Part shown: one piece after another, positions 1 to 64,000 of the stretch
Layout: each line of letters starts with the position of its first letter
Position numbering within the stretch: the first letter of the stretch is position 1
Assembly (NCBI GenBank): GCA_028869255.1
Contig: CP110972.1
Span: forward strand, 1,989,001 to 2,053,000
DNA length: 64,000 nucleotides
Source: Pseudomonas poae
Lineage (GTDB): Bacteria > Pseudomonadota > Gammaproteobacteria > Pseudomonadales > Pseudomonadaceae
Reading direction: 5' to 3'
The notes under the pieces: model-generated
The model's database searches: none
Seen by the model: only the letters and a program-made list of their open reading frames with translations
Told to the model about the DNA's origin: nothing
Position numbers and translations under genes: made by a program

Positions 1-317
1 CAGTAATCCGCACCGGCCAAGTAGTATTTGGTTTTGCTCAGGGTGGAAGCGAAGGTGACGACAACAAATATCGTAGAGCCGGGGTGCTCGTCTCGGGTTT
101 TTCTTATTATGTCCAGCGTTTGCTGGCTGGCCGAGGGTGTATCGATTTCTATAATGATGGCACGGTAATATCCGTGGCTTTCCTGGGTGTCGGTTAGTTG
201 CCCGTAGCAACGTGTGTCGACTTTTAAATTATTCGCTACAGTGCGAACTAGAAGCGCCCGAAAGTCCTCCGATTTGGAAGGGGTCCGCGCAATAGCGAGG
301 ACGTTGGAAAAATGCAT
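1..317 (-). CDS. Response-regulator receiver-like protein, N-terminal fragment (runs off the left edge)
   Basis: I read this frame directly from the minus strand. It starts at an ATG at 317 preceded by a GGGAG ribosome-binding site and stays open to the window edge, giving about 105 residues. The pattern resembles a receiver domain: a hydrophobic strand ending in an acidic residue (AIIIEID, about residues 58-64), then a helix, then a second strand FVVVTF ending in the usual Thr, then LAGADY as in receiver-fold C-terminal halves. The N-terminal acidic pair of classical receivers is not obvious, so it may be degenerate and not phosphorylated. Any DNA-binding or output domain lies outside the window. 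The receiver assignment is inferred from pattern only. Confidence 0.55.
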   Translation of the reverse strand, partial: MHFSNVLAIARTPSKSEDFRALLVRTVANNLKVDTRCYGQLTDTQESHGYYRAIIIEIDTPSASQQTLDIIRKTRDEHPGSTIFVVVTFASTLSKTKYYLAGADY

Positions 318-749
318 AACCCTACTCCCTTTTCCGGCATGCAAGGCCGTCAGTTCAATCGCCGCTAGCGTTTAGATACTAATCGAATTGATTACGCTAA
401 AACGTGACAAATTTTAACATTCGCCACTTTGTTTTTACGAGCAGGAAGGGGTAATAGGCGGATGTTGCGAGGGCGTTTGTACGAACTTACACATAGGCTA
501 GTGCAAATTTTTAGTGCTCGATAAGTATTTTAGCCCAAACGATTTTTTGATTGTGCAGGGTGATATCCCGGGCCATCTTAACCAGCAAAGGCCCTTGGGG
601 CGCAGCAATCAGGGGATGAGAGCGGTTCCCATCGCGCCTCGGCTTTCCGGTTGGGGGGCTTTCGGATTGATTCAGCGCCGTATTCAGGCGCGGCAGCAGA
701 TCGGCAAGCGATGCTGTAGGTGGGCCGCGACCCGCATTAATCGCGGGCG
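318..749. other. Intergenic stretch without a convincing gene
   Basis: This is the leader of the gene at 1-317 plus sequence up to a terminator. The first part is AT-rich (about 370-530) and could hold the promoter of the left-edge gene. An 83-codon plus-strand frame (514-765) has no ribosome-binding site, runs into the terminator stem and has the composition of random GC-rich sequence, so I do not call it. Confidence 0.5.
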
Positions 750-777
750 AAAAAAAACCGGCTGATCAGGCCGGTTT
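750..777 (-). terminator. Rho-independent terminator of the repeat-protein gene
   Basis: On the minus strand the stem AAACCGGC/GCCGGTTT (8 bp, 7-nt loop) is followed directly by a run of T (A run 750-757 on the plus strand). It sits 26 bp past the stop codon of the gene at 803-1189. Confidence 0.85.
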
Positions 778-802
778 GGGGTGCCCCGCAAACAACATGG
801 GG

Positions 803-1189
803 TTAAGCGTTATTACCTTGCAGACGGTCAGCACCACCTTCGGCCAGACCGCGTTCCTGCAGACGGTCAGCACCGCCTTCGGCCAGACCGCGTTCCTGCA
901 GACGGTCAGCACCACCTTCGGCCAGACCACGTTCCTGCAGACGTTCAGCACCGCCTTCGGCCAGACCGCGTTCCTGCAGACGGTCAGCACCGCCTTCGGC
1001 CAGACCACGTTCCTGCAAGCGATCAGCACCGCCTTCAGCGAAACGGTTGCCTTGCAGGCGGTCCGAACCGCCTTCAGCAACACGGCTTTCGATCAGGCGA
1101 TCCGAACCGCCTTCAGCAACTACAGGGTGAGCAAATGCGTTTGCAGCGAGTACCGAGAAAGCAAGGCTAAGCAAGATTTGGCGTTTCAT
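803..1189 (-). CDS. Secreted protein made of eight AEGG(S/A)DRLQ 13-residue repeats
   Basis: The 128-residue product has a clear Sec signal peptide (MKRQILLSLAFSVLAANAFA, cleavage near AFA-HP). The rest is eight tandem 13-residue units of the form (V/F/L)-AEGG-(S/A)-(D/E)-RL-(Q/I)-x-x-x, residues 24-127. No catalytic motif, cysteine or membrane anchor is visible, so it is probably a soluble periplasmic or secreted protein. The start has a GGAG ribosome-binding site, and a strong terminator follows at 750-777, so it looks like a single-gene unit. The first two units are the most divergent; the inner ones are nearly identical, which suggests recent expansion. Function is unknown to me. I vaguely recall similar proteins carrying the label phage infection protein, but nothing here supports that. 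Confidence 0.8.
   Translation of the reverse strand: MKRQILLSLAFSVLAANAFAHPVVAEGGSDRLIESRVAEGGSDRLQGNRFAEGGADRLQERGLAEGGADRLQERGLAEGGAERLQERGLAEGGADRLQERGLAEGGADRLQERGLAEGGADRLQGNNA
809..1120 (-). repeat. Eight tandem 39-bp coding repeats
   Basis: The array encodes the 13-residue units of the secreted protein. The unit length is a multiple of three, so other reading frames on both strands also stay open, which explains the overlapping spurious ORFs here. There are no spacers, so it is not a CRISPR array. Confidence 0.9.
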
Positions 1190-1334
1190 GAGGGTGTGCT
1201 CCGAGTGTTTTAGTTGGGTGTTGCCTGGTATGGGTTGGATGTTACGCGTTGCATTTTTTTAGAGAACTTCATTGCGCTGATGGTGACTATCGACGCCGGC
1301 GATGGCTCGTTCTGACGGACCATCGCCGAGTCGG

Positions 1335-2057
1335 TCATGGCATCTGCGGCCGTTCCTGAGGGCGCAGGTCAAACACCAGCACCTCGGCATCCTCGCCCTG
1401 GCTCAGGCGAATCTGGCGCTCATCCCGCACCCGGGCGCCGTCACCTTCCTGCAAGCGCTGGCCGTTGATTTCAACGCTGCCCCTGGCCACGTGGATGTAC
1501 ACATGGCGGTCCGGCGGCAGGTCCAGGCTCGCGGCCTCGTCCCCGTTGAACAGCCCGGCATACACTCGCGCATCCTGGCGCACGCTCAGGGAACCGTCGG
1601 TGCCGTCCGGCGAGATGATCAACTGCAGGCGCCCACGTTTCTGCGCTTCGCTGAAGTGCTCTTGCTGGTAGCGCGGTTCGGCACCGGCCACGGCGGGCAC
1701 GATCCAGATTTGCAGGAAGTGCACGCCCAGGCGTTGGCTGTGGTTGAACTCGCTGTGGGCCACGCCACTGCCGGCGCTCATCAGTTGCACGTCGCCCGGG
1801 CGAATCACCGAGCCGGTGCCCAGGGTGTCCTTGTGTTCCAGGGCGCCTTCAAGCACATAGGAGAAAATCTCCATGTCGCGGTGCGGGTGCTGGCCGAAGC
1901 CTTTACCGGCGGCGACGCGGTCATCGTTGATCACCAGCAGGTCGGAAAAGCCCTGTTCGTCGGGGTTCCAGTAGTTGGCGAACGAGAAGGTGTGGAACGA
2001 CTTCAACCAACCGTGATTGGCGGCGCCGCGTTCGGAAGCTTTGCGAAGGGTCAGCAT
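1335..2057 (-). CDS. Pirin family bicupin protein (YhhW/quercetinase-like)
   Basis: The 240-residue protein has the two-cupin architecture of pirins. The N-terminal cupin carries the metal-binding pattern HPHRDMEIFSYVLEG (about residues 57-71), followed by HSEFN (about 101-105); the C-terminal half is a degenerate cupin. Such proteins are cytosolic metalloproteins; E. coli YhhW acts as a quercetin 2,3-dioxygenase, but the physiological substrate in Pseudomonas is unknown. The ATG at 2057 is preceded by GAGGA. It is transcribed divergently from the GlxA-type regulator gene at 2239, which could plausibly control it, though no operator was identified. Confidence 0.88.
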   Translation of the reverse strand: MLTLRKASERGAANHGWLKSFHTFSFANYWNPDEQGFSDLLVINDDRVAAGKGFGQHPHRDMEIFSYVLEGALEHKDTLGTGSVIRPGDVQLMSAGSGVAHSEFNHSQRLGVHFLQIWIVPAVAGAEPRYQQEHFSEAQKRGRLQLIISPDGTDGSLSVRQDARVYAGLFNGDEAASLDLPPDRHVYIHVARGSVEINGQRLQEGDGARVRDERQIRLSQGEDAEVLVFDLRPQERPQMP

Positions 2058-2176
2058 GGTGGTGTCCTCAAGTGAGCGCGGGCTGCGAGATGCAGGGCGC
2101 TTGCGTTGAGAAGAAGGTTACTGGTTACCGGGATATTCATTAAGGAGGTGAAATTTGAATAACTGTCACGCTCAAG

Positions 2177-2203
2177 TTGACAGTTGCGGGCATGCCATAA
2201 TAC
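2177..2203 (+). promoter_or_regulatory. Weak sigma-70 promoter candidate for the GlxA-type gene
   Basis: TTGACA (2177-2182) is followed after 15 bp by TAATAC (2198-2203), 35 bp before the ATG at 2239. The spacer is shorter than the optimal 17 bp, so this is tentative. Confidence 0.3.
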
Positions 2204-2238
2204 CCGCCATATTCCTTATCTAACGGATCTCCTGCTTT

Positions 2239-3190
2239 ATGAAAACTGTGGCCATGGCGTTGTTTCCGGACTTCCTCCTGCTCGACATGGCCGGGCCGCT
2301 CGAGGTGTTTTCGATTGCCAACCGCTACCTGCCGGCGGCGGCCCACTACCGGATACTCACGATCGGCACCGAGCCCGGCCCGTTGCGTGCCTCCAATGGG
2401 GTGATGGTGGAGGCTGACCTGCTGCTGGCCCAGGCGCATGACGCGTATGACCTGCTACTGGTGCCCGGCGGCCCGGGTGCCTATAACGAATGCCACCCTG
2501 CGTTGTTGCCCTGGTTAAAGGAGGCGGCACCGCGTGCCGGGCGTTTCGGTTCGATCTGCACCGGTGCGTTTGTGCTGGGGCACGCCGGCCTGCTCGACCA
2601 CCACCGTGTCACCACCCACTGGCACTACACCGAGCGCTTGATCAAGGCGTTCCCCAAGGCCATCGTCGAGACCGATCGTATCTACCTGCAAGATGGGCGG
2701 TTGATTACCTCGGGCGGGGTCACCGCCGGTATCGACCTGGCGCTGTCGATTGTGGCCCAGGACCATGGCAAGCAAGTCGCGGTGGAAGTGGCCAAGGTGC
2801 TGTTGGTGGTGATGAAGCGCCAGGGTGGTCAGGCCCAGTTCAGCCCGATGACCGCCGCCAGTGGCGCCCCAGGAAACAGCGATTACGCGCGTGCAGACCC
2901 ACGTGCTGGCGCACCTGGAACAGCCTTTCACTATCGAGTCGATGGCCGAATTGGCCGGTATGAGCGCTCGCCACTTTGCTCGCCTGTTCGCCCGTGACGT
3001 GCAGATGACGCCCATGGCATTCCTGCAGGGAGCGCGCATCGACCGCGCCCGTCAGTTGCTGGAAACCACCGACCTGCCGCTCAAGACCGTGGCCTTCCAT
3101 GCAGGCTTCGGCAGCGTGCGGCATATGCGCTTTCTGTTCAGTGAAAAGCTCGGCCTCAACCCGACCCAATACCGACAACAGTTCAGTTAA
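2239..3190 (+). pseudogene. GlxA family transcriptional regulator (DJ-1/PfpI + AraC HTH), frameshifted
   Basis: Two frames together encode a typical GlxA-type regulator. The first (from ATG 2239) gives a DJ-1/PfpI-like domain of about 200 residues with LLLVPGGPGA and the nucleophile-elbow-like SICTGAFVL. The second (about 2861-3190) gives the AraC-type double helix-turn-helix (LAGMSARHFARLFARD and HAGFGSVRHMRFLFSEKLG). The frame changes at the linker, where one extra base (A at 2860) breaks the expected reading through GTG GCG CCC CAG. Removing it yields an intact 316-residue protein, the usual family length. As written, the product would lack its DNA-binding domain. Ligand and targets are unknown; the divergent pirin gene is a possible target. 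Sequencing error is as likely as true inactivation. Confidence 0.85.
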
Positions 3191-3339
3191 CGACAGAATG
3201 TCCGTCTCTGGCACCCAAATGTCCGTGTCACTCCCTGTGCCAGCATTGTCCTGTCATTGCCAGCTGGCAAGATAGCTTCAGGCCCATGGAAAAGGATGCG
3301 CAAACGCCCAAGACCGGGCGTTTCAGCGTGGTGACAGAC

Positions 3340-4809
3340 ATGAACAACCCTCAAGCGATTGATGCCCAGTGCACGGTGCGTTTCGGCGCCTATGCTTTTC
3401 ACCGGCAGCAGCGGTTGGTCAGCAAGGCCGGTTGGCCGGTGCCGTTGGGCGGTCGGGCGCTGGATATCCTTGCCGTGCTGCTTGAGGCCCCAGGGCAATT
3501 CATCAGCAAGGCTACCTTGATCGAACGGGTCTGGCCGTGCAGCGTGGTGGAAGAGAACAACCTGCGGGTGCACATCGCCGCACTGCGCCGTGCGCTTGAA
3601 GGACAACGCTGCATTCTTAACGACCCCCAGCGCGGCTACTGCTTCAGCGCCAAGGTGCACGGCGCAGCACCGCCGGTGATGCCGCGGCACAACCTGGCTA
3701 CGCGGCTCAGCCCGCTGACCGGTCGCGATGAGTTGCTGGGCGTACTTGTGCGGCGTTTGTCCGGGCAGCACCTGATGACGCTCACCGGTTGCGCCGGGGT
3801 GGGCAAGAGCACCCTGGCTCTGGCGCTGGCCGAGCGGGTGTTGCCGCGCTACCCCGACGGTGTGTGGTGGGTGGACCTGGCCACGGTGCAGGAGCCGATG
3901 CTGATGCTGCGCCAGTTGACCACGACGCTGCACCTCGAACCCTGCACCAGCACCCCGCAGCTGTGCCGCCAACTGGCCACCCGCCGGTTGTTGCTGGTAC
4001 TTGATGGCGCCGACCGGCTGCTCGGCGCCTGTCGGCATCTGCTGCGTGCGCTGCGCGAACTGGCGCCCCAGGTCAGTGTGCTGGTCAGCAGCCGTGAAGC
4101 CTTGCAGGCCCCCGGCGAATGGGTGCTGCGCGTGCCACGCCTGGCAGTGCCTGCGCCGTTGGCACTCGGCAGCGTTGAGCAGGCAATGGTTTATCCGGCG
4201 GTGCAATTGTTTGTCGCACGGGTACGCGCCAGTCAGCAGGGGTTTGTGTTGCGCCAGCAGGACCTGGCGCCGCTGCGGGATATCTGCCGGCGCCTCGACG
4301 GAATCCCCCTGGCCCTTGAACTGGCGGCCGCGCAGGTGGACGCCCTGGGTGTGCGCGGTGTGCAGGCGCAATTGCGCAGCGGCGTGCACGTGCTGACCCG
4401 CGGCCGTCGCACGGCGGTGGAGCGGCATCAATCGCTGCCGGCCGCCCTCGATTGGACCTACGAGCGCCTGAGCCTGCCGGAGCGCTGGCTGTTCCTGCAA
4501 CTGGGGTTGTTCAAAATGGCAGTGACCTTGCCGACCTTGAGCGCGCTGGTCGCCGGCACTGAGCTGGAACACGCCGATCTGTCCTACCTGCTGTCGCGGC
4601 TGGTGGGCACGTCATTGCTGACAGTCGAGCCTGGCCTTGGCCCTGAACGCTATCGTTTGCTCAATAGCACACGCAGCTACGCCCTCGCGCAACTGCGCGA
4701 CCCGGTGCAGGTGGCGCGTTTGCAGCAGGGTTATGGGCATTACCTGGGGCCGTTTTCAGGCCGGACGTTTGTCTTGCAACTCGTCGAGCAGGCAGCGTAC
4801 GCGGATTAG
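3340..4809 (+). CDS. Winged-helix/STAND ATPase transcriptional regulator, short form
   Basis: An OmpR-type winged helix (about the first 95 residues; LGGRALDILAVLLEAPGQ, NNLRVHIAALRRAL, RGYCFSA) is followed by an AfsR/MalT-like NTPase with Walker A GCAGVGKST and a Walker B-like LLLVLDGADRLL in which the usual second acidic residue is Gly. ATG 3340 has a GGTGA ribosome-binding site; an upstream in-frame ATG at 3286 lacks one. The last residues are read from sequence antisense to the end of the convergent gene, so the protein stops shortly after the NTPase and lacks the long helical sensor region of its neighbour (489 versus 920 residues). It may be a naturally short member or a truncated relic. 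Effector and targets are unknown. Confidence 0.75.
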   Translation: MNNPQAIDAQCTVRFGAYAFHRQQRLVSKAGWPVPLGGRALDILAVLLEAPGQFISKATLIERVWPCSVVEENNLRVHIAALRRALEGQRCILNDPQRGYCFSAKVHGAAPPVMPRHNLATRLSPLTGRDELLGVLVRRLSGQHLMTLTGCAGVGKSTLALALAERVLPRYPDGVWWVDLATVQEPMLMLRQLTTTLHLEPCTSTPQLCRQLATRRLLLVLDGADRLLGACRHLLRALRELAPQVSVLVSSREALQAPGEWVLRVPRLAVPAPLALGSVEQAMVYPAVQLFVARVRASQQGFVLRQQDLAPLRDICRRLDGIPLALELAAAQVDALGVRGVQAQLRSGVHVLTRGRRTAVERHQSLPAALDWTYERLSLPERWLFLQLGLFKMAVTLPTLSALVAGTELEHADLSYLLSRLVGTSLLTVEPGLGPERYRLLNSTRSYALAQLRDPVQVARLQQGYGHYLGPFSGRTFVLQLVEQAAYAD

Positions 4810-7518
4810 GTCTTGGGTGCCGAAGCCTTCGGTAAAGCGCCCGTAGACTGAGTTCAGCAGATCATAGGCGGCCTGCACGCGGCCTTGTTGGTGCCACAGC
4901 TTCGCCAGTGACGTCGCGCAGCGCAGCTCCCAGGCCAGGGCACCTTGCTGGTGCGCCAGACCGAGGGCTTCGAGCAACAGTGCTTCGGCGGCCTGGGCGT
5001 CGGGCAGGCCCTCAGCGCGCACCCTTAGAATTTCCGGGCTGCACCAGCCGGCCGCGCCGGTTTGCGCCCGTTCGAACGCCTGGTCATCGACGGTCTCGGC
5101 GCCCAGGGTAATCAAGATGTCCGTGATCAGCCCCAGACCTTGCACGTCCTTGCGCTCCGGGATGCCAGCGTAGTGCCCGGCCCAGGTCTGGAACAGCTGC
5201 ACCGAATGCTTGTGGGACTGTTCCAGCAGCAACGCCTGCAGGCTTTGCGCGGCCTGCGCGTCACCGTTGTAGCGGGCGATCACCACGCCCGCCAGGGCCA
5301 GGGTGTAGCAGATCGAGGTGCCATGATTGATTTGCAGCGCCAGTTCCAACGCCTGGCTGGCAGTGCCCCACGCGCGTTCGGGAAAGCCTTGCAGCCACAG
5401 GATTCGCGCCAGTACCGTCAGTGAGGCCACGCCCTGGTCATATTGCACGCCAACCCGGTGCGCGAAGCGGTTCAGGGAGGCGCTGTGCGCCATGCGTTGG
5501 ATCACCTGCTCGGCATTGTGCCGGGCGAGTGCCTGGTTGCCGGTGTAATGCTGCGCCAGCACGCGCAGGCGCTGGGTACTCAGTTCCAGCAGCGGGTCGC
5601 TGCGCGGGTCGAGGTGGTCGAATTGCACACTCAATTCCAGCGCCTGGCGATACAGGCCGGCGCACAGATTCACCGCCATATGCCCGGAGACCGCCCGCAA
5701 TTGACCAGCCAGGTCCTGGCGCTCCTCGGCCAGACGCCTGGCACTGACGAACGCGGCGATGGTTCGCGGCGCACCGCCCAAGGTGTGATAGGACAGGCTG
5801 CCCAGGGCCAATTGCAGTTGCATCGTCAACTGGCTGCAGGGCGCGCTGGCCTTGCCCATCAGGGCCAGGGCCTTGTGCACATACAGGGCGTGTTCCCTGA
5901 GCAGCGATAACTCTTGCCACAGCGGCATCGCACTGACTGTCAGGCGGATCGCCAGCCCGTGTTCACCGCCGTCGGCGAGCCCCCAATCCAGCGCGGCACG
6001 CACGTCCTCGCGCAACGGTGCGTAGCGGTCAAGCCAGGGTTGGGTGGCGATCAACTCCCAGTCCTCCTGCGCCTGTTCCATCAGCGCCAGGCAGCATGCC
6101 GCATGGCGCTCGCGGGTGGCGTCCAGCTCTTGGGCGAGGCTGAGTTTTTCCAGGGCGTAGGTGCGAGTGATGTCCAGCAGGCGATAGACCACCTCATCGT
6201 CGCCGGGCTCCACATTGAGCAAGGATTTGGCCACCAGTTGGGTGATCGAACCCAGCACCTCGGCGGGCGCGATCCGCTCCCCGGCAATCACCGCCGCCGC
6301 GCTGGCCAAGCTGAAGCCGCCACGAAACACCGCCAGGCGGCGCAGGCAGATGCGCTCGCACTCGGTCAGCAGCTCGAAACTCCAATCCAGCGTGGCGCGC
6401 AAGGTTTGATGGCGGGGCAGGGCGCTACGCTGGCCGCGGGTGAGCAGGCGGAAGTTGTCTTCCATTTGCACCAGCAGCCCAGGCAGGCCGAAACGTTCGA
6501 TCTGCGCCGCCACCAGCTCGATCGCCAGGGGAATGCCGTCCACGCGTTGGCAAATATCAATCGCCAGCGGCAGTTCGGCTTCGCTCAGTTCGAAGCTGTC
6601 TTGATGCGACATGGCCCGTTCGATCAGCAGCTGCAGGGCCGGATAGCCCATGGCCTGGGCGCGGTTGCCGGTGGTGGGCGGGCAGGCCAGCGGCTCCAGG
6701 CGCTGCACGGACTCGCCCTCGGCGCGCAAGGCTTCGCGGCTGGTGGCCAGGATGTGCAGCCTTGGCGCGTGACGCAGCAGGGTTTCGCTGATCAGGGCAA
6801 TGTCGTCCAGCAGGTGCTCGCAGTTGTCGATCACTAGCAGTAATTGGCGCTCCTGCACGCGGCGTGCAAACGTCGCCAGCGGCTCATGCTCGGCGTGGGT
6901 CAGGTCGAGCAAGGCTGCGAGGTTGGGCAGGATCAGCGACGGCGCGCTGAGGGGCGCCAGGTCGAGCAGGTGAATGCCGTCGCGGTAATGCCCGATCAGT
7001 AATTCCGCCACGCGCAGCGCGACGGTGGTCTTGCCGATGCCCCCGGCGCCGGTCAGGGTGATAAAGCGTTGCTCGGGCAGCAGTTGCACCAGGCTGTCGA
7101 TCAGCGCCTGGCGGCCGATCATCCGGGTACGGCGCAGGGGCAGGTTGTGGCCCGGGCGCTGTGGGGCACCTTCGTTGGGTGGCGTCATCGGTTCGATGCT
7201 CAGTGGCGCAACAAAACTGTAGCCGCGCTGGGCCACGGTCACGATGTACCGCTGCCCGGCCTGGCCATCGCCCAAGGCCTTGCGCAACGCGGCCATATGC
7301 ACCCGCAGGTTGCCGTCTTCCACTACGCTTTTCGGCCAGACCCGGGCGATCAATTCCTGCTTGCTCACCACATTGCCGGCCTGCTCCAGCAGAATCAGCA
7401 GGATATCCACGGCGCGCCGCCCCAGGCGCAACGGGCGGCCGGCCTCCAGCACCACGCGTTGGCGCGGGTGGATGCGGTAGGGGCCGAAATGCACGGCCTG
7501 GTCGCTGAGCTCGCTCAT
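4756..7518 (-). CDS. Winged-helix/STAND ATPase transcriptional regulator, full length
   Basis: The 920-residue protein has three parts: an OmpR-type winged helix (about residues 10-105; RRAVDILLILLEQAG, RVHMAALRKALGD, RGYSFVAPL), an AfsR/NB-ARC-like NTPase (about 130-450) with Walker A GAGGIGKTT, Walker B LLLVIDNCEHLL and a TSREAL sensor motif, and a long helical, TPR-like C-terminal region rich in ALEL/ALMGKA repeats that probably senses a ligand or partner. I chose the ATG at 7518 (MSELSDQAVHFGPY) because homologous winged helices begin here; the 23 upstream codons look noncoding. The gene is convergent with, and overlaps by 54 bp, the shorter paralogue at 3340-4809. Regulatory targets cannot be told from the sequence. 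Confidence 0.85.
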   Translation of the reverse strand: MSELSDQAVHFGPYRIHPRQRVVLEAGRPLRLGRRAVDILLILLEQAGNVVSKQELIARVWPKSVVEDGNLRVHMAALRKALGDGQAGQRYIVTVAQRGYSFVAPLSIEPMTPPNEGAPQRPGHNLPLRRTRMIGRQALIDSLVQLLPEQRFITLTGAGGIGKTTVALRVAELLIGHYRDGIHLLDLAPLSAPSLILPNLAALLDLTHAEHEPLATFARRVQERQLLLVIDNCEHLLDDIALISETLLRHAPRLHILATSREALRAEGESVQRLEPLACPPTTGNRAQAMGYPALQLLIERAMSHQDSFELSEAELPLAIDICQRVDGIPLAIELVAAQIERFGLPGLLVQMEDNFRLLTRGQRSALPRHQTLRATLDWSFELLTECERICLRRLAVFRGGFSLASAAAVIAGERIAPAEVLGSITQLVAKSLLNVEPGDDEVVYRLLDITRTYALEKLSLAQELDATRERHAACCLALMEQAQEDWELIATQPWLDRYAPLREDVRAALDWGLADGGEHGLAIRLTVSAMPLWQELSLLREHALYVHKALALMGKASAPCSQLTMQLQLALGSLSYHTLGGAPRTIAAFVSARRLAEERQDLAGQLRAVSGHMAVNLCAGLYRQALELSVQFDHLDPRSDPLLELSTQRLRVLAQHYTGNQALARHNAEQVIQRMAHSASLNRFAHRVGVQYDQGVASLTVLARILWLQGFPERAWGTASQALELALQINHGTSICYTLALAGVVIARYNGDAQAAQSLQALLLEQSHKHSVQLFQTWAGHYAGIPERKDVQGLGLITDILITLGAETVDDQAFERAQTGAAGWCSPEILRVRAEGLPDAQAAEALLLEALGLAHQQGALAWELRCATSLAKLWHQQGRVQAAYDLLNSVYGRFTEGFGTQDLIRVRCLLDELQDKRPA

Positions 7519-7576
7519 GGGTGCCCATGCTCGGGGATAAGGAAGCGGCCAGCATAGGCCAGGTGCGCAGGTACCA

Positions 7577-7974
7577 CTAGGCCGCAATCACTTGCGGCTT
7601 GTGACGCAATTGGTGATTTCGCCAGGTCATCGGGTTGACCCCTTCGCTGCGGGTGAACATGTGGCAAAAATGCGCCTGGTCGCAGAAGCCGCATTCCAGG
7701 CTGATTTGCGTCAGGCTCAAGGACGAACCGGTGATCAGCTCCTTGGCCCGCTGGATGCGCTGCTGGCGTATCCATTCCTGGGGGACAGCCCGGTGGTGCA
7801 CTTGAATGCACGGGAAAAATGGCTGCGCGACAGCGCGCATGCCTGGGCCAGGTCGGCAATGGCCAGGCTTTCGCCGAGGTTGGCGAGGATCAGTTGCTTG
7901 GCGATACGCTCGCGCCGGGGGCATAGACCGCCGGTAGCGGACACACGGGGGGTACAGAACTCAAGTCGGGCCAT
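7577..7974 (-). pseudogene. Small AraC-type helix-turn-helix regulator, frameshifted at a G tract
   Basis: From ATG 7974 (MARLEFC) the frame encodes the first AraC helix-turn-helix (LAIADLAQACALSRSHFSRAF) and then shifts. The second helix-turn-helix (SLTQISLECGFCDQAHFCHMF) lies in another frame ending at 7577. The break is in GGGGG at 7780-7784: one more G restores SPQEWIRQQRIQRAK and gives a 132-residue stand-alone AraC HTH protein with no ligand domain, a known subtype. The downstream half has no start of its own. The gene lies divergent to the LysR regulator at 8189, with a 214-bp shared upstream region. The cause may be sequencing error, mutation or, less likely, phase variation at the G tract. 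Confidence 0.8.
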
Positions 7975-8188
7975 GACAGGTATCCGCAGTCGATGGGAGC
8001 GTTCCCGGTGAATGGATGCAGTGTAGACCGCTCCATTCTTGGCGTCGGACCGTCTGGCTGACGAGTTAATCGTTGTTAATTTTGCCAGGTATGGCGGTTG
8101 ATATCGTTGGAAAAGACAGCACAGGTGTGCAACCCGAATTGCCTTTTTTATGGTTATCTGTCGGCTTGCCAACCGTTTGGATAGCGCC

Positions 8189-9097
8189 ATGAACCGCAAC
8201 GACCTGCGTCGCGTCGACATGAACCTGCTGGTGATTTTCGAGGCATTGATGTTCGAGAAGAACCTGACTCGGGTTGCCGAAAAGCTCTTTATGGGCCAAC
8301 CGGCGGTAAGCGCGGCACTGGGGCGCTTGCGTGATCTGTTCGACGACCCGTTGCTGCTGCGCAACGGGCGGGGCATGGAGCCCACGCCACGCGCCGTGGC
8401 GATACTCAAGGAGTTGCAACCGGCGATGGACACCATTTCCGGTGCGGTCAGCCGTGCCAAGGATTTTGACCCTTCCACCAGTTGTGCGGTGTTTCGTATC
8501 GGGCTATCGGACGACGCCGAGTTCGGGCTGTTTCCTCCGTTACTCAGCCGACTGCGCGAGGAGGCTCCGGGGATTATCGTGGTGGTGCGGCGGGCCAATT
8601 ACTTGCTGATGTCGTCGTTGCTGGCCAGTGGTGAGATCACCGTTGGGGTGAGCTATACCACTGAATTGCCGGCGAATGCCAAGCGCAAGAAACTGCGGGA
8701 TATTCCGTGCAAGGTTTTGCGTGGGGATGATGGGGTTGAGCCGCTGACGTTGGATGACTATTGCGATAGGCCGCATGCGATGGTGTCGTTTTCGGGGGAT
8801 TTGAGTGGCAACATCGATCTGGACCTGGCGCGGATTGGCCGAGCGCGGCGGGTGGTGCTGGCGGTGCCGCAGTTCAGTGGGTTGCGGGCGTTGTTGGCGG
8901 GGACGCAGATTATTGCGACGGTGCCGGATTATGCGGCGTGTGCGTTGACTGAGGGGACGGCGTTACGGGCTGAGGATCCGCCGTTTGGGATTGATGCTGC
9001 GGAGTTGTCGATGGTGTGGAGTGGGGTGCATGACAATGATCCGGCGGAGCGGTGGTTGAGGGCCAGGATTTCGGAGCATATGGCGGGGGGTGTTTGA
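8189..9097 (+). CDS. LysR family transcriptional regulator
   Basis: The 302-residue protein begins with the LysR winged helix-turn-helix (DMNLLVIFEALMFEKNLTRV, GQPAVSAALGRLR, about residues 10-65) and continues with the type-2 periplasmic-binding-like effector domain (from about residue 90). I used ATG 8189 (MNRNDLRRVDMN), the usual start position before the helix-turn-helix; an upstream ATG at 8150 would add 13 poorly conserved-looking residues. It faces away from the small AraC-type gene. The nearest downstream sequence is a noncoding repeat region, so no target operon is evident. Effector unknown. Confidence 0.88.
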   Translation: MNRNDLRRVDMNLLVIFEALMFEKNLTRVAEKLFMGQPAVSAALGRLRDLFDDPLLLRNGRGMEPTPRAVAILKELQPAMDTISGAVSRAKDFDPSTSCAVFRIGLSDDAEFGLFPPLLSRLREEAPGIIVVVRRANYLLMSSLLASGEITVGVSYTTELPANAKRKKLRDIPCKVLRGDDGVEPLTLDDYCDRPHAMVSFSGDLSGNIDLDLARIGRARRVVLAVPQFSGLRALLAGTQIIATVPDYAACALTEGTALRAEDPPFGIDAAELSMVWSGVHDNDPAERWLRARISEHMAGGV

Positions 9098-9117
9098 TTG
9101 CGTGCATATCCATTTCT

Positions 9118-9368
9118 GCGGTAACGGCCACCTAGGGTTCCGCTCTTACAGCGGGTCACTTTTGGCAAACGCCCCAAAAGTAACCAAAAGGTCTGTGCCC
9201 CATCACTCGGCACCTCGCTCTGGCTCGGTGTGCCCTCACTCCGGCTTGAATCCGTGGGCCGCCGCGATGGGCCATCCTTGGCCCAGCGCGGCTAACCCGG
9301 CGTCCTGCCGGGTTGCCCACGGATTCAAGCCTGCGTTCGGCCATCGTGATTGACGGGGCGCCTCAGAT
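9118..9368 (+). repeat. Left arm of a 251-bp imperfect inverted repeat
   Basis: This arm starts GCGGTAACGGCCACCTAGGG and ends near GGGGCGCCTCAGATC. It matches the reverse complement of 9674-9924 over its whole length with scattered mismatches. Inside is a 16-bp perfect inverted repeat (GGCTTGAATCCGTGGG at 9243-9258 and its complement at 9316-9331) enclosing smaller hairpins. No gene is present. This type of long noncoding repeat is, to my knowledge, typical of fluorescent pseudomonads. Confidence 0.85.
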
Positions 9369-9488
9369 CAAAAGCGCAGATCAAAAGATCGCTGACTTCG
9401 TCAGCGGTAAGGATGTAAGGGCCAGATCAAAAACAAAGCGAGGCGGCCTGACAGCCGACCTAATCATTAAAGCCTTCCTCGGTTCAAA

Positions 9489-9590
9489 TGTGGGAGCTGG
9501 CTTGCCTGCGATGGCATCAACTGGGTTTGCCTGATATCCCGAGGTGCCTGCATCGCAGCGATGCGGCGACCCGACAAGCCAGCTCCCACA
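9489..9590. repeat. REPIN (paired inverted REP sequences)
   Basis: TGTGGGAGCTGGCTTGCCTG is followed about 65 bp later by its complement ending AAGCCAGCTCCCACA. It lies in the spacer between the two arms of the large inverted repeat. Confidence 0.85.
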
Positions 9591-9673
9591 GAAAAGCCAA
9601 TCCACTGTGGGCCCGCTCTTGATCTACACCACTCAGGTCGGCTACTAGGCCGCCGTGCTCTGCTTTTGATCTT

Positions 9674-9924
9674 GATCTAGGCGCCCCATTAACCACGCTG
9701 GCCGCACGCGGGCTTGAATCCGTGGGTAACCCGGCAGGACGCCGGGTTAGCCGCGTTGGGCCAAGGATGGCCCATCGCGGCGGCCCACGGATTCAAGTCT
9801 GCGTGCGGGCACACCGAGCCGGAGGCGAGGTGCCGAGTGGTGGGGCAAGAGCCCTTTGGTTACTTTGGGGCTCTTTTCCAAAGTGACCCGCCGTAAGGGC
9901 GGAACCCTAGGCCGCCGTTACCGC
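9674..9924 (-). repeat. Right arm of the 251-bp imperfect inverted repeat
   Basis: This is the inverted counterpart of 9118-9368, including the 16-bp nested palindrome bounded by GCTTGAATCCGTGGG and CCCACGGATTCAAG. The arm ends 78 bp before the lexA start codon, so the cassette promoter sits directly beside it. Confidence 0.85.
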
Positions 9925-9965
9925 ACCAACGGATATGTACTCCATACCCCCCCGACTACCGGCTA

Positions 9966-10000
9966 TTGTCAGAAATATCCCACAAGAGTACAAATGTACT
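9966..10000 (+). promoter_or_regulatory. lexA-imuA-imuB-dnaE2 promoter with LexA2-type SOS box
   Basis: TTGTCA (9966-9971) and TACAAA (9989-9994) are 17 bp apart. A perfect palindrome AGTAC-AAAT-GTACT (9987-10000) lies over the -10 element. It fits the GTAC-N4-GTRC pattern known for the second LexA of Pseudomonas putida, which autoregulates this cassette. Repression by LexA bound over the -10, with induction after DNA damage, is the expected control. Confidence 0.7.
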
Positions 10001-10002
10001 CC

Positions 10003-10611
10003 ATGACAACCCTAACCCCCCGCCGTACCCAAATCCTGACCTTCATCCGCGACCGCATCGCGCAACAAGGCCAACCCCCAAGCCTCGCCGAAATCGCCGA
10101 GGCGTTCGGCTTCGCGTCCCGCAGCGTCGCCCGCAAGCACGTGGTGGCGCTCACCGAAGCCGGCTTCATCGAGGTCAACCCCAACCAGGCCCGAGGCATT
10201 CGCCTGCTCAACCAGCCGGCACGCCCCGAATGGCTGGACATCCCCGTGCTCGGCCGCGTGGCTGCCGGTTTACCCATCGGCGCCGACGCCGAGGTCCACA
10301 GCCGTTTGCAACTCGACCCCGCCACCTTCGCCAAAACCCCGGACTATCTGCTGCGCGTGCAGGGCGATTCAATGATCGAAGACGGCATCCTCGACGGCGA
10401 CCTGGTGGGCGTTCGCCGCAGTGCCGAAGCCTTGAATGGGCAAATTGTAGTGGCGCGCCTGGACGGCGAAGTCACCATCAAGCGTTTTGAGCGGCACGGC
10501 GAGCATGTGCGCCTGCTGCCGCGCAACCCCGCGTATCAACCCATCGTGGTGGGCCCCGACCAGGACCTGGCCATCGAAGGGGTGTTCTGCGGCCTGGTGA
10601 GGCAAGGCTGA
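10003..10611 (+). CDS. lexA: LexA-type SOS repressor of the mutagenesis cassette (LexA2)
   Basis: The 202-residue protein has the LexA N-terminal winged helix (QILTFIRDRIAQQGQPPSLA, GFASRSVARKHVVAL, about residues 5-65) and a C-terminal S24 self-cleavage domain. The catalytic Ser lies in VQGDSMIEDGI and the Lys in VVARLDGEVTIKRF. The cleavage site, normally Ala-Gly, fits VAAGLP near residue 85. It represses its own operon until RecA filaments trigger autocleavage. ATG 10003 sits only 2 bp past the operator and has no ribosome-binding site; ATG 9994 inside the operator is an alternative. The stop overlaps the imuA start (TGATG). The genetic context marks it as the cassette-specific LexA, not the housekeeping copy. 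Confidence 0.9.
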   Translation: MTTLTPRRTQILTFIRDRIAQQGQPPSLAEIAEAFGFASRSVARKHVVALTEAGFIEVNPNQARGIRLLNQPARPEWLDIPVLGRVAAGLPIGADAEVHSRLQLDPATFAKTPDYLLRVQGDSMIEDGILDGDLVGVRRSAEALNGQIVVARLDGEVTIKRFERHGEHVRLLPRNPAYQPIVVGPDQDLAIEGVFCGLVRQG

Positions 10612-11224
10612 TGGGTGCCGTGGTTGCGCTGGATACACTGTTCAATGGCGGCCGCGTCTGGAAGGGCCGGCCTGCCGCGCCCCCGGCCAGTGTGCACCCC
10701 ACGGGGCTCGCGGCGCTGGATGCGGTGTTGCCTGCCGGCGGCTGGCCGGAGTCGGCGTTGAGCGAAATTCTGATGGCGAAGGAAGGCGTGGGCGAGTTGC
10801 AATTGGTGCTGCCGACGTTGGCGCGATTGTCGGCGGCGGGGAGCGCATTGTGCTGGTGGCGCCGCCTTACACGCCGTACCCCCATGCCTGGCAGAACGCC
10901 GGGGTGGATCTGCGCCAGCTCTCGGTGATCCAGGCCGAAGAACGCGATGCACTGTGGGCCGTGGAGCAATGCTTGCGCTCCGGCAGTTGCGGCGCGGTGC
11001 TGTGCTGGCCGCGCAAGGCCGATGACCGCGCCTTGCGTCGCTTGCAGGTAGCGGCTGAAACCGGGCAGACCCTGGCGTTTGCCTGGCGCGCCTTGAGCGA
11101 AGCGATCAACGCATCGCCCGCCGCCTTGCGCCTGGCCGTTGAGGCCCGGCCTGCCCAGGTGCGGGTGCTCAAGTGCCGGGGTGGGCTGGCCCATCCGGCG
11201 CCGATTGCACTGGCGGGGCACTGA
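10611..11224 (+). pseudogene. imuA: ImuA (SulA/RecA-like mutasome subunit), frameshifted
   Basis: The first frame gives the N-terminal part (HPTGLAALDAVLPAGGWPESALSEI) and the second, from about 10842, the rest (LVAPPYTPYPHAWQNAGVDL through LKCRGGLAHPAPIAL). The break is in GGGG at 10838-10841: one more G restores AAGERIVLVAPPY and a 204-residue protein, the usual ImuA length. ImuA is a RecA-like accessory factor that works with ImuB and DnaE2 in damage-induced mutagenesis. The start overlaps the lexA stop, and imuB follows after 7 bp, so this is one operon. If the frameshift is real, the mutasome would be crippled, although both partners are intact; sequencing error is more likely. Confidence 0.88.
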
Positions 11225-11231
11225 GGTTGCC

Positions 11232-12644
11232 ATGCGCTGGGTGTGTATTGTGTTCCCGCAATTGGCGCTGGACGGGGTGCAGCGTGTGCATCCCGAGCCG
11301 GATCAACCGTTGGCGTTGCTGGCCGGCACGCCGCAGCGACGTGTGCTGCAAACGGTCAATGACGCTGCCCGCGCAGTGGGCCTGCGCCCCGGTCAGTCCC
11401 TGACGGCCGCGCATGCGCTGGCCAAGACATTTGCCAGCGCCGAATACGACCCCGTGGAAATCGAACGCTGGCAGCAGTTTCTCGCGGCCTGGGCCTACCG
11501 TTTCAGCTCGCAGGTCAGTGTGCATTACCCGCGTGCCTTGCTGTTCGAGATCGAATCCAGCCTGGGGCTGTTCGGGCCGTGGCCGCAGTTCGAGGCGCGG
11601 TTGCGCAAGGAGCTGACTGAGCTGGGGTTTCGCCACCGTATCGTCGCCGCGCCGAACCCGGCGGCGGCGCGAGTGCTGGCGAATATCTACGATGGCCTGG
11701 CGATCGGCGATGACGCCTTGACGCAGGCCCTGGCGCCGCTGCCCATCGACCGCGCCGGCCTTGAGCCGCAGGCCGCCACCGCGTTATCGCGCATGGGCCT
11801 GCGCACCCTGGCTCAGGTGCAGGCGTTGCCCCGGCACACGCTGGCGCGGCGGTTTGATGCGAGCTTGCTCAAGCACCTGGATGCCCTGAGCGGGCAGCGG
11901 CCATTGGCCCTGGCGTTCTATCTGCCGCCGGATCAGTTCGATGTGCGCATCGAGTTGAATTTCGATGTGCAATCCCACCAGGCGCTGCTGTTCCCCTTGC
12001 GCCGCTTGACCGGCGATTTGTCTGCCTTCCTTTGTGGCCGCGACAGTGGCGTGCAGCGCTTCGACCTGCATCTGGAACACGCCCAGGCGCCCGACAGTGT
12101 GATCAAAGTCGGCCTGCTCAGCGCCGAACGCGAACCGGCGATGCTGTTCGAGCTGGCCCGGGGGCGCCTGGAGCAGGTGCAAGTCAGCGCACCGGTACGC
12201 GGCTTTCGTCTGGTGGCCCAGGACCTGCCGGTGTTCGTGCCGCAACGCCAGGACCTGTTCGACGACCGCCCGCAACAGACCTTGCCTTGGGAGCAACTGC
12301 GCGAGCGCCTGCGCGCCCGGCTGGGTGATGAGGCGGTGCAGGGCCTGCGTTTTCACGCCGACCACCGCCCCGAATGTGCCTGGCAAGCTGTGACCGACAG
12401 CCGCGCATGCCCGACCTTGAACAAGGTGCAACGCCCCGGCTGGTTGCTTGACGAGCCGGCCTTGCTGGCCGAGCAGGGCGTGCAAATTTTGATGGGCCCG
12501 GAGCGCATCGAATCCGGCTGGTGGGATGGCGCCGATATTCGCCGCGACTACTACCTGATCCAGACCCGCGCCGGCCAGCAAGGCTGGGCTTACCGCAGCG
12601 TGGGGCAAAACGACGGGCTATGGCTGCAAGGCTGGTTTGCATGA
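11232..12644 (+). CDS. imuB: ImuB, Y-family polymerase-like mutasome hub
   Basis: The 470-residue protein is Y-family-like (fingers/palm/little-finger order) but its first strand reads [17 protein letters not shown], lacking the Asp of active Y polymerases (DMDAFFASVE-type motif). That is the hallmark of ImuB, a catalytically inactive adaptor that binds the beta clamp, ImuA and DnaE2. A helix-hairpin-helix-like segment ([20 protein letters not shown]) lies near residues 180-200. ATG 11232 has a GAGG ribosome-binding site and is preferred over the 31-codon upstream extension antisense to nothing recognisable. The stop overlaps the dnaE2 start as ATGA, indicating translational coupling. Confidence 0.92.
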
Positions 12645-15600
12645 GCTATGCCGAGCTGCATTGCCTGTCCAACTTCAGCTTCCAGCGCGGCGCCTCGAGT
12701 GCACTGGAGTTGTTCGAACGGGCCAAGCGCCAGGGTTACAGCGCTTTGGCGATCACCGATGAATGCACGCTGTCGGGTATCGTGCGGGCCTGGCAGGCGG
12801 CGAAGGCGGTGGATTTACCGCTGATTATCGGCAGCGAAATGCGCATCGAAAACGGCCCGAAACTGGTGTTGCTGGTGCAGGACCTCAGCGGCTATCAGCA
12901 CCTGTGTCGCCTGATCACCCTGGCCCGGCGACGTGCCGAGAAGGGCAGCTATCGCCTGTTGCACGAGGACTTCGAACAACCGCTGCCCGGCCTGCTGGCG
13001 CTCTGGGTCGCCGAAGACCGCGACACCCAAGCCGAGGTCCAGTGGCTGCGCCGCACCTTCGCCGAACGCCTGTGGCTGGCGGTGCACCTGCACTGTGGCC
13101 AGGACGATGCGCGTCATCTGGAGCAGCGCCTGCAATTGGCCGCCAGCCTGCAGATCCCGGCGGTGGCCTGTGGCGATGTGCATATGCATATTCGCGGGCG
13201 CCGTGCCTTGCAAGACACCATGACCGCCATCCGCCATCACGTGCCGGTGGCCGAAGCCGGCACGCGGCTGCACCCCAATGGCGAGCGGCATTTACGCAGC
13301 CTTGAGGCATTGGCCGCGCTGTACCCGCCAGGCTTGCTCGATGAAACCCTGAGCATCGCCCGACGCTGCACATTTGACTTGAGCCAGTTGCGCTACCACT
13401 ACCCACGCGAGCTGGTGCCCGAAGGCCATAATGCCAAATCCTGGCTGCGCGCCGTGACCGAAGAAGGCATCGCCCAGCGCTGGCCGCAGGGGGTCGACGC
13501 CAAGACCTTGCAGCAGATCAACCATGAGCTGGCGCTGATCAGCGACCTCGGATACGAAAGCTATTTCCTCACCGTGCACGACATCGTGCGCTTTGCCCGC
13601 AGCCGTTCGATCCTGTGCCAGGGCCGGGGCTCGGCGGCCAACTCGGCGGTGTGTTTTGCCCTGGGGATTACCGAGATCAACCCGAGCCTGATGAACATGC
13701 TGTTCGAACGCTTCCTGTCCAGGGAGCGCAATGAGCCGCCGGACATCGATGTGGATTTTGAACACGAGCGCCGCGAAGAAGTGCTGCAGTACGTGTTCCA
13801 GCGCTATGGCCGCACCCGTGCGGCATTGACGGCAGTGGTCAGCACTTACCACGCGGCCGGCGCGGTGCGCGATGTGGCCAAGGCCCTCGGCTTGCCGCCG
13901 GACCAGATCAACGCCCTGGCTGAGTGTTGCGGGCGCTGGAGTGATGACGCGCCGCCGCTGGAGCGCCTGCGCGAAGGTGGCTTCGACCCGCAAAGCCCGA
14001 TCCTGCGCCGTGTGCTGGCGCTGACCCAGCAACTGATCGGCTTCCCTCGGCACCTGTCCCAGCACCCCGGCGGCTTTGTGATTTCCGAATACCCGCTGGA
14101 CACCCTGGTGCCGGTTGAGAACGCCGCCATGGCCGAGCGCACCATCATCCAGTGGGACAAGGACGACCTCGACGCGGTTGGCCTGCTCAAAGTGGATATT
14201 CTGGCGTTGGGCATGCTCAGCGCGATCCGCCGCTGCTTCGATTTGCTGCGCCGCCATCGCAACCTGGACCTGGCCCTGGCGACGATCCCCAAGGAAGACC
14301 CGGCCACCTACGCGATGATCAGCAAGGCCGACACCATCGGTGTGTTCCAGATCGAGTCGCGGGCGCAGATGTCGATGTTGCCCAGGCTCAAGCCGCAAAC
14401 ATTTTATGACCTGGTGATTGAGGTGGCGATTGTGCGCCCCGGACCGATCCAGGGCGGCATGGTGCATCCGTACTTGCGGCGGCGTAACAAGGAAGAGCCC
14501 ACCACCTATCCGTCGCCGGAGCTTGAGGCGGTGCTCAAGCGCACCTTGGGTGTGCCGCTGTTCCAGGAGCAAGTGATGCAGATCGCCATGGTCGCCGCCG
14601 ACTACGGCCCCGGCGAAGCGGACCAGTTGCGCCGGTCCATGGCCGCCTGGAAACGCCATGGCGGCCTTGAACCGCATCAAGAACGCTTGCGTACCGGCAT
14701 GCTCAAAAACGGCTATACGCAAGAATTTGCCGCGCAGATCTTCGAGCAGATCAAAGGCTTTGGCAGCTATGGCTTCCCCGAGTCTCACGCCGCCAGTTTT
14801 GCCTTGCTGACCTACGCCAGTTGCTGGCTCAAATGCCATGAGCCGGCAGCCTTCGCCTGTGCGCTGATCAACAGCTGGCCCATGGGTTTCTACAGCCCGG
14901 ACCAGATCCTGCAGGATGCGCGGCGCCATCGCTTGCAGATCCGCCCGGTGGATGTGCTGGCCAGTGACTGGGATTGCAGCCTGGAACCCATCGACGGGCA
15001 GCAACCGGCGATCCGCCTGGGTTTGCGCATGATCTCGGGGTTTCGCGAAGAGGATGGGCGCCGCATCGAAGCGGCGCGCCACTGCCGCACATTCAGCGAC
15101 ATCGCCGACCTCGACCAGCGCGCCGGGCTGGATGCCCGCGCCCAAGCGCAGCTGGCGGATGCCGGGGCCTTGCGCGCCCTGGCCGGCAACCGGCACGCCG
15201 CACGCTGGGAGGTGGCGGGGGTGCATAAACAGTTGGGCTTATTTGCCGGCTTGCCCAGCCCTGATGAAGCCGTGGTGGCGCTGCCGTCGCCCACGGTCGG
15301 CGAGGATTTGCAGGCCGATTACGCCATGCTCGGCACCACGCTGGGGCCGCATCCGCTGGCGTTGTTACGCGCCGAGTTGCGCAGGCGACGCTGCCGCAGC
15401 TCTGAAGAACTGCAGGTGGTGGAGCATGGGCGCAACGTCAGCGTTGCGGGGCTGGTCACCGGCCGCCAGCGCCCAGGCACCGCCAGCGGGGTGACCTTCG
15501 TCACCCTGGAGGATGAATTCGGCAACCTCAATGTGGTGGTCTGGCGTGACCTGGCCGAGCGCCAACGCCAGGCGCTGGTGGGTTCGCGACTGCTCAAAGT

Positions 15601-15712
15601 GGATGGGCGCTGGGAGGCGGTGGGCGAGGTGCGGCACTTGATCGCCGGGCGTTTGACCGACCTGACGGCGCTGTTGGATGGGATCAACGTGCGCAGCCGG
15701 GATTTTCACTGA
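12641..15712 (+). CDS. dnaE2: Error-prone DNA polymerase DnaE2 (ImuC)
   Basis: At 1023 residues this is shorter than replicative DnaE (about 1170), as expected for DnaE2. It has an N-terminal PHP domain ([23 protein letters not shown]), the C-family polymerase palm with the catalytic motif PDIDVDFEH (about residues 365-373) and [10 protein letters not shown], a helix-hairpin-helix region, and a C-terminal OB fold ([21 protein letters not shown]). It performs translesion synthesis with ImuA and ImuB under LexA control. ATG 12641 overlaps the imuB stop. The longer in-frame extension to 12521 lies inside imuB and is rejected. The gene appears intact. Confidence 0.95.
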
Positions 15713-15751
15713 GGGGGAGTTGCCCAAGGGGCTGCGGATAAGCAATATGCA

Positions 15752-15765
15752 ATGAAACGTTTCAT
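15752..15765. promoter_or_regulatory. 14-bp perfect palindrome, operator candidate
   Basis: ATGAAACGTTTCAT is a perfect palindrome 40 bp after dnaE2 and 74 bp before the kinase start at 15839. The shape is like LacI/GntR-class operators. A TATAGC (15796-15801) shortly after it could be a -10 element. No regulator is identified. Confidence 0.35.
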
Positions 15766-15838
15766 GCGCGCCGGGCTCCAACGTTTTATCAGTGCTATAG
15801 CGCCGTCCACCCACGCTACTGTTCGCCAAGAGCCGACC

Positions 15839-17551
15839 ATGCAATTTTTATCCAATACCCACGGTTGCGAAGGCTGGGGCGGTGAAATGGCCCAGCGGAT
15901 TCGCGCCTTCGACTGGTCATCGACCGAACTGGGCCCGATCGACAAGTGGCCTTGCAGCCTCAGCAGTACCGTGCAGATGCTGCTGGCTTCGCCCATGCCC
16001 ATGGTGATGCTCTGGGGGCCGCTGGGGCGCATGATTTACAACGACAGCTATTCGGTGTTTGCCGGTGGCCGGCACCCTTACCTGCTGGGCACGCCTGTAG
16101 AGCTGGGCTGGCCGGAAGTGGCCGATTTCAATCGGCATGTGCTGGACACGTGCCTGGCCGGTGGCACCTTGTCCTATCGCAACTTTCCGCTGGAATTGCT
16201 GCGTCATGGTCAGCCGGAGGAAGTCTGGATGGATCTTACCTACAGCCCTGTGGCGGATGATCACCAGCAACCGGCCGGGGTTTTGGTGATCGTCACCGAG
16301 ACCACCGAGCATGTAAAGTCCGAGCGCCTGCGCCAGGAGCTGACCCACAACCTGGAGCAACGCGTGGCCGCTGAGGTGCAGGCGCGCTCCGCCGCCGAAG
16401 AGCAATTGCGCCAATCACAGAAGCTTGAAGCCATTGGTGGCCTGACCGGCGGCGTAGCCCACGACTTCAATAATCTGCTGCAAGTGATCGCCGGCAACCT
16501 GTACCTGCTGGCCCGGCATGAGCCCGACAACCCTCAGGTTCAGCGGCGTATCACGGCGGCCATCGCCGCAGTGGATCGCGGCGCCAAATTGTCCTCGCAA
16601 CTGTTGGCTTTCGCGCGCCGCCAACCGTTGTCTCCGGCTGTCTATAACCCGCAACGCATCTACGCCGGCCTTGGCGAGCTGCTGCAGCGTGCGCTGGGGG
16701 AAACCATTCATATCGACGTGCAACTACCCCAGGACTCCTGGTGCATCAACGTCGACCGCAACCAGCTGGAAAACGCGCTGCTCAACCTGGCGATCAACGC
16801 CCGTGACGCCATGAAGGGCGAAGGCGTAATTCGCATAACCGGTGAAAATATCATCCTCAACCCCAAGGAATGCGCGGGCAAAAGTATCAAGCCTGGCGAG
16901 TACGTGCGCCTGGCTGTCACGGATATCGGCGTGGGTATGCCAGCGGCCGTCCTGTCGCGGGTATTCGAGCCGTTTTTCACCACCAAGCGCGAGGGGCATG
17001 GCACCGGCCTGGGCTTGAGCATGGTGTTCGGTTTTGTTCGGCAAAGCGGCGGGCACGTTGAGCTGTGGAGCGAGGAGGGCAAGGGCACGGTGGTGCAAAT
17101 GTATTTCCCGCGCAGCCTCGGTGAGGAGCACCCGGAAACCCACGACGCCGCCGTGCTTGAAACGGGTGGCCGCGAGACGATCCTGGTGGTTGAGGACAAC
17201 GAAGACGTGCGCGTGACGGTGGTGGATTTGCTTGAACAGTCCGGCTACACCGTACTGACCGCCGAAGACGGCGACCGCGCCATGCAAACCTTGCAGAGCG
17301 GTGTGCAGCCGGACCTGATTTTCACCGACGTGGTGATGCCCGGGCGCGTCAAAAGCACCGACCTGGCCAACTGGGCCCGCGCGCAGGTGCCGCCGGTGGC
17401 AGTACTGTTCACCTCCGGCCACACCCGCGACATCCTTTCCAGCAATCACCTGCTGAGCCCCGACATTCATCTGCTGAGCAAGCCCTACAGCCCCGAAGCC
17501 CTTACGCAACGGGTGCGCAGCGTGCTTATCGCCCAACAAGGTTGCCCATGA
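15839..17551 (+). CDS. PAS hybrid histidine kinase with C-terminal receiver
   Basis: The 570-residue soluble sensor kinase has an N-terminal PAS/GAF-like sensor (about residues 1-150), a coiled-coil linker (HNLEQRVAAEVQARSAAEEQ), a HisKA domain with the phospho-accepting His in GGVAHDFNNLL (about residue 207), a HATPase domain ([30 protein letters not shown]) and a receiver (LVVEDNEDV, phospho-Asp in FTDVVMPG). It has no membrane segments. I preferred ATG 15839 because the 29 codons upstream contain a perfect palindrome. Its stop overlaps the uvrA-like start (ATGA), so the two are co-translated, an unusual partnership. The signal is unknown. It resembles in architecture the kinase at 45056-47594. 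Confidence 0.88.
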   Translation: MQFLSNTHGCEGWGGEMAQRIRAFDWSSTELGPIDKWPCSLSSTVQMLLASPMPMVMLWGPLGRMIYNDSYSVFAGGRHPYLLGTPVELGWPEVADFNRHVLDTCLAGGTLSYRNFPLELLRHGQPEEVWMDLTYSPVADDHQQPAGVLVIVTETTEHVKSERLRQELTHNLEQRVAAEVQARSAAEEQLRQSQKLEAIGGLTGGVAHDFNNLLQVIAGNLYLLARHEPDNPQVQRRITAAIAAVDRGAKLSSQLLAFARRQPLSPAVYNPQRIYAGLGELLQRALGETIHIDVQLPQDSWCINVDRNQLENALLNLAINARDAMKGEGVIRITGENIILNPKECAGKSIKPGEYVRLAVTDIGVGMPAAVLSRVFEPFFTTKREGHGTGLGLSMVFGFVRQSGGHVELWSEEGKGTVVQMYFPRSLGEEHPETHDAAVLETGGRETILVVEDNEDVRVTVVDLLEQSGYTVLTAEDGDRAMQTLQSGVQPDLIFTDVVMPGRVKSTDLANWARAQVPPVAVLFTSGHTRDILSSNHLLSPDIHLLSKPYSPEALTQRVRSVLIAQQGCP

Positions 17552-20067
17552 CTTCACAGCGCAACATCCCCCCGATCACTGCGCAGCGCCCAGGTTTTGT
17601 CCAAGTGCGCGGCGCTCGCGAACATAACCTGCGTAACGTCGATGTGGACATTCCCCGGGATGCCCTGGTGGTGTTCACCGGCGTGTCCGGTTCGGGTAAA
17701 TCGTCGCTGGCGTTTTCCACGGTGTATGCCGAGGCCCAGCGGCGCTATTTCGAGTCTGTGGCGCCCTATGCACGGCGGCTGATCGACCAGGTGGGCGTGC
17801 CGGACGTGGACTCCATCGAAGGTCTGCCGCCCGCCGTGGCCTTGCAACAGCAGCGCGGGACGCCGAGTGCACGCTCCTCGGTGGGCAGCGTGACCACCTT
17901 GTCGAGCCTGATTCGCATGCTGTATTCGCGTGCCGGCAGCTATCCGCGTGGGCAGGCGATGCTGTATGCCGAGGATTTTTCACCGAACCTGCCTCAAGGC
18001 GCGTGCCCGCACTGCCATGGCCTGGGCCGTGTGTATGAAGTGACCGAGGCCCTGATGGTGCCGGACCCTTCGCTGACCATCCGCCAGCGCGCCGTGGCGT
18101 CCTGGCCCCTGGCCTGGCAAGGGCAGAACCTGCGCGACATCCTGGTGACCCTGGGCTATGACGTGGACATACCTTGGCGCGACCTGCCGAAAAAGCAACG
18201 CGACTGGATTCTGTTCACCGAAGAAACCCCCACCGTGCCGGTGTACGCAGGCTTCACCCCGGCGCAGACCCGTGATGCCCTGAAACGCAAGCTGGAGCCG
18301 AGCTACCAGGGCACGTTCAGCGGCGCACGGCGCTATATCCTGCACACCTTCACCCACACTCAAAGCGCGCTGATGAAAAAGCGTGTTTCGCAGTTTATGC
18401 AAGGCAGCGCCTGCCCGTTATGCGAGGGCAAGCGCCTGACCCGGGCGGCGTTGTCGGTAAAATTCGCCGGGCTGGATATCGGTGAGTTGTCGCAGCTGTC
18501 GCTGACCCAACTGGCCGAGGTGTTGCGGCCGGTGGCGGCGGGGGAGGACCGGATGAAGCTGTCCGTGGAAAAGCGCCTGGCCGCGCAACGCATCGCCCAG
18601 GATTTGCTTGAACGGGTCAGTACCTTGACCGAGTTGGGCCTGGGTTATCTGTCCCTGGAGCGCAGCACGCCGACGTTATCGTCCGGTGAGTTACAGCGCC
18701 TGCGCCTGGCCACGCAGTTGGGCTCGCAGTTGTTCGGGGTGATCTATGTGCTGGATGAACCATCGGCGGGCCTGCACCCGGCAGACGGCGAAGCATTGTT
18801 CACCGCGCTCGGGCGCTTGAAGGCGGCAGGCAATTCGTTGTTTGTGGTGGAGCACGACCTGGAAACCATGCGCCGCGCCGACTGGCTGATCGACGTGGGG
18901 CCGGCCGCTGGCGAGCATGGCGGGCAAGTGCTGTACAGCGGGCCGCCGGCGGGTCTGGCCAAGGTCGAGGCGTCGCAGACACGCGAATACCTGTTTGCCG
19001 AGCGGCGCCCGGCGAACCCGGCGCAACGCCAGCCCAGCGCCTGGCTGACACTGGAAGGTGTGACGCGCAATAACCTCAAGGGCTTGAATGTGGATTTCCC
19101 GCTGGGTTGCTTTACGGCGGTGACCGGTATTTCCGGTTCGGGCAAATCCAGCCTGGTCAGCCAGGCGCTGCTGGAGCTGGTGGCCGGCGGCCTCGGCAGC
19201 CGGGTAGACAGTGACGAAGAACCCAGCCTGGAAGACGACGCCCCGCAAACCAGTGGCGGGCGGATCAGCGGCGGGCTGGAACACATCCGTCGCCTGGTGC
19301 AGGTGGACCAGAAACCCATCGGCCGCACCCCGCGTTCCAATCTCGCGACTTACACCGGCCTGTTCGACAACGTGCGCAAACTGTTCGCGGCCACGCCGGC
19401 AGCGAAGAAACATCATTACGATGCCGGGCAGTTCTCCTTCAATGTCGCCAAGGGCCGCTGTCCGAACTGCGAAGGCGAGGGCTTTGTCAGCGTGGAATTG
19501 CTGTTTATGCCTAGCGTGTACGCGCCATGCCCGACCTGCCACGGCGCGCGTTACAACCCCGAGACCCTGGCGATCAAATGGCAGGGCCTGAGTATCGCGC
19601 AGGTGCTGGGGCTTACCGTGGAGCAAGCGGTAGCGGTGTTCGCCGAGCAGCCGGGCGTGTTGCGTTCGTTGCAGGTGCTGCGCGATATCGGCCTGGGTTA
19701 CCTGCGGCTGGGCCAGCCGGCGACCGAACTGTCCGGCGGCGAGGCGCAGCGCATCAAACTCGCCACCGAGCTGCAACGCAATGCCCGAGGCGCCACCCTG
19801 TACGTGCTGGACGAGCCGACGACCGGGCTGCACCCACGGGATGTCGACCGCTTGCTCAGCCAGCTCAATCACTTGGTGGACGCGGGGCATACGGTGGTTG
19901 TGGTGGAGCATGAAATGCGCGTAGTGGCCCAGAGTGACTGGGTGATCGATATCGGGCCGGGCGCGGGGGACCTGGGTGGGAAAGTGGTGGCCAGCGGAAC
20001 GCCGCAAAAGGTGGCCAAGAGCAAGGCAAGCCGCACGGCGCCGTTCCTTGCCCGAGAGCTGACCTGA
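17548..20067 (+). CDS. UvrA-like ABC ATPase, short class II (UvrA2)
   Basis: The 839-residue protein has two ABC modules. The first has Walker A GVSGSGKSS, signature LSSGELQRLRLATQL and Walker B VLDEPSAGLHP; the second has GISGSGKSS, LSGGEAQRIKLATEL and VLDEPTTGLHP. Zinc-binding cysteine pairs occur in CPHCHGLG, CPLCEGKR, CPNCEGEG and CPTCHGARY. Canonical UvrA is about 940 residues; the missing roughly 100 residues match class II UvrA proteins, which lack the UvrB-binding insertion and have been linked to tolerance of DNA-intercalating drugs rather than standard excision repair. ATG 17548 overlaps the kinase stop (ATGA). Position next to the SOS cassette suggests a DNA-damage role, which is inference. 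Confidence 0.88.
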   Translation: MTSQRNIPPITAQRPGFVQVRGAREHNLRNVDVDIPRDALVVFTGVSGSGKSSLAFSTVYAEAQRRYFESVAPYARRLIDQVGVPDVDSIEGLPPAVALQQQRGTPSARSSVGSVTTLSSLIRMLYSRAGSYPRGQAMLYAEDFSPNLPQGACPHCHGLGRVYEVTEALMVPDPSLTIRQRAVASWPLAWQGQNLRDILVTLGYDVDIPWRDLPKKQRDWILFTEETPTVPVYAGFTPAQTRDALKRKLEPSYQGTFSGARRYILHTFTHTQSALMKKRVSQFMQGSACPLCEGKRLTRAALSVKFAGLDIGELSQLSLTQLAEVLRPVAAGEDRMKLSVEKRLAAQRIAQDLLERVSTLTELGLGYLSLERSTPTLSSGELQRLRLATQLGSQLFGVIYVLDEPSAGLHPADGEALFTALGRLKAAGNSLFVVEHDLETMRRADWLIDVGPAAGEHGGQVLYSGPPAGLAKVEASQTREYLFAERRPANPAQRQPSAWLTLEGVTRNNLKGLNVDFPLGCFTAVTGISGSGKSSLVSQALLELVAGGLGSRVDSDEEPSLEDDAPQTSGGRISGGLEHIRRLVQVDQKPIGRTPRSNLATYTGLFDNVRKLFAATPAAKKHHYDAGQFSFNVAKGRCPNCEGEGFVSVELLFMPSVYAPCPTCHGARYNPETLAIKWQGLSIAQVLGLTVEQAVAVFAEQPGVLRSLQVLRDIGLGYLRLGQPATELSGGEAQRIKLATELQRNARGATLYVLDEPTTGLHPRDVDRLLSQLNHLVDAGHTVVVVEHEMRVVAQSDWVIDIGPGAGDLGGKVVASGTPQKVAKSKASRTAPFLARELT

Positions 20068-20085
20068 CGACCAACACCCATCAAC

Positions 20086-20174
20086 TGTGGGAGCTGGCTT
20101 GCCTGCGATGGCGGTACATCAGTCAACGTAGTTTTGACTGACAGTCCGCCATCGCAGGCAAGCCAGCGCCTACC
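20086..20174. repeat. REPIN between uvrA-like gene and transketolase
   Basis: TGTGGGAGCTGGCTTGCCTG and its inverted partner (ATCGCAGGCAAGCCAGCGCC, with the outer CTCCCACA degraded to CTACCG) are about 35 bp apart. It lies between two convergent genes and may help end both transcripts. Confidence 0.8.
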
Positions 20175-20177
20175 GTT

Positions 20178-22243
20178 TTATCCGTGTTTATTCAGGTCGA
20201 TTTGCGCCTTGGCTTGCTTCACCACATTCTCCAGCGTAAACCCGAATTGCGCCTGCAGCTTGGCCAGCGGTGCCGATGCGCCAAAACTGCTCATCACCAC
20301 TTTGGCGCCGGTCTGGCCGACATAGCGGTCCCAGCCCAGGGGGCATGCCTGTTCCACCACCACCCGGGCCTTCACGGCCGACGGCAATACGCTGTCGCGG
20401 TAAGCCGGGTCCTGGTCTTCAAACAATTCCCAGCTGGGCATGGACACGACCTGCGCGGCAATCCCCTCGGCTTTCAATTGTTCATAGGCGGCAACGGCGA
20501 GGCTGACTTCACTGCCGGTTGCCAACAGCAACACCTTGGGTGCGTCAGCACTGGCCAACACGTACGCACCCTTGGCCGCACCGGACGCCGCTGCATACTG
20601 CGTACGATCCAGTGTCGGCAACGGCTGGCGCGACAACACCACGCAACTTGGCCGATGGGTTTGTGCCAGGGCGACTTTCCACAGCTCCAGCGTCTCATTG
20701 GCATCGCCTGGGCGCAGGGTCAGCAGCCCCGGTGTGGCGCGCAGTTGGGTTAGATGCTCGATGGGCTGGTGTGTCGGGCCATCTTCACCTACGCCGATTG
20801 AATCGTGGGTAAACACGAATATCACCGGCAACTCCATGATGGCCGCCAGGCGGATCGGCGGTTTCATATAGTCGCTGAACACCAGGAATGTCGAGGTGTA
20901 GGGCCGCAGGTAGGACAGTGCCATGCCATTGGCAATCGCGCCCATGGCGTGTTCACGAATGCCGAAATGCAGATTGCGCCCACTGTAGTCGTCGGCGCTG
21001 AAACGCCCGGCGCCGTCAAAGGTGAGGTTGGTTTTGGTCGAGGGCGACAAGTCCGCCGAGCCGCCGAGCAGCCAGGGGATTTGCTGGGCAAACGCGTTCA
21101 GTACTTCCCCCCGGCAGCACGGCTGGCGACGCCCTTGGCATCGGTGTTGAAGCTGGGCAGGTCATCCTGCCAATGCTCCGGCATTTCCCCGGCGCGCATG
21201 CGCTGCAACTCGTCGGCCAGTTCCGGCTCGTATTGTTCCAGCTGCGACAGGTGTTGGTTCCATGCCTCATACAACGGTCGGCTGCGTTCCAGCAGCGCGT
21301 CCCGCAGTACCGTGCGCGCCTCATCGGGCACCAGGAAACTGGAATCTTCCGGCCAGCCGTACGCGGCTTTGGTCAGGCGAATTTCTTCATCGCCCAACGG
21401 CTCGCCATGGGCGGAGGCAGTGTTGTGCTTGTGCGGCGAACCGTAGCCGATCACGCTGTCGACCACGATCAGGGTCGGCGCGCCGGTGTTGGTCTTGAAG
21501 GTTTCCAGCGCTGCGCTCAGGGCTTGCAAGTCATTTGCATCGGTGACGTGCAAGGTATGCCAGCCATACGCCTCAAAGCGCTTGATCACGTCCTCACTGA
21601 ACGCCAGCTCGGTGTGGCCCTCGATGCTGATGGTGTTGTTGTCGTAGATCCAGCACAGGTTATCCAGCTTCAAGTGCCCGGCCATCGACGCCGCTTCGCT
21701 GCTGATGCCTTCCATCATGTCGCCATCGCCGCACAGGGTATAGACGTTGTAGTCGAACAGCACCTTGCCCTCACGGTTGAAGCGCTTGCCCAGCCAGCGC
21801 TCAGCCATGGCCATGCCCACACTGTTGGCGCAGCCCTGGCCCAGCGGGCCGGTGGTGGTTTCCACGCCGGTGGTCATGCGGTACTCGGGATGGCCCGGCG
21901 TCTTGGAGCCCATCTGCCGGAACTGCTTGATATCGTCCAGGCTGATCGCCGGCTGCCCGGAGCGTTTGCCGTGGGCATCGATCTCGATCACACCCGCCAG
22001 GTGCAACAGCGAATACAGCAGCATCGACGCATGCCCCACCGACAACACAAAGCGGTCACGGTTGGGCCAGTCTGGGTGCTCCGGGTGGTAGCGCAAAAAG
22101 CGGCTCCACAGCGTATACCCCACCGGCGCCAGGCCCATGGGCGTACCTGGGTGGCCGGAATTGGCCTTCTGCACGGCGTCCATGGCCAGGGTGCGAATGG
22201 TGTTGATGCATTGGGTGTCGACAGCAGTGGCCGCGTGAGTCAT
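20178..22243 (-). pseudogene. tkt: Transketolase, frameshifted at a homopolymer
   Basis: The N-terminal frame (22243-21098) carries the ThDP-binding motif GDGDMMEGISSEA ending DNN and the conserved KANSGHPGTPMGLAPV. The C-terminal frame (about 21106-20178) carries FGIREHAMGAIANGMALS and the pyrimidine-binding region. They meet at CCCCCC (21107-21112, plus strand): one more base restores SRAAGGEVLNAFAQQIPW and a 688-residue enzyme. Transketolase moves two-carbon units between sugar phosphates in the pentose phosphate pathway, cytosolic. ATG 22243 has GAGGGAGA upstream. The N-terminus (MTHAATAVDTQCINTIRTLA) differs from the usual Pseudomonas TktA, so this is probably an accessory paralogue. Convergent with uvrA2, divergent from the ydcH-like gene. 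Confidence 0.88.
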
Positions 22244-22417
22244 GAAACCGGTCTCCCTCAGGGTGCGATCTACAGTGGAGGGCAGGGGGCGGCAAAGGTT
22301 TGATCCCATCCCCTGCCGTGCGACGAACGGGGATGGTTTGACCTCAAACATGACAAGACCCCTTGGAATGGGCTAGCTTCAGGGGTGTAGCCATTGATCA
22401 ACTTGCGGAGGTACGTC

Positions 22418-22642
22418 ATGCCGGTGAAACACGACCTGTATCAGGATTTGGGGTTGAGCAAGGAAGTCGTTCACGAACGCAGGGCGAGCGACAAACGTCT
22501 GGACTCGCTGCTCACCCGATACGACGCTGCCGATGGGGAGGTGCTGGAGGCGGAGTCGGCCAAAGCCAGCGATGAGGATGTGGAGAAGCTGAAGAAGAAG
22601 CGCTTGTTGGTCAAAGACGAGATTGTGGCGCGGCTGGGGTAG
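22418..22642 (+). CDS. YdcH-like small protein (DUF465)
   Basis: The 74-residue, highly charged, helical protein (KHDLYQDLGLSKEVVHERRA, EDVEKLKKKRLLVKDEIVARL) fits the YdcH/DUF465 family, cytosolic coiled-coil proteins of unknown function. ATG 22418 has a strong GGAGGT ribosome-binding site; the earlier in-frame start at 22394 does not. It is transcribed divergently from the transketolase gene and followed by a hairpin. Confidence 0.85.
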   Translation: MPVKHDLYQDLGLSKEVVHERRASDKRLDSLLTRYDAADGEVLEAESAKASDEDVEKLKKKRLLVKDEIVARLG

Positions 22643-22643
22643 G

Positions 22644-22673
22644 GCGGCCAGTAGCCTGGCCGCGGTAATATTT
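22644..22673 (+). terminator. Hairpin after the YdcH-like gene
   Basis: GCGGCCA-GTAGCC-TGGCCGC (22644-22663) is a perfect 7-bp stem two bases past the stop, followed by GGTAATATTTATT, which is only partly T-rich. Confidence 0.55.
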
Positions 22674-22751
22674 ATTCAGAATTGCCTGAGGGACAGCATT
22701 TACTTCAATGCTTATGATGCGACCCGCCCACCCGGCTCTGGGGACTGTTGC

Positions 22752-22785
22752 GGCGCAAGGATTGCGCCGGTGAGCCGGGGCGGGC
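22752..22785 (+). repeat. 34-bp direct repeat, copy 1 (right after the cassette 3' end)
   Basis: Identical over 34 bp to 26738-26771, in the same orientation. It contains the hairpin GGCGCAA-GGA-TTGCGCC. This copy lies inside a larger inverted repeat (CCCGCCCACCCGGCTC at 22726-22741 against GAGCCGGGGCGGG). It sits 11 bp beyond the stop of the oxidase gene. Confidence 0.85.
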
Positions 22786-22796
22786 GCTCTCGCTAC

Positions 22797-23963
22797 TCAA
22801 GTGGGCCGAGCATGATTAAAGCGCCCGACTGAAAACGCTGAAAGCGGAACGTTTGGGCGCTGTCCAGTTGCAAGCCTGGCTAAAGCATCACCTATAGCTG
22901 GCGCGAATTTGAAACCGTGGCCTGAGCATGCCGATGCGAAATAAACTGAGTGCAGGTTGTTGGATTTTCCGATCAGGAATGACTCGTCCTTGCTCATGGT
23001 ATAGAGACAGTTCTTAGCTTGAGTAGGTGAATGCTCAAGCTCCGGAAATAGTGACCCAACCGTCGCGACTATTTCGCTCAAATACCTTTTTTCGACGGGA
23101 ACGCTGTCCCAGTCAGGAGCAGTGGGTGTTTGCTGGCGATTATGAAAACCTATTTTGACGCCGGGTTCATTGCTGACAATTGAGGGAACGCCATAAAGGA
23201 GGCCCCCGCCTTCGCACTCGTACAGAAATACGGGAAAGCGCTCCATTGAGAATAAAACTCCTGAAGCGATTTTTGGCGTGAACCAGTATACGGGCACCCG
23301 TCGTGGCTCCAGATAGTCTGAAAGCTCTGGCATGAGGCGGGTGGTTATCCAGGGGCCTGCTGTAACTATCACCGATCTCGCAAAATGAATACGCCCGCTT
23401 TGTGTGGTCACGCACACTCCCTCTGTATGGTTTTCGAGGCTGACGACCGTGTCGCCAAACTCCGTAATGGCTCCAGATCGAACGGCCTCATTCAGCATGC
23501 TCAATCTTGCGTCTCGAGCCGATAACGCATAGGCACCAGGCTCGTATACGGCTTGCATTCCATCTGGCACGTTGAACACCGGGAACGTTTTCCGGAGGGT
23601 TGATGAAGTCCATACCTTGTGTTCAATGTTGCCTGTCCTGGCGGTTTCAATGCTTCCTGCGACCATGCGGCTTGACTCCGGCCCGATGAAAATCCCTCCC
23701 GTGCGCATTAGCAGCTGTTCGTGCGTCACGTGTTCTAATTCATTCCATAATCGGTCTGCGTGGTTGAGCAACGGGAGATATTTTTCGCCTTCCCAATATG
23801 CACGTCGAAAGATTCTTGAGTTTCCCTGTGAGGACCCATAGCTATGAGAGGGGCCTGAGGCATCAATGCCCAAAACGCGAGAACAGAGGGGGGCGGCTCT
23901 CCATAAGGCTGCTGAGCCCATAATTCCAAGCCCAATCACAACAATGTCATAGATGTTTTTCAT
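22797..23963 (-). CDS. FAD-dependent oxidoreductase, monomeric sarcosine oxidase/SolA family
   Basis: The 388-residue protein has an N-terminal FAD-binding GLGIMG (residues 11-16), the family motif SGHGFKFAPAIGD (347-359) and Cys319 in AKNCLYTM, which aligns with the Cys that holds FAD covalently in monomeric sarcosine oxidase and N-methyltryptophan oxidase. Relatives oxidise secondary or N-methyl amino acids to imines with release of H2O2. It is last in a four-gene minus-strand operon and overlaps the EamA gene by 17 bp. With an imine-reductase-like and a methyltransferase-like gene in the same operon, the substrate may be an N-methylated or cyclic amino acid; this is inference. Confidence 0.85.
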   Translation of the reverse strand: MKNIYDIVVIGLGIMGSAALWRAAPLCSRVLGIDASGPSHSYGSSQGNSRIFRRAYWEGEKYLPLLNHADRLWNELEHVTHEQLLMRTGGIFIGPESSRMVAGSIETARTGNIEHKVWTSSTLRKTFPVFNVPDGMQAVYEPGAYALSARDARLSMLNEAVRSGAITEFGDTVVSLENHTEGVCVTTQSGRIHFARSVIVTAGPWITTRLMPELSDYLEPRRVPVYWFTPKIASGVLFSMERFPVFLYECEGGGLLYGVPSIVSNEPGVKIGFHNRQQTPTAPDWDSVPVEKRYLSEIVATVGSLFPELEHSPTQAKNCLYTMSKDESFLIGKSNNLHSVYFASACSGHGFKFAPAIGDALARLATGQRPNVPLSAFSVGRFNHARPT

Positions 23964-24870
23964 TGTATTTTTTTCTTGTTGGCCGTTGTGGATTTATGAG
24001 GTCGTAAATAATAAGGGTAATCAATAGGCCGGCTGTTGAAATAATTAAAGTTAATGAAGTATTGGATATTTCTTGTGTGCGTAGCAATAGCGCCAAAGTA
24101 AATAGTGTGAGGGGCAGCATGAACTGTATAAAGCCGGTTAAAGAAAGCGGTATTTTTCCGGTGGCGTATGAAAACATCAGTAAAGGGACGATGGACACCC
24201 CGCCCGCGAGCCAAATCAAATAACTTGATTGGGTAGGCAGTTCGGAAGGCCAGGCAACAGGGAGTTCAAATAGGGTCATCGCCAATGCCAGGCACGCGGT
24301 CAGAAATAGTGTTTCTATAAGTAAGCCGTTTATCGCATCTAAAGAGGTTGATTTTTTTATATAAGTGTAGGCGCCCCACGTCGAGGCAATGAGTAGATAG
24401 GTCAGGTGGTTCAGGTGTTTTGTAGATATTATCAATACGGCAATGGCGCCAAAGGCAACGGCGGTCGATACTGTTTTTCTTGCGACCATGGGCTCGCGGT
24501 AAACCACCGCGCCAAGTACGACCGAGATGAACGGCGCTAGCAGGTATCCAAGCCCACTCTCCAATAGGTATCCGTTAATTGACGCCCAGATAAAGGCTCC
24601 CCAGTTGATAGCGATGAGGATGGACGCAATGGAGTGCAGGCAGATGAGCTTTATTGTGTAATGCTTTATCTGGTTTGCACGTCGAAAAATGAGAATAAAA
24701 AAGGTCAGTATAAGCGCGGAAAGTACAACTCGATAAGCGACCAGTGTTGTGGATGAGATTTCACCCAGTGTACGCCAATAAAGCGATGAAATCCCCAGAA
24801 GAACGTTTGCCAATCCGGACAGGATGATTGAAAAATAGTCGGGGAGAAAACTGTTTTGCAGCGATCTCAT
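23947..24870 (-). CDS. EamA/DMT family transporter
   Basis: The 307-residue, strongly hydrophobic protein has about ten predicted membrane segments in two halves, as in drug/metabolite transporters of the EamA family, and a basic C-terminal tail (NPQRPTRKKYNEKHL). Members usually export amino acids or related metabolites across the inner membrane. ATG 24870 overlaps the methyltransferase stop as ATGA; an earlier ATG at 24882 is less likely. Its place between two amino-acid-modifying enzymes suggests that it exports the pathway product. Visibly AT-richer than the surrounding chromosome. Confidence 0.85.
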   Translation of the reverse strand: MRSLQNSFLPDYFSIILSGLANVLLGISSLYWRTLGEISSTTLVAYRVVLSALILTFFILIFRRANQIKHYTIKLICLHSIASILIAINWGAFIWASINGYLLESGLGYLLAPFISVVLGAVVYREPMVARKTVSTAVAFGAIAVLIISTKHLNHLTYLLIASTWGAYTYIKKSTSLDAINGLLIETLFLTACLALAMTLFELPVAWPSELPTQSSYLIWLAGGVSIVPLLMFSYATGKIPLSLTGFIQFMLPLTLFTLALLLRTQEISNTSLTLIISTAGLLITLIIYDLINPQRPTRKKYNEKHL

Positions 24871-25736
24871 GTGCGGTGCCACAGTGTGCTATGGGAAAAT
24901 TCAATGATTTCATATGACCAATAAATATTTCCGCATTGATCGGTGGCGTAATCAGCTAGATCTTGCTTTGCTAGATTTTCGAACTCGTTTTTTAAGGAGT
25001 TGCTTAGCCGGTGCCAATCGTGTGTATAGTAAAGAAGTGGAAAGGTATGGCGCTCCACTAGTTTATATATTAATGGTGGGGTGTTTTTGTGTTTTTGATT
25101 GTATCTGTTCAATAGGTCATGTATTCCTATCAGGGAGTTGAGTCCTACGATTGCCCGTCCTCTGGGCGCGAGATATTTTGGAAGGTCTTCCAGAAAGCGA
25201 CTAACTACCTCCTCGCCATAGAACATCGAAGAAATAGGCATTTGCCCAGACTGAGAGGGCATTTCCAACTTTTGAATAAGCGCGCTTGAGGGGGTCCGCC
25301 AACCAGGTGGGTTGAAGGTGATTGTTTGAAATTGTCTATCAGTGAAACTTTCGAACAAGTCGCTGACAGAAAAATTAATGGTGCCTTGTTCGAAATTTAT
25401 ACGTTCGTGGATTTTTGCCTGTGCAATAGACTCTTGGGAGATGTCGCTGGCATTCACGTCACTATTGCCAAGCCTACGCATTAACAACGCATGGACACCG
25501 CTGCCCGTTCCAATATCCAAAAAACTTTTATTTAAAGTTTCACGGGTGGCTGATTGCACCAGATAATTGCCAAGCCTAAGGCCTGCAAGACTGACTTTGA
25601 ATACATTGGGTATGTTGATCAGTTTCAGGCTATGGCCTAGCCCAAAGTAGACTTTGTAGGTGTCGTCCGCGCTGTTCGCGTATTCATTCGTTAGATGATG
25701 TTTTCCAGCCATTCCGTGGTCGAGTAATCCGCGCAT
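24867..25736 (-). CDS. SAM-dependent methyltransferase, HemK/PrmC-like N-methyltransferase type
   Basis: The 289-residue protein has the Rossmann SAM-binding motif LDIGTGSGV (about 73-81), an acidic motif II region (NASDISQESI) and FNPPGW (141-146). The NPP(Y/G) tetrad is characteristic of methyltransferases acting on planar nitrogens (amides, amino groups of bases). No PrmC-type substrate domain is recognised, so the substrate is probably a small molecule or peptide. ATG 25736 lies 2 bp after the upstream gene and has a strong GGAAGGAGG site inside it. Low GC and ATA/AGA-type codons are consistent with acquisition from elsewhere. Exact reaction unknown. Confidence 0.8.
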   Translation of the reverse strand: MRGLLDHGMAGKHHLTNEYANSADDTYKVYFGLGHSLKLINIPNVFKVSLAGLRLGNYLVQSATRETLNKSFLDIGTGSGVHALLMRRLGNSDVNASDISQESIAQAKIHERINFEQGTINFSVSDLFESFTDRQFQTITFNPPGWRTPSSALIQKLEMPSQSGQMPISSMFYGEEVVSRFLEDLPKYLAPRGRAIVGLNSLIGIHDLLNRYNQKHKNTPPLIYKLVERHTFPLLYYTHDWHRLSNSLKNEFENLAKQDLADYATDQCGNIYWSYEIIEFSHSTLWHRT

Positions 25737-25738
25737 GT

Positions 25739-26545
25739 CTAAGACCTCCTTCCCAATTCTTCCGCACGTAGGCGAGCGTGTTTGAGACCGATCACAATAG
25801 TGGCCCGCACCTGTTTGCGATTAAAGAAATTAATTGCCTGCTCCGTGGTTCCTTTAGCCGTCATCACGTGTTCGCAAAGTCTCATGGGGGGCTCACGGTT
25901 TTTATCTAACAGGGCAGCCGTCCCTCGCAATAGTTGAGTGACCATTAACGTGGCGTCTGTTTTATCAAAGCCGGAAAGTAGAGCGTACTCTATGAGGGCG
26001 GCCGCAAAATATGAAATATAAGCAGGACCTCCGCCAATCAGCGCGGTGGCATCATCAATAAGTCGCTCATTTTCTATGCTGATAAACAGGCCGAGTCTCG
26101 AAAACAAGTCTCGAACTAGAATGTTGTTTTTCTGGGTGGCCTCAGGTGCGAAGATCAAAACGGTCACGCCTTGGCTAACGGCGCAGGGCAGGTTCGGCAT
26201 TGCTCGGCATACTTGTGATACCTTCAGTCGGCTTATCAGTTCTGACAGGTTTATTCCTGCCATGACAGAGATAATTATCCCCGTGTAATATTCAAGCTGC
26301 GGGTTGTCTTTTGAAAATCGCCCAAAAGCTTGGGGTGGGATTGCTATTATTATGGCTTCTGAGGTTAATGGGTTGGGTAGGTGTTCTGTCGTTGATATGC
26401 CTGCATTGATTAATACATTCCGGCGAGTAATGTCCGGATCCACCATCTGTAACGCTATCGTTGGGCTGGATGCTTTTAGTCCCATGGCAATAGCACTGCC
26501 CATTGGGCCTGCACCAATAATCACGGCACTCTTTATTACTGTCAT
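25739..26545 (-). CDS. Pyrroline-5-carboxylate reductase-like protein
   Basis: The 268-residue protein fits the ProC family: Rossmann motif IIGAGPMGSAIA (9-20), RAMPNLP (114-120), GGGPAYISYF (171-180) and the C-terminal helical dimer domain with TAKGTTEQAI (229-238). Deviations from housekeeping ProC include GGGPAY for GSGPAY and AKGTT for PGGTT, so it may reduce a related cyclic imine rather than P5C. It has a strong GGAGGTG ribosome-binding site located inside an overlapping 36-codon micro-ORF. It heads the four-gene cassette. The usual proC neighbours (yggS, yggT) are absent, supporting a specialised role. Confidence 0.85.
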   Translation of the reverse strand: MTVIKSAVIIGAGPMGSAIAMGLKASSPTIALQMVDPDITRRNVLINAGISTTEHLPNPLTSEAIIIAIPPQAFGRFSKDNPQLEYYTGIIISVMAGINLSELISRLKVSQVCRAMPNLPCAVSQGVTVLIFAPEATQKNNILVRDLFSRLGLFISIENERLIDDATALIGGGPAYISYFAAALIEYALLSGFDKTDATLMVTQLLRGTAALLDKNREPPMRLCEHVMTAKGTTEQAINFFNRKQVRATIVIGLKHARLRAEELGRRS

Positions 26546-26652
26546 AGCACCTCCAGTTCGACAACAATGTCGTTGCGCGTCGGATGTGCATCAGCTTCGT
26601 GTCGAATTGGATTTATTTCAAACCATTGGTTTCTGAAAACCACGTAGTCCAT
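26542..26652 (-). CDS. Putative 36-residue micro-ORF overlapping the cassette start
   Basis: I read this frame by hand. ATG 26652 begins MDYVVFRNQWFEINPIRH and ends VVELEVL, with its TGA overlapping the next ATG as ATGA. The ribosome-binding site of the P5C-reductase-like gene lies inside its last codons. Its own ribosome-binding site is weak (AACAGAA). It could be a leader for translational coupling, a small peptide product or substrate of the pathway, or a chance frame; 37 open codons alone prove nothing. No family is recognised. Confidence 0.35.
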   Translation of the reverse strand: MDYVVFRNQWFEINPIRHEADAHPTRNDIVVELEVL

Positions 26653-26737
26653 TTCTGTTGGTTTATTCAGTGGGGTAACTGATCACGCCGCAGCTTGTTT
26701 TTGGAAGTTGAAAGAAGCCATCACCCGCTTTGTCTCT

Positions 26738-26771
26738 GGCGCAAGGATTGCGCCGGTGAGCCGGGGCGGGC
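26738..26771 (+). repeat. 34-bp direct repeat, copy 2 (between cassette promoter region and hglS)
   Basis: Identical to 22752-22785 and in the same orientation. It lies 22 bp past the hglS stop. Together the copies bracket the micro-ORF and all four cassette genes. Confidence 0.85.
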
Positions 26772-26793
26772 ACTCGGTTTTTAGGCCAGGTTT

Positions 26794-28170
26794 TTACACC
26801 AGCAGCGTTTTGATGCACTCATCCATTGAGCGCTGCTGCGTCTCGTCATACAGCTTCAGCTCATCAATCGTCTGGCGCCCCAGCGCTTGCTCGAATTCGG
26901 CCTGGTTCGAATTGGCCGCGTAGTGACTCTGCGCCGCATCCCCCAGGTTCGACTGAAAAATCCCCGCTGCGCTTACCGGCAGAAAATCTTCATACACCAA
27001 GGGTTCCACGTCCACGTGGCCGGCTGCGATCAGTGCCTGCAGTGTGCGTGGCTGATCGGTCTGGCCGCGTGCCGCCAGGCCCTTTTGCGTGGTGAAGTAG
27101 CGGAAGTAGGCCAGGCCCTGTTCGCGCATCTGCGTGTGGTTATCCGGGAAGGCCTGGAAGTGATGCTCCATCAATTGCATATAGCGCGTGGCGTTGCCTT
27201 CATTGGGGAAGGCGCCCAGTGCATCGCGAGCGGCGTTCAGCAGTTGGTCGTAGAGGGCGCGGCCCTTGGGGGTGAGGGCGACGCCGCGTTGTTCGATTTC
27301 GCCGAAGCGCGCACTGTGGCTGCCCTGGGCGTCGGTGAAGGCGATGGGCTCGTCGAGGGCCTTGAAGCTGGTCTGGCGCAGCAGGATCGGGCAATGGCGG
27401 CGGGGTGGCCCCTCGATTACGGCCTTGGGGGTGATGCCTTTGCCGGGCATGGCGGCCTGCACCTGGTCGATGTCCAGGGTGCGTGGCGTCAGGTGGTTGA
27501 TATGCGGGCCCTTGAAGGCCACCACGTCGGCGATCAGGCGGTGCTGGTCGCTGAGCTGCTGGTACTGCGCGCCGGTGACGGTGGCGGTGTGATGCCAGCG
27601 AAAGGTTTCCAGGGCCTGGCGGATAAATTCCTCGGCATCCTGGGCGTCAAGGCCGTGGTCCTTTTCCGCTTTTTCGATCAGTGCAAGCGCGCCCGGGGTG
27701 AAGATCGAGCGCTTGGCCAAGGCGGTTTCGGCGAAGGCGCGTAGCTCCGGGTTTTCGATCAGTTCCAGACGCAGCAATGAGGTGAACACGCGAAACGGGC
27801 TGGTTTGCAGCGAGCGCTCATGCACGGCGCGAAAGGCGGTGGAATGCACCGGCACACCGGCCGGGGTCAGGTCGTAGTAGCCCACTGGTTGCATGCCCAT
27901 CACCGCAAACAGGCGGCTGATGGTCGACAGTTCTGCAGCCGTGCCCAGGCGGATGGCGCCATGGCGTTCCATGTCCAGGCGCTGGATTTCGCCGGTGCGC
28001 TGCAGCTGTCGCGCCAGGGCAGGTTCAGCCTCGAGTACGCGGGTGTTGGTCTCGGCCACCAACTCCATCAGCGCGCCATACAACGGAACTTCATCTCGGT
28101 ACATGTCGGACATGGCCTTGGAAAAGCCCTTGCGGATCTCATCGGGGCTGACATGTGCGGTGGTGTGCAT
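26794..28170 (-). CDS. hglS: 2-oxoadipate dioxygenase/decarboxylase (HglS, DUF1338, YdcJ-like)
   Basis: The 458-residue protein belongs to the DUF1338 family whose Pseudomonas putida member HglS converts 2-oxoadipate to D-2-hydroxyglutarate in D-lysine catabolism, using Fe(II) and O2. Counting from ATG 28170, His70 (ERHGAIR, with Arg74), His226 (HINHLTPR) and the Glu of GEIEQRG (291 or 293) match the reported metal ligands and substrate Arg to within a residue, which supports this start. AGGAA precedes it. An extension to 28302 lacks a ribosome-binding site. The divergent gene is an OprD porin. No other lysine-pathway gene is in the window. Confidence 0.88.
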   Translation of the reverse strand: MHTTAHVSPDEIRKGFSKAMSDMYRDEVPLYGALMELVAETNTRVLEAEPALARQLQRTGEIQRLDMERHGAIRLGTAAELSTISRLFAVMGMQPVGYYDLTPAGVPVHSTAFRAVHERSLQTSPFRVFTSLLRLELIENPELRAFAETALAKRSIFTPGALALIEKAEKDHGLDAQDAEEFIRQALETFRWHHTATVTGAQYQQLSDQHRLIADVVAFKGPHINHLTPRTLDIDQVQAAMPGKGITPKAVIEGPPRRHCPILLRQTSFKALDEPIAFTDAQGSHSARFGEIEQRGVALTPKGRALYDQLLNAARDALGAFPNEGNATRYMQLMEHHFQAFPDNHTQMREQGLAYFRYFTTQKGLAARGQTDQPRTLQALIAAGHVDVEPLVYEDFLPVSAAGIFQSNLGDAAQSHYAANSNQAEFEQALGRQTIDELKLYDETQQRSMDECIKTLLV

Positions 28171-28459
28171 AGAAAAATTCCTGATGGCTGGGGCGGTGAT
28201 GGTGGCCTCTTTGCGGATTTTGTTGAGCGCCAGGCCAGCTTGCAAACGAAGATTCCTCTGGACTTCATTCTGCAAATGAATGAGATGACCTGAATATGAC
28301 AAAAATCAGCCATCTGGAAATTTCATTTTTCGGGGTTTTTCCTAACTAATTCTTCACGGAGCAAGCCCCGGTCGGCATGAAAGAATCGTCACGTTCGCAA
28401 GGATGAAAACGTCGTTTCGCAGATCGCACACATAAAAATATGTTTAGGGGCCGTCGTTA

Positions 28460-29869
28460 ATGAAAATTTCTACACTGGCGTTGTCAATCACCGCCGCCGT
28501 TCTTGCACAACAGGTTTACGCGGATGATTTTGGGCTCGGCGCTCTGGGCACGGGCAATGGTCACAGCGGTTTCCTTGAAGACAGCCATGCGGCTATCAGC
28601 TCGCGGACCATGTACTACAGCGCGGATAACCGCTCGGGGACCAACAACGATCTGCGCGAAGCCGCCACAGCGCTGCGTTTTGACTACAAGTCCGGCTACA
28701 CCCAGGGCACTCTGGGCGTCGGTTTCGATGTCATGGCCTTCGGCGCCCTGCGCCTGGACGGTGGCGATGGCCACGCCGCGGGCCCTGGCCTGTCGGGCAA
28801 CGGCAACAGCTTCTTTCCGACCAAGAACAACGGCACCGAACCTGCCGACTCCTTCGGGCGTGCAGCGGGCAACGTGAAATTCCGTATTTCCCAGACCGAG
28901 TTGCACGTGGGCGGTGGCTTGGCGCCGGTGTTGCCGATCCTGGTGTCCAACGACAGCCGCGTGGCGCCGCAGACCTTTGACGGTGGTATCCTCACCTCGA
29001 ACGACATTCCCAACGTCACCTTCACCGGGGGTGAGCTGAACCGCGCCGAAGGCCGTGCCTCCAGCAACTCCACAGGGTTGAGCGTGGCCGGTGGCCTGCG
29101 TGACAGTGACAGCTTCAAGTTTGGTGGTGTGGACTACAAACCGTTTGGTTCTTCCGACAACGTGATCGCGAAAAACCTGACGTTGCAGTACTACTACGCC
29201 CAACTGCAAGACTTCTACAAACAGAACTACTTCGGCCTGGTCCACGTGCTGCCGCTGGGTAATGACCAGTCGTTCAAGACTGATCTGCGCTACTTCGACA
29301 GCTCCAGCGACGGCAAGAACGGTGAGAGCGGCTACCAGTTCAACAACAACGGCGGCTACGCCAAGCACGCCAACGAAGTGGACAACAAGACCTACAGTGC
29401 GGCCTTCACCTATCAGTTGGGTGGCAGTAGCCTGATGCTCGGCCACATCGGCGTGGGTGACGACGGCGGCTTTGTATGGGTGAATCAGGGCAGCCTGGCC
29501 GACCCGCATGCACAAGGCGCCGGCGGCAGCGACTTCTACCTGTTCACCGACGCCGTGGTCGGCCAGTTCTCCCGCGCGGGCGAGCAGGTCAATTTTGGCC
29601 AGTATTCGTATGACTTCAAGGCCTACGTCCCTGGCCTGAAGGCATCCGTGGCGTACCTGGATGGTTCGGACATCAAGTCGAAGGTGGCCGGCGGCCCTGA
29701 CCAGAAAGAAAACGAAACCGACTTCCGTCTGGACTATGTAGTACAGGCCGGCCCTCTGAAGGGCTTCGGTACCACCTTGCGTACCGGTACCTACCACGGC
29801 AAAAACACCGGCACTGCCGATCAGGATCAAACCCGCCTGATCTTCAACTACACGTACGCCATCTTCTAA
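28460..29869 (+). CDS. OprD family outer-membrane porin
   Basis: The 469-residue precursor has a signal peptide (MKISTLALSITAAVLAQQVYA) and the OprD pattern of an 18-strand barrel: DSHAAISSRTMYYSADNR and FRLDYVVQAGPLKGFGTTLR near the ends, alternating amphipathic strands, and a C-terminal YAIF ending in Phe as needed for outer-membrane insertion. These porins take up amino acids, carboxylates or small peptides; the substrate cannot be told. The ATG has an AGGGG ribosome-binding site. It lies alone between divergent hglS and the glucosidase gene 69 bp downstream. Confidence 0.9.
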   Translation: MKISTLALSITAAVLAQQVYADDFGLGALGTGNGHSGFLEDSHAAISSRTMYYSADNRSGTNNDLREAATALRFDYKSGYTQGTLGVGFDVMAFGALRLDGGDGHAAGPGLSGNGNSFFPTKNNGTEPADSFGRAAGNVKFRISQTELHVGGGLAPVLPILVSNDSRVAPQTFDGGILTSNDIPNVTFTGGELNRAEGRASSNSTGLSVAGGLRDSDSFKFGGVDYKPFGSSDNVIAKNLTLQYYYAQLQDFYKQNYFGLVHVLPLGNDQSFKTDLRYFDSSSDGKNGESGYQFNNNGGYAKHANEVDNKTYSAAFTYQLGGSSLMLGHIGVGDDGGFVWVNQGSLADPHAQGAGGSDFYLFTDAVVGQFSRAGEQVNFGQYSYDFKAYVPGLKASVAYLDGSDIKSKVAGGPDQKENETDFRLDYVVQAGPLKGFGTTLRTGTYHGKNTGTADQDQTRLIFNYTYAIF

Positions 29870-29938
29870 GTCTTCATGTGCAACGGGGCGCCATTGGGTT
29901 CTACACTGCTCGTCACCTGACAGGCGATGGAGGACCCA

Positions 29939-32575
29939 ATGACGGCCACGCCCGACAACCGAATTCTTGAAACAATCGAAGGCCAGCGCCTGGCGACCCA
30001 AGGTGCCGAGCGCTGGCGCGAGTGGGGCCCCTATTTAAGTGAACGCCAATGGGGCACGGTGCGCGAAGACTACAGCGCCGATGGCGATGCCTGGGCTTAC
30101 TTCCCGCATGAACATGCGCGCAGCCGCGCCTACCGCTGGGGCGAAGACGGTCTGGCCGGTTTCAGCGACAAGGCGCAACGCTGGTGCCTGGGCCTGGCCC
30201 TGTGGAACGAGCGCGATGCAATCATCAAGGAACGCCTGTTCGGCCTGAACAACGCCGAGGGCAACCACGGTGAGGACGTCAAGGAACTGTACTTTTTCGT
30301 CGACGGCGTACCGAGCCATGCCTACATGCGCATGCTCTACAAATACCCGCACGCGGCTTTTCCCTACACCGACCTGATCGCCGAAAATGCGCGACGCGGG
30401 CTGGGCGATGCCGAGTATGAAATCCTCGACACCGGTGTGTTTGAAGACAACCGCTATTGCGATGTCACTGTCGAATATGCCAAGCACCAGCCCGACGAGA
30501 TCTTTATGCGCGTGACCGTGCACAATCGCTCGGATCAGCCGACGCGTCTGCAGCTGTTGCCGCAGCTGTGGGCGCGCAATGACTGGAGCTGGACCCATGA
30601 CGCGCCCAAGCCGCAGTTGACGCTGGAGGGCGGGCGGGTGCTGGCGCGGCATCATGAGCTGGACGATCGGCATCTCAGCGCCTGGGGCCAAGATGGCGTG
30701 GAATGGCTGTTCTGCGAGAACGAAAGCAACTTTCCGTTGCTGGACGGCAACCCGGCGCCGGGGCCGTTCAAGGATGGGATCAACGATTACCTGGTGCAAG
30801 GCGCGGATACTGCGATTCGCCGCGACGCCGGCACCAAGGTCGCTGCGCGTTTCATCCTCGACCTGGCGGGCCTCGAAAGCCAAACCGTGTATGTGCGTTT
30901 TGCGCCCGTGACGGCGCCCGAAGTCAATGCGCGCAAGGTGTTCGAGCAACGTCGCCAGGAGGCGGATGACTTTTACGCCGCCCTGCAACATGGCTTGAAA
31001 GACGAGGATGCGCGCAATGTGCAGCGTCAGGCGTTGGCCGGGTTGCTGTGGTCCAAGCAGCTCTACTATTTTGACGTGAACCAGTGGCTCGACGGCGACC
31101 CGGCCCAACCCGCGCCGCCGCCTGAACGCCTGCACATCCGCAATACCCATTGGCGGCATTTGTCCAACTTCGACATCCTCTCCATGCCCGACACCTGGGA
31201 ATACCCGTGGTACGCCTCTTGGGACCAGGGCTTTCAGGCCGTGGCCTTCGCGTTGATCGACCCCGGGTATGCCAAGCAACAGTTGTTGCTGCTGGTGAAG
31301 GACCGATTCATGCACCCCAACGGCCAGTTGCCGGCCTATGAGTGGCGTTTCGACGACGCCAACCCACCGGTGCATGCCTGGGCCAGCTGGCGGGTGTATC
31401 AGCAGGACAAGGCACTGACCGGTGTAGGCGATATGGATTTTCTTGAGAGAATCTTCCATAAGCTGCTGCTGAATTTTTCCTGGTGGGTCAACCGCAAGGA
31501 TGCCGAAGGGCGCAACCTGTTCCAGGGCGGCTTCCTGGGCCTGGACAATATTGCCTTGTTCGACCGCTCGGCCACCCTGCCGCCGGGTTATCAACTGGAT
31601 CAGGCCGACGGCACCGCGTGGGTCGCGGCGTATGCGCTGGACCTGATGCGTATCGGGCTGGAGTTGGCCAAACGTAATGCGGTCTACGTTGATATTGCCG
31701 TGAAATTTTTCGAGCACTTCCTGTATATCGCCGGCGCAATCAACCGTGTCGATGAGAGTGCCGAAGGCTTGTGGGATGAGCAGGACCTGTTTTTCTACGA
31801 TGTACTGCACCGTCCCGACGGCCAGAACGAACCGGTGCGCCTGCGCTCCATCGTCGGGCTGATGCCGCTGTTTGCGGTGCTGGTGCTGGAACAGCGCGAG
31901 CATGAGGGCCTGGAGGGGTTGCGTGAGCGCCTGCTGGGGTTCATGCACCACCGGCCGGACCTGGCCAAGTTGGTGTCGCGCTGGAACGAACCCGGGCAGG
32001 GCAACCGCCTGCTGCTGGCGTTGCTGCGCGGTGAGCGCACCAAGGACTTGCTGCGGCGCATGCTCGATGACAGCGAGTTTCTCTCGGCGTTTGGCGTGCG
32101 CTCCTTGTCCAAAGCCTTCGCCGAGGAGCCACTGGCGCTGAAGATGAACGGCGACACCTTGTGCGCACGCTACCAGCCCGGCGAATCCGACTCGCGCTTG
32201 TACGGCGGCAACTCCAATTGGCGCGGGCCATTGTGGATGCCGGTGAACTACATGCTGATCGAGTCCCTGCGCGAATTTCACCGCTACTACGCGGACAACT
32301 TCTCGGTGGAGTACCCGACTGGCAGTGGATACCTGTCATCCCTGCAGGAAGTGGCCGACAGCCTGAGCCAGCGCCTGACCGGTTTGTTCCTGCGTGATGA
32401 AAATGGAGTGCGGCCTTCGATGGCGGGGTATGCGCAGTTGGAGGCCGACCCGGCCAGCCGCGATTTAGTGTTGTTCCATGAGTATTTCCATGGCGAGACC
32501 GGGCGAGGGCTGGGGGCTTCGCACCAGACGGGGTGGAGTGCGTTGGTGGCGTTGCTGCTGCAGCCCAAAACCTAA
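29939..32575 (+). CDS. GH63-like glucosidase (MGH1-type glycoside hydrolase)
   Basis: The 878-residue cytosolic protein has no signal peptide. The N-terminal half is beta-rich; the C-terminal half is an alpha/alpha barrel with WYASWDQGFQ, AYEWRFDDANPPVHAWA and the terminal FHEYFHGETGRGLGASHQTG, motifs of bacterial GH63-type alpha-glucosidase/mannosylglycerate-hydrolase-like proteins. The Asp of WDQGF and the Glu of HGETG are the likely acid/base pair. ATG 29939 has GGAGG upstream. Natural substrate unknown; it may act on trehalose-like or glucosylglycerate-type solutes. A single-gene unit followed by a REPIN. Confidence 0.85.
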   Translation: MTATPDNRILETIEGQRLATQGAERWREWGPYLSERQWGTVREDYSADGDAWAYFPHEHARSRAYRWGEDGLAGFSDKAQRWCLGLALWNERDAIIKERLFGLNNAEGNHGEDVKELYFFVDGVPSHAYMRMLYKYPHAAFPYTDLIAENARRGLGDAEYEILDTGVFEDNRYCDVTVEYAKHQPDEIFMRVTVHNRSDQPTRLQLLPQLWARNDWSWTHDAPKPQLTLEGGRVLARHHELDDRHLSAWGQDGVEWLFCENESNFPLLDGNPAPGPFKDGINDYLVQGADTAIRRDAGTKVAARFILDLAGLESQTVYVRFAPVTAPEVNARKVFEQRRQEADDFYAALQHGLKDEDARNVQRQALAGLLWSKQLYYFDVNQWLDGDPAQPAPPPERLHIRNTHWRHLSNFDILSMPDTWEYPWYASWDQGFQAVAFALIDPGYAKQQLLLLVKDRFMHPNGQLPAYEWRFDDANPPVHAWASWRVYQQDKALTGVGDMDFLERIFHKLLLNFSWWVNRKDAEGRNLFQGGFLGLDNIALFDRSATLPPGYQLDQADGTAWVAAYALDLMRIGLELAKRNAVYVDIAVKFFEHFLYIAGAINRVDESAEGLWDEQDLFFYDVLHRPDGQNEPVRLRSIVGLMPLFAVLVLEQREHEGLEGLRERLLGFMHHRPDLAKLVSRWNEPGQGNRLLLALLRGERTKDLLRRMLDDSEFLSAFGVRSLSKAFAEEPLALKMNGDTLCARYQPGESDSRLYGGNSNWRGPLWMPVNYMLIESLREFHRYYADNFSVEYPTGSGYLSSLQEVADSLSQRLTGLFLRDENGVRPSMAGYAQLEADPASRDLVLFHEYFHGETGRGLGASHQTGWSALVALLLQPKT

Positions 32576-32589
32576 GCACAATCACCTGA

Positions 32590-32681
32590 TGTGGGCGCTT
32601 GCTTGCCGGCGATAGGGGTCGATCAGCCAACTTTGATGCAGGCAGGGCCGACGTCATCGCAGGCAAGCCAGCTCCCACATT
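32590..32681. repeat. REPIN after the glucosidase gene
   Basis: TGTGGGCGCTTGCTTGCC (a diverged half) is followed by a well-preserved half ATCGCAGGCAAGCCAGCTCC ending CACAT. Confidence 0.8.
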
Positions 32682-32710
32682 GATGCTGCGTTGATTTCGA
32701 AATTGTCGGC

Positions 32711-32738
32711 AAAAAAATCCCGCCTGAAAAGGCGGGAT
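32711..32738 (-). terminator. Rho-independent terminator of the SCP2 gene
   Basis: On the minus strand ATCCCGCC-TTTTCA-GGCGGGAT is followed by TTTTTTT. It lies 24 bp after the SCP2 stop and ends the phosphatase-SCP2 operon. Confidence 0.9.
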
Positions 32739-32761
32739 CGGAATTCAGGGTTACCCGTGAA

Positions 32762-33076
32762 TCAGGAAGGGAACAGCTCGCTCAGCTTCATGGCCAGCAT
32801 CATGTCGCCTTCGGTGCGCAGCTTGCCGCTCATGAAAGCCTGCATGCCGTCGGTCTCGCCGCTGACGATGCCTTCCATGGTTTCGCCGTCGGTGACCAGG
32901 GTCACTTGGGCGTCCGGGTTTTCGCCTTCCAGCAGTTCGCAGGTGTTGTTCTTGACCACCAGCGAGAAATTCTGGGTGTCGTCGATACGGAAACCGAATA
33001 CCAGGTCCAGACCGTCGGCAGCGGCTGGGTTGAATTTGGCTTTCATTGCTTCTACAGCTTTGGCTACTTCAGTCAT
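32762..33076 (-). CDS. SCP2 sterol-binding domain protein
   Basis: The 104-residue protein is one SCP2 fold (FGFRIDDTQNFSLVVKNNTC, DAQVTLVTDGETMEGIVSGE, AFMSGKLRTEGDMMLAMKLS). Such stand-alone domains bind fatty-acyl-CoA or other hydrophobic ligands in the cytosol. It follows the histidine phosphatase gene by 56 bp in the same direction and ends in a strong terminator, so the two form an operon. The role in Pseudomonas is not established; lipid or acyl-CoA handling is the reasonable guess. Confidence 0.9.
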   Translation of the reverse strand: MTEVAKAVEAMKAKFNPAAADGLDLVFGFRIDDTQNFSLVVKNNTCELLEGENPDAQVTLVTDGETMEGIVSGETDGMQAFMSGKLRTEGDMMLAMKLSELFPS

Positions 33077-33132
33077 GGTTTCGATCCTTTAGGGTTGAGT
33101 CCAGTGACCTTTGGGTCACGGTTGGCCGCAGC

Positions 33133-33843
33133 TCATCGGAACGTGATGAGCTGCGGCGCCTTCAACAGTTGCAAGTGGGTATGGCTGTTGAAGGAAGCCA
33201 GTGCCACCTCGCGACCGCGGAATTTCAGCTGGTTGAGCGAGGTGTTAACAATTTGCCAGTTCAGTTCGAAAGCCTGCGCGGCAGGCATCCGGGTAATCAG
33301 GTGGAGCAGGGCGGTGATGGTGCCGCCGGAGGTGAATACGGCGATTTTCTGCGCGTTGTCCGCCGCTTCAAGAATACGTTGCAGGCCGCCCTGGACCCGT
33401 TCCACGAACCCCAGCCAGCTTTCCAGCCCCGGCGGGTCATAAGTGCCCGCCAGCCAGCGTTCGATGATCAACGCGAAGATGCGCTGGAACTCGCTGCGGT
33501 TTTGCGCGGCGTTGCGCAGGATATCCAGGGCATGCGGCTCGGTGGTGAGCAGGTCGGGGAGCAGGGCGCGGATGATCGCTTCGGCGTCGAATTCGTTGAA
33601 CGCTGTGTCGATTTCCAATGGCGGAACTGCTAGCCCGAGGGCGCTGTACTGATCGAACGTGGTCGTGGCGGTGTGCTGCTGGCGACGCAAATCGCCCGAG
33701 ACACAGCGGTCGAACGAGAGGCCCATGTCCGCCAGGTGGCGGCCGAGCACTTGCGCCTGTTCCACACCGATGGGCGACAGGACGTCATAGTCGTCTGCAC
33801 CGAAGGAGGCCTGGCCATGTCGAATCAGATAAATGCTGCCCAC
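33133..33843 (-). CDS. Histidine phosphatase (phosphoglycerate mutase) family protein
   Basis: The 236-residue protein has the LIRHGQASFG phospho-His motif (His9) and the arginine loop SGDLRRQQHTA. The second catalytic His, usually in SHGG, is replaced: the sequence reads FTSGGTITALLH. It may therefore be a divergent phosphatase or weakly active. I chose the GTG at 33843 (GSIYLIRHG), which has GGGAAACGG upstream; an ATG at 33903 gives a 20-residue extension of poor character. It is first in the operon with the SCP2 gene and divergent from sohB, sharing a 192-bp upstream region. Confidence 0.8.
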   Translation of the reverse strand: MGSIYLIRHGQASFGADDYDVLSPIGVEQAQVLGRHLADMGLSFDRCVSGDLRRQQHTATTTFDQYSALGLAVPPLEIDTAFNEFDAEAIIRALLPDLLTTEPHALDILRNAAQNRSEFQRIFALIIERWLAGTYDPPGLESWLGFVERVQGGLQRILEAADNAQKIAVFTSGGTITALLHLITRMPAAQAFELNWQIVNTSLNQLKFRGREVALASFNSHTHLQLLKAPQLITFR

Positions 33844-34035
33844 GTCCGTTTCCCGGTACGTTGAAGGTCTGGCGAGGTTATGAGGATGCCGAAGAGCTGT
33901 CAATGAAAAAACATACGCTTGTTTTAAAAGCGCGTTGGAGACGCGCTGCTGGCGGTTTGATCACTGGCCCGAACGCAGTGCCGCCGGTATGCTGGGGCAA
34001 TCCGCGCGTGGCGCACTGCACTTGTAAGGAGCAAC

Positions 34036-35062
34036 ATGGATTTTCTGGCTGAATACGCAAGCTTTTTGGCGAAGACCGTGACCCTGGTGGTCGCCATCCT
34101 GGTGGTGTTGATCAGTTTCGCCGCATTGCGCAGCAAAGGCCGTCGCAAATCCGCCGGGCAGTTGCAGGTCAGCAAGCTCAATGATTTCTACAAGGGGCTG
34201 CGTGAGCGCCTCGAGTCGAGTTTGCTCGACAAGGACCAGCTCAAGGCCCTGCGCAAATCCGAAAGCAAGACCGAGAAAAAGAACGGCAAAAAAGAAGCCG
34301 GAGGCCAAGCCGCGGGTGTTTGTGCTGGACTTCGATGGCGACATCAAAGCCTCGGCCACCGAGAGCCTGCGTCATGAAATCACCGCCTTGCTGAGCCTGG
34401 CCACACCCAAGGATGAAGTGGTGCTGCGCCTGGAAAGCGGCGGCGGCATGGTGCACAGCTATGGCCTGGCCTCGTCGCAACTGGCGCGTATCCGTCAGGC
34501 GGGCGTGCCGTTGACCGTATGCATCGACAAGGTGGCGGCCAGCGGCGGCTACATGATGGCGTGCATCGGCGAGAAAATTATCAGCGCACCGTTTGCCATC
34601 CTGGGTTCGATTGGCGTGGTGGCGCAGTTGCCCAACGTCAACCGTCTGCTGAAAAAGCACGATATCGACTTTGAAGTGCTGACCGCCGGTGAATACAAAC
34701 GCACCCTCACGGTGTTTGGCGAAAACACCGAGAAGGGCCGCGAGAAGTTCCAGGAGGACCTGGATATCACCCATCAGCTGTTCAAGAACTTTGTGTCGCG
34801 CTATCGCCCACAACTGGCAATCGATGATGTGGCGACCGGGGAAGTGTGGCTGGGTGTTGCCGCGCTCGACAAGCAACTGGTCGACGAGCTGCAAACCAGC
34901 GACGAATACCTCGCCACCAAGGCCAAGACTGCCGAGGTGTTCCACCTGCACTATGCCGAGCGTAAAAGCCTGCAAGAGCGCGTGGGCCTGGCGGCCAGCG
35001 GTTCGGTGGACCGAGTGTTGCTGACTTGGTGGAGCCGGTTGACCCAGCAGCGGTTTTGGTAA
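34036..35062 (+). pseudogene. sohB: Protease SohB (S49 signal peptide peptidase family), frameshifted
   Basis: The first frame encodes the N-terminal membrane segment (AKTVTLVVAILVVLISFAAL) and a basic linker (KTEKKNGKK). The second, from about 34294, encodes the S49 protease domain: RVFVLDFDGDIKASA, the catalytic Ser in ILGSIGVVAQLPN and the Lys region in EYKRTLTVFGENTEKGREKF. The shift is in AAAAAA at 34288-34293: one fewer A gives GKKKPEAKPRVFVLDF and a 341-residue protein, the normal SohB length. SohB is an inner-membrane protease with its active site in the periplasm. Both halves being well preserved argues for sequencing error or a very recent mutation. Confidence 0.88.
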
Positions 35063-35397
35063 GCCGGTCTGCAGAAGGGAGGTGATTCTTGTAGGGGGGT
35101 TGGCGTCCCCTACAGGCGTTGCCTTTTTCAAATGAGTGTTGTGTTGGTCCGGGGACAGATCTTGTAATAGTTTTGCGTTGTAGGAAATTTAGGTTTCGAT
35201 TGTACGATTCAAGTCCTTTTCTAAGTGCAGGACTTGCATGAACGCCCTCTCGGAGCCTCCCAGTCGTCTTTCCCCAAGACATCCGCTGCCGCTGTTCCCG
35301 CTTAAGCACCCCGTATTCCGACTGCTAACCTTGACCCGGTCCACTGATCGCGCTGTGCCGTGTCCGGCATTCTGAAATCTATAAAGAGACTTTTTAA
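35063..35397. other. Intergenic region with two hairpins before the terC-like gene
   Basis: GTAGGGG (35091-35097) pairs with CCCCTAC (35107-35113) and is followed by AGGCGTTGCCTTTTT, a plausible terminator for sohB. AAGTCCT (35211-35217) pairs with AGGACTT (35229-35235). I compared the region with the yybP-ykoY manganese riboswitch often found before terC genes and saw no match. TATAAAGAGA shortly before ATG 35398 serves as a weak ribosome-binding site. Confidence 0.45.
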
Positions 35398-36963
35398 ATG
35401 GAATGGTTAGCGGATCCAACGGCCTGGCTCGGCCTGTTGACCTTGATTGTGCTGGAACTGGTGCTGGGCATCGATAACCTGGTGTTTATCGCGATCCTGG
35501 CGGACAAGCTGCCGCCGGAGCAGCGCGACCGGGCGCGGTTGATCGGTTTGTCCCTGGCGCTGCTGATGCGCCTTGGCTTGCTGGCGAGTATTTCATGGCT
35601 CGTAACGCTCACGCAGCCGCTGTTCGAGGTGTTCGACAAGAGCTTCTCCGGCCGTGATCTGATCATGCTGTTTGGTGGTGTGTTCCTGCTGTTCAAGGCC
35701 ACCATGGAATTGCATGAGCGCCTTGAGGGGCATGTGGCTCAGCGCACCGGCAATGTGGCGTATGCGATGTTCTGGCCAATCGTGGCGCAAATCGTGGTGC
35801 TCGACGCGGTGTTTTCCCTCGACGCGGTGATTACCGCCGTGGGCATGGTGGATGAGTTGGCTGTGATGATGATCGCGGTGATCGTGTCCATCGGCCTGAT
35901 GATCGTGGCGAGCAAGCCGCTGACCCGCTTCGTCAATGCGCACCCGACGGTGATCATGCTGTGCCTGGGCTTTTTGATGATGATCGGTTTTGCCCTGACC
36001 GCCGAAGGCCTGGGTTTCCATATTCCGAAGGGTTACCTGTATGCGGCGATTGGTTTCTCGATCCTGATCGAAGTGTTTAACCAGATTGCCCGCTCCCGTC
36101 GCAAGAAATCCGCGCAAGGCGTGTTGCCGGTGCGTGAGCGTACTGCCCATGCGGTGATGCGTTTGCTCGGCGGTCGCAGCCTGGCGGTGGAAGAAGTGGA
36201 TGAGGAGGTGGCGGACCTGCTGGGTGAGCCGGATGCCGCGCAAGGCCCGCTGTTCGACCGGCGCGAACGCGTGATGATCAGTGGTGTGCTGCAATTGGCC
36301 GAGCGGCCGATTCGCAGCTTGATGACCCCGCGGGCCAAGGTGGACTGCATTGATCTGGCGGACGATCCCGACACTATCCGCCTGAAGTTGATGCATTCGT
36401 CCTACTCACGGCTGCCGTTGATCCGCAACGGTGCTGTGGATGAGCCATTAGGCTTTGTGCACAAGAAAGAGCTGCTCAAGGAGTACCTGTCCGGCAACGA
36501 GCCGAACCTGGAACACCTGGCGCGCCGAGCGATCAACCTGCTGGAGAGTTTTTCGATCCTCAACGCCCTGGAGCAAATGCGCCAGGAGTCGACCCATATC
36601 GCGTTCGTGATCAACGAGTTTGGCGATTTCATGGGCGTGTTGAGCATGACCGATATCCTCGAATCCATCGCCGGTGAATTGCCGGATGCCAGCGAGATCG
36701 AAGGGCCGGATATTGTCGAGCAGGGCCGGGGCTTTCGCGCCAATGGTGCGCTGAACCTGAACCTGGTTCGCCAGCGTACCGGCTTCAAGGCTGCCGCGAC
36801 CGAGGACTACCAGACCCTGGCGGGCCTGGTGATGAGCCTGTTGGATCGCTTGCCGGTGGTCGGCGACAGCCTTGAGCATGAAGGCTGGCGCCTTAGCGTG
36901 GCGGTAGTGGAGGAGCGGCGGGTGACGCAGGTGGTGTTGGAGCCGTCAGCGCATACTCGCTGA
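35398..36963 (+). CDS. TerC family membrane protein with CBS and CorC/HlyC domains (YoaE/YegH-like)
   Basis: The 521-residue protein has an N-terminal TerC domain of seven or so membrane segments (residues 10-220; [19 protein letters not shown] and [15 protein letters not shown] carry the paired acidic residues of the family), then a CBS pair ([40 protein letters not shown]) and a C-terminal CorC/HlyC domain (residues 430-515). TerC proteins are linked to metal-ion, especially manganese, efflux or to metallating exported proteins. Single gene; its 3' end overlaps the convergent thioredoxin-like gene by 71 bp. Confidence 0.88.
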
Positions 36964-37276
36964 ATACATCCTCCAGGAGCTCTTCCTGTTCTTGCGGTGA
37001 ACCAATGCCCTTGAGGTTTTCAACCTCCAGGGCATTTTTGTACACCACCAGTGTAGGCGTTCCGTCTACCCCTTGGATCTTGGGGGTTTGGGTGGTATCC
37101 ACAAGCAGGGTTTTCACGCGACCGGCATACTTTTCGGCAATGCGATTAAAGCGTGGGCCGGCCCTCAGGCACGCCTCACAGTAAGGGGAAGTAAACAACG
37201 CGATGACCAGCGGATACTCGTTCAGGATCCGTTGATATTCGGTCACGTCATGAATAACGGTGTTTGCAGCGCCCAT
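36893..37276 (-). CDS. Thioredoxin-like protein with CEAC active site
   Basis: The 127-residue protein has a thioredoxin fold with [15 protein letters not shown] (the CxxC motif as Cys-Glu-Ala-Cys, about residues 32-35) and the cis-Pro loop [10 protein letters not shown]. No signal peptide is seen, so it is cytosolic. The C-terminus is Pro/Ala-rich ([18 protein letters not shown]) and this tail overlaps the convergent terC-like gene, so it may have arisen by stop-codon loss. ATG 37276 has AAGGAGA upstream. A disulfide-reductase role is likely; the partner is unknown. Confidence 0.85.
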
Positions 37277-37372
37277 GATGATCTCCTTGAACATTAGGCC
37301 AATGGGTTCTGCTGGGTACGCTAAATGGCGAGATCCTCACCGTCTACTGTCAACCTTCACAGGTAGTCAGGC

Positions 37373-37621
37373 TTACACGTCGTCCTTTCGCTCCACACGT
37401 TCGCGGGCCTTGCGCGCCTGACTCGCGCATTTCTTGTATTCCTCATTGTCCCGGGCCGCCTTGGCCCGGCGATAGCCATGGTGATTTTCGCTCGTGTAGT
37501 TGGTGCTGAAGGCTTCCTTGAGCTTTTGCAGTTCCTCTTTGCATTCGCGGCGATCATTACTGGCCGAGGCACTGCCGGCCGCCAGTAGGCCGAGCAACAT
37601 AAGGGTAAGACTGAATTTCAT
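37373..37621 (-). CDS. Small secreted basic protein, function unknown
   Basis: The 82-residue precursor has a signal peptide (MKFSLTLMLLGLLAAGSASA) and a mature part of about 60 residues very rich in Lys, Arg and Glu with two Cys (RRECKEELQKLKEAF and EYKKCASQARKARERV) that could form a disulfide across a helical hairpin. I do not recognise the family. AAGG lies upstream of the ATG. It stands 97 bp downstream of the thioredoxin-like gene in the same direction and could be its co-transcribed periplasmic neighbour. Confidence 0.75.
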   Translation of the reverse strand: MKFSLTLMLLGLLAAGSASASNDRRECKEELQKLKEAFSTNYTSENHHGYRRAKAARDNEEYKKCASQARKARERVERKDDV

Positions 37622-37710
37622 CAGGGCAAGGTCCTTGTCTGCAGGGATCTGCCAAGGCTAGTCCACCCTCGACATTCTGCCAAAGCCAATCCACACACCC
37701 CAACGCTTAT

Positions 37711-37800
37711 GTGGCGAGCGGGCTTGCCCGCGTTGGGTCGCGTAGCGCCCCAAAAATGGGCCTGCTACGCAGTCCAACGCGGGCAAGCCCGCTCGCCACG
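37711..37800. repeat. REPIN of the GTGGCGAGCGGGCTTG type
   Basis: GTGGCGAGCGGGCTTGCCCG at the left and its exact inverse at the right form a near-perfect hairpin with about 35 bp between. It occupies part of the 422-bp gap between the small secreted protein and the ABC operon. Confidence 0.9.
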
Positions 37801-38003
37801 GGGAGGGTGTACCCACGCACTCCGGTAGTGCGCGGTAACGGCGTATGAGGCGCTAAGTAGCAAAGTGATTTCAGCTGCTGGCACAGCGCCTTATCCCATT
37901 AAGATTTTATCTATCTGATTTAAAACAGCTTTATCCCTGTCGTAGTGTTCTGTTACTGCGTGTGGCACACTTTCTGCTGTCTATTCCGTTGTTACATACT
38001 AAG

Positions 38004-38019
38004 TTCCGGTATAGCGGAA
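38004..38019. promoter_or_regulatory. Palindromic operator candidate upstream of the amino-acid ABC operon
   Basis: TTCCG-GTATAG-CGGAA (38004-38019) lies 24 bp before the binding-protein ATG, and its centre resembles a -10 element. IclR-family regulators commonly bind TTCCG/CGGAA palindromes, and the operon contains an IclR gene at 41631, so autogenous local control is plausible. A half-site TATTCCG lies just upstream at 37982. Confidence 0.45.
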
Positions 38020-38043
38020 TACACAACTCCTGGAGTGCTTGTC

Positions 38044-38892
38044 ATGCATCACCGACCTTCCGTGTTTAAAGCGTGTGTTTTTCTCTTCGCCGCATCGGCT
38101 TCCCTCGCCAGCATCGTGCAGGCGGCGGACAGCAAGCTCGATGATGTGCTCAAGCGTGGGCACCTGATCGTGGGTACAGGCAGTACCAATGCGCCGTGGC
38201 ACTTCCAGGGAGCGGATGGCAAGTTGCAGGGTTTTGATATCGACATCGGCCGCATTGTGGCCAAGGGCTTGTTCAACGACCCCAGCAAGGTCGAGTTTGT
38301 GGTGCAGTCGTCCGACGCACGTATTCCCAACCTGCTGACCGACAAGGTCGACATGAGTTGCCAGTTCATCACCGTCACCGCCAGCCGCGCACAGCAAGTC
38401 GCCTTTACCCTGCCGTACTACCGCGAAGGCGTGGGCCTGCTGTTGCCGAACAACAGCAAGTACAAAGAGATTGAAGACCTGCAAGCCGCCGGCGACGGCG
38501 TCACCGTGGCCGTGCTGCAAAACGTCTACGCCGAAGAGCTGGTGCACCAGGCGCTGCCCAAGGCCAAGGTCGACCAGTACGACAGCGTCGACCTGATGTA
38601 CCAGGCCGTGAACTCAGGGCGTGCCGATGCCGCCGCCACCGACCAGTCCTCGGTCAAGTACCTGATGGTGCAGAACCCAGGCCGCTACCGCAGCCCGGCC
38701 TACGCCTGGAGCCCGCAAACCTATGCCTGCGCCGTCAAGCGTGGCGACCAGGACTGGCTGAACTTCGTCAACACCGCGCTGCATGAAGCCATGACCGGTG
38801 TGGAGTTCCCGACCTACAAGGCCTCGTTCAAACAGTGGTTCGGTGTGGATCTGCCAGAGCCTGCGATTGGTTTCCCTGTTGAATTCAAGTGA
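38044..38892 (+). CDS. Amino-acid ABC transporter, periplasmic binding protein
   Basis: The 282-residue precursor has a signal peptide (CVFLFAASASLASIVQA) and the SBP_bac_3 fold: VLKRGHLIVGTGSTNAPWHF, LQGFDIDIGRIVAKGLF, IPNLLTDKVDMSCQFITVT and GRADAAATDQSSVKYL. It captures a polar amino acid in the periplasm for the two permeases and ATPase that follow. ATG 38044 has GGAG upstream; the 33-codon extension to 37945 has no ribosome-binding site and covers the operator candidate. Given the PLP amino-acid deaminase and RidA in the same cluster, a serine/threonine-like or D-amino acid is a reasonable substrate guess. Confidence 0.88.
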   Translation: MHHRPSVFKACVFLFAASASLASIVQAADSKLDDVLKRGHLIVGTGSTNAPWHFQGADGKLQGFDIDIGRIVAKGLFNDPSKVEFVVQSSDARIPNLLTDKVDMSCQFITVTASRAQQVAFTLPYYREGVGLLLPNNSKYKEIEDLQAAGDGVTVAVLQNVYAEELVHQALPKAKVDQYDSVDLMYQAVNSGRADAAATDQSSVKYLMVQNPGRYRSPAYAWSPQTYACAVKRGDQDWLNFVNTALHEAMTGVEFPTYKASFKQWFGVDLPEPAIGFPVEFK

Positions 38893-38944
38893 TTCGGAAA
38901 AACCGGGGGCGCCGCCAAGGCGCCCCATTTAGGTACTGCTGACC

Positions 38945-39607
38945 ATGAACTATCAGTTGAACTTTGCCGCCGTCTGGCGCGACTTCCCCAGTTTGCTGGC
39001 GGGGCTCGGCCTGGGCCTTGAGCTGGCGCTGCTGTCGATCGCCATCGGCTGCGTGATCGGCCTGCTGATGGCCTTTGCCATGCTGTCCAGGCACCGTGCG
39101 TTGCGCATTCTGGCGTCGGTATATGTGACGGTTGTGCGCAATACGCCGATCCTGGTGCTGATCCTGTTGATCTACTTTGCGTTGCCCAGCCTGGGCATCC
39201 GCCTGGACAAGATCCCCTCGTTCATCATCACCTTGTCGCTGTACGCCGGTGCCTACCTGACCGAAGTGTTCCGCGCGGGGCTGCTGAATATTCCCAAGGG
39301 TTTGCGCGAAGCCGGGTTGGCCATCGGCCTTGGCGAGTGGCGTATCCGCGCCTACATCACCGTGCCGGTGATGCTGCGTAACGTGTTGCCTGCGCTGTCG
39401 AACAATTTTATTTCGCTGTTCAAGGACACCTCGTTGGCGGCGGCGATTGCCGTGCCGGAGCTGACCTATTACGCCCGCAAGATCAACGTCGAAAGCTACC
39501 GGGTGATTGAAACCTGGTTGGTCACGACTGCGCTCTATGTGGCTGCCTGTTACCTCATTGCCATGCTGCTCCGTTACCTGGAACAGCGTTTGGCGATCCG
39601 TCGTTAA
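38945..39607 (+). CDS. Amino-acid ABC transporter permease (first)
   Basis: The 220-residue inner-membrane protein of the HisM/GlnP family has about five membrane segments. The EAA loop that contacts the ATPase reads REAGLAIGLGEWRIRAYITV (about residues 120-139), and TVVRNTPILVLILLIYFALP is the family start signature. It pairs with the permease that begins 11 bp after its stop. Confidence 0.9.
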   Translation: MNYQLNFAAVWRDFPSLLAGLGLGLELALLSIAIGCVIGLLMAFAMLSRHRALRILASVYVTVVRNTPILVLILLIYFALPSLGIRLDKIPSFIITLSLYAGAYLTEVFRAGLLNIPKGLREAGLAIGLGEWRIRAYITVPVMLRNVLPALSNNFISLFKDTSLAAAIAVPELTYYARKINVESYRVIETWLVTTALYVAACYLIAMLLRYLEQRLAIRR

Positions 39608-39618
39608 GGAAGGTTTCC

Positions 39619-40281
39619 ATGTACGAATCCCCCAGCTGGCTGCATGAGTTGTGGATCGCCCGGGACACCCTCTGGGCGGGGTTTCAGGCCAGTGTCTATG
39701 TGTCGGCCCTGGCGATTATCTTTGGCACGCTGATCGGTATCGTCGCCGGGTTGATCCTGACGTACGGCAAGTTCTGGATGCGTGCGCCGTTCCGGTTGTA
39801 CGTCGACCTGATCCGTGGCACCCCGGTGTTTGTGCTGGTACTGGCGTGTTTCTACATGCTGCCGGCGCTGGGTTGGCAGATCACCGCGTTCCAGGCCGGT
39901 GCGGTCGGGCTCACGTTGTTCTGCGGCTCCCACGTGTCGGAAATCGTGCGCGGCGCGCTGCAAGCCATCCCCCGTGGGCAACTGGAAGCGGGCAAGGCGA
40001 TTGGCCTGACGTTCTACCAGTCCCTGGGCTACGTGCTGTTGCCGCAGGCGCTGCGCCAGATTCTGCCGACCTGGGTCAACTCCTCCACGGAAATCGTCAA
40101 GGCCTCGACTTTGCTCTCGGTGATCGGCGTGGCCGAGTTGCTGCTGAGCACCCAGCAAGTCATCGCACGTACCTTCATGACCCTGGAGTTCTACCTGTTC
40201 GCCGGGTTTCTGTTCTTTGTCATCAACTACGCCATCGAGTTATTCGGGCGCTACATTGAAAAGCGGGTGGCCTTGCCATGA
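39619..40281 (+). CDS. Amino-acid ABC transporter permease (second)
   Basis: The 220-residue paralogue of the preceding permease has [20 protein letters not shown] and the EAA loop [25 protein letters not shown] precedes ATG 39619. Its last codons overlap the ATPase start (ATGA), so the two are translationally coupled. Together with the first permease it forms the heterodimeric membrane channel. Confidence 0.9.
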
Positions 40282-41060
40282 ACCAACCTCAAACCAACCA
40301 ACCGCTGCTGAACATTCGCGGCCTGCGTAAACAATACGGCCAGGTCGAAGTGCTCAAGGGCGTCGACCTGTCCATGCAGCGCGGCAACGTGGTGACGTTG
40401 ATCGGCTCAAGCGGCTCGGGCAAGACCACGCTGTTGCGCTGCGTCAACCTGCTGGAAGAGTTCCAGGGCGGGCAGATCACCCTGGACGGCGAGTCCATCG
40501 GCTACAGCGAGATCGCCGGCAAGCGCGTGCGCCACCCCGAGCGGGTGATCGCCCAGCATCGCGCAATGACCGGTATGGCATTCCAGCAATTCAACCTGTT
40601 CCCGCACCTCACCGCTTTGCAAAACGTCACCCTTGGCTTGCTCAAGGTCAAGAAGATGGGCAAGGACGAAGCCGTGGCCCTGGCCGAAAAATGGCTGGAG
40701 CGCGTCGGCCTGCTGGAGCGGCGCAATCACTTTCCCGGCCAGTTATCCGGCGGCCAGCAGCAGCGCGTGGCGATTGCCCGCGCCATTGCGATGAACCCCA
40801 GCCTGATGCTGTTCGACGAAGTGACCTCGGCCCTCGACCCCGAGCTGGTGGGTGAGGTGCTCAGCGTGATCAAGGGCTTGGCGGAAGAGGGCATGACCAT
40901 GTTGCTGGTCACCCACGAAATGCGCTTTGCCTATGAAGTCTCGGACAAGATCGTCTTCATGAACCAGGGGCGGATTGAAGAGCAGGGCACCTCGAAGGAC
41001 ATTTTCGAACGCCCGCAATCGCCGCGCCTGGCGGAATTTTTGAAGAACATTCGTTTTTAA
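40278..41060 (+). CDS. Amino-acid ABC transporter ATP-binding protein
   Basis: The 260-residue ATPase of the GlnQ/HisP type has Walker [11 protein letters not shown]-loop [11 protein letters not shown], signature [15 protein letters not shown] and Walker [15 protein letters not shown], followed by the H-loop THEMRF. It powers the two preceding permeases at the cytoplasmic face. It overlaps the upstream permease by 4 bp and is followed after 14 bp by the RidA gene. Confidence 0.93.
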
Positions 41061-41074
41061 TCAGGAGCATTTTT

Positions 41075-41464
41075 ATGAGCATTACTCGTTACGGCACCGG
41101 CAGCACCGCCGGCGGTGGCCAGCCCCGTCCCTTTGCCCGCGCCGTGGAAGCGGACGGTTGGCTGTACGTTTCAGGCCAAGTGCCGGCGGTGGACGGCGAA
41201 ATCATCACCGGCGGGATCATCGAGCAAACCCGGCAGACTATGCGCAATGTGGTGGCGATCCTCGAAGAAGCCGGCTACGAGCTCAAAGACGTAGTGCGCG
41301 TTGGCGTATGGCTGGAAGACCCGCGGGACTTCTGGAGTTTCAACAAAGTCTTCGGCGAATACTTCACCCCGGAACACGCCCCGGCGCGGGCCTGTGTGCA
41401 GGCCAATATGATGGTCGATTGCAAGGTGGAGATCGATTGCGTGGCGTACAAGAAAAAAGGCTAA
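41075..41464 (+). CDS. RidA family protein
   Basis: The 129-residue protein has the RidA/YjgF fold (ARAVEADGWLYVSGQVPAVD, QTRQTMRNVVAILEEAGYEL, ACVQANMMVDCKVEIDCVAY). RidA proteins hydrolyse reactive enamines and imines, such as 2-aminoacrylate, released by PLP enzymes; canonical RidA carries an Arg near the C-terminus that I do not see at RACVQANMMVD with certainty, so subfamily is open. TCAGGAG precedes the ATG. Its position in an operon with a PLP amino-acid deaminase fits the task of clearing that enzyme's enamine product. Confidence 0.9.
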   Translation: MSITRYGTGSTAGGGQPRPFARAVEADGWLYVSGQVPAVDGEIITGGIIEQTRQTMRNVVAILEEAGYELKDVVRVGVWLEDPRDFWSFNKVFGEYFTPEHAPARACVQANMMVDCKVEIDCVAYKKKG

Positions 41465-41496
41465 ATGCCCCACTCTTGAGACCACTGAAAATCCAA

Positions 41497-41585
41497 TGTG
41501 GGAGCGGGCTTGCTCGCGAATGCGGTGTGTCATTAAACGCACCTGTAACTGACCCACCGCATTCGCGAGCAAGCCCGCTCCCACG
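41497..41585. repeat. REPIN of the GTGGGAGCGGGCTTGCT type
   Basis: TGTGGGAGCGGGCTTGCTCG and its exact inverse enclose about 40 bp. It lies in the 166-bp gap between ridA and the iclR-type gene. Confidence 0.9.
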
Positions 41586-41630
41586 GGGGATTACTGTGCA
41601 GCACACACCTTTGACCGGACCGACACTGCC

Positions 41631-42395
41631 ATGACCGAAGACACCATCAAACGCCGCGCCAAAGGATTGGACCGTGCATTCGATATCCTCGATTTTCTCA
41701 AGGAAATCGGCCAGCCCCTGCGCCCGAATGATATTGCCAGCGGCATCGGCAGCCCCAAATCCACGGTCTACGAATTGGTCGCTTCGCTGCTGGAGCGACG
41801 CATCCTCGAAACAGTCGGCAAGGACGGCCACGTCTACCTCGGCCGCCAGCTGTACTTTCTCGGCCAGGCACACTTGCGTCACTTCGATCTGACCCGCGAG
41901 GCCGACCACGCCTTGCAGGAAATCGTCAGCCAAACCCACGAAACCGCGCAGATGTGCCTGCTCAACGGGCGCAAATACACGGTGGCGCTGATGCGTGAGG
42001 GCGAGCGGCATTTCCGGATTTCCTCGGACATCGGCGAAAACGCGCCGATCCCGTGGACCGCCTCCGGGCGCCTGCTGCTGGGGCACTTGAGCGACCAGCA
42101 GATCATCGACCTGATCGACCACGACGACTTCATCCTGCCGGACGGCCAGCGCTTGGCGCTGGAGACCTTCCTGGCGCAAATCCGTCAGGCCACCCTCGAT
42201 GGGTTCTTTTCCTTCGACAGTGTGGCCGACACCTTTACCCATTGCTTTGCCGCTCCGGTGCGGGATGCGCAGGGCATCAGCATTGCGACTCTGTGCATCG
42301 TCGCCCCACGGGCCGACGCGATCAAAAATTACAACGACTATCGCCGGGTGTTGATCGACAGCGCCAACAACCTGGCCCGTCGCATCAACGAATAG
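41631..42395 (+). CDS. IclR family transcriptional regulator
   Basis: The 254-residue protein has the IclR winged helix (AFDILDFLKEIGQPLRPNDI, SPKSTVYELVASLLERR, about residues 12-75) and the C-terminal effector domain (residues 85-250; SDIGENAPIPWTASGRLLLG, SIATLCIVAPRADAI). It probably senses the amino acid or keto acid handled by the cluster and acts at the TTCCG/CGGAA palindrome before the ABC genes; both points are inference. The deaminase gene starts 8 bp after its stop. Confidence 0.88.
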   Translation: MTEDTIKRRAKGLDRAFDILDFLKEIGQPLRPNDIASGIGSPKSTVYELVASLLERRILETVGKDGHVYLGRQLYFLGQAHLRHFDLTREADHALQEIVSQTHETAQMCLLNGRKYTVALMREGERHFRISSDIGENAPIPWTASGRLLLGHLSDQQIIDLIDHDDFILPDGQRLALETFLAQIRQATLDGFFSFDSVADTFTHCFAAPVRDAQGISIATLCIVAPRADAIKNYNDYRRVLIDSANNLARRINE

Positions 42396-42403
42396 GAGTT
42401 TTT

Positions 42404-43612
42404 ATGTCTGCCCTCAATGCCGTTGAAAAGGGTGCCGCCGCCGTCGGTGCCCATCTGGTCCGCGACGTCAGCCTGCCGGCCCTGGTGCTGCACCGCGACG
42501 CCCTGGAGCACAATATTCGCTGGATGCAGGACTTTGTCAGCCAGAGCGGCGCCGAACTCGCGCCCCATGGCAAAACCAGCATGATGCCAGCGCTGTTCCA
42601 GCGCCAGATCGCCCAAGGCGCCTGGGGCATCACCCTGGCCAATGCCGTGCAGACCCGCGCGGCCTACGCCGGTGGTGTGCGTCGTGTGTTGATGGCCAAC
42701 CAATTGGTGGGCGCGCCGAACATGGCGCTGATCGCCGACCTGCTGGCGGACCAGGATTTCGACTTCCATTGCATGGTCGACCACCCGGATAACGTCGCCG
42801 ACCTGGGCCTGTTCTTCGCCGCCCGTGGACTGCGCCTGAACGTGATGATCGAGTACGGCGTGGTCGGCGGCCGTTGCGGTTGCCGCAGCGAGCAGGAGGT
42901 GCGTGATCTGGCCAAGGCGATCAAGGCCCAGCCTGCCCTGGCCCTGACCGGCATCGAAGGTTATGAAGGCGTGATCCACGGCGAGCATGCCATCAGCGGC
43001 ATCCGCGACTTCGCCGCCAGCCTGGTGCGCCTGGCCGTCGACCTGCAAAACAACGGCTCTTTCGATTTGCCCAAGCCCATCGTTACCGCCTCGGGTTCGG
43101 CCTGGTATGACCTGATCGCCGAGTCGTTTGAGCAGCAGAACGCCGCCGGCCGCTTCCTCAGCGTGCTGCGCCCCGGCAGCTACGTGGCCCATGACCATGG
43201 GATCTACAAAGAGGCGCAGTGCTGCGTGCTCGACCGCCGCAGCGACCTCAATGAGGGCCTGCGCCCGGCGCTGGAAGTCTGGGCCCATGTGCAGTCGCTG
43301 CCAGAGCCTGGCTTTGCGGTGATTGCCCTGGGCAAACGGGACGTGGCGTACGACGCGGGTTTGCCGGTGCCGCTCAAGCGCTACAAGGCCGGGATTCTGC
43401 CCGCCGAAGGCGATGACGTGAGCGCGTGCAAGGTCACCGCCGTGATGGACCAGCATGCGTTCATGAGCATCGCGCCCGGGGTTGAGCTGCGCATCGGCGA
43501 CATCCTCTCGTTCGGCACTTCGCACCCTTGCCTGACGTTCGACAAGTGGCAGGTCGGCTGCCTGGTGGATGAGCAGTTGCAGGTGGTCGAGTCTCTGCAG
43601 ACCTGCTTCTAG
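42404..43612 (+). CDS. PLP-dependent amino-acid deaminase, alanine racemase-fold (D-threonine aldolase/D-serine dehydratase-like)
   Basis: The 402-residue protein has the fold-III PLP pattern: the PLP Lys in ELAPHGKTSMMPALF (about residue 58), ITLANAVQTRAAYAGGVRRV, and the C-terminal metal/substrate region VMDQHAFMSIAPG with SFGTSHPCLTFDKW. This arrangement is that of D-threonine aldolase and D-serine dehydratase relatives annotated as amino acid deaminases; such enzymes use Zn or Mn bound near the His-x-Cys pair (here SHPC). AGGAG precedes ATG 42404. With the transporter, RidA and IclR genes it forms a catabolic unit for a D- or hydroxy-amino acid. Confidence 0.85.
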   Translation: MSALNAVEKGAAAVGAHLVRDVSLPALVLHRDALEHNIRWMQDFVSQSGAELAPHGKTSMMPALFQRQIAQGAWGITLANAVQTRAAYAGGVRRVLMANQLVGAPNMALIADLLADQDFDFHCMVDHPDNVADLGLFFAARGLRLNVMIEYGVVGGRCGCRSEQEVRDLAKAIKAQPALALTGIEGYEGVIHGEHAISGIRDFAASLVRLAVDLQNNGSFDLPKPIVTASGSAWYDLIAESFEQQNAAGRFLSVLRPGSYVAHDHGIYKEAQCCVLDRRSDLNEGLRPALEVWAHVQSLPEPGFAVIALGKRDVAYDAGLPVPLKRYKAGILPAEGDDVSACKVTAVMDQHAFMSIAPGVELRIGDILSFGTSHPCLTFDKWQVGCLVDEQLQVVESLQTCF

Positions 43613-43621
43613 ACCGAGTCG

Positions 43622-43698
43622 CGCCATCGCAGGCAAGCCAGCTCCCACATTGGAAGGTGTTCACAAATCCAAATGTGGGAGCTGGCTTGCCTGCGATG
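43622..43698. repeat. Inverted REP pair (tail-to-tail)
   Basis: GCCATCGCAGGCAAGCCAGC begins the left half, and GTGGGAGCTGGCTTGCCTGC lies in the right half, about 20 bp apart, in the opposite polarity to the REPINs elsewhere in the window. Confidence 0.85.
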
Positions 43699-43729
43699 AG
43701 GCCATCAGCCACCCCAGAGATTACAAGGC

Positions 43730-44635
43730 ATGAACACACAACCGCGCATCGCCCTGATCGGCGAATGCATGATCGAACTGCAACACCGCGCCGATGGCAG
43801 CCTGCAACAGAGCTTCGGCGGCGATACCCTGAACGCCGCGGTGTACCTGCGTCGCGAGCTGGGCGATATCGGCACGGTCGACTACGTCACCGCCCTGGGC
43901 GATGACAGTTTCAGCGATGCCATGTGCGCGCAATGGGCGCAAGAGAGGCTTGGCCTGGCCATGGTCCAGCGCCTGCCCGGACGTTTACCTGGGCTGTATT
44001 GCATCCAGACGGATGCCAATGGCGAACGCAAATTCCTCTATTGGCGCAATGAAGCGGCCGCCCGCGACTGCTTCACCACGCCGACGGCCGAGCCGATTCT
44101 GGCGGCGTTGCCGGACTACGACGTGGTGTATTTCAGCGGCATCACCCTGGCGGTGCTGGGCGAAATCGGGCGTGAGCGCTTGCTGCAAGCCCTGATCGAA
44201 ACCCGCCGTCGCGGTGGCCGGGTGGTGTTCGACAACAACTACCGGCCGCGCCTGTGGGCCAATGTGGAGGCGGCCCGCGAGGCGTATCGCAAGGTACTGG
44301 CCGAAGTGGATATCGCCTTGCTGACCGAAGACGACGAATGTGCGCTGTTCGGTTACACCGACAGCGAGCAGGTGTTTGCGGCATACACGGCGATTGAAGA
44401 AGTGGTACTCAAGCGTGGTGCGGATGCGTGTTTGATCCGCTGTGACGGCCAGCGTTTTGCCGTGCCGGCGTTAAAGGTGGTGAAGGTGGTGGATACGACG
44501 GCGGCGGGGGATTCGTTCAGTGCGGCGTATTTGGCCGCTCGGCTCAAGGGTGATTCGCCGCAAGAGGCGGGCTTGGCCGGGCATCGGTTGGCGAGTCGGG
44601 TGATTCAGGTGCCTGGGGCGTTGATTCCAAGATAG
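43730..44635 (+). CDS. kdgK: PfkB family sugar kinase, 2-dehydro-3-deoxygluconokinase-like
   Basis: The 301-residue protein has the PfkB fold: IALIGECMIELQ at the N-terminus, QSFGGDTLNAAVYLRREL (substrate binding), FDNNYRPRLW typical of KDG kinases, and the ATP/anion-hole motif DTTAAGDSFSAAYLAA with the catalytic Asp. It would phosphorylate 2-keto-3-deoxygluconate (or an analogue) in the cytosol for aldol cleavage. AAGG precedes ATG 43730. It is separated from the deaminase by a REP pair, so it may be co-regulated but not strictly in the same transcript. A related keto-sugar substrate is possible. Confidence 0.87.
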   Translation: MNTQPRIALIGECMIELQHRADGSLQQSFGGDTLNAAVYLRRELGDIGTVDYVTALGDDSFSDAMCAQWAQERLGLAMVQRLPGRLPGLYCIQTDANGERKFLYWRNEAAARDCFTTPTAEPILAALPDYDVVYFSGITLAVLGEIGRERLLQALIETRRRGGRVVFDNNYRPRLWANVEAAREAYRKVLAEVDIALLTEDDECALFGYTDSEQVFAAYTAIEEVVLKRGADACLIRCDGQRFAVPALKVVKVVDTTAAGDSFSAAYLAARLKGDSPQEAGLAGHRLASRVIQVPGALIPR

Positions 44636-44644
44636 GCCGTGGAT

Positions 44645-44710
44645 GGCCGCCTGCGGCCCACATTGGAATATGTTCACAACGCCAATGTGGGAGCTGGCTT
44701 GCCTGCGATA
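44645..44710. repeat. Degenerate REP pair after the kinase gene
   Basis: A complete half, ATGTGGGAGCTGGCTTGCCT (from 44684), is preceded by a decayed inverse half CCGCCTGCGGCCCACATT. The spacer resembles that of the pair at 43622-43698 (ATTGGAA, TGTTCACAA), so the two share an origin. Confidence 0.75.
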
Positions 44711-44729
44711 GCGGTCTCAAGCCAAACAC

Positions 44730-45005
44730 TTAGTCGCGGTAAAACACCTGCACCAGGTGATACCCGAACTTGCTCTTGATCGGCCCGTGAACCACCTTCA
44801 CCGGCTTCTTGAAGATCACCGTGTCAATTGCCCCCACCATCTGCCCCGGCCGCACTTCACCCAGATCACCGCCGCGCTTGCCGGACGGGCAGGTGGAGTA
44901 CTTCTTGGCCAGCACATCAAACGCTTCGCCCTTGGCAATGCGCTGCTTGAGCTGTTCGGCTTCTTCGCTGGTTTTCACCAGGATGTGACGGGCTTGGGCT
45001 TTCAT
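44730..45005 (-). CDS. ppiC: Parvulin-type peptidyl-prolyl isomerase (PpiC-like)
   Basis: The 91-residue protein is one parvulin domain with ARHILVKTSEEAEQLKQRIA, STCPSGKRGGDLGEVRPGQM and SKFGYHLVQV, the standard order of PpiC. It catalyses cis-trans isomerisation at prolyl bonds and has no signal peptide, so it is cytosolic. ATG 45005 has AGGTAA upstream; a start 5 codons earlier is possible. A second parvulin is encoded at 59487-59768. Confidence 0.9.
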   Translation of the reverse strand: MKAQARHILVKTSEEAEQLKQRIAKGEAFDVLAKKYSTCPSGKRGGDLGEVRPGQMVGAIDTVIFKKPVKVVHGPIKSKFGYHLVQVFYRD

Positions 45006-45055
45006 GTTGTTACCTGGCAACGGTCAAACGTAAGGGCGCGCGATTATGCCTGAAC

Positions 45056-47594
45056 TCATTCATCGACGCTGATCATGCTGCGGATTTTCGTCGCCAGCAG
45101 ATCGATGGAAAATGGCTTGGCGACCATGTCCATGCCGTCCTCCAGAAACCCCTGGCGCTCGGCGGCTTTTTCGGCGTACCCGGTCATGAACAACACCTTG
45201 AGGCCCGGCCGATGCTGACGGGCGATTTCCGCCAGTTGCCGGCCGTTCATGCCGGGCAGGCCGACGTCGGTCACCAGCAGGTCCACACGCAGGTCCGACT
45301 CCAGCAGCGGCAACGCAGTGCGTGAATCGGCGGCCTGGTGGGCGGTGTAGCCCAACTCATCCAGCACGTTGACCACCAGCATGCGCACCGCCGGGTCGTC
45401 CTCGACCACCACTACCGCCTCACCGGCCAGCGCCAGCGGCGCTTCAGTCGAGTGCGCCGGCAGGCTGCTTTCCAACGCGGTGCCGTGCAGGCGCGGCAGG
45501 TACAGGCGCACGCAGGTGCCCTGGCCGGGTTCGCTTTGAATCGTCACGATGGCCACCGGACTGCTGGGCAAACCCATAGATCATCGACAGCCCAAGGCCG
45601 GTGCCCTGGCCGATGGGTTTGGTGGTGAAGAACGGGTCGAACGCCTTGGCCAGAATCTTCGGCGCCATACCAGTGCCGTTGTCGCACACGCCGAGCATCA
45701 CGTAATCGCCGGCCCGAACCGGTTCAAGGGTGGTGATGTCGGTGCCGTCCAGGTAGCTGTTGGCGGTTTCGATCAGCAGTTCACCGCCGTCGGGCATGGC
45801 GTCGCGGGCGTTGATCACCAGGTTGAGCAGGGCGTTTTCCAGTTGGCTGGCGTCGGTGTTGACCGGCCAGATGTCCTGGCCCAGTTGCACCTTGAGCGCG
45901 ATATGCGCGCCCTTGGTGCGCCGGAACAGATCTTCCAGGGACGCCACCAGTTGGTTGGGGTCGAGCGGGCGACGGTCCAGCGACTGGCGCCGCGAAAACG
46001 CCAGTAGCCGGTGGGTGAGAGCGGCGGCGCGATGGGCGGAGGACACCGCCGCATCGGTAAATCGGCCGATCTCCTCGCTGCGCCCGGCGGCGATATAGCG
46101 CTGCATCAAGTCCAGGCTGCCGATGATGCCGGTAAGCATATTATTGAAATCATGCGCGATGCCGCCGGTGAGCTGGCCCACCGCTTCCATTTTTTGCGCA
46201 TGGCGCAGCGCATCTTCGGCGCGCTCGCGTTCGAACATCTCGTTCTGCAAACGCTGATTGGCTTCGGCCAGCGCCTGGGTGCGCTGGGCCACGCGTTCTT
46301 CAAGGTTTTCGTTGAGGTGGCGCAGGGCTTCTTCGGTGAGTTTGCGTTCGGTCTCGTCGATCACAAAGATGTAAAAACCGTTCACCGAACCGTCATTGCT
46401 GAAGCGCGGCAAGTACTTCATCAGCGCATGGCGCGGGCGGCCGTCATGGTGCGGCGTGATGGTCATGAAGCTGCACGCCTTGCCCTTGAGCGCGGCGGCG
46501 ATCTTGTCTTCGCGTCCGGCATACACCTCGTCGCCGAGCACTTCGCGGATGCTCTTGCCGTACAGTTCCTGGGGCGTCATGCCGTACCAGTCCAGGTAGG
46601 CGCTGTTGTTCAGACGAAAGCGTTGCTCGTGGTCGACATAGCCAATCAGCACCGGCATCGCGTTGATGATCAGTTGCAGCTCGGTCTGGCTCTGGCGCAG
46701 GGCTTGCTCGGTGTGCTTGCGCTCGGTCAGGTCCAGCGCGGCGCCGAGGAAACGTGCCGGGCGACCCTGATGATCCTTGTAGCAGCGGCCACGCGCAAAC
46801 ACCCAGCGTACCTCGCCGTCGGCTTGCTGCAGGCGGTACTCCTCGGCGTATTCGGTGCCGAACGTAATGCAATGCTTGATGCTGCGCGCCACCATGCCGC
46901 GGTCTTCGGGGTGCACGCCTTGCAGGTAGTCGCTGATCGGCAGCAGCCCGGCGTCATTTGGGTCGACGCCGTGCAGGTAGGCGAAATGCGCGTCGGCGAT
47001 AAAGCGGTCTTCGCCGATATCCCAGTCCCAGGTGCCCACCGCGTCCGTGGCGGCCAGGGCCAGTTGCAGGCGTTGTTCGGTATTGTGCTGGGCCTTGAGG
47101 CTGTCTTCGGAGCGTTGTTGCAGTTCGAGGGTTTTGCTGCGGCGCTCGTTGGTTTCGATGGCGGTGACCAGGATCCCGGCCACGGTGGCGCTTTCATCGC
47201 GGATCGGGCTGTAGGTCAGGTCCAGCCAGATTTCGGTGTCGCGGTGATTGCGTTGCAGTACGAAGCGCTGCTCGCTGAAAGTGCGCACCTCGCCGGCCAG
47301 CACCGCGTCGTAGACCGGTGCGGTAAAGCTTGCCAGCTCCGGCCAGGTCTCATGCGCCGGCTGGCCCAGGGCGCCGGGGTGCTTGTTGCCCGCCAGGCGT
47401 GCGAAGCCATCGTTGTAGAGCTGGGTCAGTTGGCTGCCCCACAGCAGCAGCATCGGCATCGGCGAGTTGACGACGATATCCACGGCCGTGCGCAGGCTTT
47501 GCGGCCAGTCATTGGCCTCACCGAGGGGGCTTTGCGCCCAGTCCAGCTGTGCAATCAATGCAGCAGCTTCGCTACCGGTGGATGTTCCATTCAT
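45056..47594 (-). pseudogene. PAS hybrid histidine kinase with C-terminal receiver, frameshifted
   Basis: From ATG 47594 the frame encodes three PAS-like sensors (about residues 1-150, 165-290, 300-420; FLGAALDLTERKHTEQALR, YIFVIDETERKLTEEALRHL are PAS ends), a coiled coil (LNENLEERVAQRTQALAEA), HisKA with [14 protein letters not shown] (His near 480) and HATPase ([35 protein letters not shown]). The rest, TIQSEPGQGTCVRLYL plus a receiver (VVVVEDDPAVRML, phospho-Asp in VTDVGLPGMNGRQL), is in another frame. One extra base at 45548 is the likely cause: dropping it gives GGHVTIQSEPG and an 845-residue protein. No membrane segments. Signal and output unknown. Confidence 0.87.
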
Positions 47595-47736
47595 GAAAAA
47601 GCCCTGAGCATCACGCTTTGAAAATGACAAAAGCCGATTATCCCGTGAGTTGGGAACGGCTGACTACCCCTCGAAAAATAGCATGCATTGGGTTTTTGTC
47701 TTCAAATGAGTGCAGCAGGGCTGAAACCTTTCATCT

Positions 47737-49689
<1,953 letters not shown>

Positions 49690-49720
49690 CAGCAAAGTCT
49701 CTTGTTTTTGTGCATATCAC

Positions 49721-49807
49721 CTGTAGGAGCGCGGCTTGCCGGCGATGGCAGTCTCGAGGCATGCGCCAAGAATGAGTACGCCATCGCCGGCCAGCCGGCT
49801 CCTCCAG
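49721..49807. repeat. REP-like inverted pair between bdhA and the acetoacetyl-CoA synthetase gene
   Basis: CTGTAGGAGCGCGGCTTGCC and a diverged inverse (ATCGCCGGCCAGCCGGCTCC) enclose about 35 bp. The core differs from the other REPs in the window, so it is another subtype. Confidence 0.7.
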
Positions 49808-49828
49808 TTTGATCGAGGCGGGCTGAGG

Positions 49829-50602
49829 TTACTGGGCCAGCCAGCCACCGTCGATATTCCACGCGGCGCCGCGCACCTGGGCGCCGGCCTCGCTGCACAA
49901 GAACAACACCAGCTCCCCGAGCTGCGGCGGTGTCACGAACGCCAGCGACGGCTGTTTCTCCGCCAGCAAATCATGCTGCGCCTGCTGCGGGTCAACCCCG
50001 TTGGCGGCGCGATCATCAATCTGCTTCTGCACCAGCGGCGTCAGCACCCAGCCCGGGCAGATGGCGTTGCAGGTCACATTGCTGGTGGCGGTCTCCAGGC
50101 CCACCACTTTGGTCAGGCCGATCACCCCGTGCTTGGCCGCCACATACGCGGCCTTGCCCACCGAACCGACCAGGCCATGCACCGAGGCGATATTGACGAT
50201 ACGCCCCCAGCCCTTGGCCTGCATCCCCGGCAGGCTCAAGCGCGTGCTGTGGAACACCGAGGACAGGTTGATCGCGATGATCGAGTCCCAGCGCTCGGCC
50301 GGGAAGTCCTCGACCGCCGCCACATGCTGGATGCCGGCGTTGTTCACGAGAATATCCACGCCGCCGAATTCGCGCTCGGCGTAGGCGATCATGTCGGCGA
50401 TCTGCGCCGGGTCGCTGACGTCGGCCGGGTGATGGCCGACCTTGCCGCCGAACGCCTGCACCTGGGCGATCACCGCGCTGGCGTCGCCGAAGCCGTTGAG
50501 GATCAGGTTGGCGCCGGCCTTGGCCAGGCTCAGCGCAATCCCCAAACCGATGCCGCTGGTGGAGCCGGTAACCAGGGCGGTCTTGCCGTTCAAAGTCGTC
50601 AT
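49829..50602 (-). CDS. bdhA: 3-hydroxybutyrate dehydrogenase
   Basis: The 257-residue short-chain dehydrogenase has the NAD motif TGSTSGIGLG (residues 12-21), NNAGIQHVA and the catalytic SVHG, YVAAK (Tyr-x3-Lys). NAGIQHVAAVEDFP and AICPGWVLTPLVQKQI are typical of D-3-hydroxybutyrate dehydrogenase, which oxidises D-3-hydroxybutyrate to acetoacetate with NAD+ in the cytosol. ATG 50602 has GAGG upstream and lies 7 bp after the permease stop, so the two are co-transcribed. The product is the substrate of the synthetase encoded downstream. Confidence 0.92.
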   Translation of the reverse strand: MTTLNGKTALVTGSTSGIGLGIALSLAKAGANLILNGFGDASAVIAQVQAFGGKVGHHPADVSDPAQIADMIAYAEREFGGVDILVNNAGIQHVAAVEDFPAERWDSIIAINLSSVFHSTRLSLPGMQAKGWGRIVNIASVHGLVGSVGKAAYVAAKHGVIGLTKVVGLETATSNVTCNAICPGWVLTPLVQKQIDDRAANGVDPQQAQHDLLAEKQPSLAFVTPPQLGELVLFLCSEAGAQVRGAAWNIDGGWLAQ

Positions 50603-50609
50603 GAAAACC

Positions 50610-52001
50610 TCACACAATGCCGGTGGCGTAGAAAGTACCGATCACCACGAACACCGCGAGGGTCTTGATGATCGTGATGCCGAAAATGTCCTTGTAGGCT
50701 TCGCGGTGGGTCAGCCCGGTAACCGCCAGCAGCGTGATCACCGCGCCGTTGTGGGGCAGGGTGTCAATGCCGCCGCTGGCCATGGCTGCGACCCGGTGCA
50801 GCACTTCAAGGGGGATATTGGCCGCATGGGCCGCCGAAATAAAGCTCTCGGACATGGCCGCCAGGGCGATGCTCATGCCGCCGGACGCCGAACCGGTGAT
50901 ACCGGCCAACAGGGTCACGGTGATCGCTTCGTTGACCAATGGGTTGGGGATGCCCTTGAGCCAGTCCGCCAGTACCAGAAAGCCCGGCAAGGACGCGATC
51001 ACCGCACCAAAGCCGTATTCCGAGGCGGTGTTCATCGCCGCCAACAGTGCACCGCTGACCGCACTTTTACTGCCTTCGGCCAGCTTGCTTTTGATCGCCG
51101 ACCAACCGAATGCCAGAACCATGAGAATGCCCACCAGCAACGCAGCCTGCACCGCCCAGATCGCGGTGAGCTTGGCGATTTCGGTGGTCACCGGCGCGCT
51201 CATGCCCGGCAGGCTGAGGCTGTGGGTCTTGCCGTACCACTGCGGAATCCAGTGGGTGAACAGCAGGTTCATCACGCCCACCAGGATCAGCGGCGACAGC
51301 GCGATCCACGGGTTGGGCAGGGCGATGTTTTCCGCAGTTTCCGGCTCGTTGCGCAGCTCGGTGCCATAGCCTTCACCGGCGCGCTGGGCTTTGTTGCGCT
51401 GGCGCGCCAGGTACAGCATGCCGGTGCAGAACACGAAAATCGTGCCGATCAACCCCAGCCACGGCGCAGCCCAGGCGGTGGTGTTGAAGAAGGTGCTGGG
51501 GATGATGTTCTGGATCTGCGGCGTGCCTGGCAGGGCGTCCATGGTGAACGAGAACGCGCCGAGGGCGATGGTCGCCGGGATCAGGCGCTTGGGGATATTG
51601 CTTTGGCGGAACATCTCGGCCGCGAACGGGTACACCGCGAACACCACCACAAACAGCGACACGCCGCCGTAAGTGAGCAGGGCGCAGACCAGCACGATCA
51701 CCAACATCGCCTGGCGGGTGCCGAGCAAGCGGATTGCGGCGGCCACAATCGAGCGCGAGAAGCCCGACAGCTCGATCAGCTTGCCAAACACCGCGCCGAG
51801 CAGAAACACCGGGAAATACAGTTTGATAAAGCCGACCATTTTTTCCATGAACACCCCGGTAAACGCAGGGGCCACGGCGGACGGGTCGGTGAGCAGGACA
51901 GCGCCGAGGGCGGCGATGGGGGCAAACAGGATAACGCTATAGCCACGGTAAGCAGCCAGCATCAGCAGCGCGAGGGCTGCCAGGGCAATGATCACACTCA
52001 T
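50610..52001 (-). CDS. hbcT: GntP family permease, probable D-3-hydroxybutyrate transporter (HbcT-like)
   Basis: The 463-residue, highly hydrophobic protein belongs to the GntP/gluconate:H+ symporter superfamily: about a dozen membrane segments, TYGGVSLFVVVFAVYPFA, DALPGTPQIQNIIPSTFF and TGSASGGMSIAL. It is probably the D-3-hydroxybutyrate uptake permease, because it is co-directional with bdhA and the acetoacetyl-CoA synthetase and lies downstream of an HbcR-like activator, as in P. aeruginosa PA2004. GGAG precedes the ATG. A sigma-54 promoter begins 57 bp upstream of the start codon. Confidence 0.88.
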   Translation of the reverse strand: MSVIIALAALALLMLAAYRGYSVILFAPIAALGAVLLTDPSAVAPAFTGVFMEKMVGFIKLYFPVFLLGAVFGKLIELSGFSRSIVAAAIRLLGTRQAMLVIVLVCALLTYGGVSLFVVVFAVYPFAAEMFRQSNIPKRLIPATIALGAFSFTMDALPGTPQIQNIIPSTFFNTTAWAAPWLGLIGTIFVFCTGMLYLARQRNKAQRAGEGYGTELRNEPETAENIALPNPWIALSPLILVGVMNLLFTHWIPQWYGKTHSLSLPGMSAPVTTEIAKLTAIWAVQAALLVGILMVLAFGWSAIKSKLAEGSKSAVSGALLAAMNTASEYGFGAVIASLPGFLVLADWLKGIPNPLVNEAITVTLLAGITGSASGGMSIALAAMSESFISAAHAANIPLEVLHRVAAMASGGIDTLPHNGAVITLLAVTGLTHREAYKDIFGITIIKTLAVFVVIGTFYATGIV

Positions 52002-52057
52002 GGTGTGTCTCCATCGGATTGTTATTTTTGTGGGGTGTTGCTGTAGGAGGGGGCTAT

Positions 52058-52073
52058 AGCGAGATGTGTGCCA
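52058..52073 (-). promoter_or_regulatory. Sigma-54 (RpoN) promoter of the hydroxybutyrate operon
   Basis: The minus strand reads TGGCACACATCTCGCT, matching the -24/-12 consensus TGGCAC-N5-TTGCT with exact GG and GC spacing and one mismatch (TCGCT). Transcription would start near 52047, giving a leader of about 46 nt before hbcT. The activator gene at 52293-53690 encodes a sigma-54 AAA+ activator, consistent with this assignment. Confidence 0.78.
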
Positions 52074-52111
52074 ACATAATAACTTGTTGAAAAATATGAA
52101 TAATTTATGAT

Positions 52112-52149
52112 TCTCGAGAGGAAATTAAAAAATTATCTCTATTTCGAGA
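52112..52149. promoter_or_regulatory. Candidate enhancer sites for the sigma-54 activator
   Basis: Two TCTC/GAGA inverted repeats lie upstream of the sigma-54 promoter: TCTCGAGA (52112-52119) and TCTC-TATTTC-GAGA (52136-52149), centred about 68 and 95 bp upstream of the predicted start site. A third, TCTCT-TTAT-AGAGA (52279-52292), lies just past the activator's stop codon. They could be HbcR-type binding sites. Confidence 0.35.
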
Positions 52150-52161
52150 CGTACAACCCCC

Positions 52162-52251
52162 CTGTGGAGCGGGCTTGCTCGCGAATGCGGTGTGTCAGCT
52201 CAAACATTCTTTGCTGAAACACCGCATTCGCGAGCAAGCCCGCTCCCACAT
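52162..52251. repeat. REPIN of the GTGGGAGCGGGCTTGCT type
   Basis: CTGTGGAGCGGGCTTGCTCG (one G short of the consensus) and its inverse half ending AAGCCCGCTCCCACA enclose about 40 bp, between the activator gene and the permease promoter. Confidence 0.88.
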
Positions 52252-52292
52252 TGGATTGTCTTTTAATGGAGAATTTTGTCTCTTTATAGAGA

Positions 52293-53690
52293 TTAGGCGA
52301 TGCCCAACGCCACCATCTTCTTGTACAGCGTCGACCGCCCAAGCCCCAACCGCCTGGCTGCCTCCACCACATTGCCCTCACACGCCTTGAGCGCCGCAGC
52401 AATCACCTGCCGATCAAAGCGCTCCCGCGCCGCCGTGAATGTCTCGCCCTCAACCGTTTCCAGCGTGCCCTGTGCCACTGGGCTGAACGTACCGATTGCG
52501 GCGCGAATCTGCGCGGCGTTCAATACCAGGTCATCACTGAGCAAGGCCGCACGCTCCAGCACATTGCGCAGCTCACGGATATTTCCCGGCCACGCATGCT
52601 GCGCCAACAGTGCGAGGGCTTCGCGATCCAGTTCATGCTGACTGCGCAGCTCTTCAAGAATCGCCTCGCTCAGCGCCGGGATATCCTCCAGCCGCTCACG
52701 CAACGGCGGCACCTGGATCGGCAGCACATTCAGCCGGTAATACAAATCCGCCCGGAACTCGCCACGCTTGATCGCCGCTTCCAGGTCCGTGGAGGTGGCG
52801 GCAATGACCCGCACGTCGCTGTGCAGCATCTCGTTGGAGCCTACGGGTTCGAATTCCTTTTCCTGCAGCACACGTAGCAGCTTGCTTTGCAGCGGCAACG
52901 GCATGTCGCCGATTTCATCCAGAAAGAGTGTGCCGCCCTGGGCGATCTGGAATTTGCCGGGGCGGCCTTTGCGATCAGCACCGGTAAACGCGCCGGGCGC
53001 GGTGCCGAAAAACTCGGCCTCCAGCAAATCATGCGGAATGGCGGCGCTGTTGATGCTGACAAAGGCGTTGTGCGCTCGCGGTGATGCGCCATGAATGGCC
53101 TGGGCCAGCAGCTCCTTGCCGGTGCCGGTTTCACCCAACAGCAACACCGGCGATTCGGCGCTAGCACTGCGCCGCGCACGGCGTTTTACTTCCAGGCTGG
53201 CGCCGCTGGTGCCGATAAAGTGCGCAAAGTTGTACTTGCTCTGGCGTTTGCGCAGCAGCGAACGGGTGGAGGCCAGCTCCTGCTGCATGCTCAGGTAGCG
53301 TTCGATCAATGGCGACAGGTTGCGCAGCTCATCAAACAGCGCAAAACCAATCGCCCCGATCACCGCACCGGCGTCATTGTGGATCGGCAGGCGCATCACC
53401 ACCAACGGGCCTTTGGGCGTGTCCTGGATATCCAGCAAAATCGGCTGATCATTGCGCACCACTTGGCGCAACAGGCTGTTGGAGATCACTTGCTCGCAGG
53501 GCTGGCCGATGGCTTCGTCGGCGCTTTTGAGGCCGAAACGCTTGGCGTAGCGCTCGTTCATCCAGACGATATTCGCATCGCGGTCGACAATCACCGTGCC
53601 TTCACTGGACTGCTCGATAATCTCGAACAGCGACTGAATGGCCAGGCCGCGAACCTGCTGGTAATCCTTGAGGTTATCGGTGATGTTCAT
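52293..53690 (-). CDS. hbcR: Sigma-54-dependent transcriptional activator (HbcR-like)
   Basis: The 465-residue protein has an N-terminal PAS sensor (about residues 15-125; IVDRDANIVWMNERYAKRF), an AAA+ domain with Walker A GETGTGKE, the sigma-54-contact loop GAFTGAD, Walker B GGTLFLDEIGDM and R-finger region FRADLYYRLNVLPI, and a Fis-type HTH (NVVEAARRLGLGRSTLYKK). It probably senses D-3-hydroxybutyrate or a derivative and drives the hbcT operon from the sigma-54 promoter at 52058-52073, as HbcR does in P. aeruginosa (PA2005). ATG 53690 has no good ribosome-binding site; ATG 53711 is an alternative. Separated from the yej genes by a REPIN. Confidence 0.88.
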   Translation of the reverse strand: MNITDNLKDYQQVRGLAIQSLFEIIEQSSEGTVIVDRDANIVWMNERYAKRFGLKSADEAIGQPCEQVISNSLLRQVVRNDQPILLDIQDTPKGPLVVMRLPIHNDAGAVIGAIGFALFDELRNLSPLIERYLSMQQELASTRSLLRKRQSKYNFAHFIGTSGASLEVKRRARRSASAESPVLLLGETGTGKELLAQAIHGASPRAHNAFVSINSAAIPHDLLEAEFFGTAPGAFTGADRKGRPGKFQIAQGGTLFLDEIGDMPLPLQSKLLRVLQEKEFEPVGSNEMLHSDVRVIAATSTDLEAAIKRGEFRADLYYRLNVLPIQVPPLRERLEDIPALSEAILEELRSQHELDREALALLAQHAWPGNIRELRNVLERAALLSDDLVLNAAQIRAAIGTFSPVAQGTLETVEGETFTAARERFDRQVIAAALKACEGNVVEAARRLGLGRSTLYKKMVALGIA

Positions 53691-53730
53691 ATTTATGTCG
53701 TCAACACACATTGAGGGTGGGCGCGCGATC

Positions 53731-53822
53731 CTGTGGGAGCGGGCTTGCTCGCGAAAGGGGTGTATCAGTGCCGGATATACTGTCTGACACGCCGCCTTCG
53801 CGAGCAAGCCCGCTCCCACAGG
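53731..53822. repeat. REPIN of the GTGGGAGCGGGCTTGCT type
   Basis: CTGTGGGAGCGGGCTTGCTC and its exact inverse form the ends. It fills most of the 141-bp gap between yejF and hbcR. Confidence 0.9.
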
Positions 53823-53831
53823 GGGCGGCGT

Positions 53832-55403
<1,572 letters not shown>

Positions 55404-55413
55404 ACGCAATTAC

Positions 55414-56436
55414 TCATGAGCGTGGGTCGAAGGCGTCACGCAACGCCTCGCCGATAAATACCAGCAGTGACAGAATCAGCGCCAAGGTGAAAAACGCGGT
55501 CAGGCCCAGCCATGGCGCCTGCAGGTTCTGCTTGCCCTGGGCGATCAGTTCACCCAGCGACGCGCTGCCGGCCGGCATGCCGAAGCCGAGGAAGTCCAGG
55601 GCGCTCAAGGTGGAAATCGCCCCGGTCAAAATAAACGGCAGGTAGCTCAACGTGGCGGTCATCGCATTGGGCAGGATATGCCGACGAATAATCTTCGCGT
55701 CGCCCAACCCCAGGGCCCGTGCGGCCTTGACGTACTCCAGGTTGCGCCCGCGCAGGAACTCGGCGCGCACCACATCCACCAGGGCCAGCCAGGAAAACAA
55801 CGCCATGATCCCCAGCAGCCACCAGAAATTCGGTTCGACAAACCCCGACAGGATAATCAGCAAGTACAGCACCGGCAGCCCGGACCACACTTCCAGAATG
55901 CGCTGGCCGAGCAAATCCACCCAGCCACCGTAATAGCCCTGCAAGGCACCGGCCGCGATGCCGATGGCGGCACTGATCGCGGTGAGCGCCAGGGCGAACA
56001 ATATCGACACGCGGGCACCAAAAATCACTCGCGCCAACACATCCCGCGACTGATCGTCGGTGCCCAGCCAGTTCACCGCCGAGGGCGGGCTGGGGGCAGG
56101 GCGGGTCAGTTCGTAATTGGGCGTGTCGTCGCTGAACGGGATCGGCGGGAACAGCATCCAGCCGCCGTCCTGCTTGATCAGCTTTTGCACGTAGTCACTG
56201 CGGTAGTCGGCCTGGAAAGGTAGTTGGCCGCCGAACTGTTGCTCGGTGTAGCGCTTGAACACCGGGAAATACAGCTCGTTTTTGTAGCTGAGCACCAAGG
56301 GCTTGTCGTTGGCGATCAGCTCGCCGCCCAGGGTCAGGATAAACAGGCCGATAAACAGCCACAGCGACCACCAGCCACGACGGTTTTTCTTGAAGCGCTC
56401 AAAGCGCCGACGGGCCACGGGAGACAGATTAAGCAT
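55414..56436 (-). CDS. yejE: Peptide ABC transporter permease (YejE)
   Basis: The 340-residue permease has an N-terminal basic stretch (ARRRFERFKKNRRGWWSLWL) and membrane segment, the EAA loop ARALGLGDAKIIRRHILPNA, and YejE-specific periplasmic insertion (KNELYFPVFKRYTEQQFGG). Its ATG overlaps the yejB stop by one base (TGATG), and GAGGAA provides the ribosome-binding site. Confidence 0.93.
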   Translation of the reverse strand: MLNLSPVARRRFERFKKNRRGWWSLWLFIGLFILTLGGELIANDKPLVLSYKNELYFPVFKRYTEQQFGGQLPFQADYRSDYVQKLIKQDGGWMLFPPIPFSDDTPNYELTRPAPSPPSAVNWLGTDDQSRDVLARVIFGARVSILFALALTAISAAIGIAAGALQGYYGGWVDLLGQRILEVWSGLPVLYLLIILSGFVEPNFWWLLGIMALFSWLALVDVVRAEFLRGRNLEYVKAARALGLGDAKIIRRHILPNAMTATLSYLPFILTGAISTLSALDFLGFGMPAGSASLGELIAQGKQNLQAPWLGLTAFFTLALILSLLVFIGEALRDAFDPRS

Positions 56437-57497
56437 CAGGCGTTCCTCGCGGCGAAGTCGATACGCGGGTCCACCAGGGTGTAGCAAAGGTCGCCGATGA
56501 GTTTTATCAGCAGGCCGAACAAGGTGAAGATAAACAGCGAACCAAACACCACCGGGTAGTCTCGGGATACCGCGGCTTCGTAGCTCATGCGCCCCAGGCC
56601 ATCGAGGGAGAAAATCACCTCGATCAGCAGCGAACCGGCGAAGAACACACTGATAAACGCCTGGGGAATCCCCGAGATCACCAGCAGCATCGCATTGCGG
56701 AACACGTGGCCGTACAGCACGCGGCGTTCGCTCAAGCCCTTGGCCCGCGCCGTCACCACGTATTGGCGGGTGATTTCATTCAGGAACGAGTTCTTGGTGA
56801 GGATGGTCAGCGTGGCAAACCCGCCGATCACCAAGGCCGTGACCGGCAACACCAGGTGCCAGAAATAGTCGGCGATCTTGCCGACGGTGCTCAGCTCTTC
56901 GAAGTTTTCCGAGACCAGGCCGCGCACCGGGAACCAGTTCAACGAGGTGCCGCCGGCGAAGACCACGATCAGGAACATCGCAAACAGAAACGCCGGCATC
57001 GCATAGCCGATCACGATGGCGGTGCTGCTCCACACATCAAAGCTGCTGCCATGGCGCACCGCCTTGCGAATCCCCAGGGGGATCGAGACCAGGTAGGTGA
57101 TTAACGTGGCCCACAAGCCGAGGGAAATGGTCACCGGCATTTTTTCCAGGATCAGGTCGATCACCGTGGCGCCGCGAAAGAAGCTGTTGCCGAAATCCAG
57201 CTGGGCGTAGCTTTTGAGCATCAGCCACAGGCGTTCCGGCGCGGGTTTGTCGAAGCCGTACTGTTTTTCGATGTCCTTGATCAGCTTCGGGTCCAGCCCT
57301 CGGCTGGCGCGGGAACCGCTGCTGATGCCTTCGCCGGACGAGCCGCCGACCGCGCCCCCACCGATGCCTTGCAGGTGTGCGATGGCCTGTTCCACCGGCC
57401 CACCGGGCGCGGCCTGGACGATCACGAAATTGACCAACAGGATGATCACCAGCGTCGGGATGATCAGCAGCAGGCGCCGCACGATATAGGCAAACAT
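56436..57497 (-). CDS. yejB: Peptide ABC transporter permease (YejB)
   Basis: The 353-residue permease begins with the DppB-like signature [20 protein letters not shown] and contains the EAA loop [20 protein letters not shown]. It has six membrane segments and a Gly/Ser-rich periplasmic loop ([18 protein letters not shown]). It pairs with YejE. Its start overlaps the yejA stop (TGATG). Confidence 0.93.
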
Positions 57498-59356
57498 CAG
57501 TGGGTACCTGCGCGTTTTTTCAACTCGGCGGTCATTTGTTCATTCGTCAGTGGCGTGGGGCTGATTTCCCACCAGGTTTCCAGTGCTTCGTCGTTCTTGG
57601 CCTCGATGGCCGGGCGGCCGAAGCGGTTCCACCACGCGGCAGACGTGCCGGGCGGGTAGTAATTGGGGATCCACAGGTAATTCCATTGCAGCACCCGGTC
57701 CAGGGCGTGGGCGTAGGTGAGCATCTGGGCCTGGGTGTCGGCCTTGACCAGGCCCTTGATCAGGCTGTCGACGGCCGGGTCCTTGAGCACCATGTAGTTG
57801 TTGGCACCTGCATCGAACGCGGCGGCGGAACCGAAGTAGTTATACAGCTCCATCCCGGGGGAGGTGGTCACCGGGAAACCCGTCACGATCATGTCGTAGT
57901 CGCGGGCCATCAAGCGGTTCACATACTGGGAAGAGTCGATACGGCGAATATTCAGGGTAATGCCGATCTGCGCCAGGTTGCGTTTGTACGGCAATAACAG
58001 ACGTTCAAGGCCGTTCTGCGCATTCAGGAAGGTGAACTCCAGCGGCTCGCCGTCGGCATTCACCAGCTTGTCGCCCTCGGGTTTCCAGCCCGCTTGCTCC
58101 AGCAGGGCCAAGGCTTGCAATTGCTTGTCGCGAATCATCCCGCTGCCATCGGTGACCGGCGCCTTGAACACCTGGGTGAACACCTCGTCGGGTATCTGGC
58201 CGCGCAAGGGTTCGAGGATCGCCAGTTCCTCCTTGGTCGGCAGTTGAGTGGCCGCCAGCGGGCTATTGGAGAAGAAACTCTGCTGGCGGATGTACATATT
58301 GCGCATCATCTGCCGGTTGGCCCATTCGAAATCCCACAGCATCGCCAGCGCCTGGCGCACGCGGCGGTCCTTGAACATCGGCTTTTGCACGTTGAACACA
58401 TAACCCTGGGCCGGCTGCGGCATTTCCTTGGCCAGGTGCGCACGTTGCAGGCGACCGTCGTCCAGCGCCGGGCCGTTGTAGCCGATGGAGTAACCGGTGG
58501 CGGAAAACTCGCGATTGAAGTCGTAGGCACCGCCGCGCAGGACCTGGCGTGCCACTTCGGTATCGCCGAAATATTCCAGGCTCAAATGGTTGAAGTTGTA
58601 CAGGCCACGGCTGACGGGTAAGTCCTTGCCCCACCAGTCCGGGTCACGGGTAAAGGTGATGGTGCTGCCGGAGTCGATCTTGCTGACTTTGTACGGGCCG
58701 CTGCCGAGTGGGGCTTCGTAGCCGCCGCCGTTGGCGAAGTCGCGGGTTTTCCACCAGTGCTCGGGGAACACCGGCAGGGTGGCGATATCCAGGGGCAGGG
58801 TACGGTTTTCATTGCTGGAAAAATCGAAGCGCACCTGACGCGGGCCTTCGACTTCGACGTGCTTGACGTCGGCGAACAAGGTACGAAAGCGCAGGCTGCC
58901 CTGGGTCATCAGCAGATCGAAGCTGTAGCGCACGTCTTCGGCCGTGATCGGTTTGCCATCGGCGAAGCGCGCTTTGGGGTTGAGGTAGAAGCGCAGGGAC
59001 AGGCCGTCGTCGGCGCGCTCCATCTTCTCGGCCACCAGGCCATAGACCGTGTAGGGCTCGTCCAGCGAACGCTGGGCCAGGGGCGCATACAACCAGCCGT
59101 CGACCTGGGACACGCCGATGCCTTTGTCGATATATGGCAGCACATGGTCAAAACGCCCAATTTCCAGCGCTGAGCGTCGTAGGCTACCGCCCTTGGGGGC
59201 GTTGGGGTTGGCGTAGTCGAAATGAGTAAAACCGGCGGGGTACTTGGCCGGTTCGCCGTACACCGTCAGTGACGGTTGAGGCGCCGCGATCACGGCAGTG
59301 CTGGCCAGCAGCACGGCCAATGTGGAGCTAAATAGGTAGGTAAAAGCCAATCGCAT
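57497..59356 (-). CDS. yejA: Peptide ABC transporter, periplasmic binding protein (YejA)
   Basis: The 619-residue precursor has a signal peptide ([20 protein letters not shown], cleavage near VIAA) and the SBP_bac_5 fold: [53 protein letters not shown]. It delivers oligopeptide-like ligands to YejBEF. ATG 59356 has AAGG upstream; an 18-codon extension has no good site. It is first in a four-gene operon in which yejA-B-E overlap by single bases, pointing to strict co-expression. Confidence 0.93.
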
Positions 59357-59433
59357 TGTCAGCCTTGAACGCCGGGTAAAGAAGAATAAGGATTTGTACG
59401 CTAACGGCATCCGCGTCGCCAGTCATCACATGC

Positions 59434-59463
59434 ACAACGGCCCACCAAAAGGCGGGCCGTTGT
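59434..59463. terminator. Long hairpin, probable terminator
   Basis: ACAACGGCCCACC (59434-59446) pairs with GGCGGGCCGTTGT (59451-59463), 13 bp with one mismatch and a 4-nt loop. It lies between the second parvulin gene and yejA. There is no long T run on the minus strand, so efficiency is uncertain. Confidence 0.6.
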
Positions 59464-59486
59464 TTATAGCATCAGCACAGACTGGA

Positions 59487-59768
59487 TCAGTCCTGGCGGC
59501 TGGTCACTTCCAGCAGGTGGTAGCCGAACTGGGTTTTTACCGGACCTTGCACGGTGTTGACCGGGGCGCTGAATACGACGGTGTCGAATTCTTTAACCAT
59601 CTGGCCTGGACCGAACGAACCCAGGTCGCCGCCGCTACGGCTGGAAGGGCAGGTGGAGTTGGTTTTGGCGATTTCTGCGAAATCGGCGCCGCCTTCGATT
59701 TGGGCCTTGAGTTCGTTGCACTTGTCTTCGGTGGCAACGAGGATGTGACGGGCGGTGGCTTTGGCCAT
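59487..59768 (-). CDS. Parvulin-type peptidyl-prolyl isomerase, second copy
   Basis: The 93-residue parvulin domain reads ARHILVATEDKCNELKAQIE, STCPSSRSGGDLGSFGPGQM and QFGYHLLEV. It is paralogous to the protein at 44730-45005 with about half of its residues in common by eye. ATG 59768 has GGAGTT upstream; the 31-codon upstream extension lacks a good site. Cytosolic prolyl isomerase; transcribed alone before the hairpin at 59434. Confidence 0.9.
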   Translation of the reverse strand: MAKATARHILVATEDKCNELKAQIEGGADFAEIAKTNSTCPSSRSGGDLGSFGPGQMVKEFDTVVFSAPVNTVQGPVKTQFGYHLLEVTSRQD

Positions 59769-59857
59769 GGGGAGTAACTCCTTGAGTAAAAAGGGTGAGC
59801 GTACCGGATTCAGGCGGTTATTTCCTGGCAAAGTTCCCGGTATTTGATCGGGTGGGC

Positions 59858-60352
59858 TCACGGCAGCACGATATAGTCGTTACGTTGCCGGATTGGCTGG
59901 TGGGGGGCCTGGACCAGGTGCAGGTAGCGACCGTCCACCAGGTCAATGGGCAGGCAGTCGTCGATATCCAGCACGCCATCGGTATGGGCCTGAGACCAGT
60001 GGCTCAGCATCTGCTGTTTGCCCTTGCTCATCGCCTCCTGTTTAGTGCGGGCCACCACCAGCAGGTAATGATGGGCCTCACCAAAACTGTTGGCTTCATA
60101 ACCGCCCAGGTTGAGGAAGTACAAGTGCTGCGCGCCGGCCTGTGGCGCGAGGTGGCTGAGTTCGACTTTCCAGCCATCGACGCCATCCACCGCCATCCAC
60201 GAGTCGATATGCACGCCCTTGGGGCTGCCGAACCAACCGTCGCGCAATTGCGGGTAGGTGTCTTGCAGCGTATCCGCCGCCGCGAACACCACATCATGCA
60301 CTTCAATTTTGGCCCTGGGGTGCGCGCCCCCGAGCATCACGACAAACAGCAT
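59858..60352 (-). CDS. DUF1543 domain protein
   Basis: The 164-residue protein begins MLFVVMLGGAHPRAKIEVHD and continues DVVFAAADTLQDTYPQLRDG and HIDSWMAVDGVDGWKVEL, a pattern I associate with DUF1543. It probably has two similar halves and is cytosolic. No function is known. It is divergent from the aldo/keto reductase gene with a 106-bp shared region. Confidence 0.8.
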   Translation of the reverse strand: MLFVVMLGGAHPRAKIEVHDVVFAAADTLQDTYPQLRDGWFGSPKGVHIDSWMAVDGVDGWKVELSHLAPQAGAQHLYFLNLGGYEANSFGEAHHYLLVVARTKQEAMSKGKQQMLSHWSQAHTDGVLDIDDCLPIDLVDGRYLHLVQAPHQPIRQRNDYIVLP

Positions 60353-60458
60353 TGCAGGTCCTTCCTGGCGACTTGGCAGAGGCCAACCATACTTCGATTG
60401 AACCCTTTTGTCCGGTCAATGCCACACTGTTAATCCGCGAACTCACCAGGAGGTTGTC

Positions 60459-61280
60459 ATGCGAACTATTGATCTGGCCGGCGTGCCCGTCCCAGTTATC
60501 GGCCAGGGAACCTGGCGCATGGGCGAAAACCCGGACCAGCACCGCGCCGAAGTCGCGGCGTTGCAACTGGGGATCGACGAGGGCATGACCCTGATCGATA
60601 CCGCCGAAATGTATGGCGATGGCGGCGCCGAAACGGTGGTCGGCGAAGCCATTCGCGGCAGGCGCGACCGGGTGTTTCTGGTCAGCAAGGTCTACCCGCA
60701 CAACGCCAGCCACAAAGGTGTGCCGCGTGCCTGCGAAGCCAGCCTCCAGCGCCTGGGTACCGACTACATCGACCTGTACCTGTTGCACTGGCGCGGCCAA
60801 TACCCCCTGGAAGAAACCGTCGAAGCCTTCGAGCGCTTGCGTGAGGCAGGCAAGATCGGGCGTTGGGGCGTCTCCAATTTCGACGTGGCCGACCTGCAGG
60901 AACTCGCGTCCCCGGCCTGTGCGACCAATCAAGTGCTCTACAACATCGAAGAGCGCGGCATCGAATTCGACCTGCTGCCCTGGTGGCAACAGCACCATTT
61001 GCCGTTGATGGCGTACTGCCCGATTGCCCAGGGTGGCGAGTTGTTGTCCAGCCAGACCCTCAAGCAGATCGCCCGCCGCCACGACGTCACGCCCGCCCAG
61101 GTTGCCCTGGCCTGGGTGTTGCGCCAGGACGGTGTGATCGCCATCCCCAAAGCGGTAAACCCCGAGCATGTGCGGCTCAATGCCGGCGCTGCCAGGCTGA
61201 CGCTGGATGAACACGACCTGGACGCCGTCGACCGCGTGTTTGGCGCACCCAAGCGCAAGCACCCGTTGTCGATGGTGTAG
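60459..61280 (+). CDS. Aldo/keto reductase
   Basis: The 273-residue protein has the AKR tetrad: Asp and Tyr in DTAEMYGDGGAE, Lys in FLVSKVYPHNAS and His in LYLLHWRGQ. The cofactor-binding end includes IAIPKAVNPEHVRLN. It would reduce a small aldehyde or ketone with NADPH in the cytosol; the substrate cannot be told. ATG 60459 has a strong AGGAGG site; an in-frame extension to 60408 is rejected. Confidence 0.92.
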   Translation: MRTIDLAGVPVPVIGQGTWRMGENPDQHRAEVAALQLGIDEGMTLIDTAEMYGDGGAETVVGEAIRGRRDRVFLVSKVYPHNASHKGVPRACEASLQRLGTDYIDLYLLHWRGQYPLEETVEAFERLREAGKIGRWGVSNFDVADLQELASPACATNQVLYNIEERGIEFDLLPWWQQHHLPLMAYCPIAQGGELLSSQTLKQIARRHDVTPAQVALAWVLRQDGVIAIPKAVNPEHVRLNAGAARLTLDEHDLDAVDRVFGAPKRKHPLSMV

Positions 61281-61333
61281 CGCGGTGGCGCAAACGGCGA
61301 CCGTCTCTGGCCGCCGTCCCGCCCGCGCGCGAA

Positions 61334-61849
61334 TTAGCCCGCTACCGGGCTCCGCCAGTCGTCCGAGCCGGAAGTGCCGGATACCTCGTGGGTCCACACG
61401 ATCTTGCGATAGGTGAAGTGCACATCCTCCAGGTGCGTGAAATGGGCATTGTCCGGGTCCTGGCAATTGGGCATGCGTGACTGGATATCCACGATGGTCG
61501 CGCCCTCCAGTTCAATGGTGAAGTAGTGTTCCTGGGTGCCTGCCGAGGAGGTGCGGAACCATTCCAGCCGGCACTTGACCTCTTCGCCGCTGGTCAGCGC
61601 ACTGAACAGCAAGGGCGAAGACTTATCGAAGACCTTGCTGATCATCAGGGGCTTATGGACCCTTTGGCCCGTCGGCTGACCGGACTGCGGGTCACGGGGG
61701 ATGATCACCTGATGGGAAAACGCCTGAACCAGAATCTGGTCTTCATGGCCCTCCTGGTAAATGTTACCTACCGAGTCCTGGGTAAATGTGCCTGCCGTAA
61801 TCAAACCCTGTTTGACGCCGGTGATGGAAAGATAGGCGGGTGTTGGCAT
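61334..61849 (-). CDS. hcp: Type VI secretion tube protein Hcp
   Basis: The 171-residue protein matches Hcp: PTPAYLSITGVKQGLITAGT, DQILVQAFSHQVIIPRDPQS, HKPLMISKVFDKSSPLLFSA and TYRKIVWTHEVSGTSGSDDW. Hcp hexamers stack to form the inner tube of the type VI apparatus and are secreted. ATG 61849 has AAGGAA upstream; an extension to 61960 is rejected. The gene faces away from tssA, so this end of the type VI cluster is organised around a shared regulatory region. Convergent with the aldo/keto reductase gene 53 bp away. Confidence 0.93.
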   Translation of the reverse strand: MPTPAYLSITGVKQGLITAGTFTQDSVGNIYQEGHEDQILVQAFSHQVIIPRDPQSGQPTGQRVHKPLMISKVFDKSSPLLFSALTSGEEVKCRLEWFRTSSAGTQEHYFTIELEGATIVDIQSRMPNCQDPDNAHFTHLEDVHFTYRKIVWTHEVSGTSGSDDWRSPVAG

Positions 61850-62327
61850 AAGTGGTTTCCTTGCCTGAATGATGAGGTAGTTCCAACCAGCACAGATACC
61901 GGTTGGTTGAATGCCTATAACAAGAAGCGTGCCTGAAAATGGCCGGGTCAATAAAATCAATGGGCTGAAGGTGTAGTAGGGTGTTTTACCAAGCGAATAA
62001 GTGTGAGTGGGTTGCGTTCAAGCGAAATTGTTTGCGCATAAGTGCGCATTTAGTTGCTCATGAGGTTTTGTGCATTGCGCAGGGAGTCGCGGCAGGATTT
62101 GGTTTATTACCCGTATTTAAGTGCGCAGGTTGCTGCGCACACCTTTATTTTCAGGGGTTGTAGGATAATTCCTAAGTTTCCTTCCATTGCTTGCTGAATG
62201 TTTTATGTGTGGCTAAGGTTTGCGAACTTCGTGGAAAGTAGAGCGAAGTTCAGAGGGCGTTCGAATGTGCAGATCAACTGCGCTTAGTTAGCCTTTTCTT
62301 GCCTAGGTTAGTTGTGCGCGGTGCCAG
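61850..62327. promoter_or_regulatory. AT-rich divergent regulatory region between hcp and tssA
   Basis: This 478-bp gap holds no convincing gene. It contains five TGCGCA motifs (62033, 62043, 62076, 62122, 62134), two of which form the inverted repeat GTGCGCA-GGTTGC-TGCGCAC (62121-62140) followed by a T-rich stretch. It must carry the promoters of hcp and of the tssA operon. A 60-codon frame at 61981-62163 has no ribosome-binding site and is not called. Confidence 0.5.
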
Positions 62328-63881
62328 ATGTCTTATTCGGACAAACTGTATGATTATTATCTTGAACTTGCACGGTTGCCCTGCTCGCAAAGCAGTTTTG
62401 CGGGCAGCGATATGCGCTTTTCGGGCGAATATGAAGTCCTGGAGTCAGAGATCGGCAAGGCGCAATCGATGCATGGTACCGGCCAGCCCGATTGGTACAA
62501 GGTGCTGCAGATCAGTGAGTCGGTGTTGCGCCAGCAGTCCAAGGATTTGCGGGTGGCGGTCTGGTTGACCTGGGCGTTGCATCAGCGTGAGTCCTTCCCC
62601 GGTCTGCTGGCCGGCCTGGGTTTGCTGCGCAGTCTCTGCGAGCAGCATTGGCCTGCGCTCTACCCGGAAAAAACACGCACCCGTGGCGCAGCGTTCAGTT
62701 GGCTGGTATTGCGCCTTGAACCGCTGTTTACCCAAAACCTATCGCTGCAGAGCCAGCAACCCCTGTTTCAATCCGTGCTTGAACACCTGGTGTGTCTCGA
62801 TGAGCTGTGGGCTGAGCACCTGATGGATGAGGCGCCAATGCTGCTGCCGATTCGCAGGCAATTGGCGGGGCGACTGGAGCGTGCCGCGCAAGGCGATCCC
62901 GCGCTCTCGGTGGTGAGCGGCGTCATCGCTCAGGTCAAGCAGGCGACCACCCAGCTGCTGAAACCTGAGGCGGTAGTGGACAGCGAAAAAGATGCCCACA
63001 AATTGCTACGCGCATTGCAGGAGCAGGCTCGCCCCCTGTGTGCATGGTGGCTGCGTCAGAACGCAACCGACCTGCGTGCACTGCGTCTGAACCGCACGCT
63101 GGCATGGCTGGCCCTCATCAGCTACCCGGACGCCGACAACGAGCGCGTCACCACTTTGCGCGGGCCTGCACCCGACAAGCTCAAGCGTTACCAGGAGCGC
63201 TTTGCCCAGGGCCAATACGCCGACTTGTTACTTGAGCTTGAGGCCAGTCTCGCGGGGGCGTTGTTCTGGTTCGACGGGCTGCACAGAGTCTGGCAATGCC
63301 TCGAAGCCCTGCAGGCCGACCTGGCCATGACCGAGCTTGAGGTGAGCCTCGCCTTGTTGCTGCAGCGCCTGCCAGACCTGCCGGAGTTTCGCTTTCATGA
63401 CGGCACTCCATTTGCCGACGTGAACACTCGGGACTGGATCGCGTTGCAGGTCGCCCGTCACCTGCACAGGCCTGAATCACTGGCAGTGGTGCTGGATGCG
63501 GACGCCGAGCCTTGGGGGGTTGCCTTGCAGGATGCAGTGGCGCGTCTGCGAAAGGACGGGCTCAAGGCTGCGGTGCAGAGCCTAACGCAAGGCATGCACG
63601 CCGCCCGCGGCGACCGTGCGCGTTTTCATTGGCGTCTCGCACAGGCGCGATTGTGTGTGCAGGCGGGCAAACATGAGTTGGCGAAGATCCAGCTCGAACA
63701 CCTGGACCACGAGCTGCAACGCACGGGGCTGGAGCGCTGGGAGCCGGAGCTGGCCCTTCAAGTGACCCAGCTCCTGCACCGTTGCTGCGACCTGTTGCCA
63801 CAAAATCACGCCGTGCGCGAGCGCAAGGAAGAGTCCCATCGCAGGCTGTGCCTCTTCGATCTTGAAGCGGTACTTGAATAG
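62328..63881 (+). CDS. tssA: Type VI secretion protein TssA (ImpA/VasJ type)
   Basis: The 517-residue protein has an ImpA N-terminal domain (about residues 15-130; GSDMRFSGEYEVLESEIGKA, QPDWYKVLQISESVLRQQSK, DLRVAVWLTWALHQRESFPG) and a long helical middle and C-terminal part with the VasJ-like end (FHWRLAQARLCVQAGKHELA, LVTQLLHRC-like LALQVTQLLHRCCDLLPQN). TssA caps the growing sheath and primes assembly at the baseplate. The ATG at 62328 follows GCGGTGCCAG with no strong ribosome-binding site. It is first in the plus-strand type VI operon and 32 bp before tssB. Confidence 0.92.
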   Translation: MSYSDKLYDYYLELARLPCSQSSFAGSDMRFSGEYEVLESEIGKAQSMHGTGQPDWYKVLQISESVLRQQSKDLRVAVWLTWALHQRESFPGLLAGLGLLRSLCEQHWPALYPEKTRTRGAAFSWLVLRLEPLFTQNLSLQSQQPLFQSVLEHLVCLDELWAEHLMDEAPMLLPIRRQLAGRLERAAQGDPALSVVSGVIAQVKQATTQLLKPEAVVDSEKDAHKLLRALQEQARPLCAWWLRQNATDLRALRLNRTLAWLALISYPDADNERVTTLRGPAPDKLKRYQERFAQGQYADLLLELEASLAGALFWFDGLHRVWQCLEALQADLAMTELEVSLALLLQRLPDLPEFRFHDGTPFADVNTRDWIALQVARHLHRPESLAVVLDADAEPWGVALQDAVARLRKDGLKAAVQSLTQGMHAARGDRARFHWRLAQARLCVQAGKHELAKIQLEHLDHELQRTGLERWEPELALQVTQLLHRCCDLLPQNHAVRERKEESHRRLCLFDLEAVLE

Positions 63882-63913
63882 GCTTTCGAGCCACTGAAAA
63901 AAGGAGAAAAACC

Positions 63914-64000
63914 ATGGCCAAAGAAGGTTCGGTAGCACCCAAGGAACGCATCAACATCACCTTCAAACCCGCTATCGGTGGGGCGCAGGAAGAAGTCGAG
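63914..64000 (+). CDS. tssB: Type VI secretion sheath protein TssB (start only)
   Basis: ATG 63914 with an AAGGAG site opens a frame to the window edge (29 codons). The N-terminus MAKEGSVAPKERINITFKPA is typical of TssB/VipA, the small subunit of the contractile type VI sheath. The rest, including the interaction helix with TssC, lies outside the window. Confidence 0.88.
   Translation, partial: MAKEGSVAPKERINITFKPAIGGAQEEVE

What the first reader, a model, noticed from the sequence alone, without database searches (positions are those of the whole stretch)
22752..26771. Low-GC, repeat-bracketed four-gene cassette: possible undescribed amino-acid-modifying pathway with its own exporter
Seen: four minus-strand genes with 2-bp spacing or overlap (ATGA, 17 bp) encode a P5C-reductase-like, an NPPG-motif methyltransferase, an EamA transporter and a sarcosine-oxidase-like enzyme with its flavin Cys. 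The block is visibly AT-richer than both flanks and lies between identical 34-bp repeats. Known: these families act on amino acids, imines or N-methyl groups. Inferred: reduction of a cyclic imine, N-methylation, flavin oxidation and export of one small product. I do not know this gene combination from a described pathway.
Basis: partly seen in the sequence, partly recalled or inferred. Interest (0 to 1): 0.75.

Follow-up and report, generated by a model that had tools for sequence, protein, structure and literature searches.

The report
Four-gene amino-acid-modifying cassette in Pseudomonas
A compact run of four genes, kept in the same order in scattered Pseudomonas genomes, looks like an undescribed mini-pathway that methylates, oxidises and reduces an amino acid and exports the product; its chemistry has not been tested.

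Summary
Four minus-strand genes (22797-26545) encode a ProC paralogue, an N-methyltransferase-fold enzyme, a RarD/EamA-like transporter and a sarcosine/N-methyltryptophan oxidase homologue. GC is 48% against 62% for the rest of the window; the 34-bp repeat occurs twice in the 6.8-Mb genome. The repeat is part of the hairpin found after hglS in cassette-free relatives, duplicated around the cassette; no integrase or transposase lies between. The methyltransferase is in 21 of 398 genus genomes; the four genes keep their order in 20 of these 21 loci (in one the contig ends), at hglS in 11, elsewhere in 9, unresolved in 1. Only 15 of 64 genomes with a close hglS carry it. Trees, dS and dN/dS indicate long residence under purifying selection. 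A conserved 65-bp element precedes the operon in 14 of 20 loci examined. Some distant methyltransferase relatives appear to share contigs with oxidase relatives. Best reading: a small specialised-metabolite pathway using N-methylation, flavin oxidation to an imine, reduction and export. Substrate, product, step order and transport direction are unknown. The literature searches run showed no described cluster with this combination.

The parts
25739..26545 (-). P5C-reductase (ProC) paralogue, 268 aa, first gene of the operon
   Evidence: PF14748; TIGR00112 176 bits, below its 196.75 cut-off; 27.8% identical to the genome's own ProC, which scores 262 bits; keeps the GTT motif
24867..25736 (-). 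Methyltransferase of the HemK2/PrmC fold class with NPPGW motif, 289 aa
23947..24882 (-). RarD-like EamA/DMT transporter, 311 aa from the first start codon
   Evidence: TIGR00688 107 bits, below cut-off 130
22797..23963 (-). FAD oxidase of the monomeric sarcosine / N-methyltryptophan oxidase family, 388 aa
   Evidence: NF008425 343 bits, above cut-off 257; MSOX R49, R52, K265, H269, C315, K348 positions kept in 16 of 16 full-length copies
26591..26655 (-). Conserved upstream element, presumed promoter/operator
   Evidence: found in 14 of 20 loci examined; one copy in the genome
22752..22785 (+). 34-bp repeat, copy 1, inside a complete two-tier hairpin after DAO
26738..26771 (+). 34-bp repeat, copy 2, left arm and inner stem only, between hglS and the cassette
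26794..28302 (-). hglS, flank that marks the site
   Evidence: PF07063, NF049974 above cut-off
22394..22642 (+). DUF465 (ydcH-like) gene, other flank
   Evidence: PF04325

Best explanation
An optional, self-contained operon for a small specialised metabolite. MT puts a methyl group on a nitrogen of an amino-acid-like substrate; the oxidase, which keeps the carboxylate-binding and oxygen-activating positions of N-methyl-amino-acid oxidases, oxidises the N-alkyl carbon to a reactive imine that can be trapped in a ring; the ProC paralogue reduces a cyclic imino acid with NAD(P)H; the EamA protein exports the product, perhaps an antimetabolite or signal. Shown here: conservation as one unit, purifying selection, a shared upstream element, residue retention, fold class. 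Inferred: each chemical step, their order, the substrate, the direction of transport and the role.
For: Same four genes in the same order in 20 of 21 loci, at hglS and elsewhere. dN/dS 0.18-0.23 between window and L029. Upstream element in 14 of 20 loci. MT fold and family profile match mainly N-methyltransferases (N6AMT1, PrmC, AerE, Asc-Orf2, gentamicin N-3''), with some RNA and carbon methyltransferases further down. Oxidase residues kept in 16 of 16 full-length copies. Cassette P5CRs keep GTT in 9 of 9 aligned, the threonines that PMC12899673 has contacting carboxylate and amino group (passages); a separate proC exists. 24 of the 80 more distant listed MT hits have the same longest-contig length as a listed oxidase hit. 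Precedent for an oxidase of this family turning an N-methyl group into a ring: FsqB (PMC6222107, passages).
Against: No substrate-forming or regulatory gene is shared by the clusters that I compared, so the substrate would have to come from general metabolism. The oxidase could simply N-demethylate. The oxidase is split or a fragment in 4 of 21 loci, and dN/dS in the pair L031/L032 is higher (0.28-0.45, partly on fragments), so parts may be dispensable in some strains. Equal contig lengths are indirect. The Methylobacterium copy has no RarD between MT and the partial oxidase.
Confidence: 0.5

Rival explanations
1. Oxidise, C-methylate, reduce: the oxidase makes a cyclic imine from an imino acid, MT methylates the enamine carbon, the P5CR-like enzyme reduces it, giving a beta-methylated proline or pipecolate analogue for export.
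For: Explains why an oxidase and a reductase for the same bond type share an operon; GTT and carboxylate positions are kept.
Against: The nearest MT folds are mainly N-methyltransferases and an NPP motif is kept.
Confidence: 0.15
2. Detoxification or catabolism: the cassette inactivates or uses an N-methylated or cyclic amino acid, and the EamA protein imports or expels it.
For: The oxidase passes the N-methyl-L-tryptophan oxidase model, an activity that demethylates (recalled); presence is patchy and some copies are broken.
Against: A SAM-consuming methyltransferase and an imine reductase are odd in a degradative operon (inference).
Confidence: 0.2
3. Opine-type metallophore: MT is an aminocarboxypropyl transferase, P5CR stands in for the opine dehydrogenase, EamA exports.
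For: Opine zincophore clusters pair a SAM enzyme, a dehydrogenase and often an EamA exporter (PMC7438024, passages).
Against: None of the four proteins matches nicotianamine-synthase or opine-dehydrogenase models at E 0.001; there is an extra flavin oxidase.
Confidence: 0.04
4. Four unrelated genes that travel together by chance.
For: Some copies are broken; a transporter-only remnant exists.
Against: Order is kept at 33-95% protein identity to the window and over several sites, with tight spacing.
Confidence: 0.03

Closest known systems
Fumisoquin pathway oxidase FsqB (Aspergillus fumigatus)
   Same: Sarcosine-oxidase-family flavoenzyme acting on N-methyl amino acids inside a biosynthetic cluster (PMC6222107, passages; PMC11475575, start of abstract)
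   Different: Fungal; the rest of that cluster was not compared here; a ProC-like reductase or RarD is not known to me there (recalled)
Reductasporine RedE/RedM
   Same: Imine reductase followed by an N-methyltransferase as tailoring pair (PMC10784701, passages)
   Different: Acts on an indolocarbazole; RedM is discussed there among COMT-type enzymes, whereas MT here is of the HemK2 fold class
Opine zincophore clusters (cnt type)
   Same: SAM enzyme, dehydrogenase and EamA exporter in one cluster (PMC7438024, passages)
   Different: Different enzyme families and an extra flavin oxidase
ProC
   Same: Fold family and GTT motif
   Different: 27.8% identical to the resident ProC; in the 9 aligned copies GSGPA is GGGPA, VKPQ is [IV]PPQ and the Ser231 position is Thr
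N-methyltryptophan oxidase / monomeric sarcosine oxidase
   Same: Family model, flavin Cys, carboxylate and oxygen positions
   Different: MSOX His44 is Ser in 16 of 16; His45 is Gln, His or Tyr in 7, 6 and 3 of 16; linked to a methyltransferase gene

Membership tests
ProC (P5C reductase of proline synthesis) | Score above the NCBIfam equivalog cut-off | tested here: not met
   176 bits against 196.75; resident ProC 262 bits
ProC (P5C reductase of proline synthesis) | GTT substrate-contact motif | tested here: met
   9 of 9 cassette copies aligned (9 of the 21 loci were aligned)
N-methyltryptophan oxidase / MSOX family | Score above the NF008425 cut-off | tested here: met
   343 against 257 bits, window copy only
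N-methyltryptophan oxidase / MSOX family | Flavin Cys, O2-site Lys, carboxylate Arg/Lys | tested here: met
   C315, K265, R52, K348 positions in 16 of 16 full-length copies
N-methyltryptophan oxidase / MSOX family | Oxidises N-methyl amino acids | not testable with these tools
   needs an assay
HemK2/PrmC-type N-methyltransferases | Fold | tested here: met
HemK2/PrmC-type N-methyltransferases | NPPY motif and PrmC equivalog score | tested here: not met
   NPPG; TIGR03534 42 bits against 199
RarD | Score above the TIGR00688 cut-off | tested here: not met
   107 against 130 bits
Opine zincophore cluster | Nicotianamine-synthase-like and opine-dehydrogenase genes | tested here: not met
   none among the four proteins at E 0.001
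Integrative mobile element or transposon | Integrase or transposase between the repeats | tested here: not met
   the four genes fill the interval and none matches such a family

The most novel reading that the evidence does not exclude
A minimal biosynthetic cassette without a peptide or polyketide synthetase, in which N-methylation followed by flavin oxidation of that methyl group builds a new ring on an amino acid, the ProC paralogue fixes the imine and a dedicated EamA protein exports it: a bacterial counterpart of fungal FsqB chemistry, with a reductase-methyltransferase-oxidase core that reaches beyond Pseudomonas.
Probability: 0.25. Interest if true: 0.7.

Novelty: new variant of a known kind. 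Interest (0 to 1): 0.5.

Why it matters
It points to a new exported small molecule, probably an unusual amino acid, made by a unit small enough to rebuild in one cloning step. Mining tools built around peptide or polyketide synthetases would be expected to miss it (inference, not tested). Related genomes with and without the cassette at the same site give ready comparisons.

Tried and rejected
A 36-codon ORF ending at the P5CR start (WFEINP) looked like a precursor peptide. Rejected: L029 has a stop at the W codon, and the L030 frame printed holds no Met. Rfam had only one match near there, 15 bits against a gathering score of 49.5. The isonitrile-synthase-family gene near the Methylobacterium nodulans copy (L049) was not taken as part of the pathway: the oxidase there is a partial ORF, and I read the stretch between as insertion-sequence debris by eye. 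Defence systems: one generic hit of MT to mad2 (38 bits), not followed. Viral contigs: no relative. Wider sampling: of 398 phylum genomes 2 had a hit, both in the genus; 0 of 349 genomes of the order of G786, the Burkholderiales genome of L007 (the tool warns that an empty answer without a positive control shows nothing, and named Burkholderiales relatives do appear). Plasmids: 1 record. Literature: searches returned none; others (10 papers; 170, 20 listed; 11; 9, 8 listed; 181, 15 listed; 4) were seen as listings with the starts of abstracts, and showed no such cluster; four of those papers were then opened, passages or one section only. Whether MT is an azetidine synthase (AzeJ type, recalled) was not tested; none stands under that name in the 50 rows shown.
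Full report
What is there. Four minus-strand genes lie between two identical 34-bp repeats, spaced +2, -16 (ATGA if the internal ATG is used) and -17 nt. The products are a ProC paralogue, a methyltransferase, a RarD-like EamA transporter and an FAD oxidase of the sarcosine / N-methyltryptophan oxidase family. Cassette GC is 0.479 against 0.618 for the window outside the repeats; the four lowest of 64 one-kb bins are in the cassette (profile). The repeat is found twice in the genome and at no third place with up to 3 mismatches.

Distribution. MT was found at E <= 1e-30 in 21 of 398 genus genomes, the window's own included. I fetched the 20 others. All four families are detectable in the same order in 19 of the 20; in the other, L044, the contig ends in the methyltransferase. 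With the window this is 20 of 21. The cassette is at hglS in 11 of 21 (L044 judged by hglS alone), elsewhere in 9, and L042 is on a 7.7-kb contig and unresolved. In 15 of 21 each gene is one ORF (the L039 reductase has 241 codons, the L033 transporter 265). The oxidase is split or a fragment in L030, L031, L032 and L038; the L032 reductase is half length, the L042 methyltransferase is split, and the L044 reductase is short. Many of these are draft assemblies, so sequencing error is not excluded. Of 398 phylum genomes 2 had a hit, both in the genus; of 349 genomes in the order of G786 none did. A Methylobacterium nodulans plasmid has the reductase and methyltransferase side by side and a partial oxidase ORF downstream, with no RarD between. 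In the protein database, 24 of the 80 methyltransferase hits listed as P0041-P0120 have the same longest-contig length as one of the 120 listed oxidase hits, with Bordetella ansorpii and Polyangium fumosum named in both lists; 0 of 80 match one of the 120 listed transporter hits. The 80 include a few Pseudomonas and many unnamed sources, only the best 120 of each search are listed, and in L043 and L045-L048 a transporter of 38-41% identity is present, so the zero does not show that distant clusters lack an exporter.

Insertion site. 64 of 398 genus genomes have a close hglS (E <= 1e-250); 15 of these carry the cassette, 11 of them at hglS and 4 elsewhere. Of the 53 without a cassette at hglS I examined 21: 20 fetched, chosen from the best hglS matches and including the four that carry the cassette elsewhere, and G017. 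One contig ends too early (L117). Of the other 20, 18 have hglS and DUF465 148-266 bp apart, 17 of them with one recognisable hairpin copy and one (L128) with none; G017 has one copy and a 2-kb insert with a 423-codon ORF that I read as an MFS-like transporter; G320 (L116) has two copies around a transporter-only remnant. The G017 hairpin folds at -41.8 kcal/mol (z -4.3). In the window the copy after the oxidase is a complete two-tier hairpin (-41.9, z -2.9), and the copy after hglS keeps only the left arm and inner stem (-21.5, z -1.4). Two copies also flank the cassette in L029, L030 and L034; within each genome the copies are identical or nearly so, while L030, L034 and the window/L029 pair differ from each other. 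L031 and L032 have a full copy on the oxidase side and, by eye, a piece of the left arm next to hglS; L035 and L038 show one copy, on the hglS side; L039 and L041 none. So the cassette sits in or beside the hglS hairpin, often with part of it duplicated. Separate insertions, gene conversion between the copies, and loss by recombination between them are all possible; the empty sites do not tell gain from loss.

Age and selection. The pairs window+L029, L031+L032 and L035+L038 are supported in the MT, transporter and HglS trees; L039+L041 is strong in the HglS and transporter trees but weak for MT (82/54). The off-site copies L033, L036, L037 and L040 group at 85/92 in the MT tree; in the transporter tree only L033+L036 is supported and the other two are unresolved. 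Between the window and L029, dS is 0.14-0.28 in the cassette and 0.16-0.21 in hglS and transketolase; dN/dS is 0.18-0.23 in the cassette and 0.10-0.12 in the flanks. Other pairs: 0.12-0.23 (L035/L038), 0.10-0.11 (L047/L048), and 0.28-0.45 (L031/L032, whose reductase and oxidase values rest on fragments, as does the L035/L038 oxidase). GC per cassette gene is 0.53-0.59 in L046-L048 and 0.37-0.54 in the other loci, so low GC is a property of a lineage, not a clock.

Upstream element. A motif GAA-N5-CTAC-N5-TTT starts a conserved block of about 65 bp, 90-123 bp before the reductase start, in 14 of the 20 loci examined (window, L029-L031, L033-L041, L044), off-site copies included; L042, L043 and L045-L048 lack it. 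The motif was derived from 13 of these loci before the count. L032 was left out of the count, but one search prints the same block there. It has one match in the genome, at 2 mismatches. I read it as a promoter or operator.

Enzymes. The nine cassette reductases aligned keep the GTT whose threonines contact carboxylate and amine in ProC according to PMC12899673 (passages and one section), but differ at GSGPA, VKPQ and the Ser231 position. The genome has a separate ProC above the equivalog cut-off. The oxidase keeps the MSOX R49, R52, K265, H269, C315 and K348 positions in 16 of 16 full-length copies; four loci with fragments and L044 were left out. The roles of these residues are recalled, except that Lys265 as oxygen site stands in a reference title seen. 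MT has no PDB relative by single-sequence search at E 0.001; its profile and model match mainly N-methyltransferases, natural-product ones included. In 68 aligned sequences N142, P144, G145 and W146 are invariant and P143 nearly so.

Interpretation. The residues point to amino-acid or cyclic imino-acid substrates, the fold to N-methylation, the oxidase family to oxidation of an N-alkyl amino acid. FsqB shows that an enzyme of this oxidase family can turn an N-methyl group into a ring (PMC6222107, passages); RedE/RedM show imine reduction followed by N-methylation (PMC10784701, passages). I favour a small exported metabolite made by methylation, oxidation and reduction, order unknown. That the oxidase is the gene most often broken means it may be dispensable or late. 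Novelty rests on the searches listed under Tried and rejected, in an open-licence library that lacks most subscription journals.

Noticed in passing
window 20178-22351: The transketolase gene is two ORFs (290 and 417 codons, minus strand) here but one of 686-735 codons in the relatives compared: a frameshift or sequencing error near 21050-21098.
   Followed up: no
window 20083-20177: Inverted pair of 44-nt arms, 84% complementary, beside the transketolase gene; looks like a REP-type element (the type is recalled).
   Followed up: no
L078:5457-7421 and L116:1017-2681: The hglS/DUF465 gap holds other inserts: an MFS-like ORF in G017 and a transporter-only remnant of the cassette in G320.
   Followed up: partly
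L049:11030-16565: On the Methylobacterium nodulans plasmid the reductase and methyltransferase stand near an isonitrile-synthase-family gene.
   Followed up: partly
L047:11834-12931 and L048 near 12019: Related ORFs just upstream of the cassette in both loci; the L047 one looks like a LysR regulator (by eye). Both loci lack the conserved upstream element.
   Followed up: no
L030, L031, L032, L038: The oxidase is the most often broken gene of the cassette, 4 of 21 loci.
   Followed up: no
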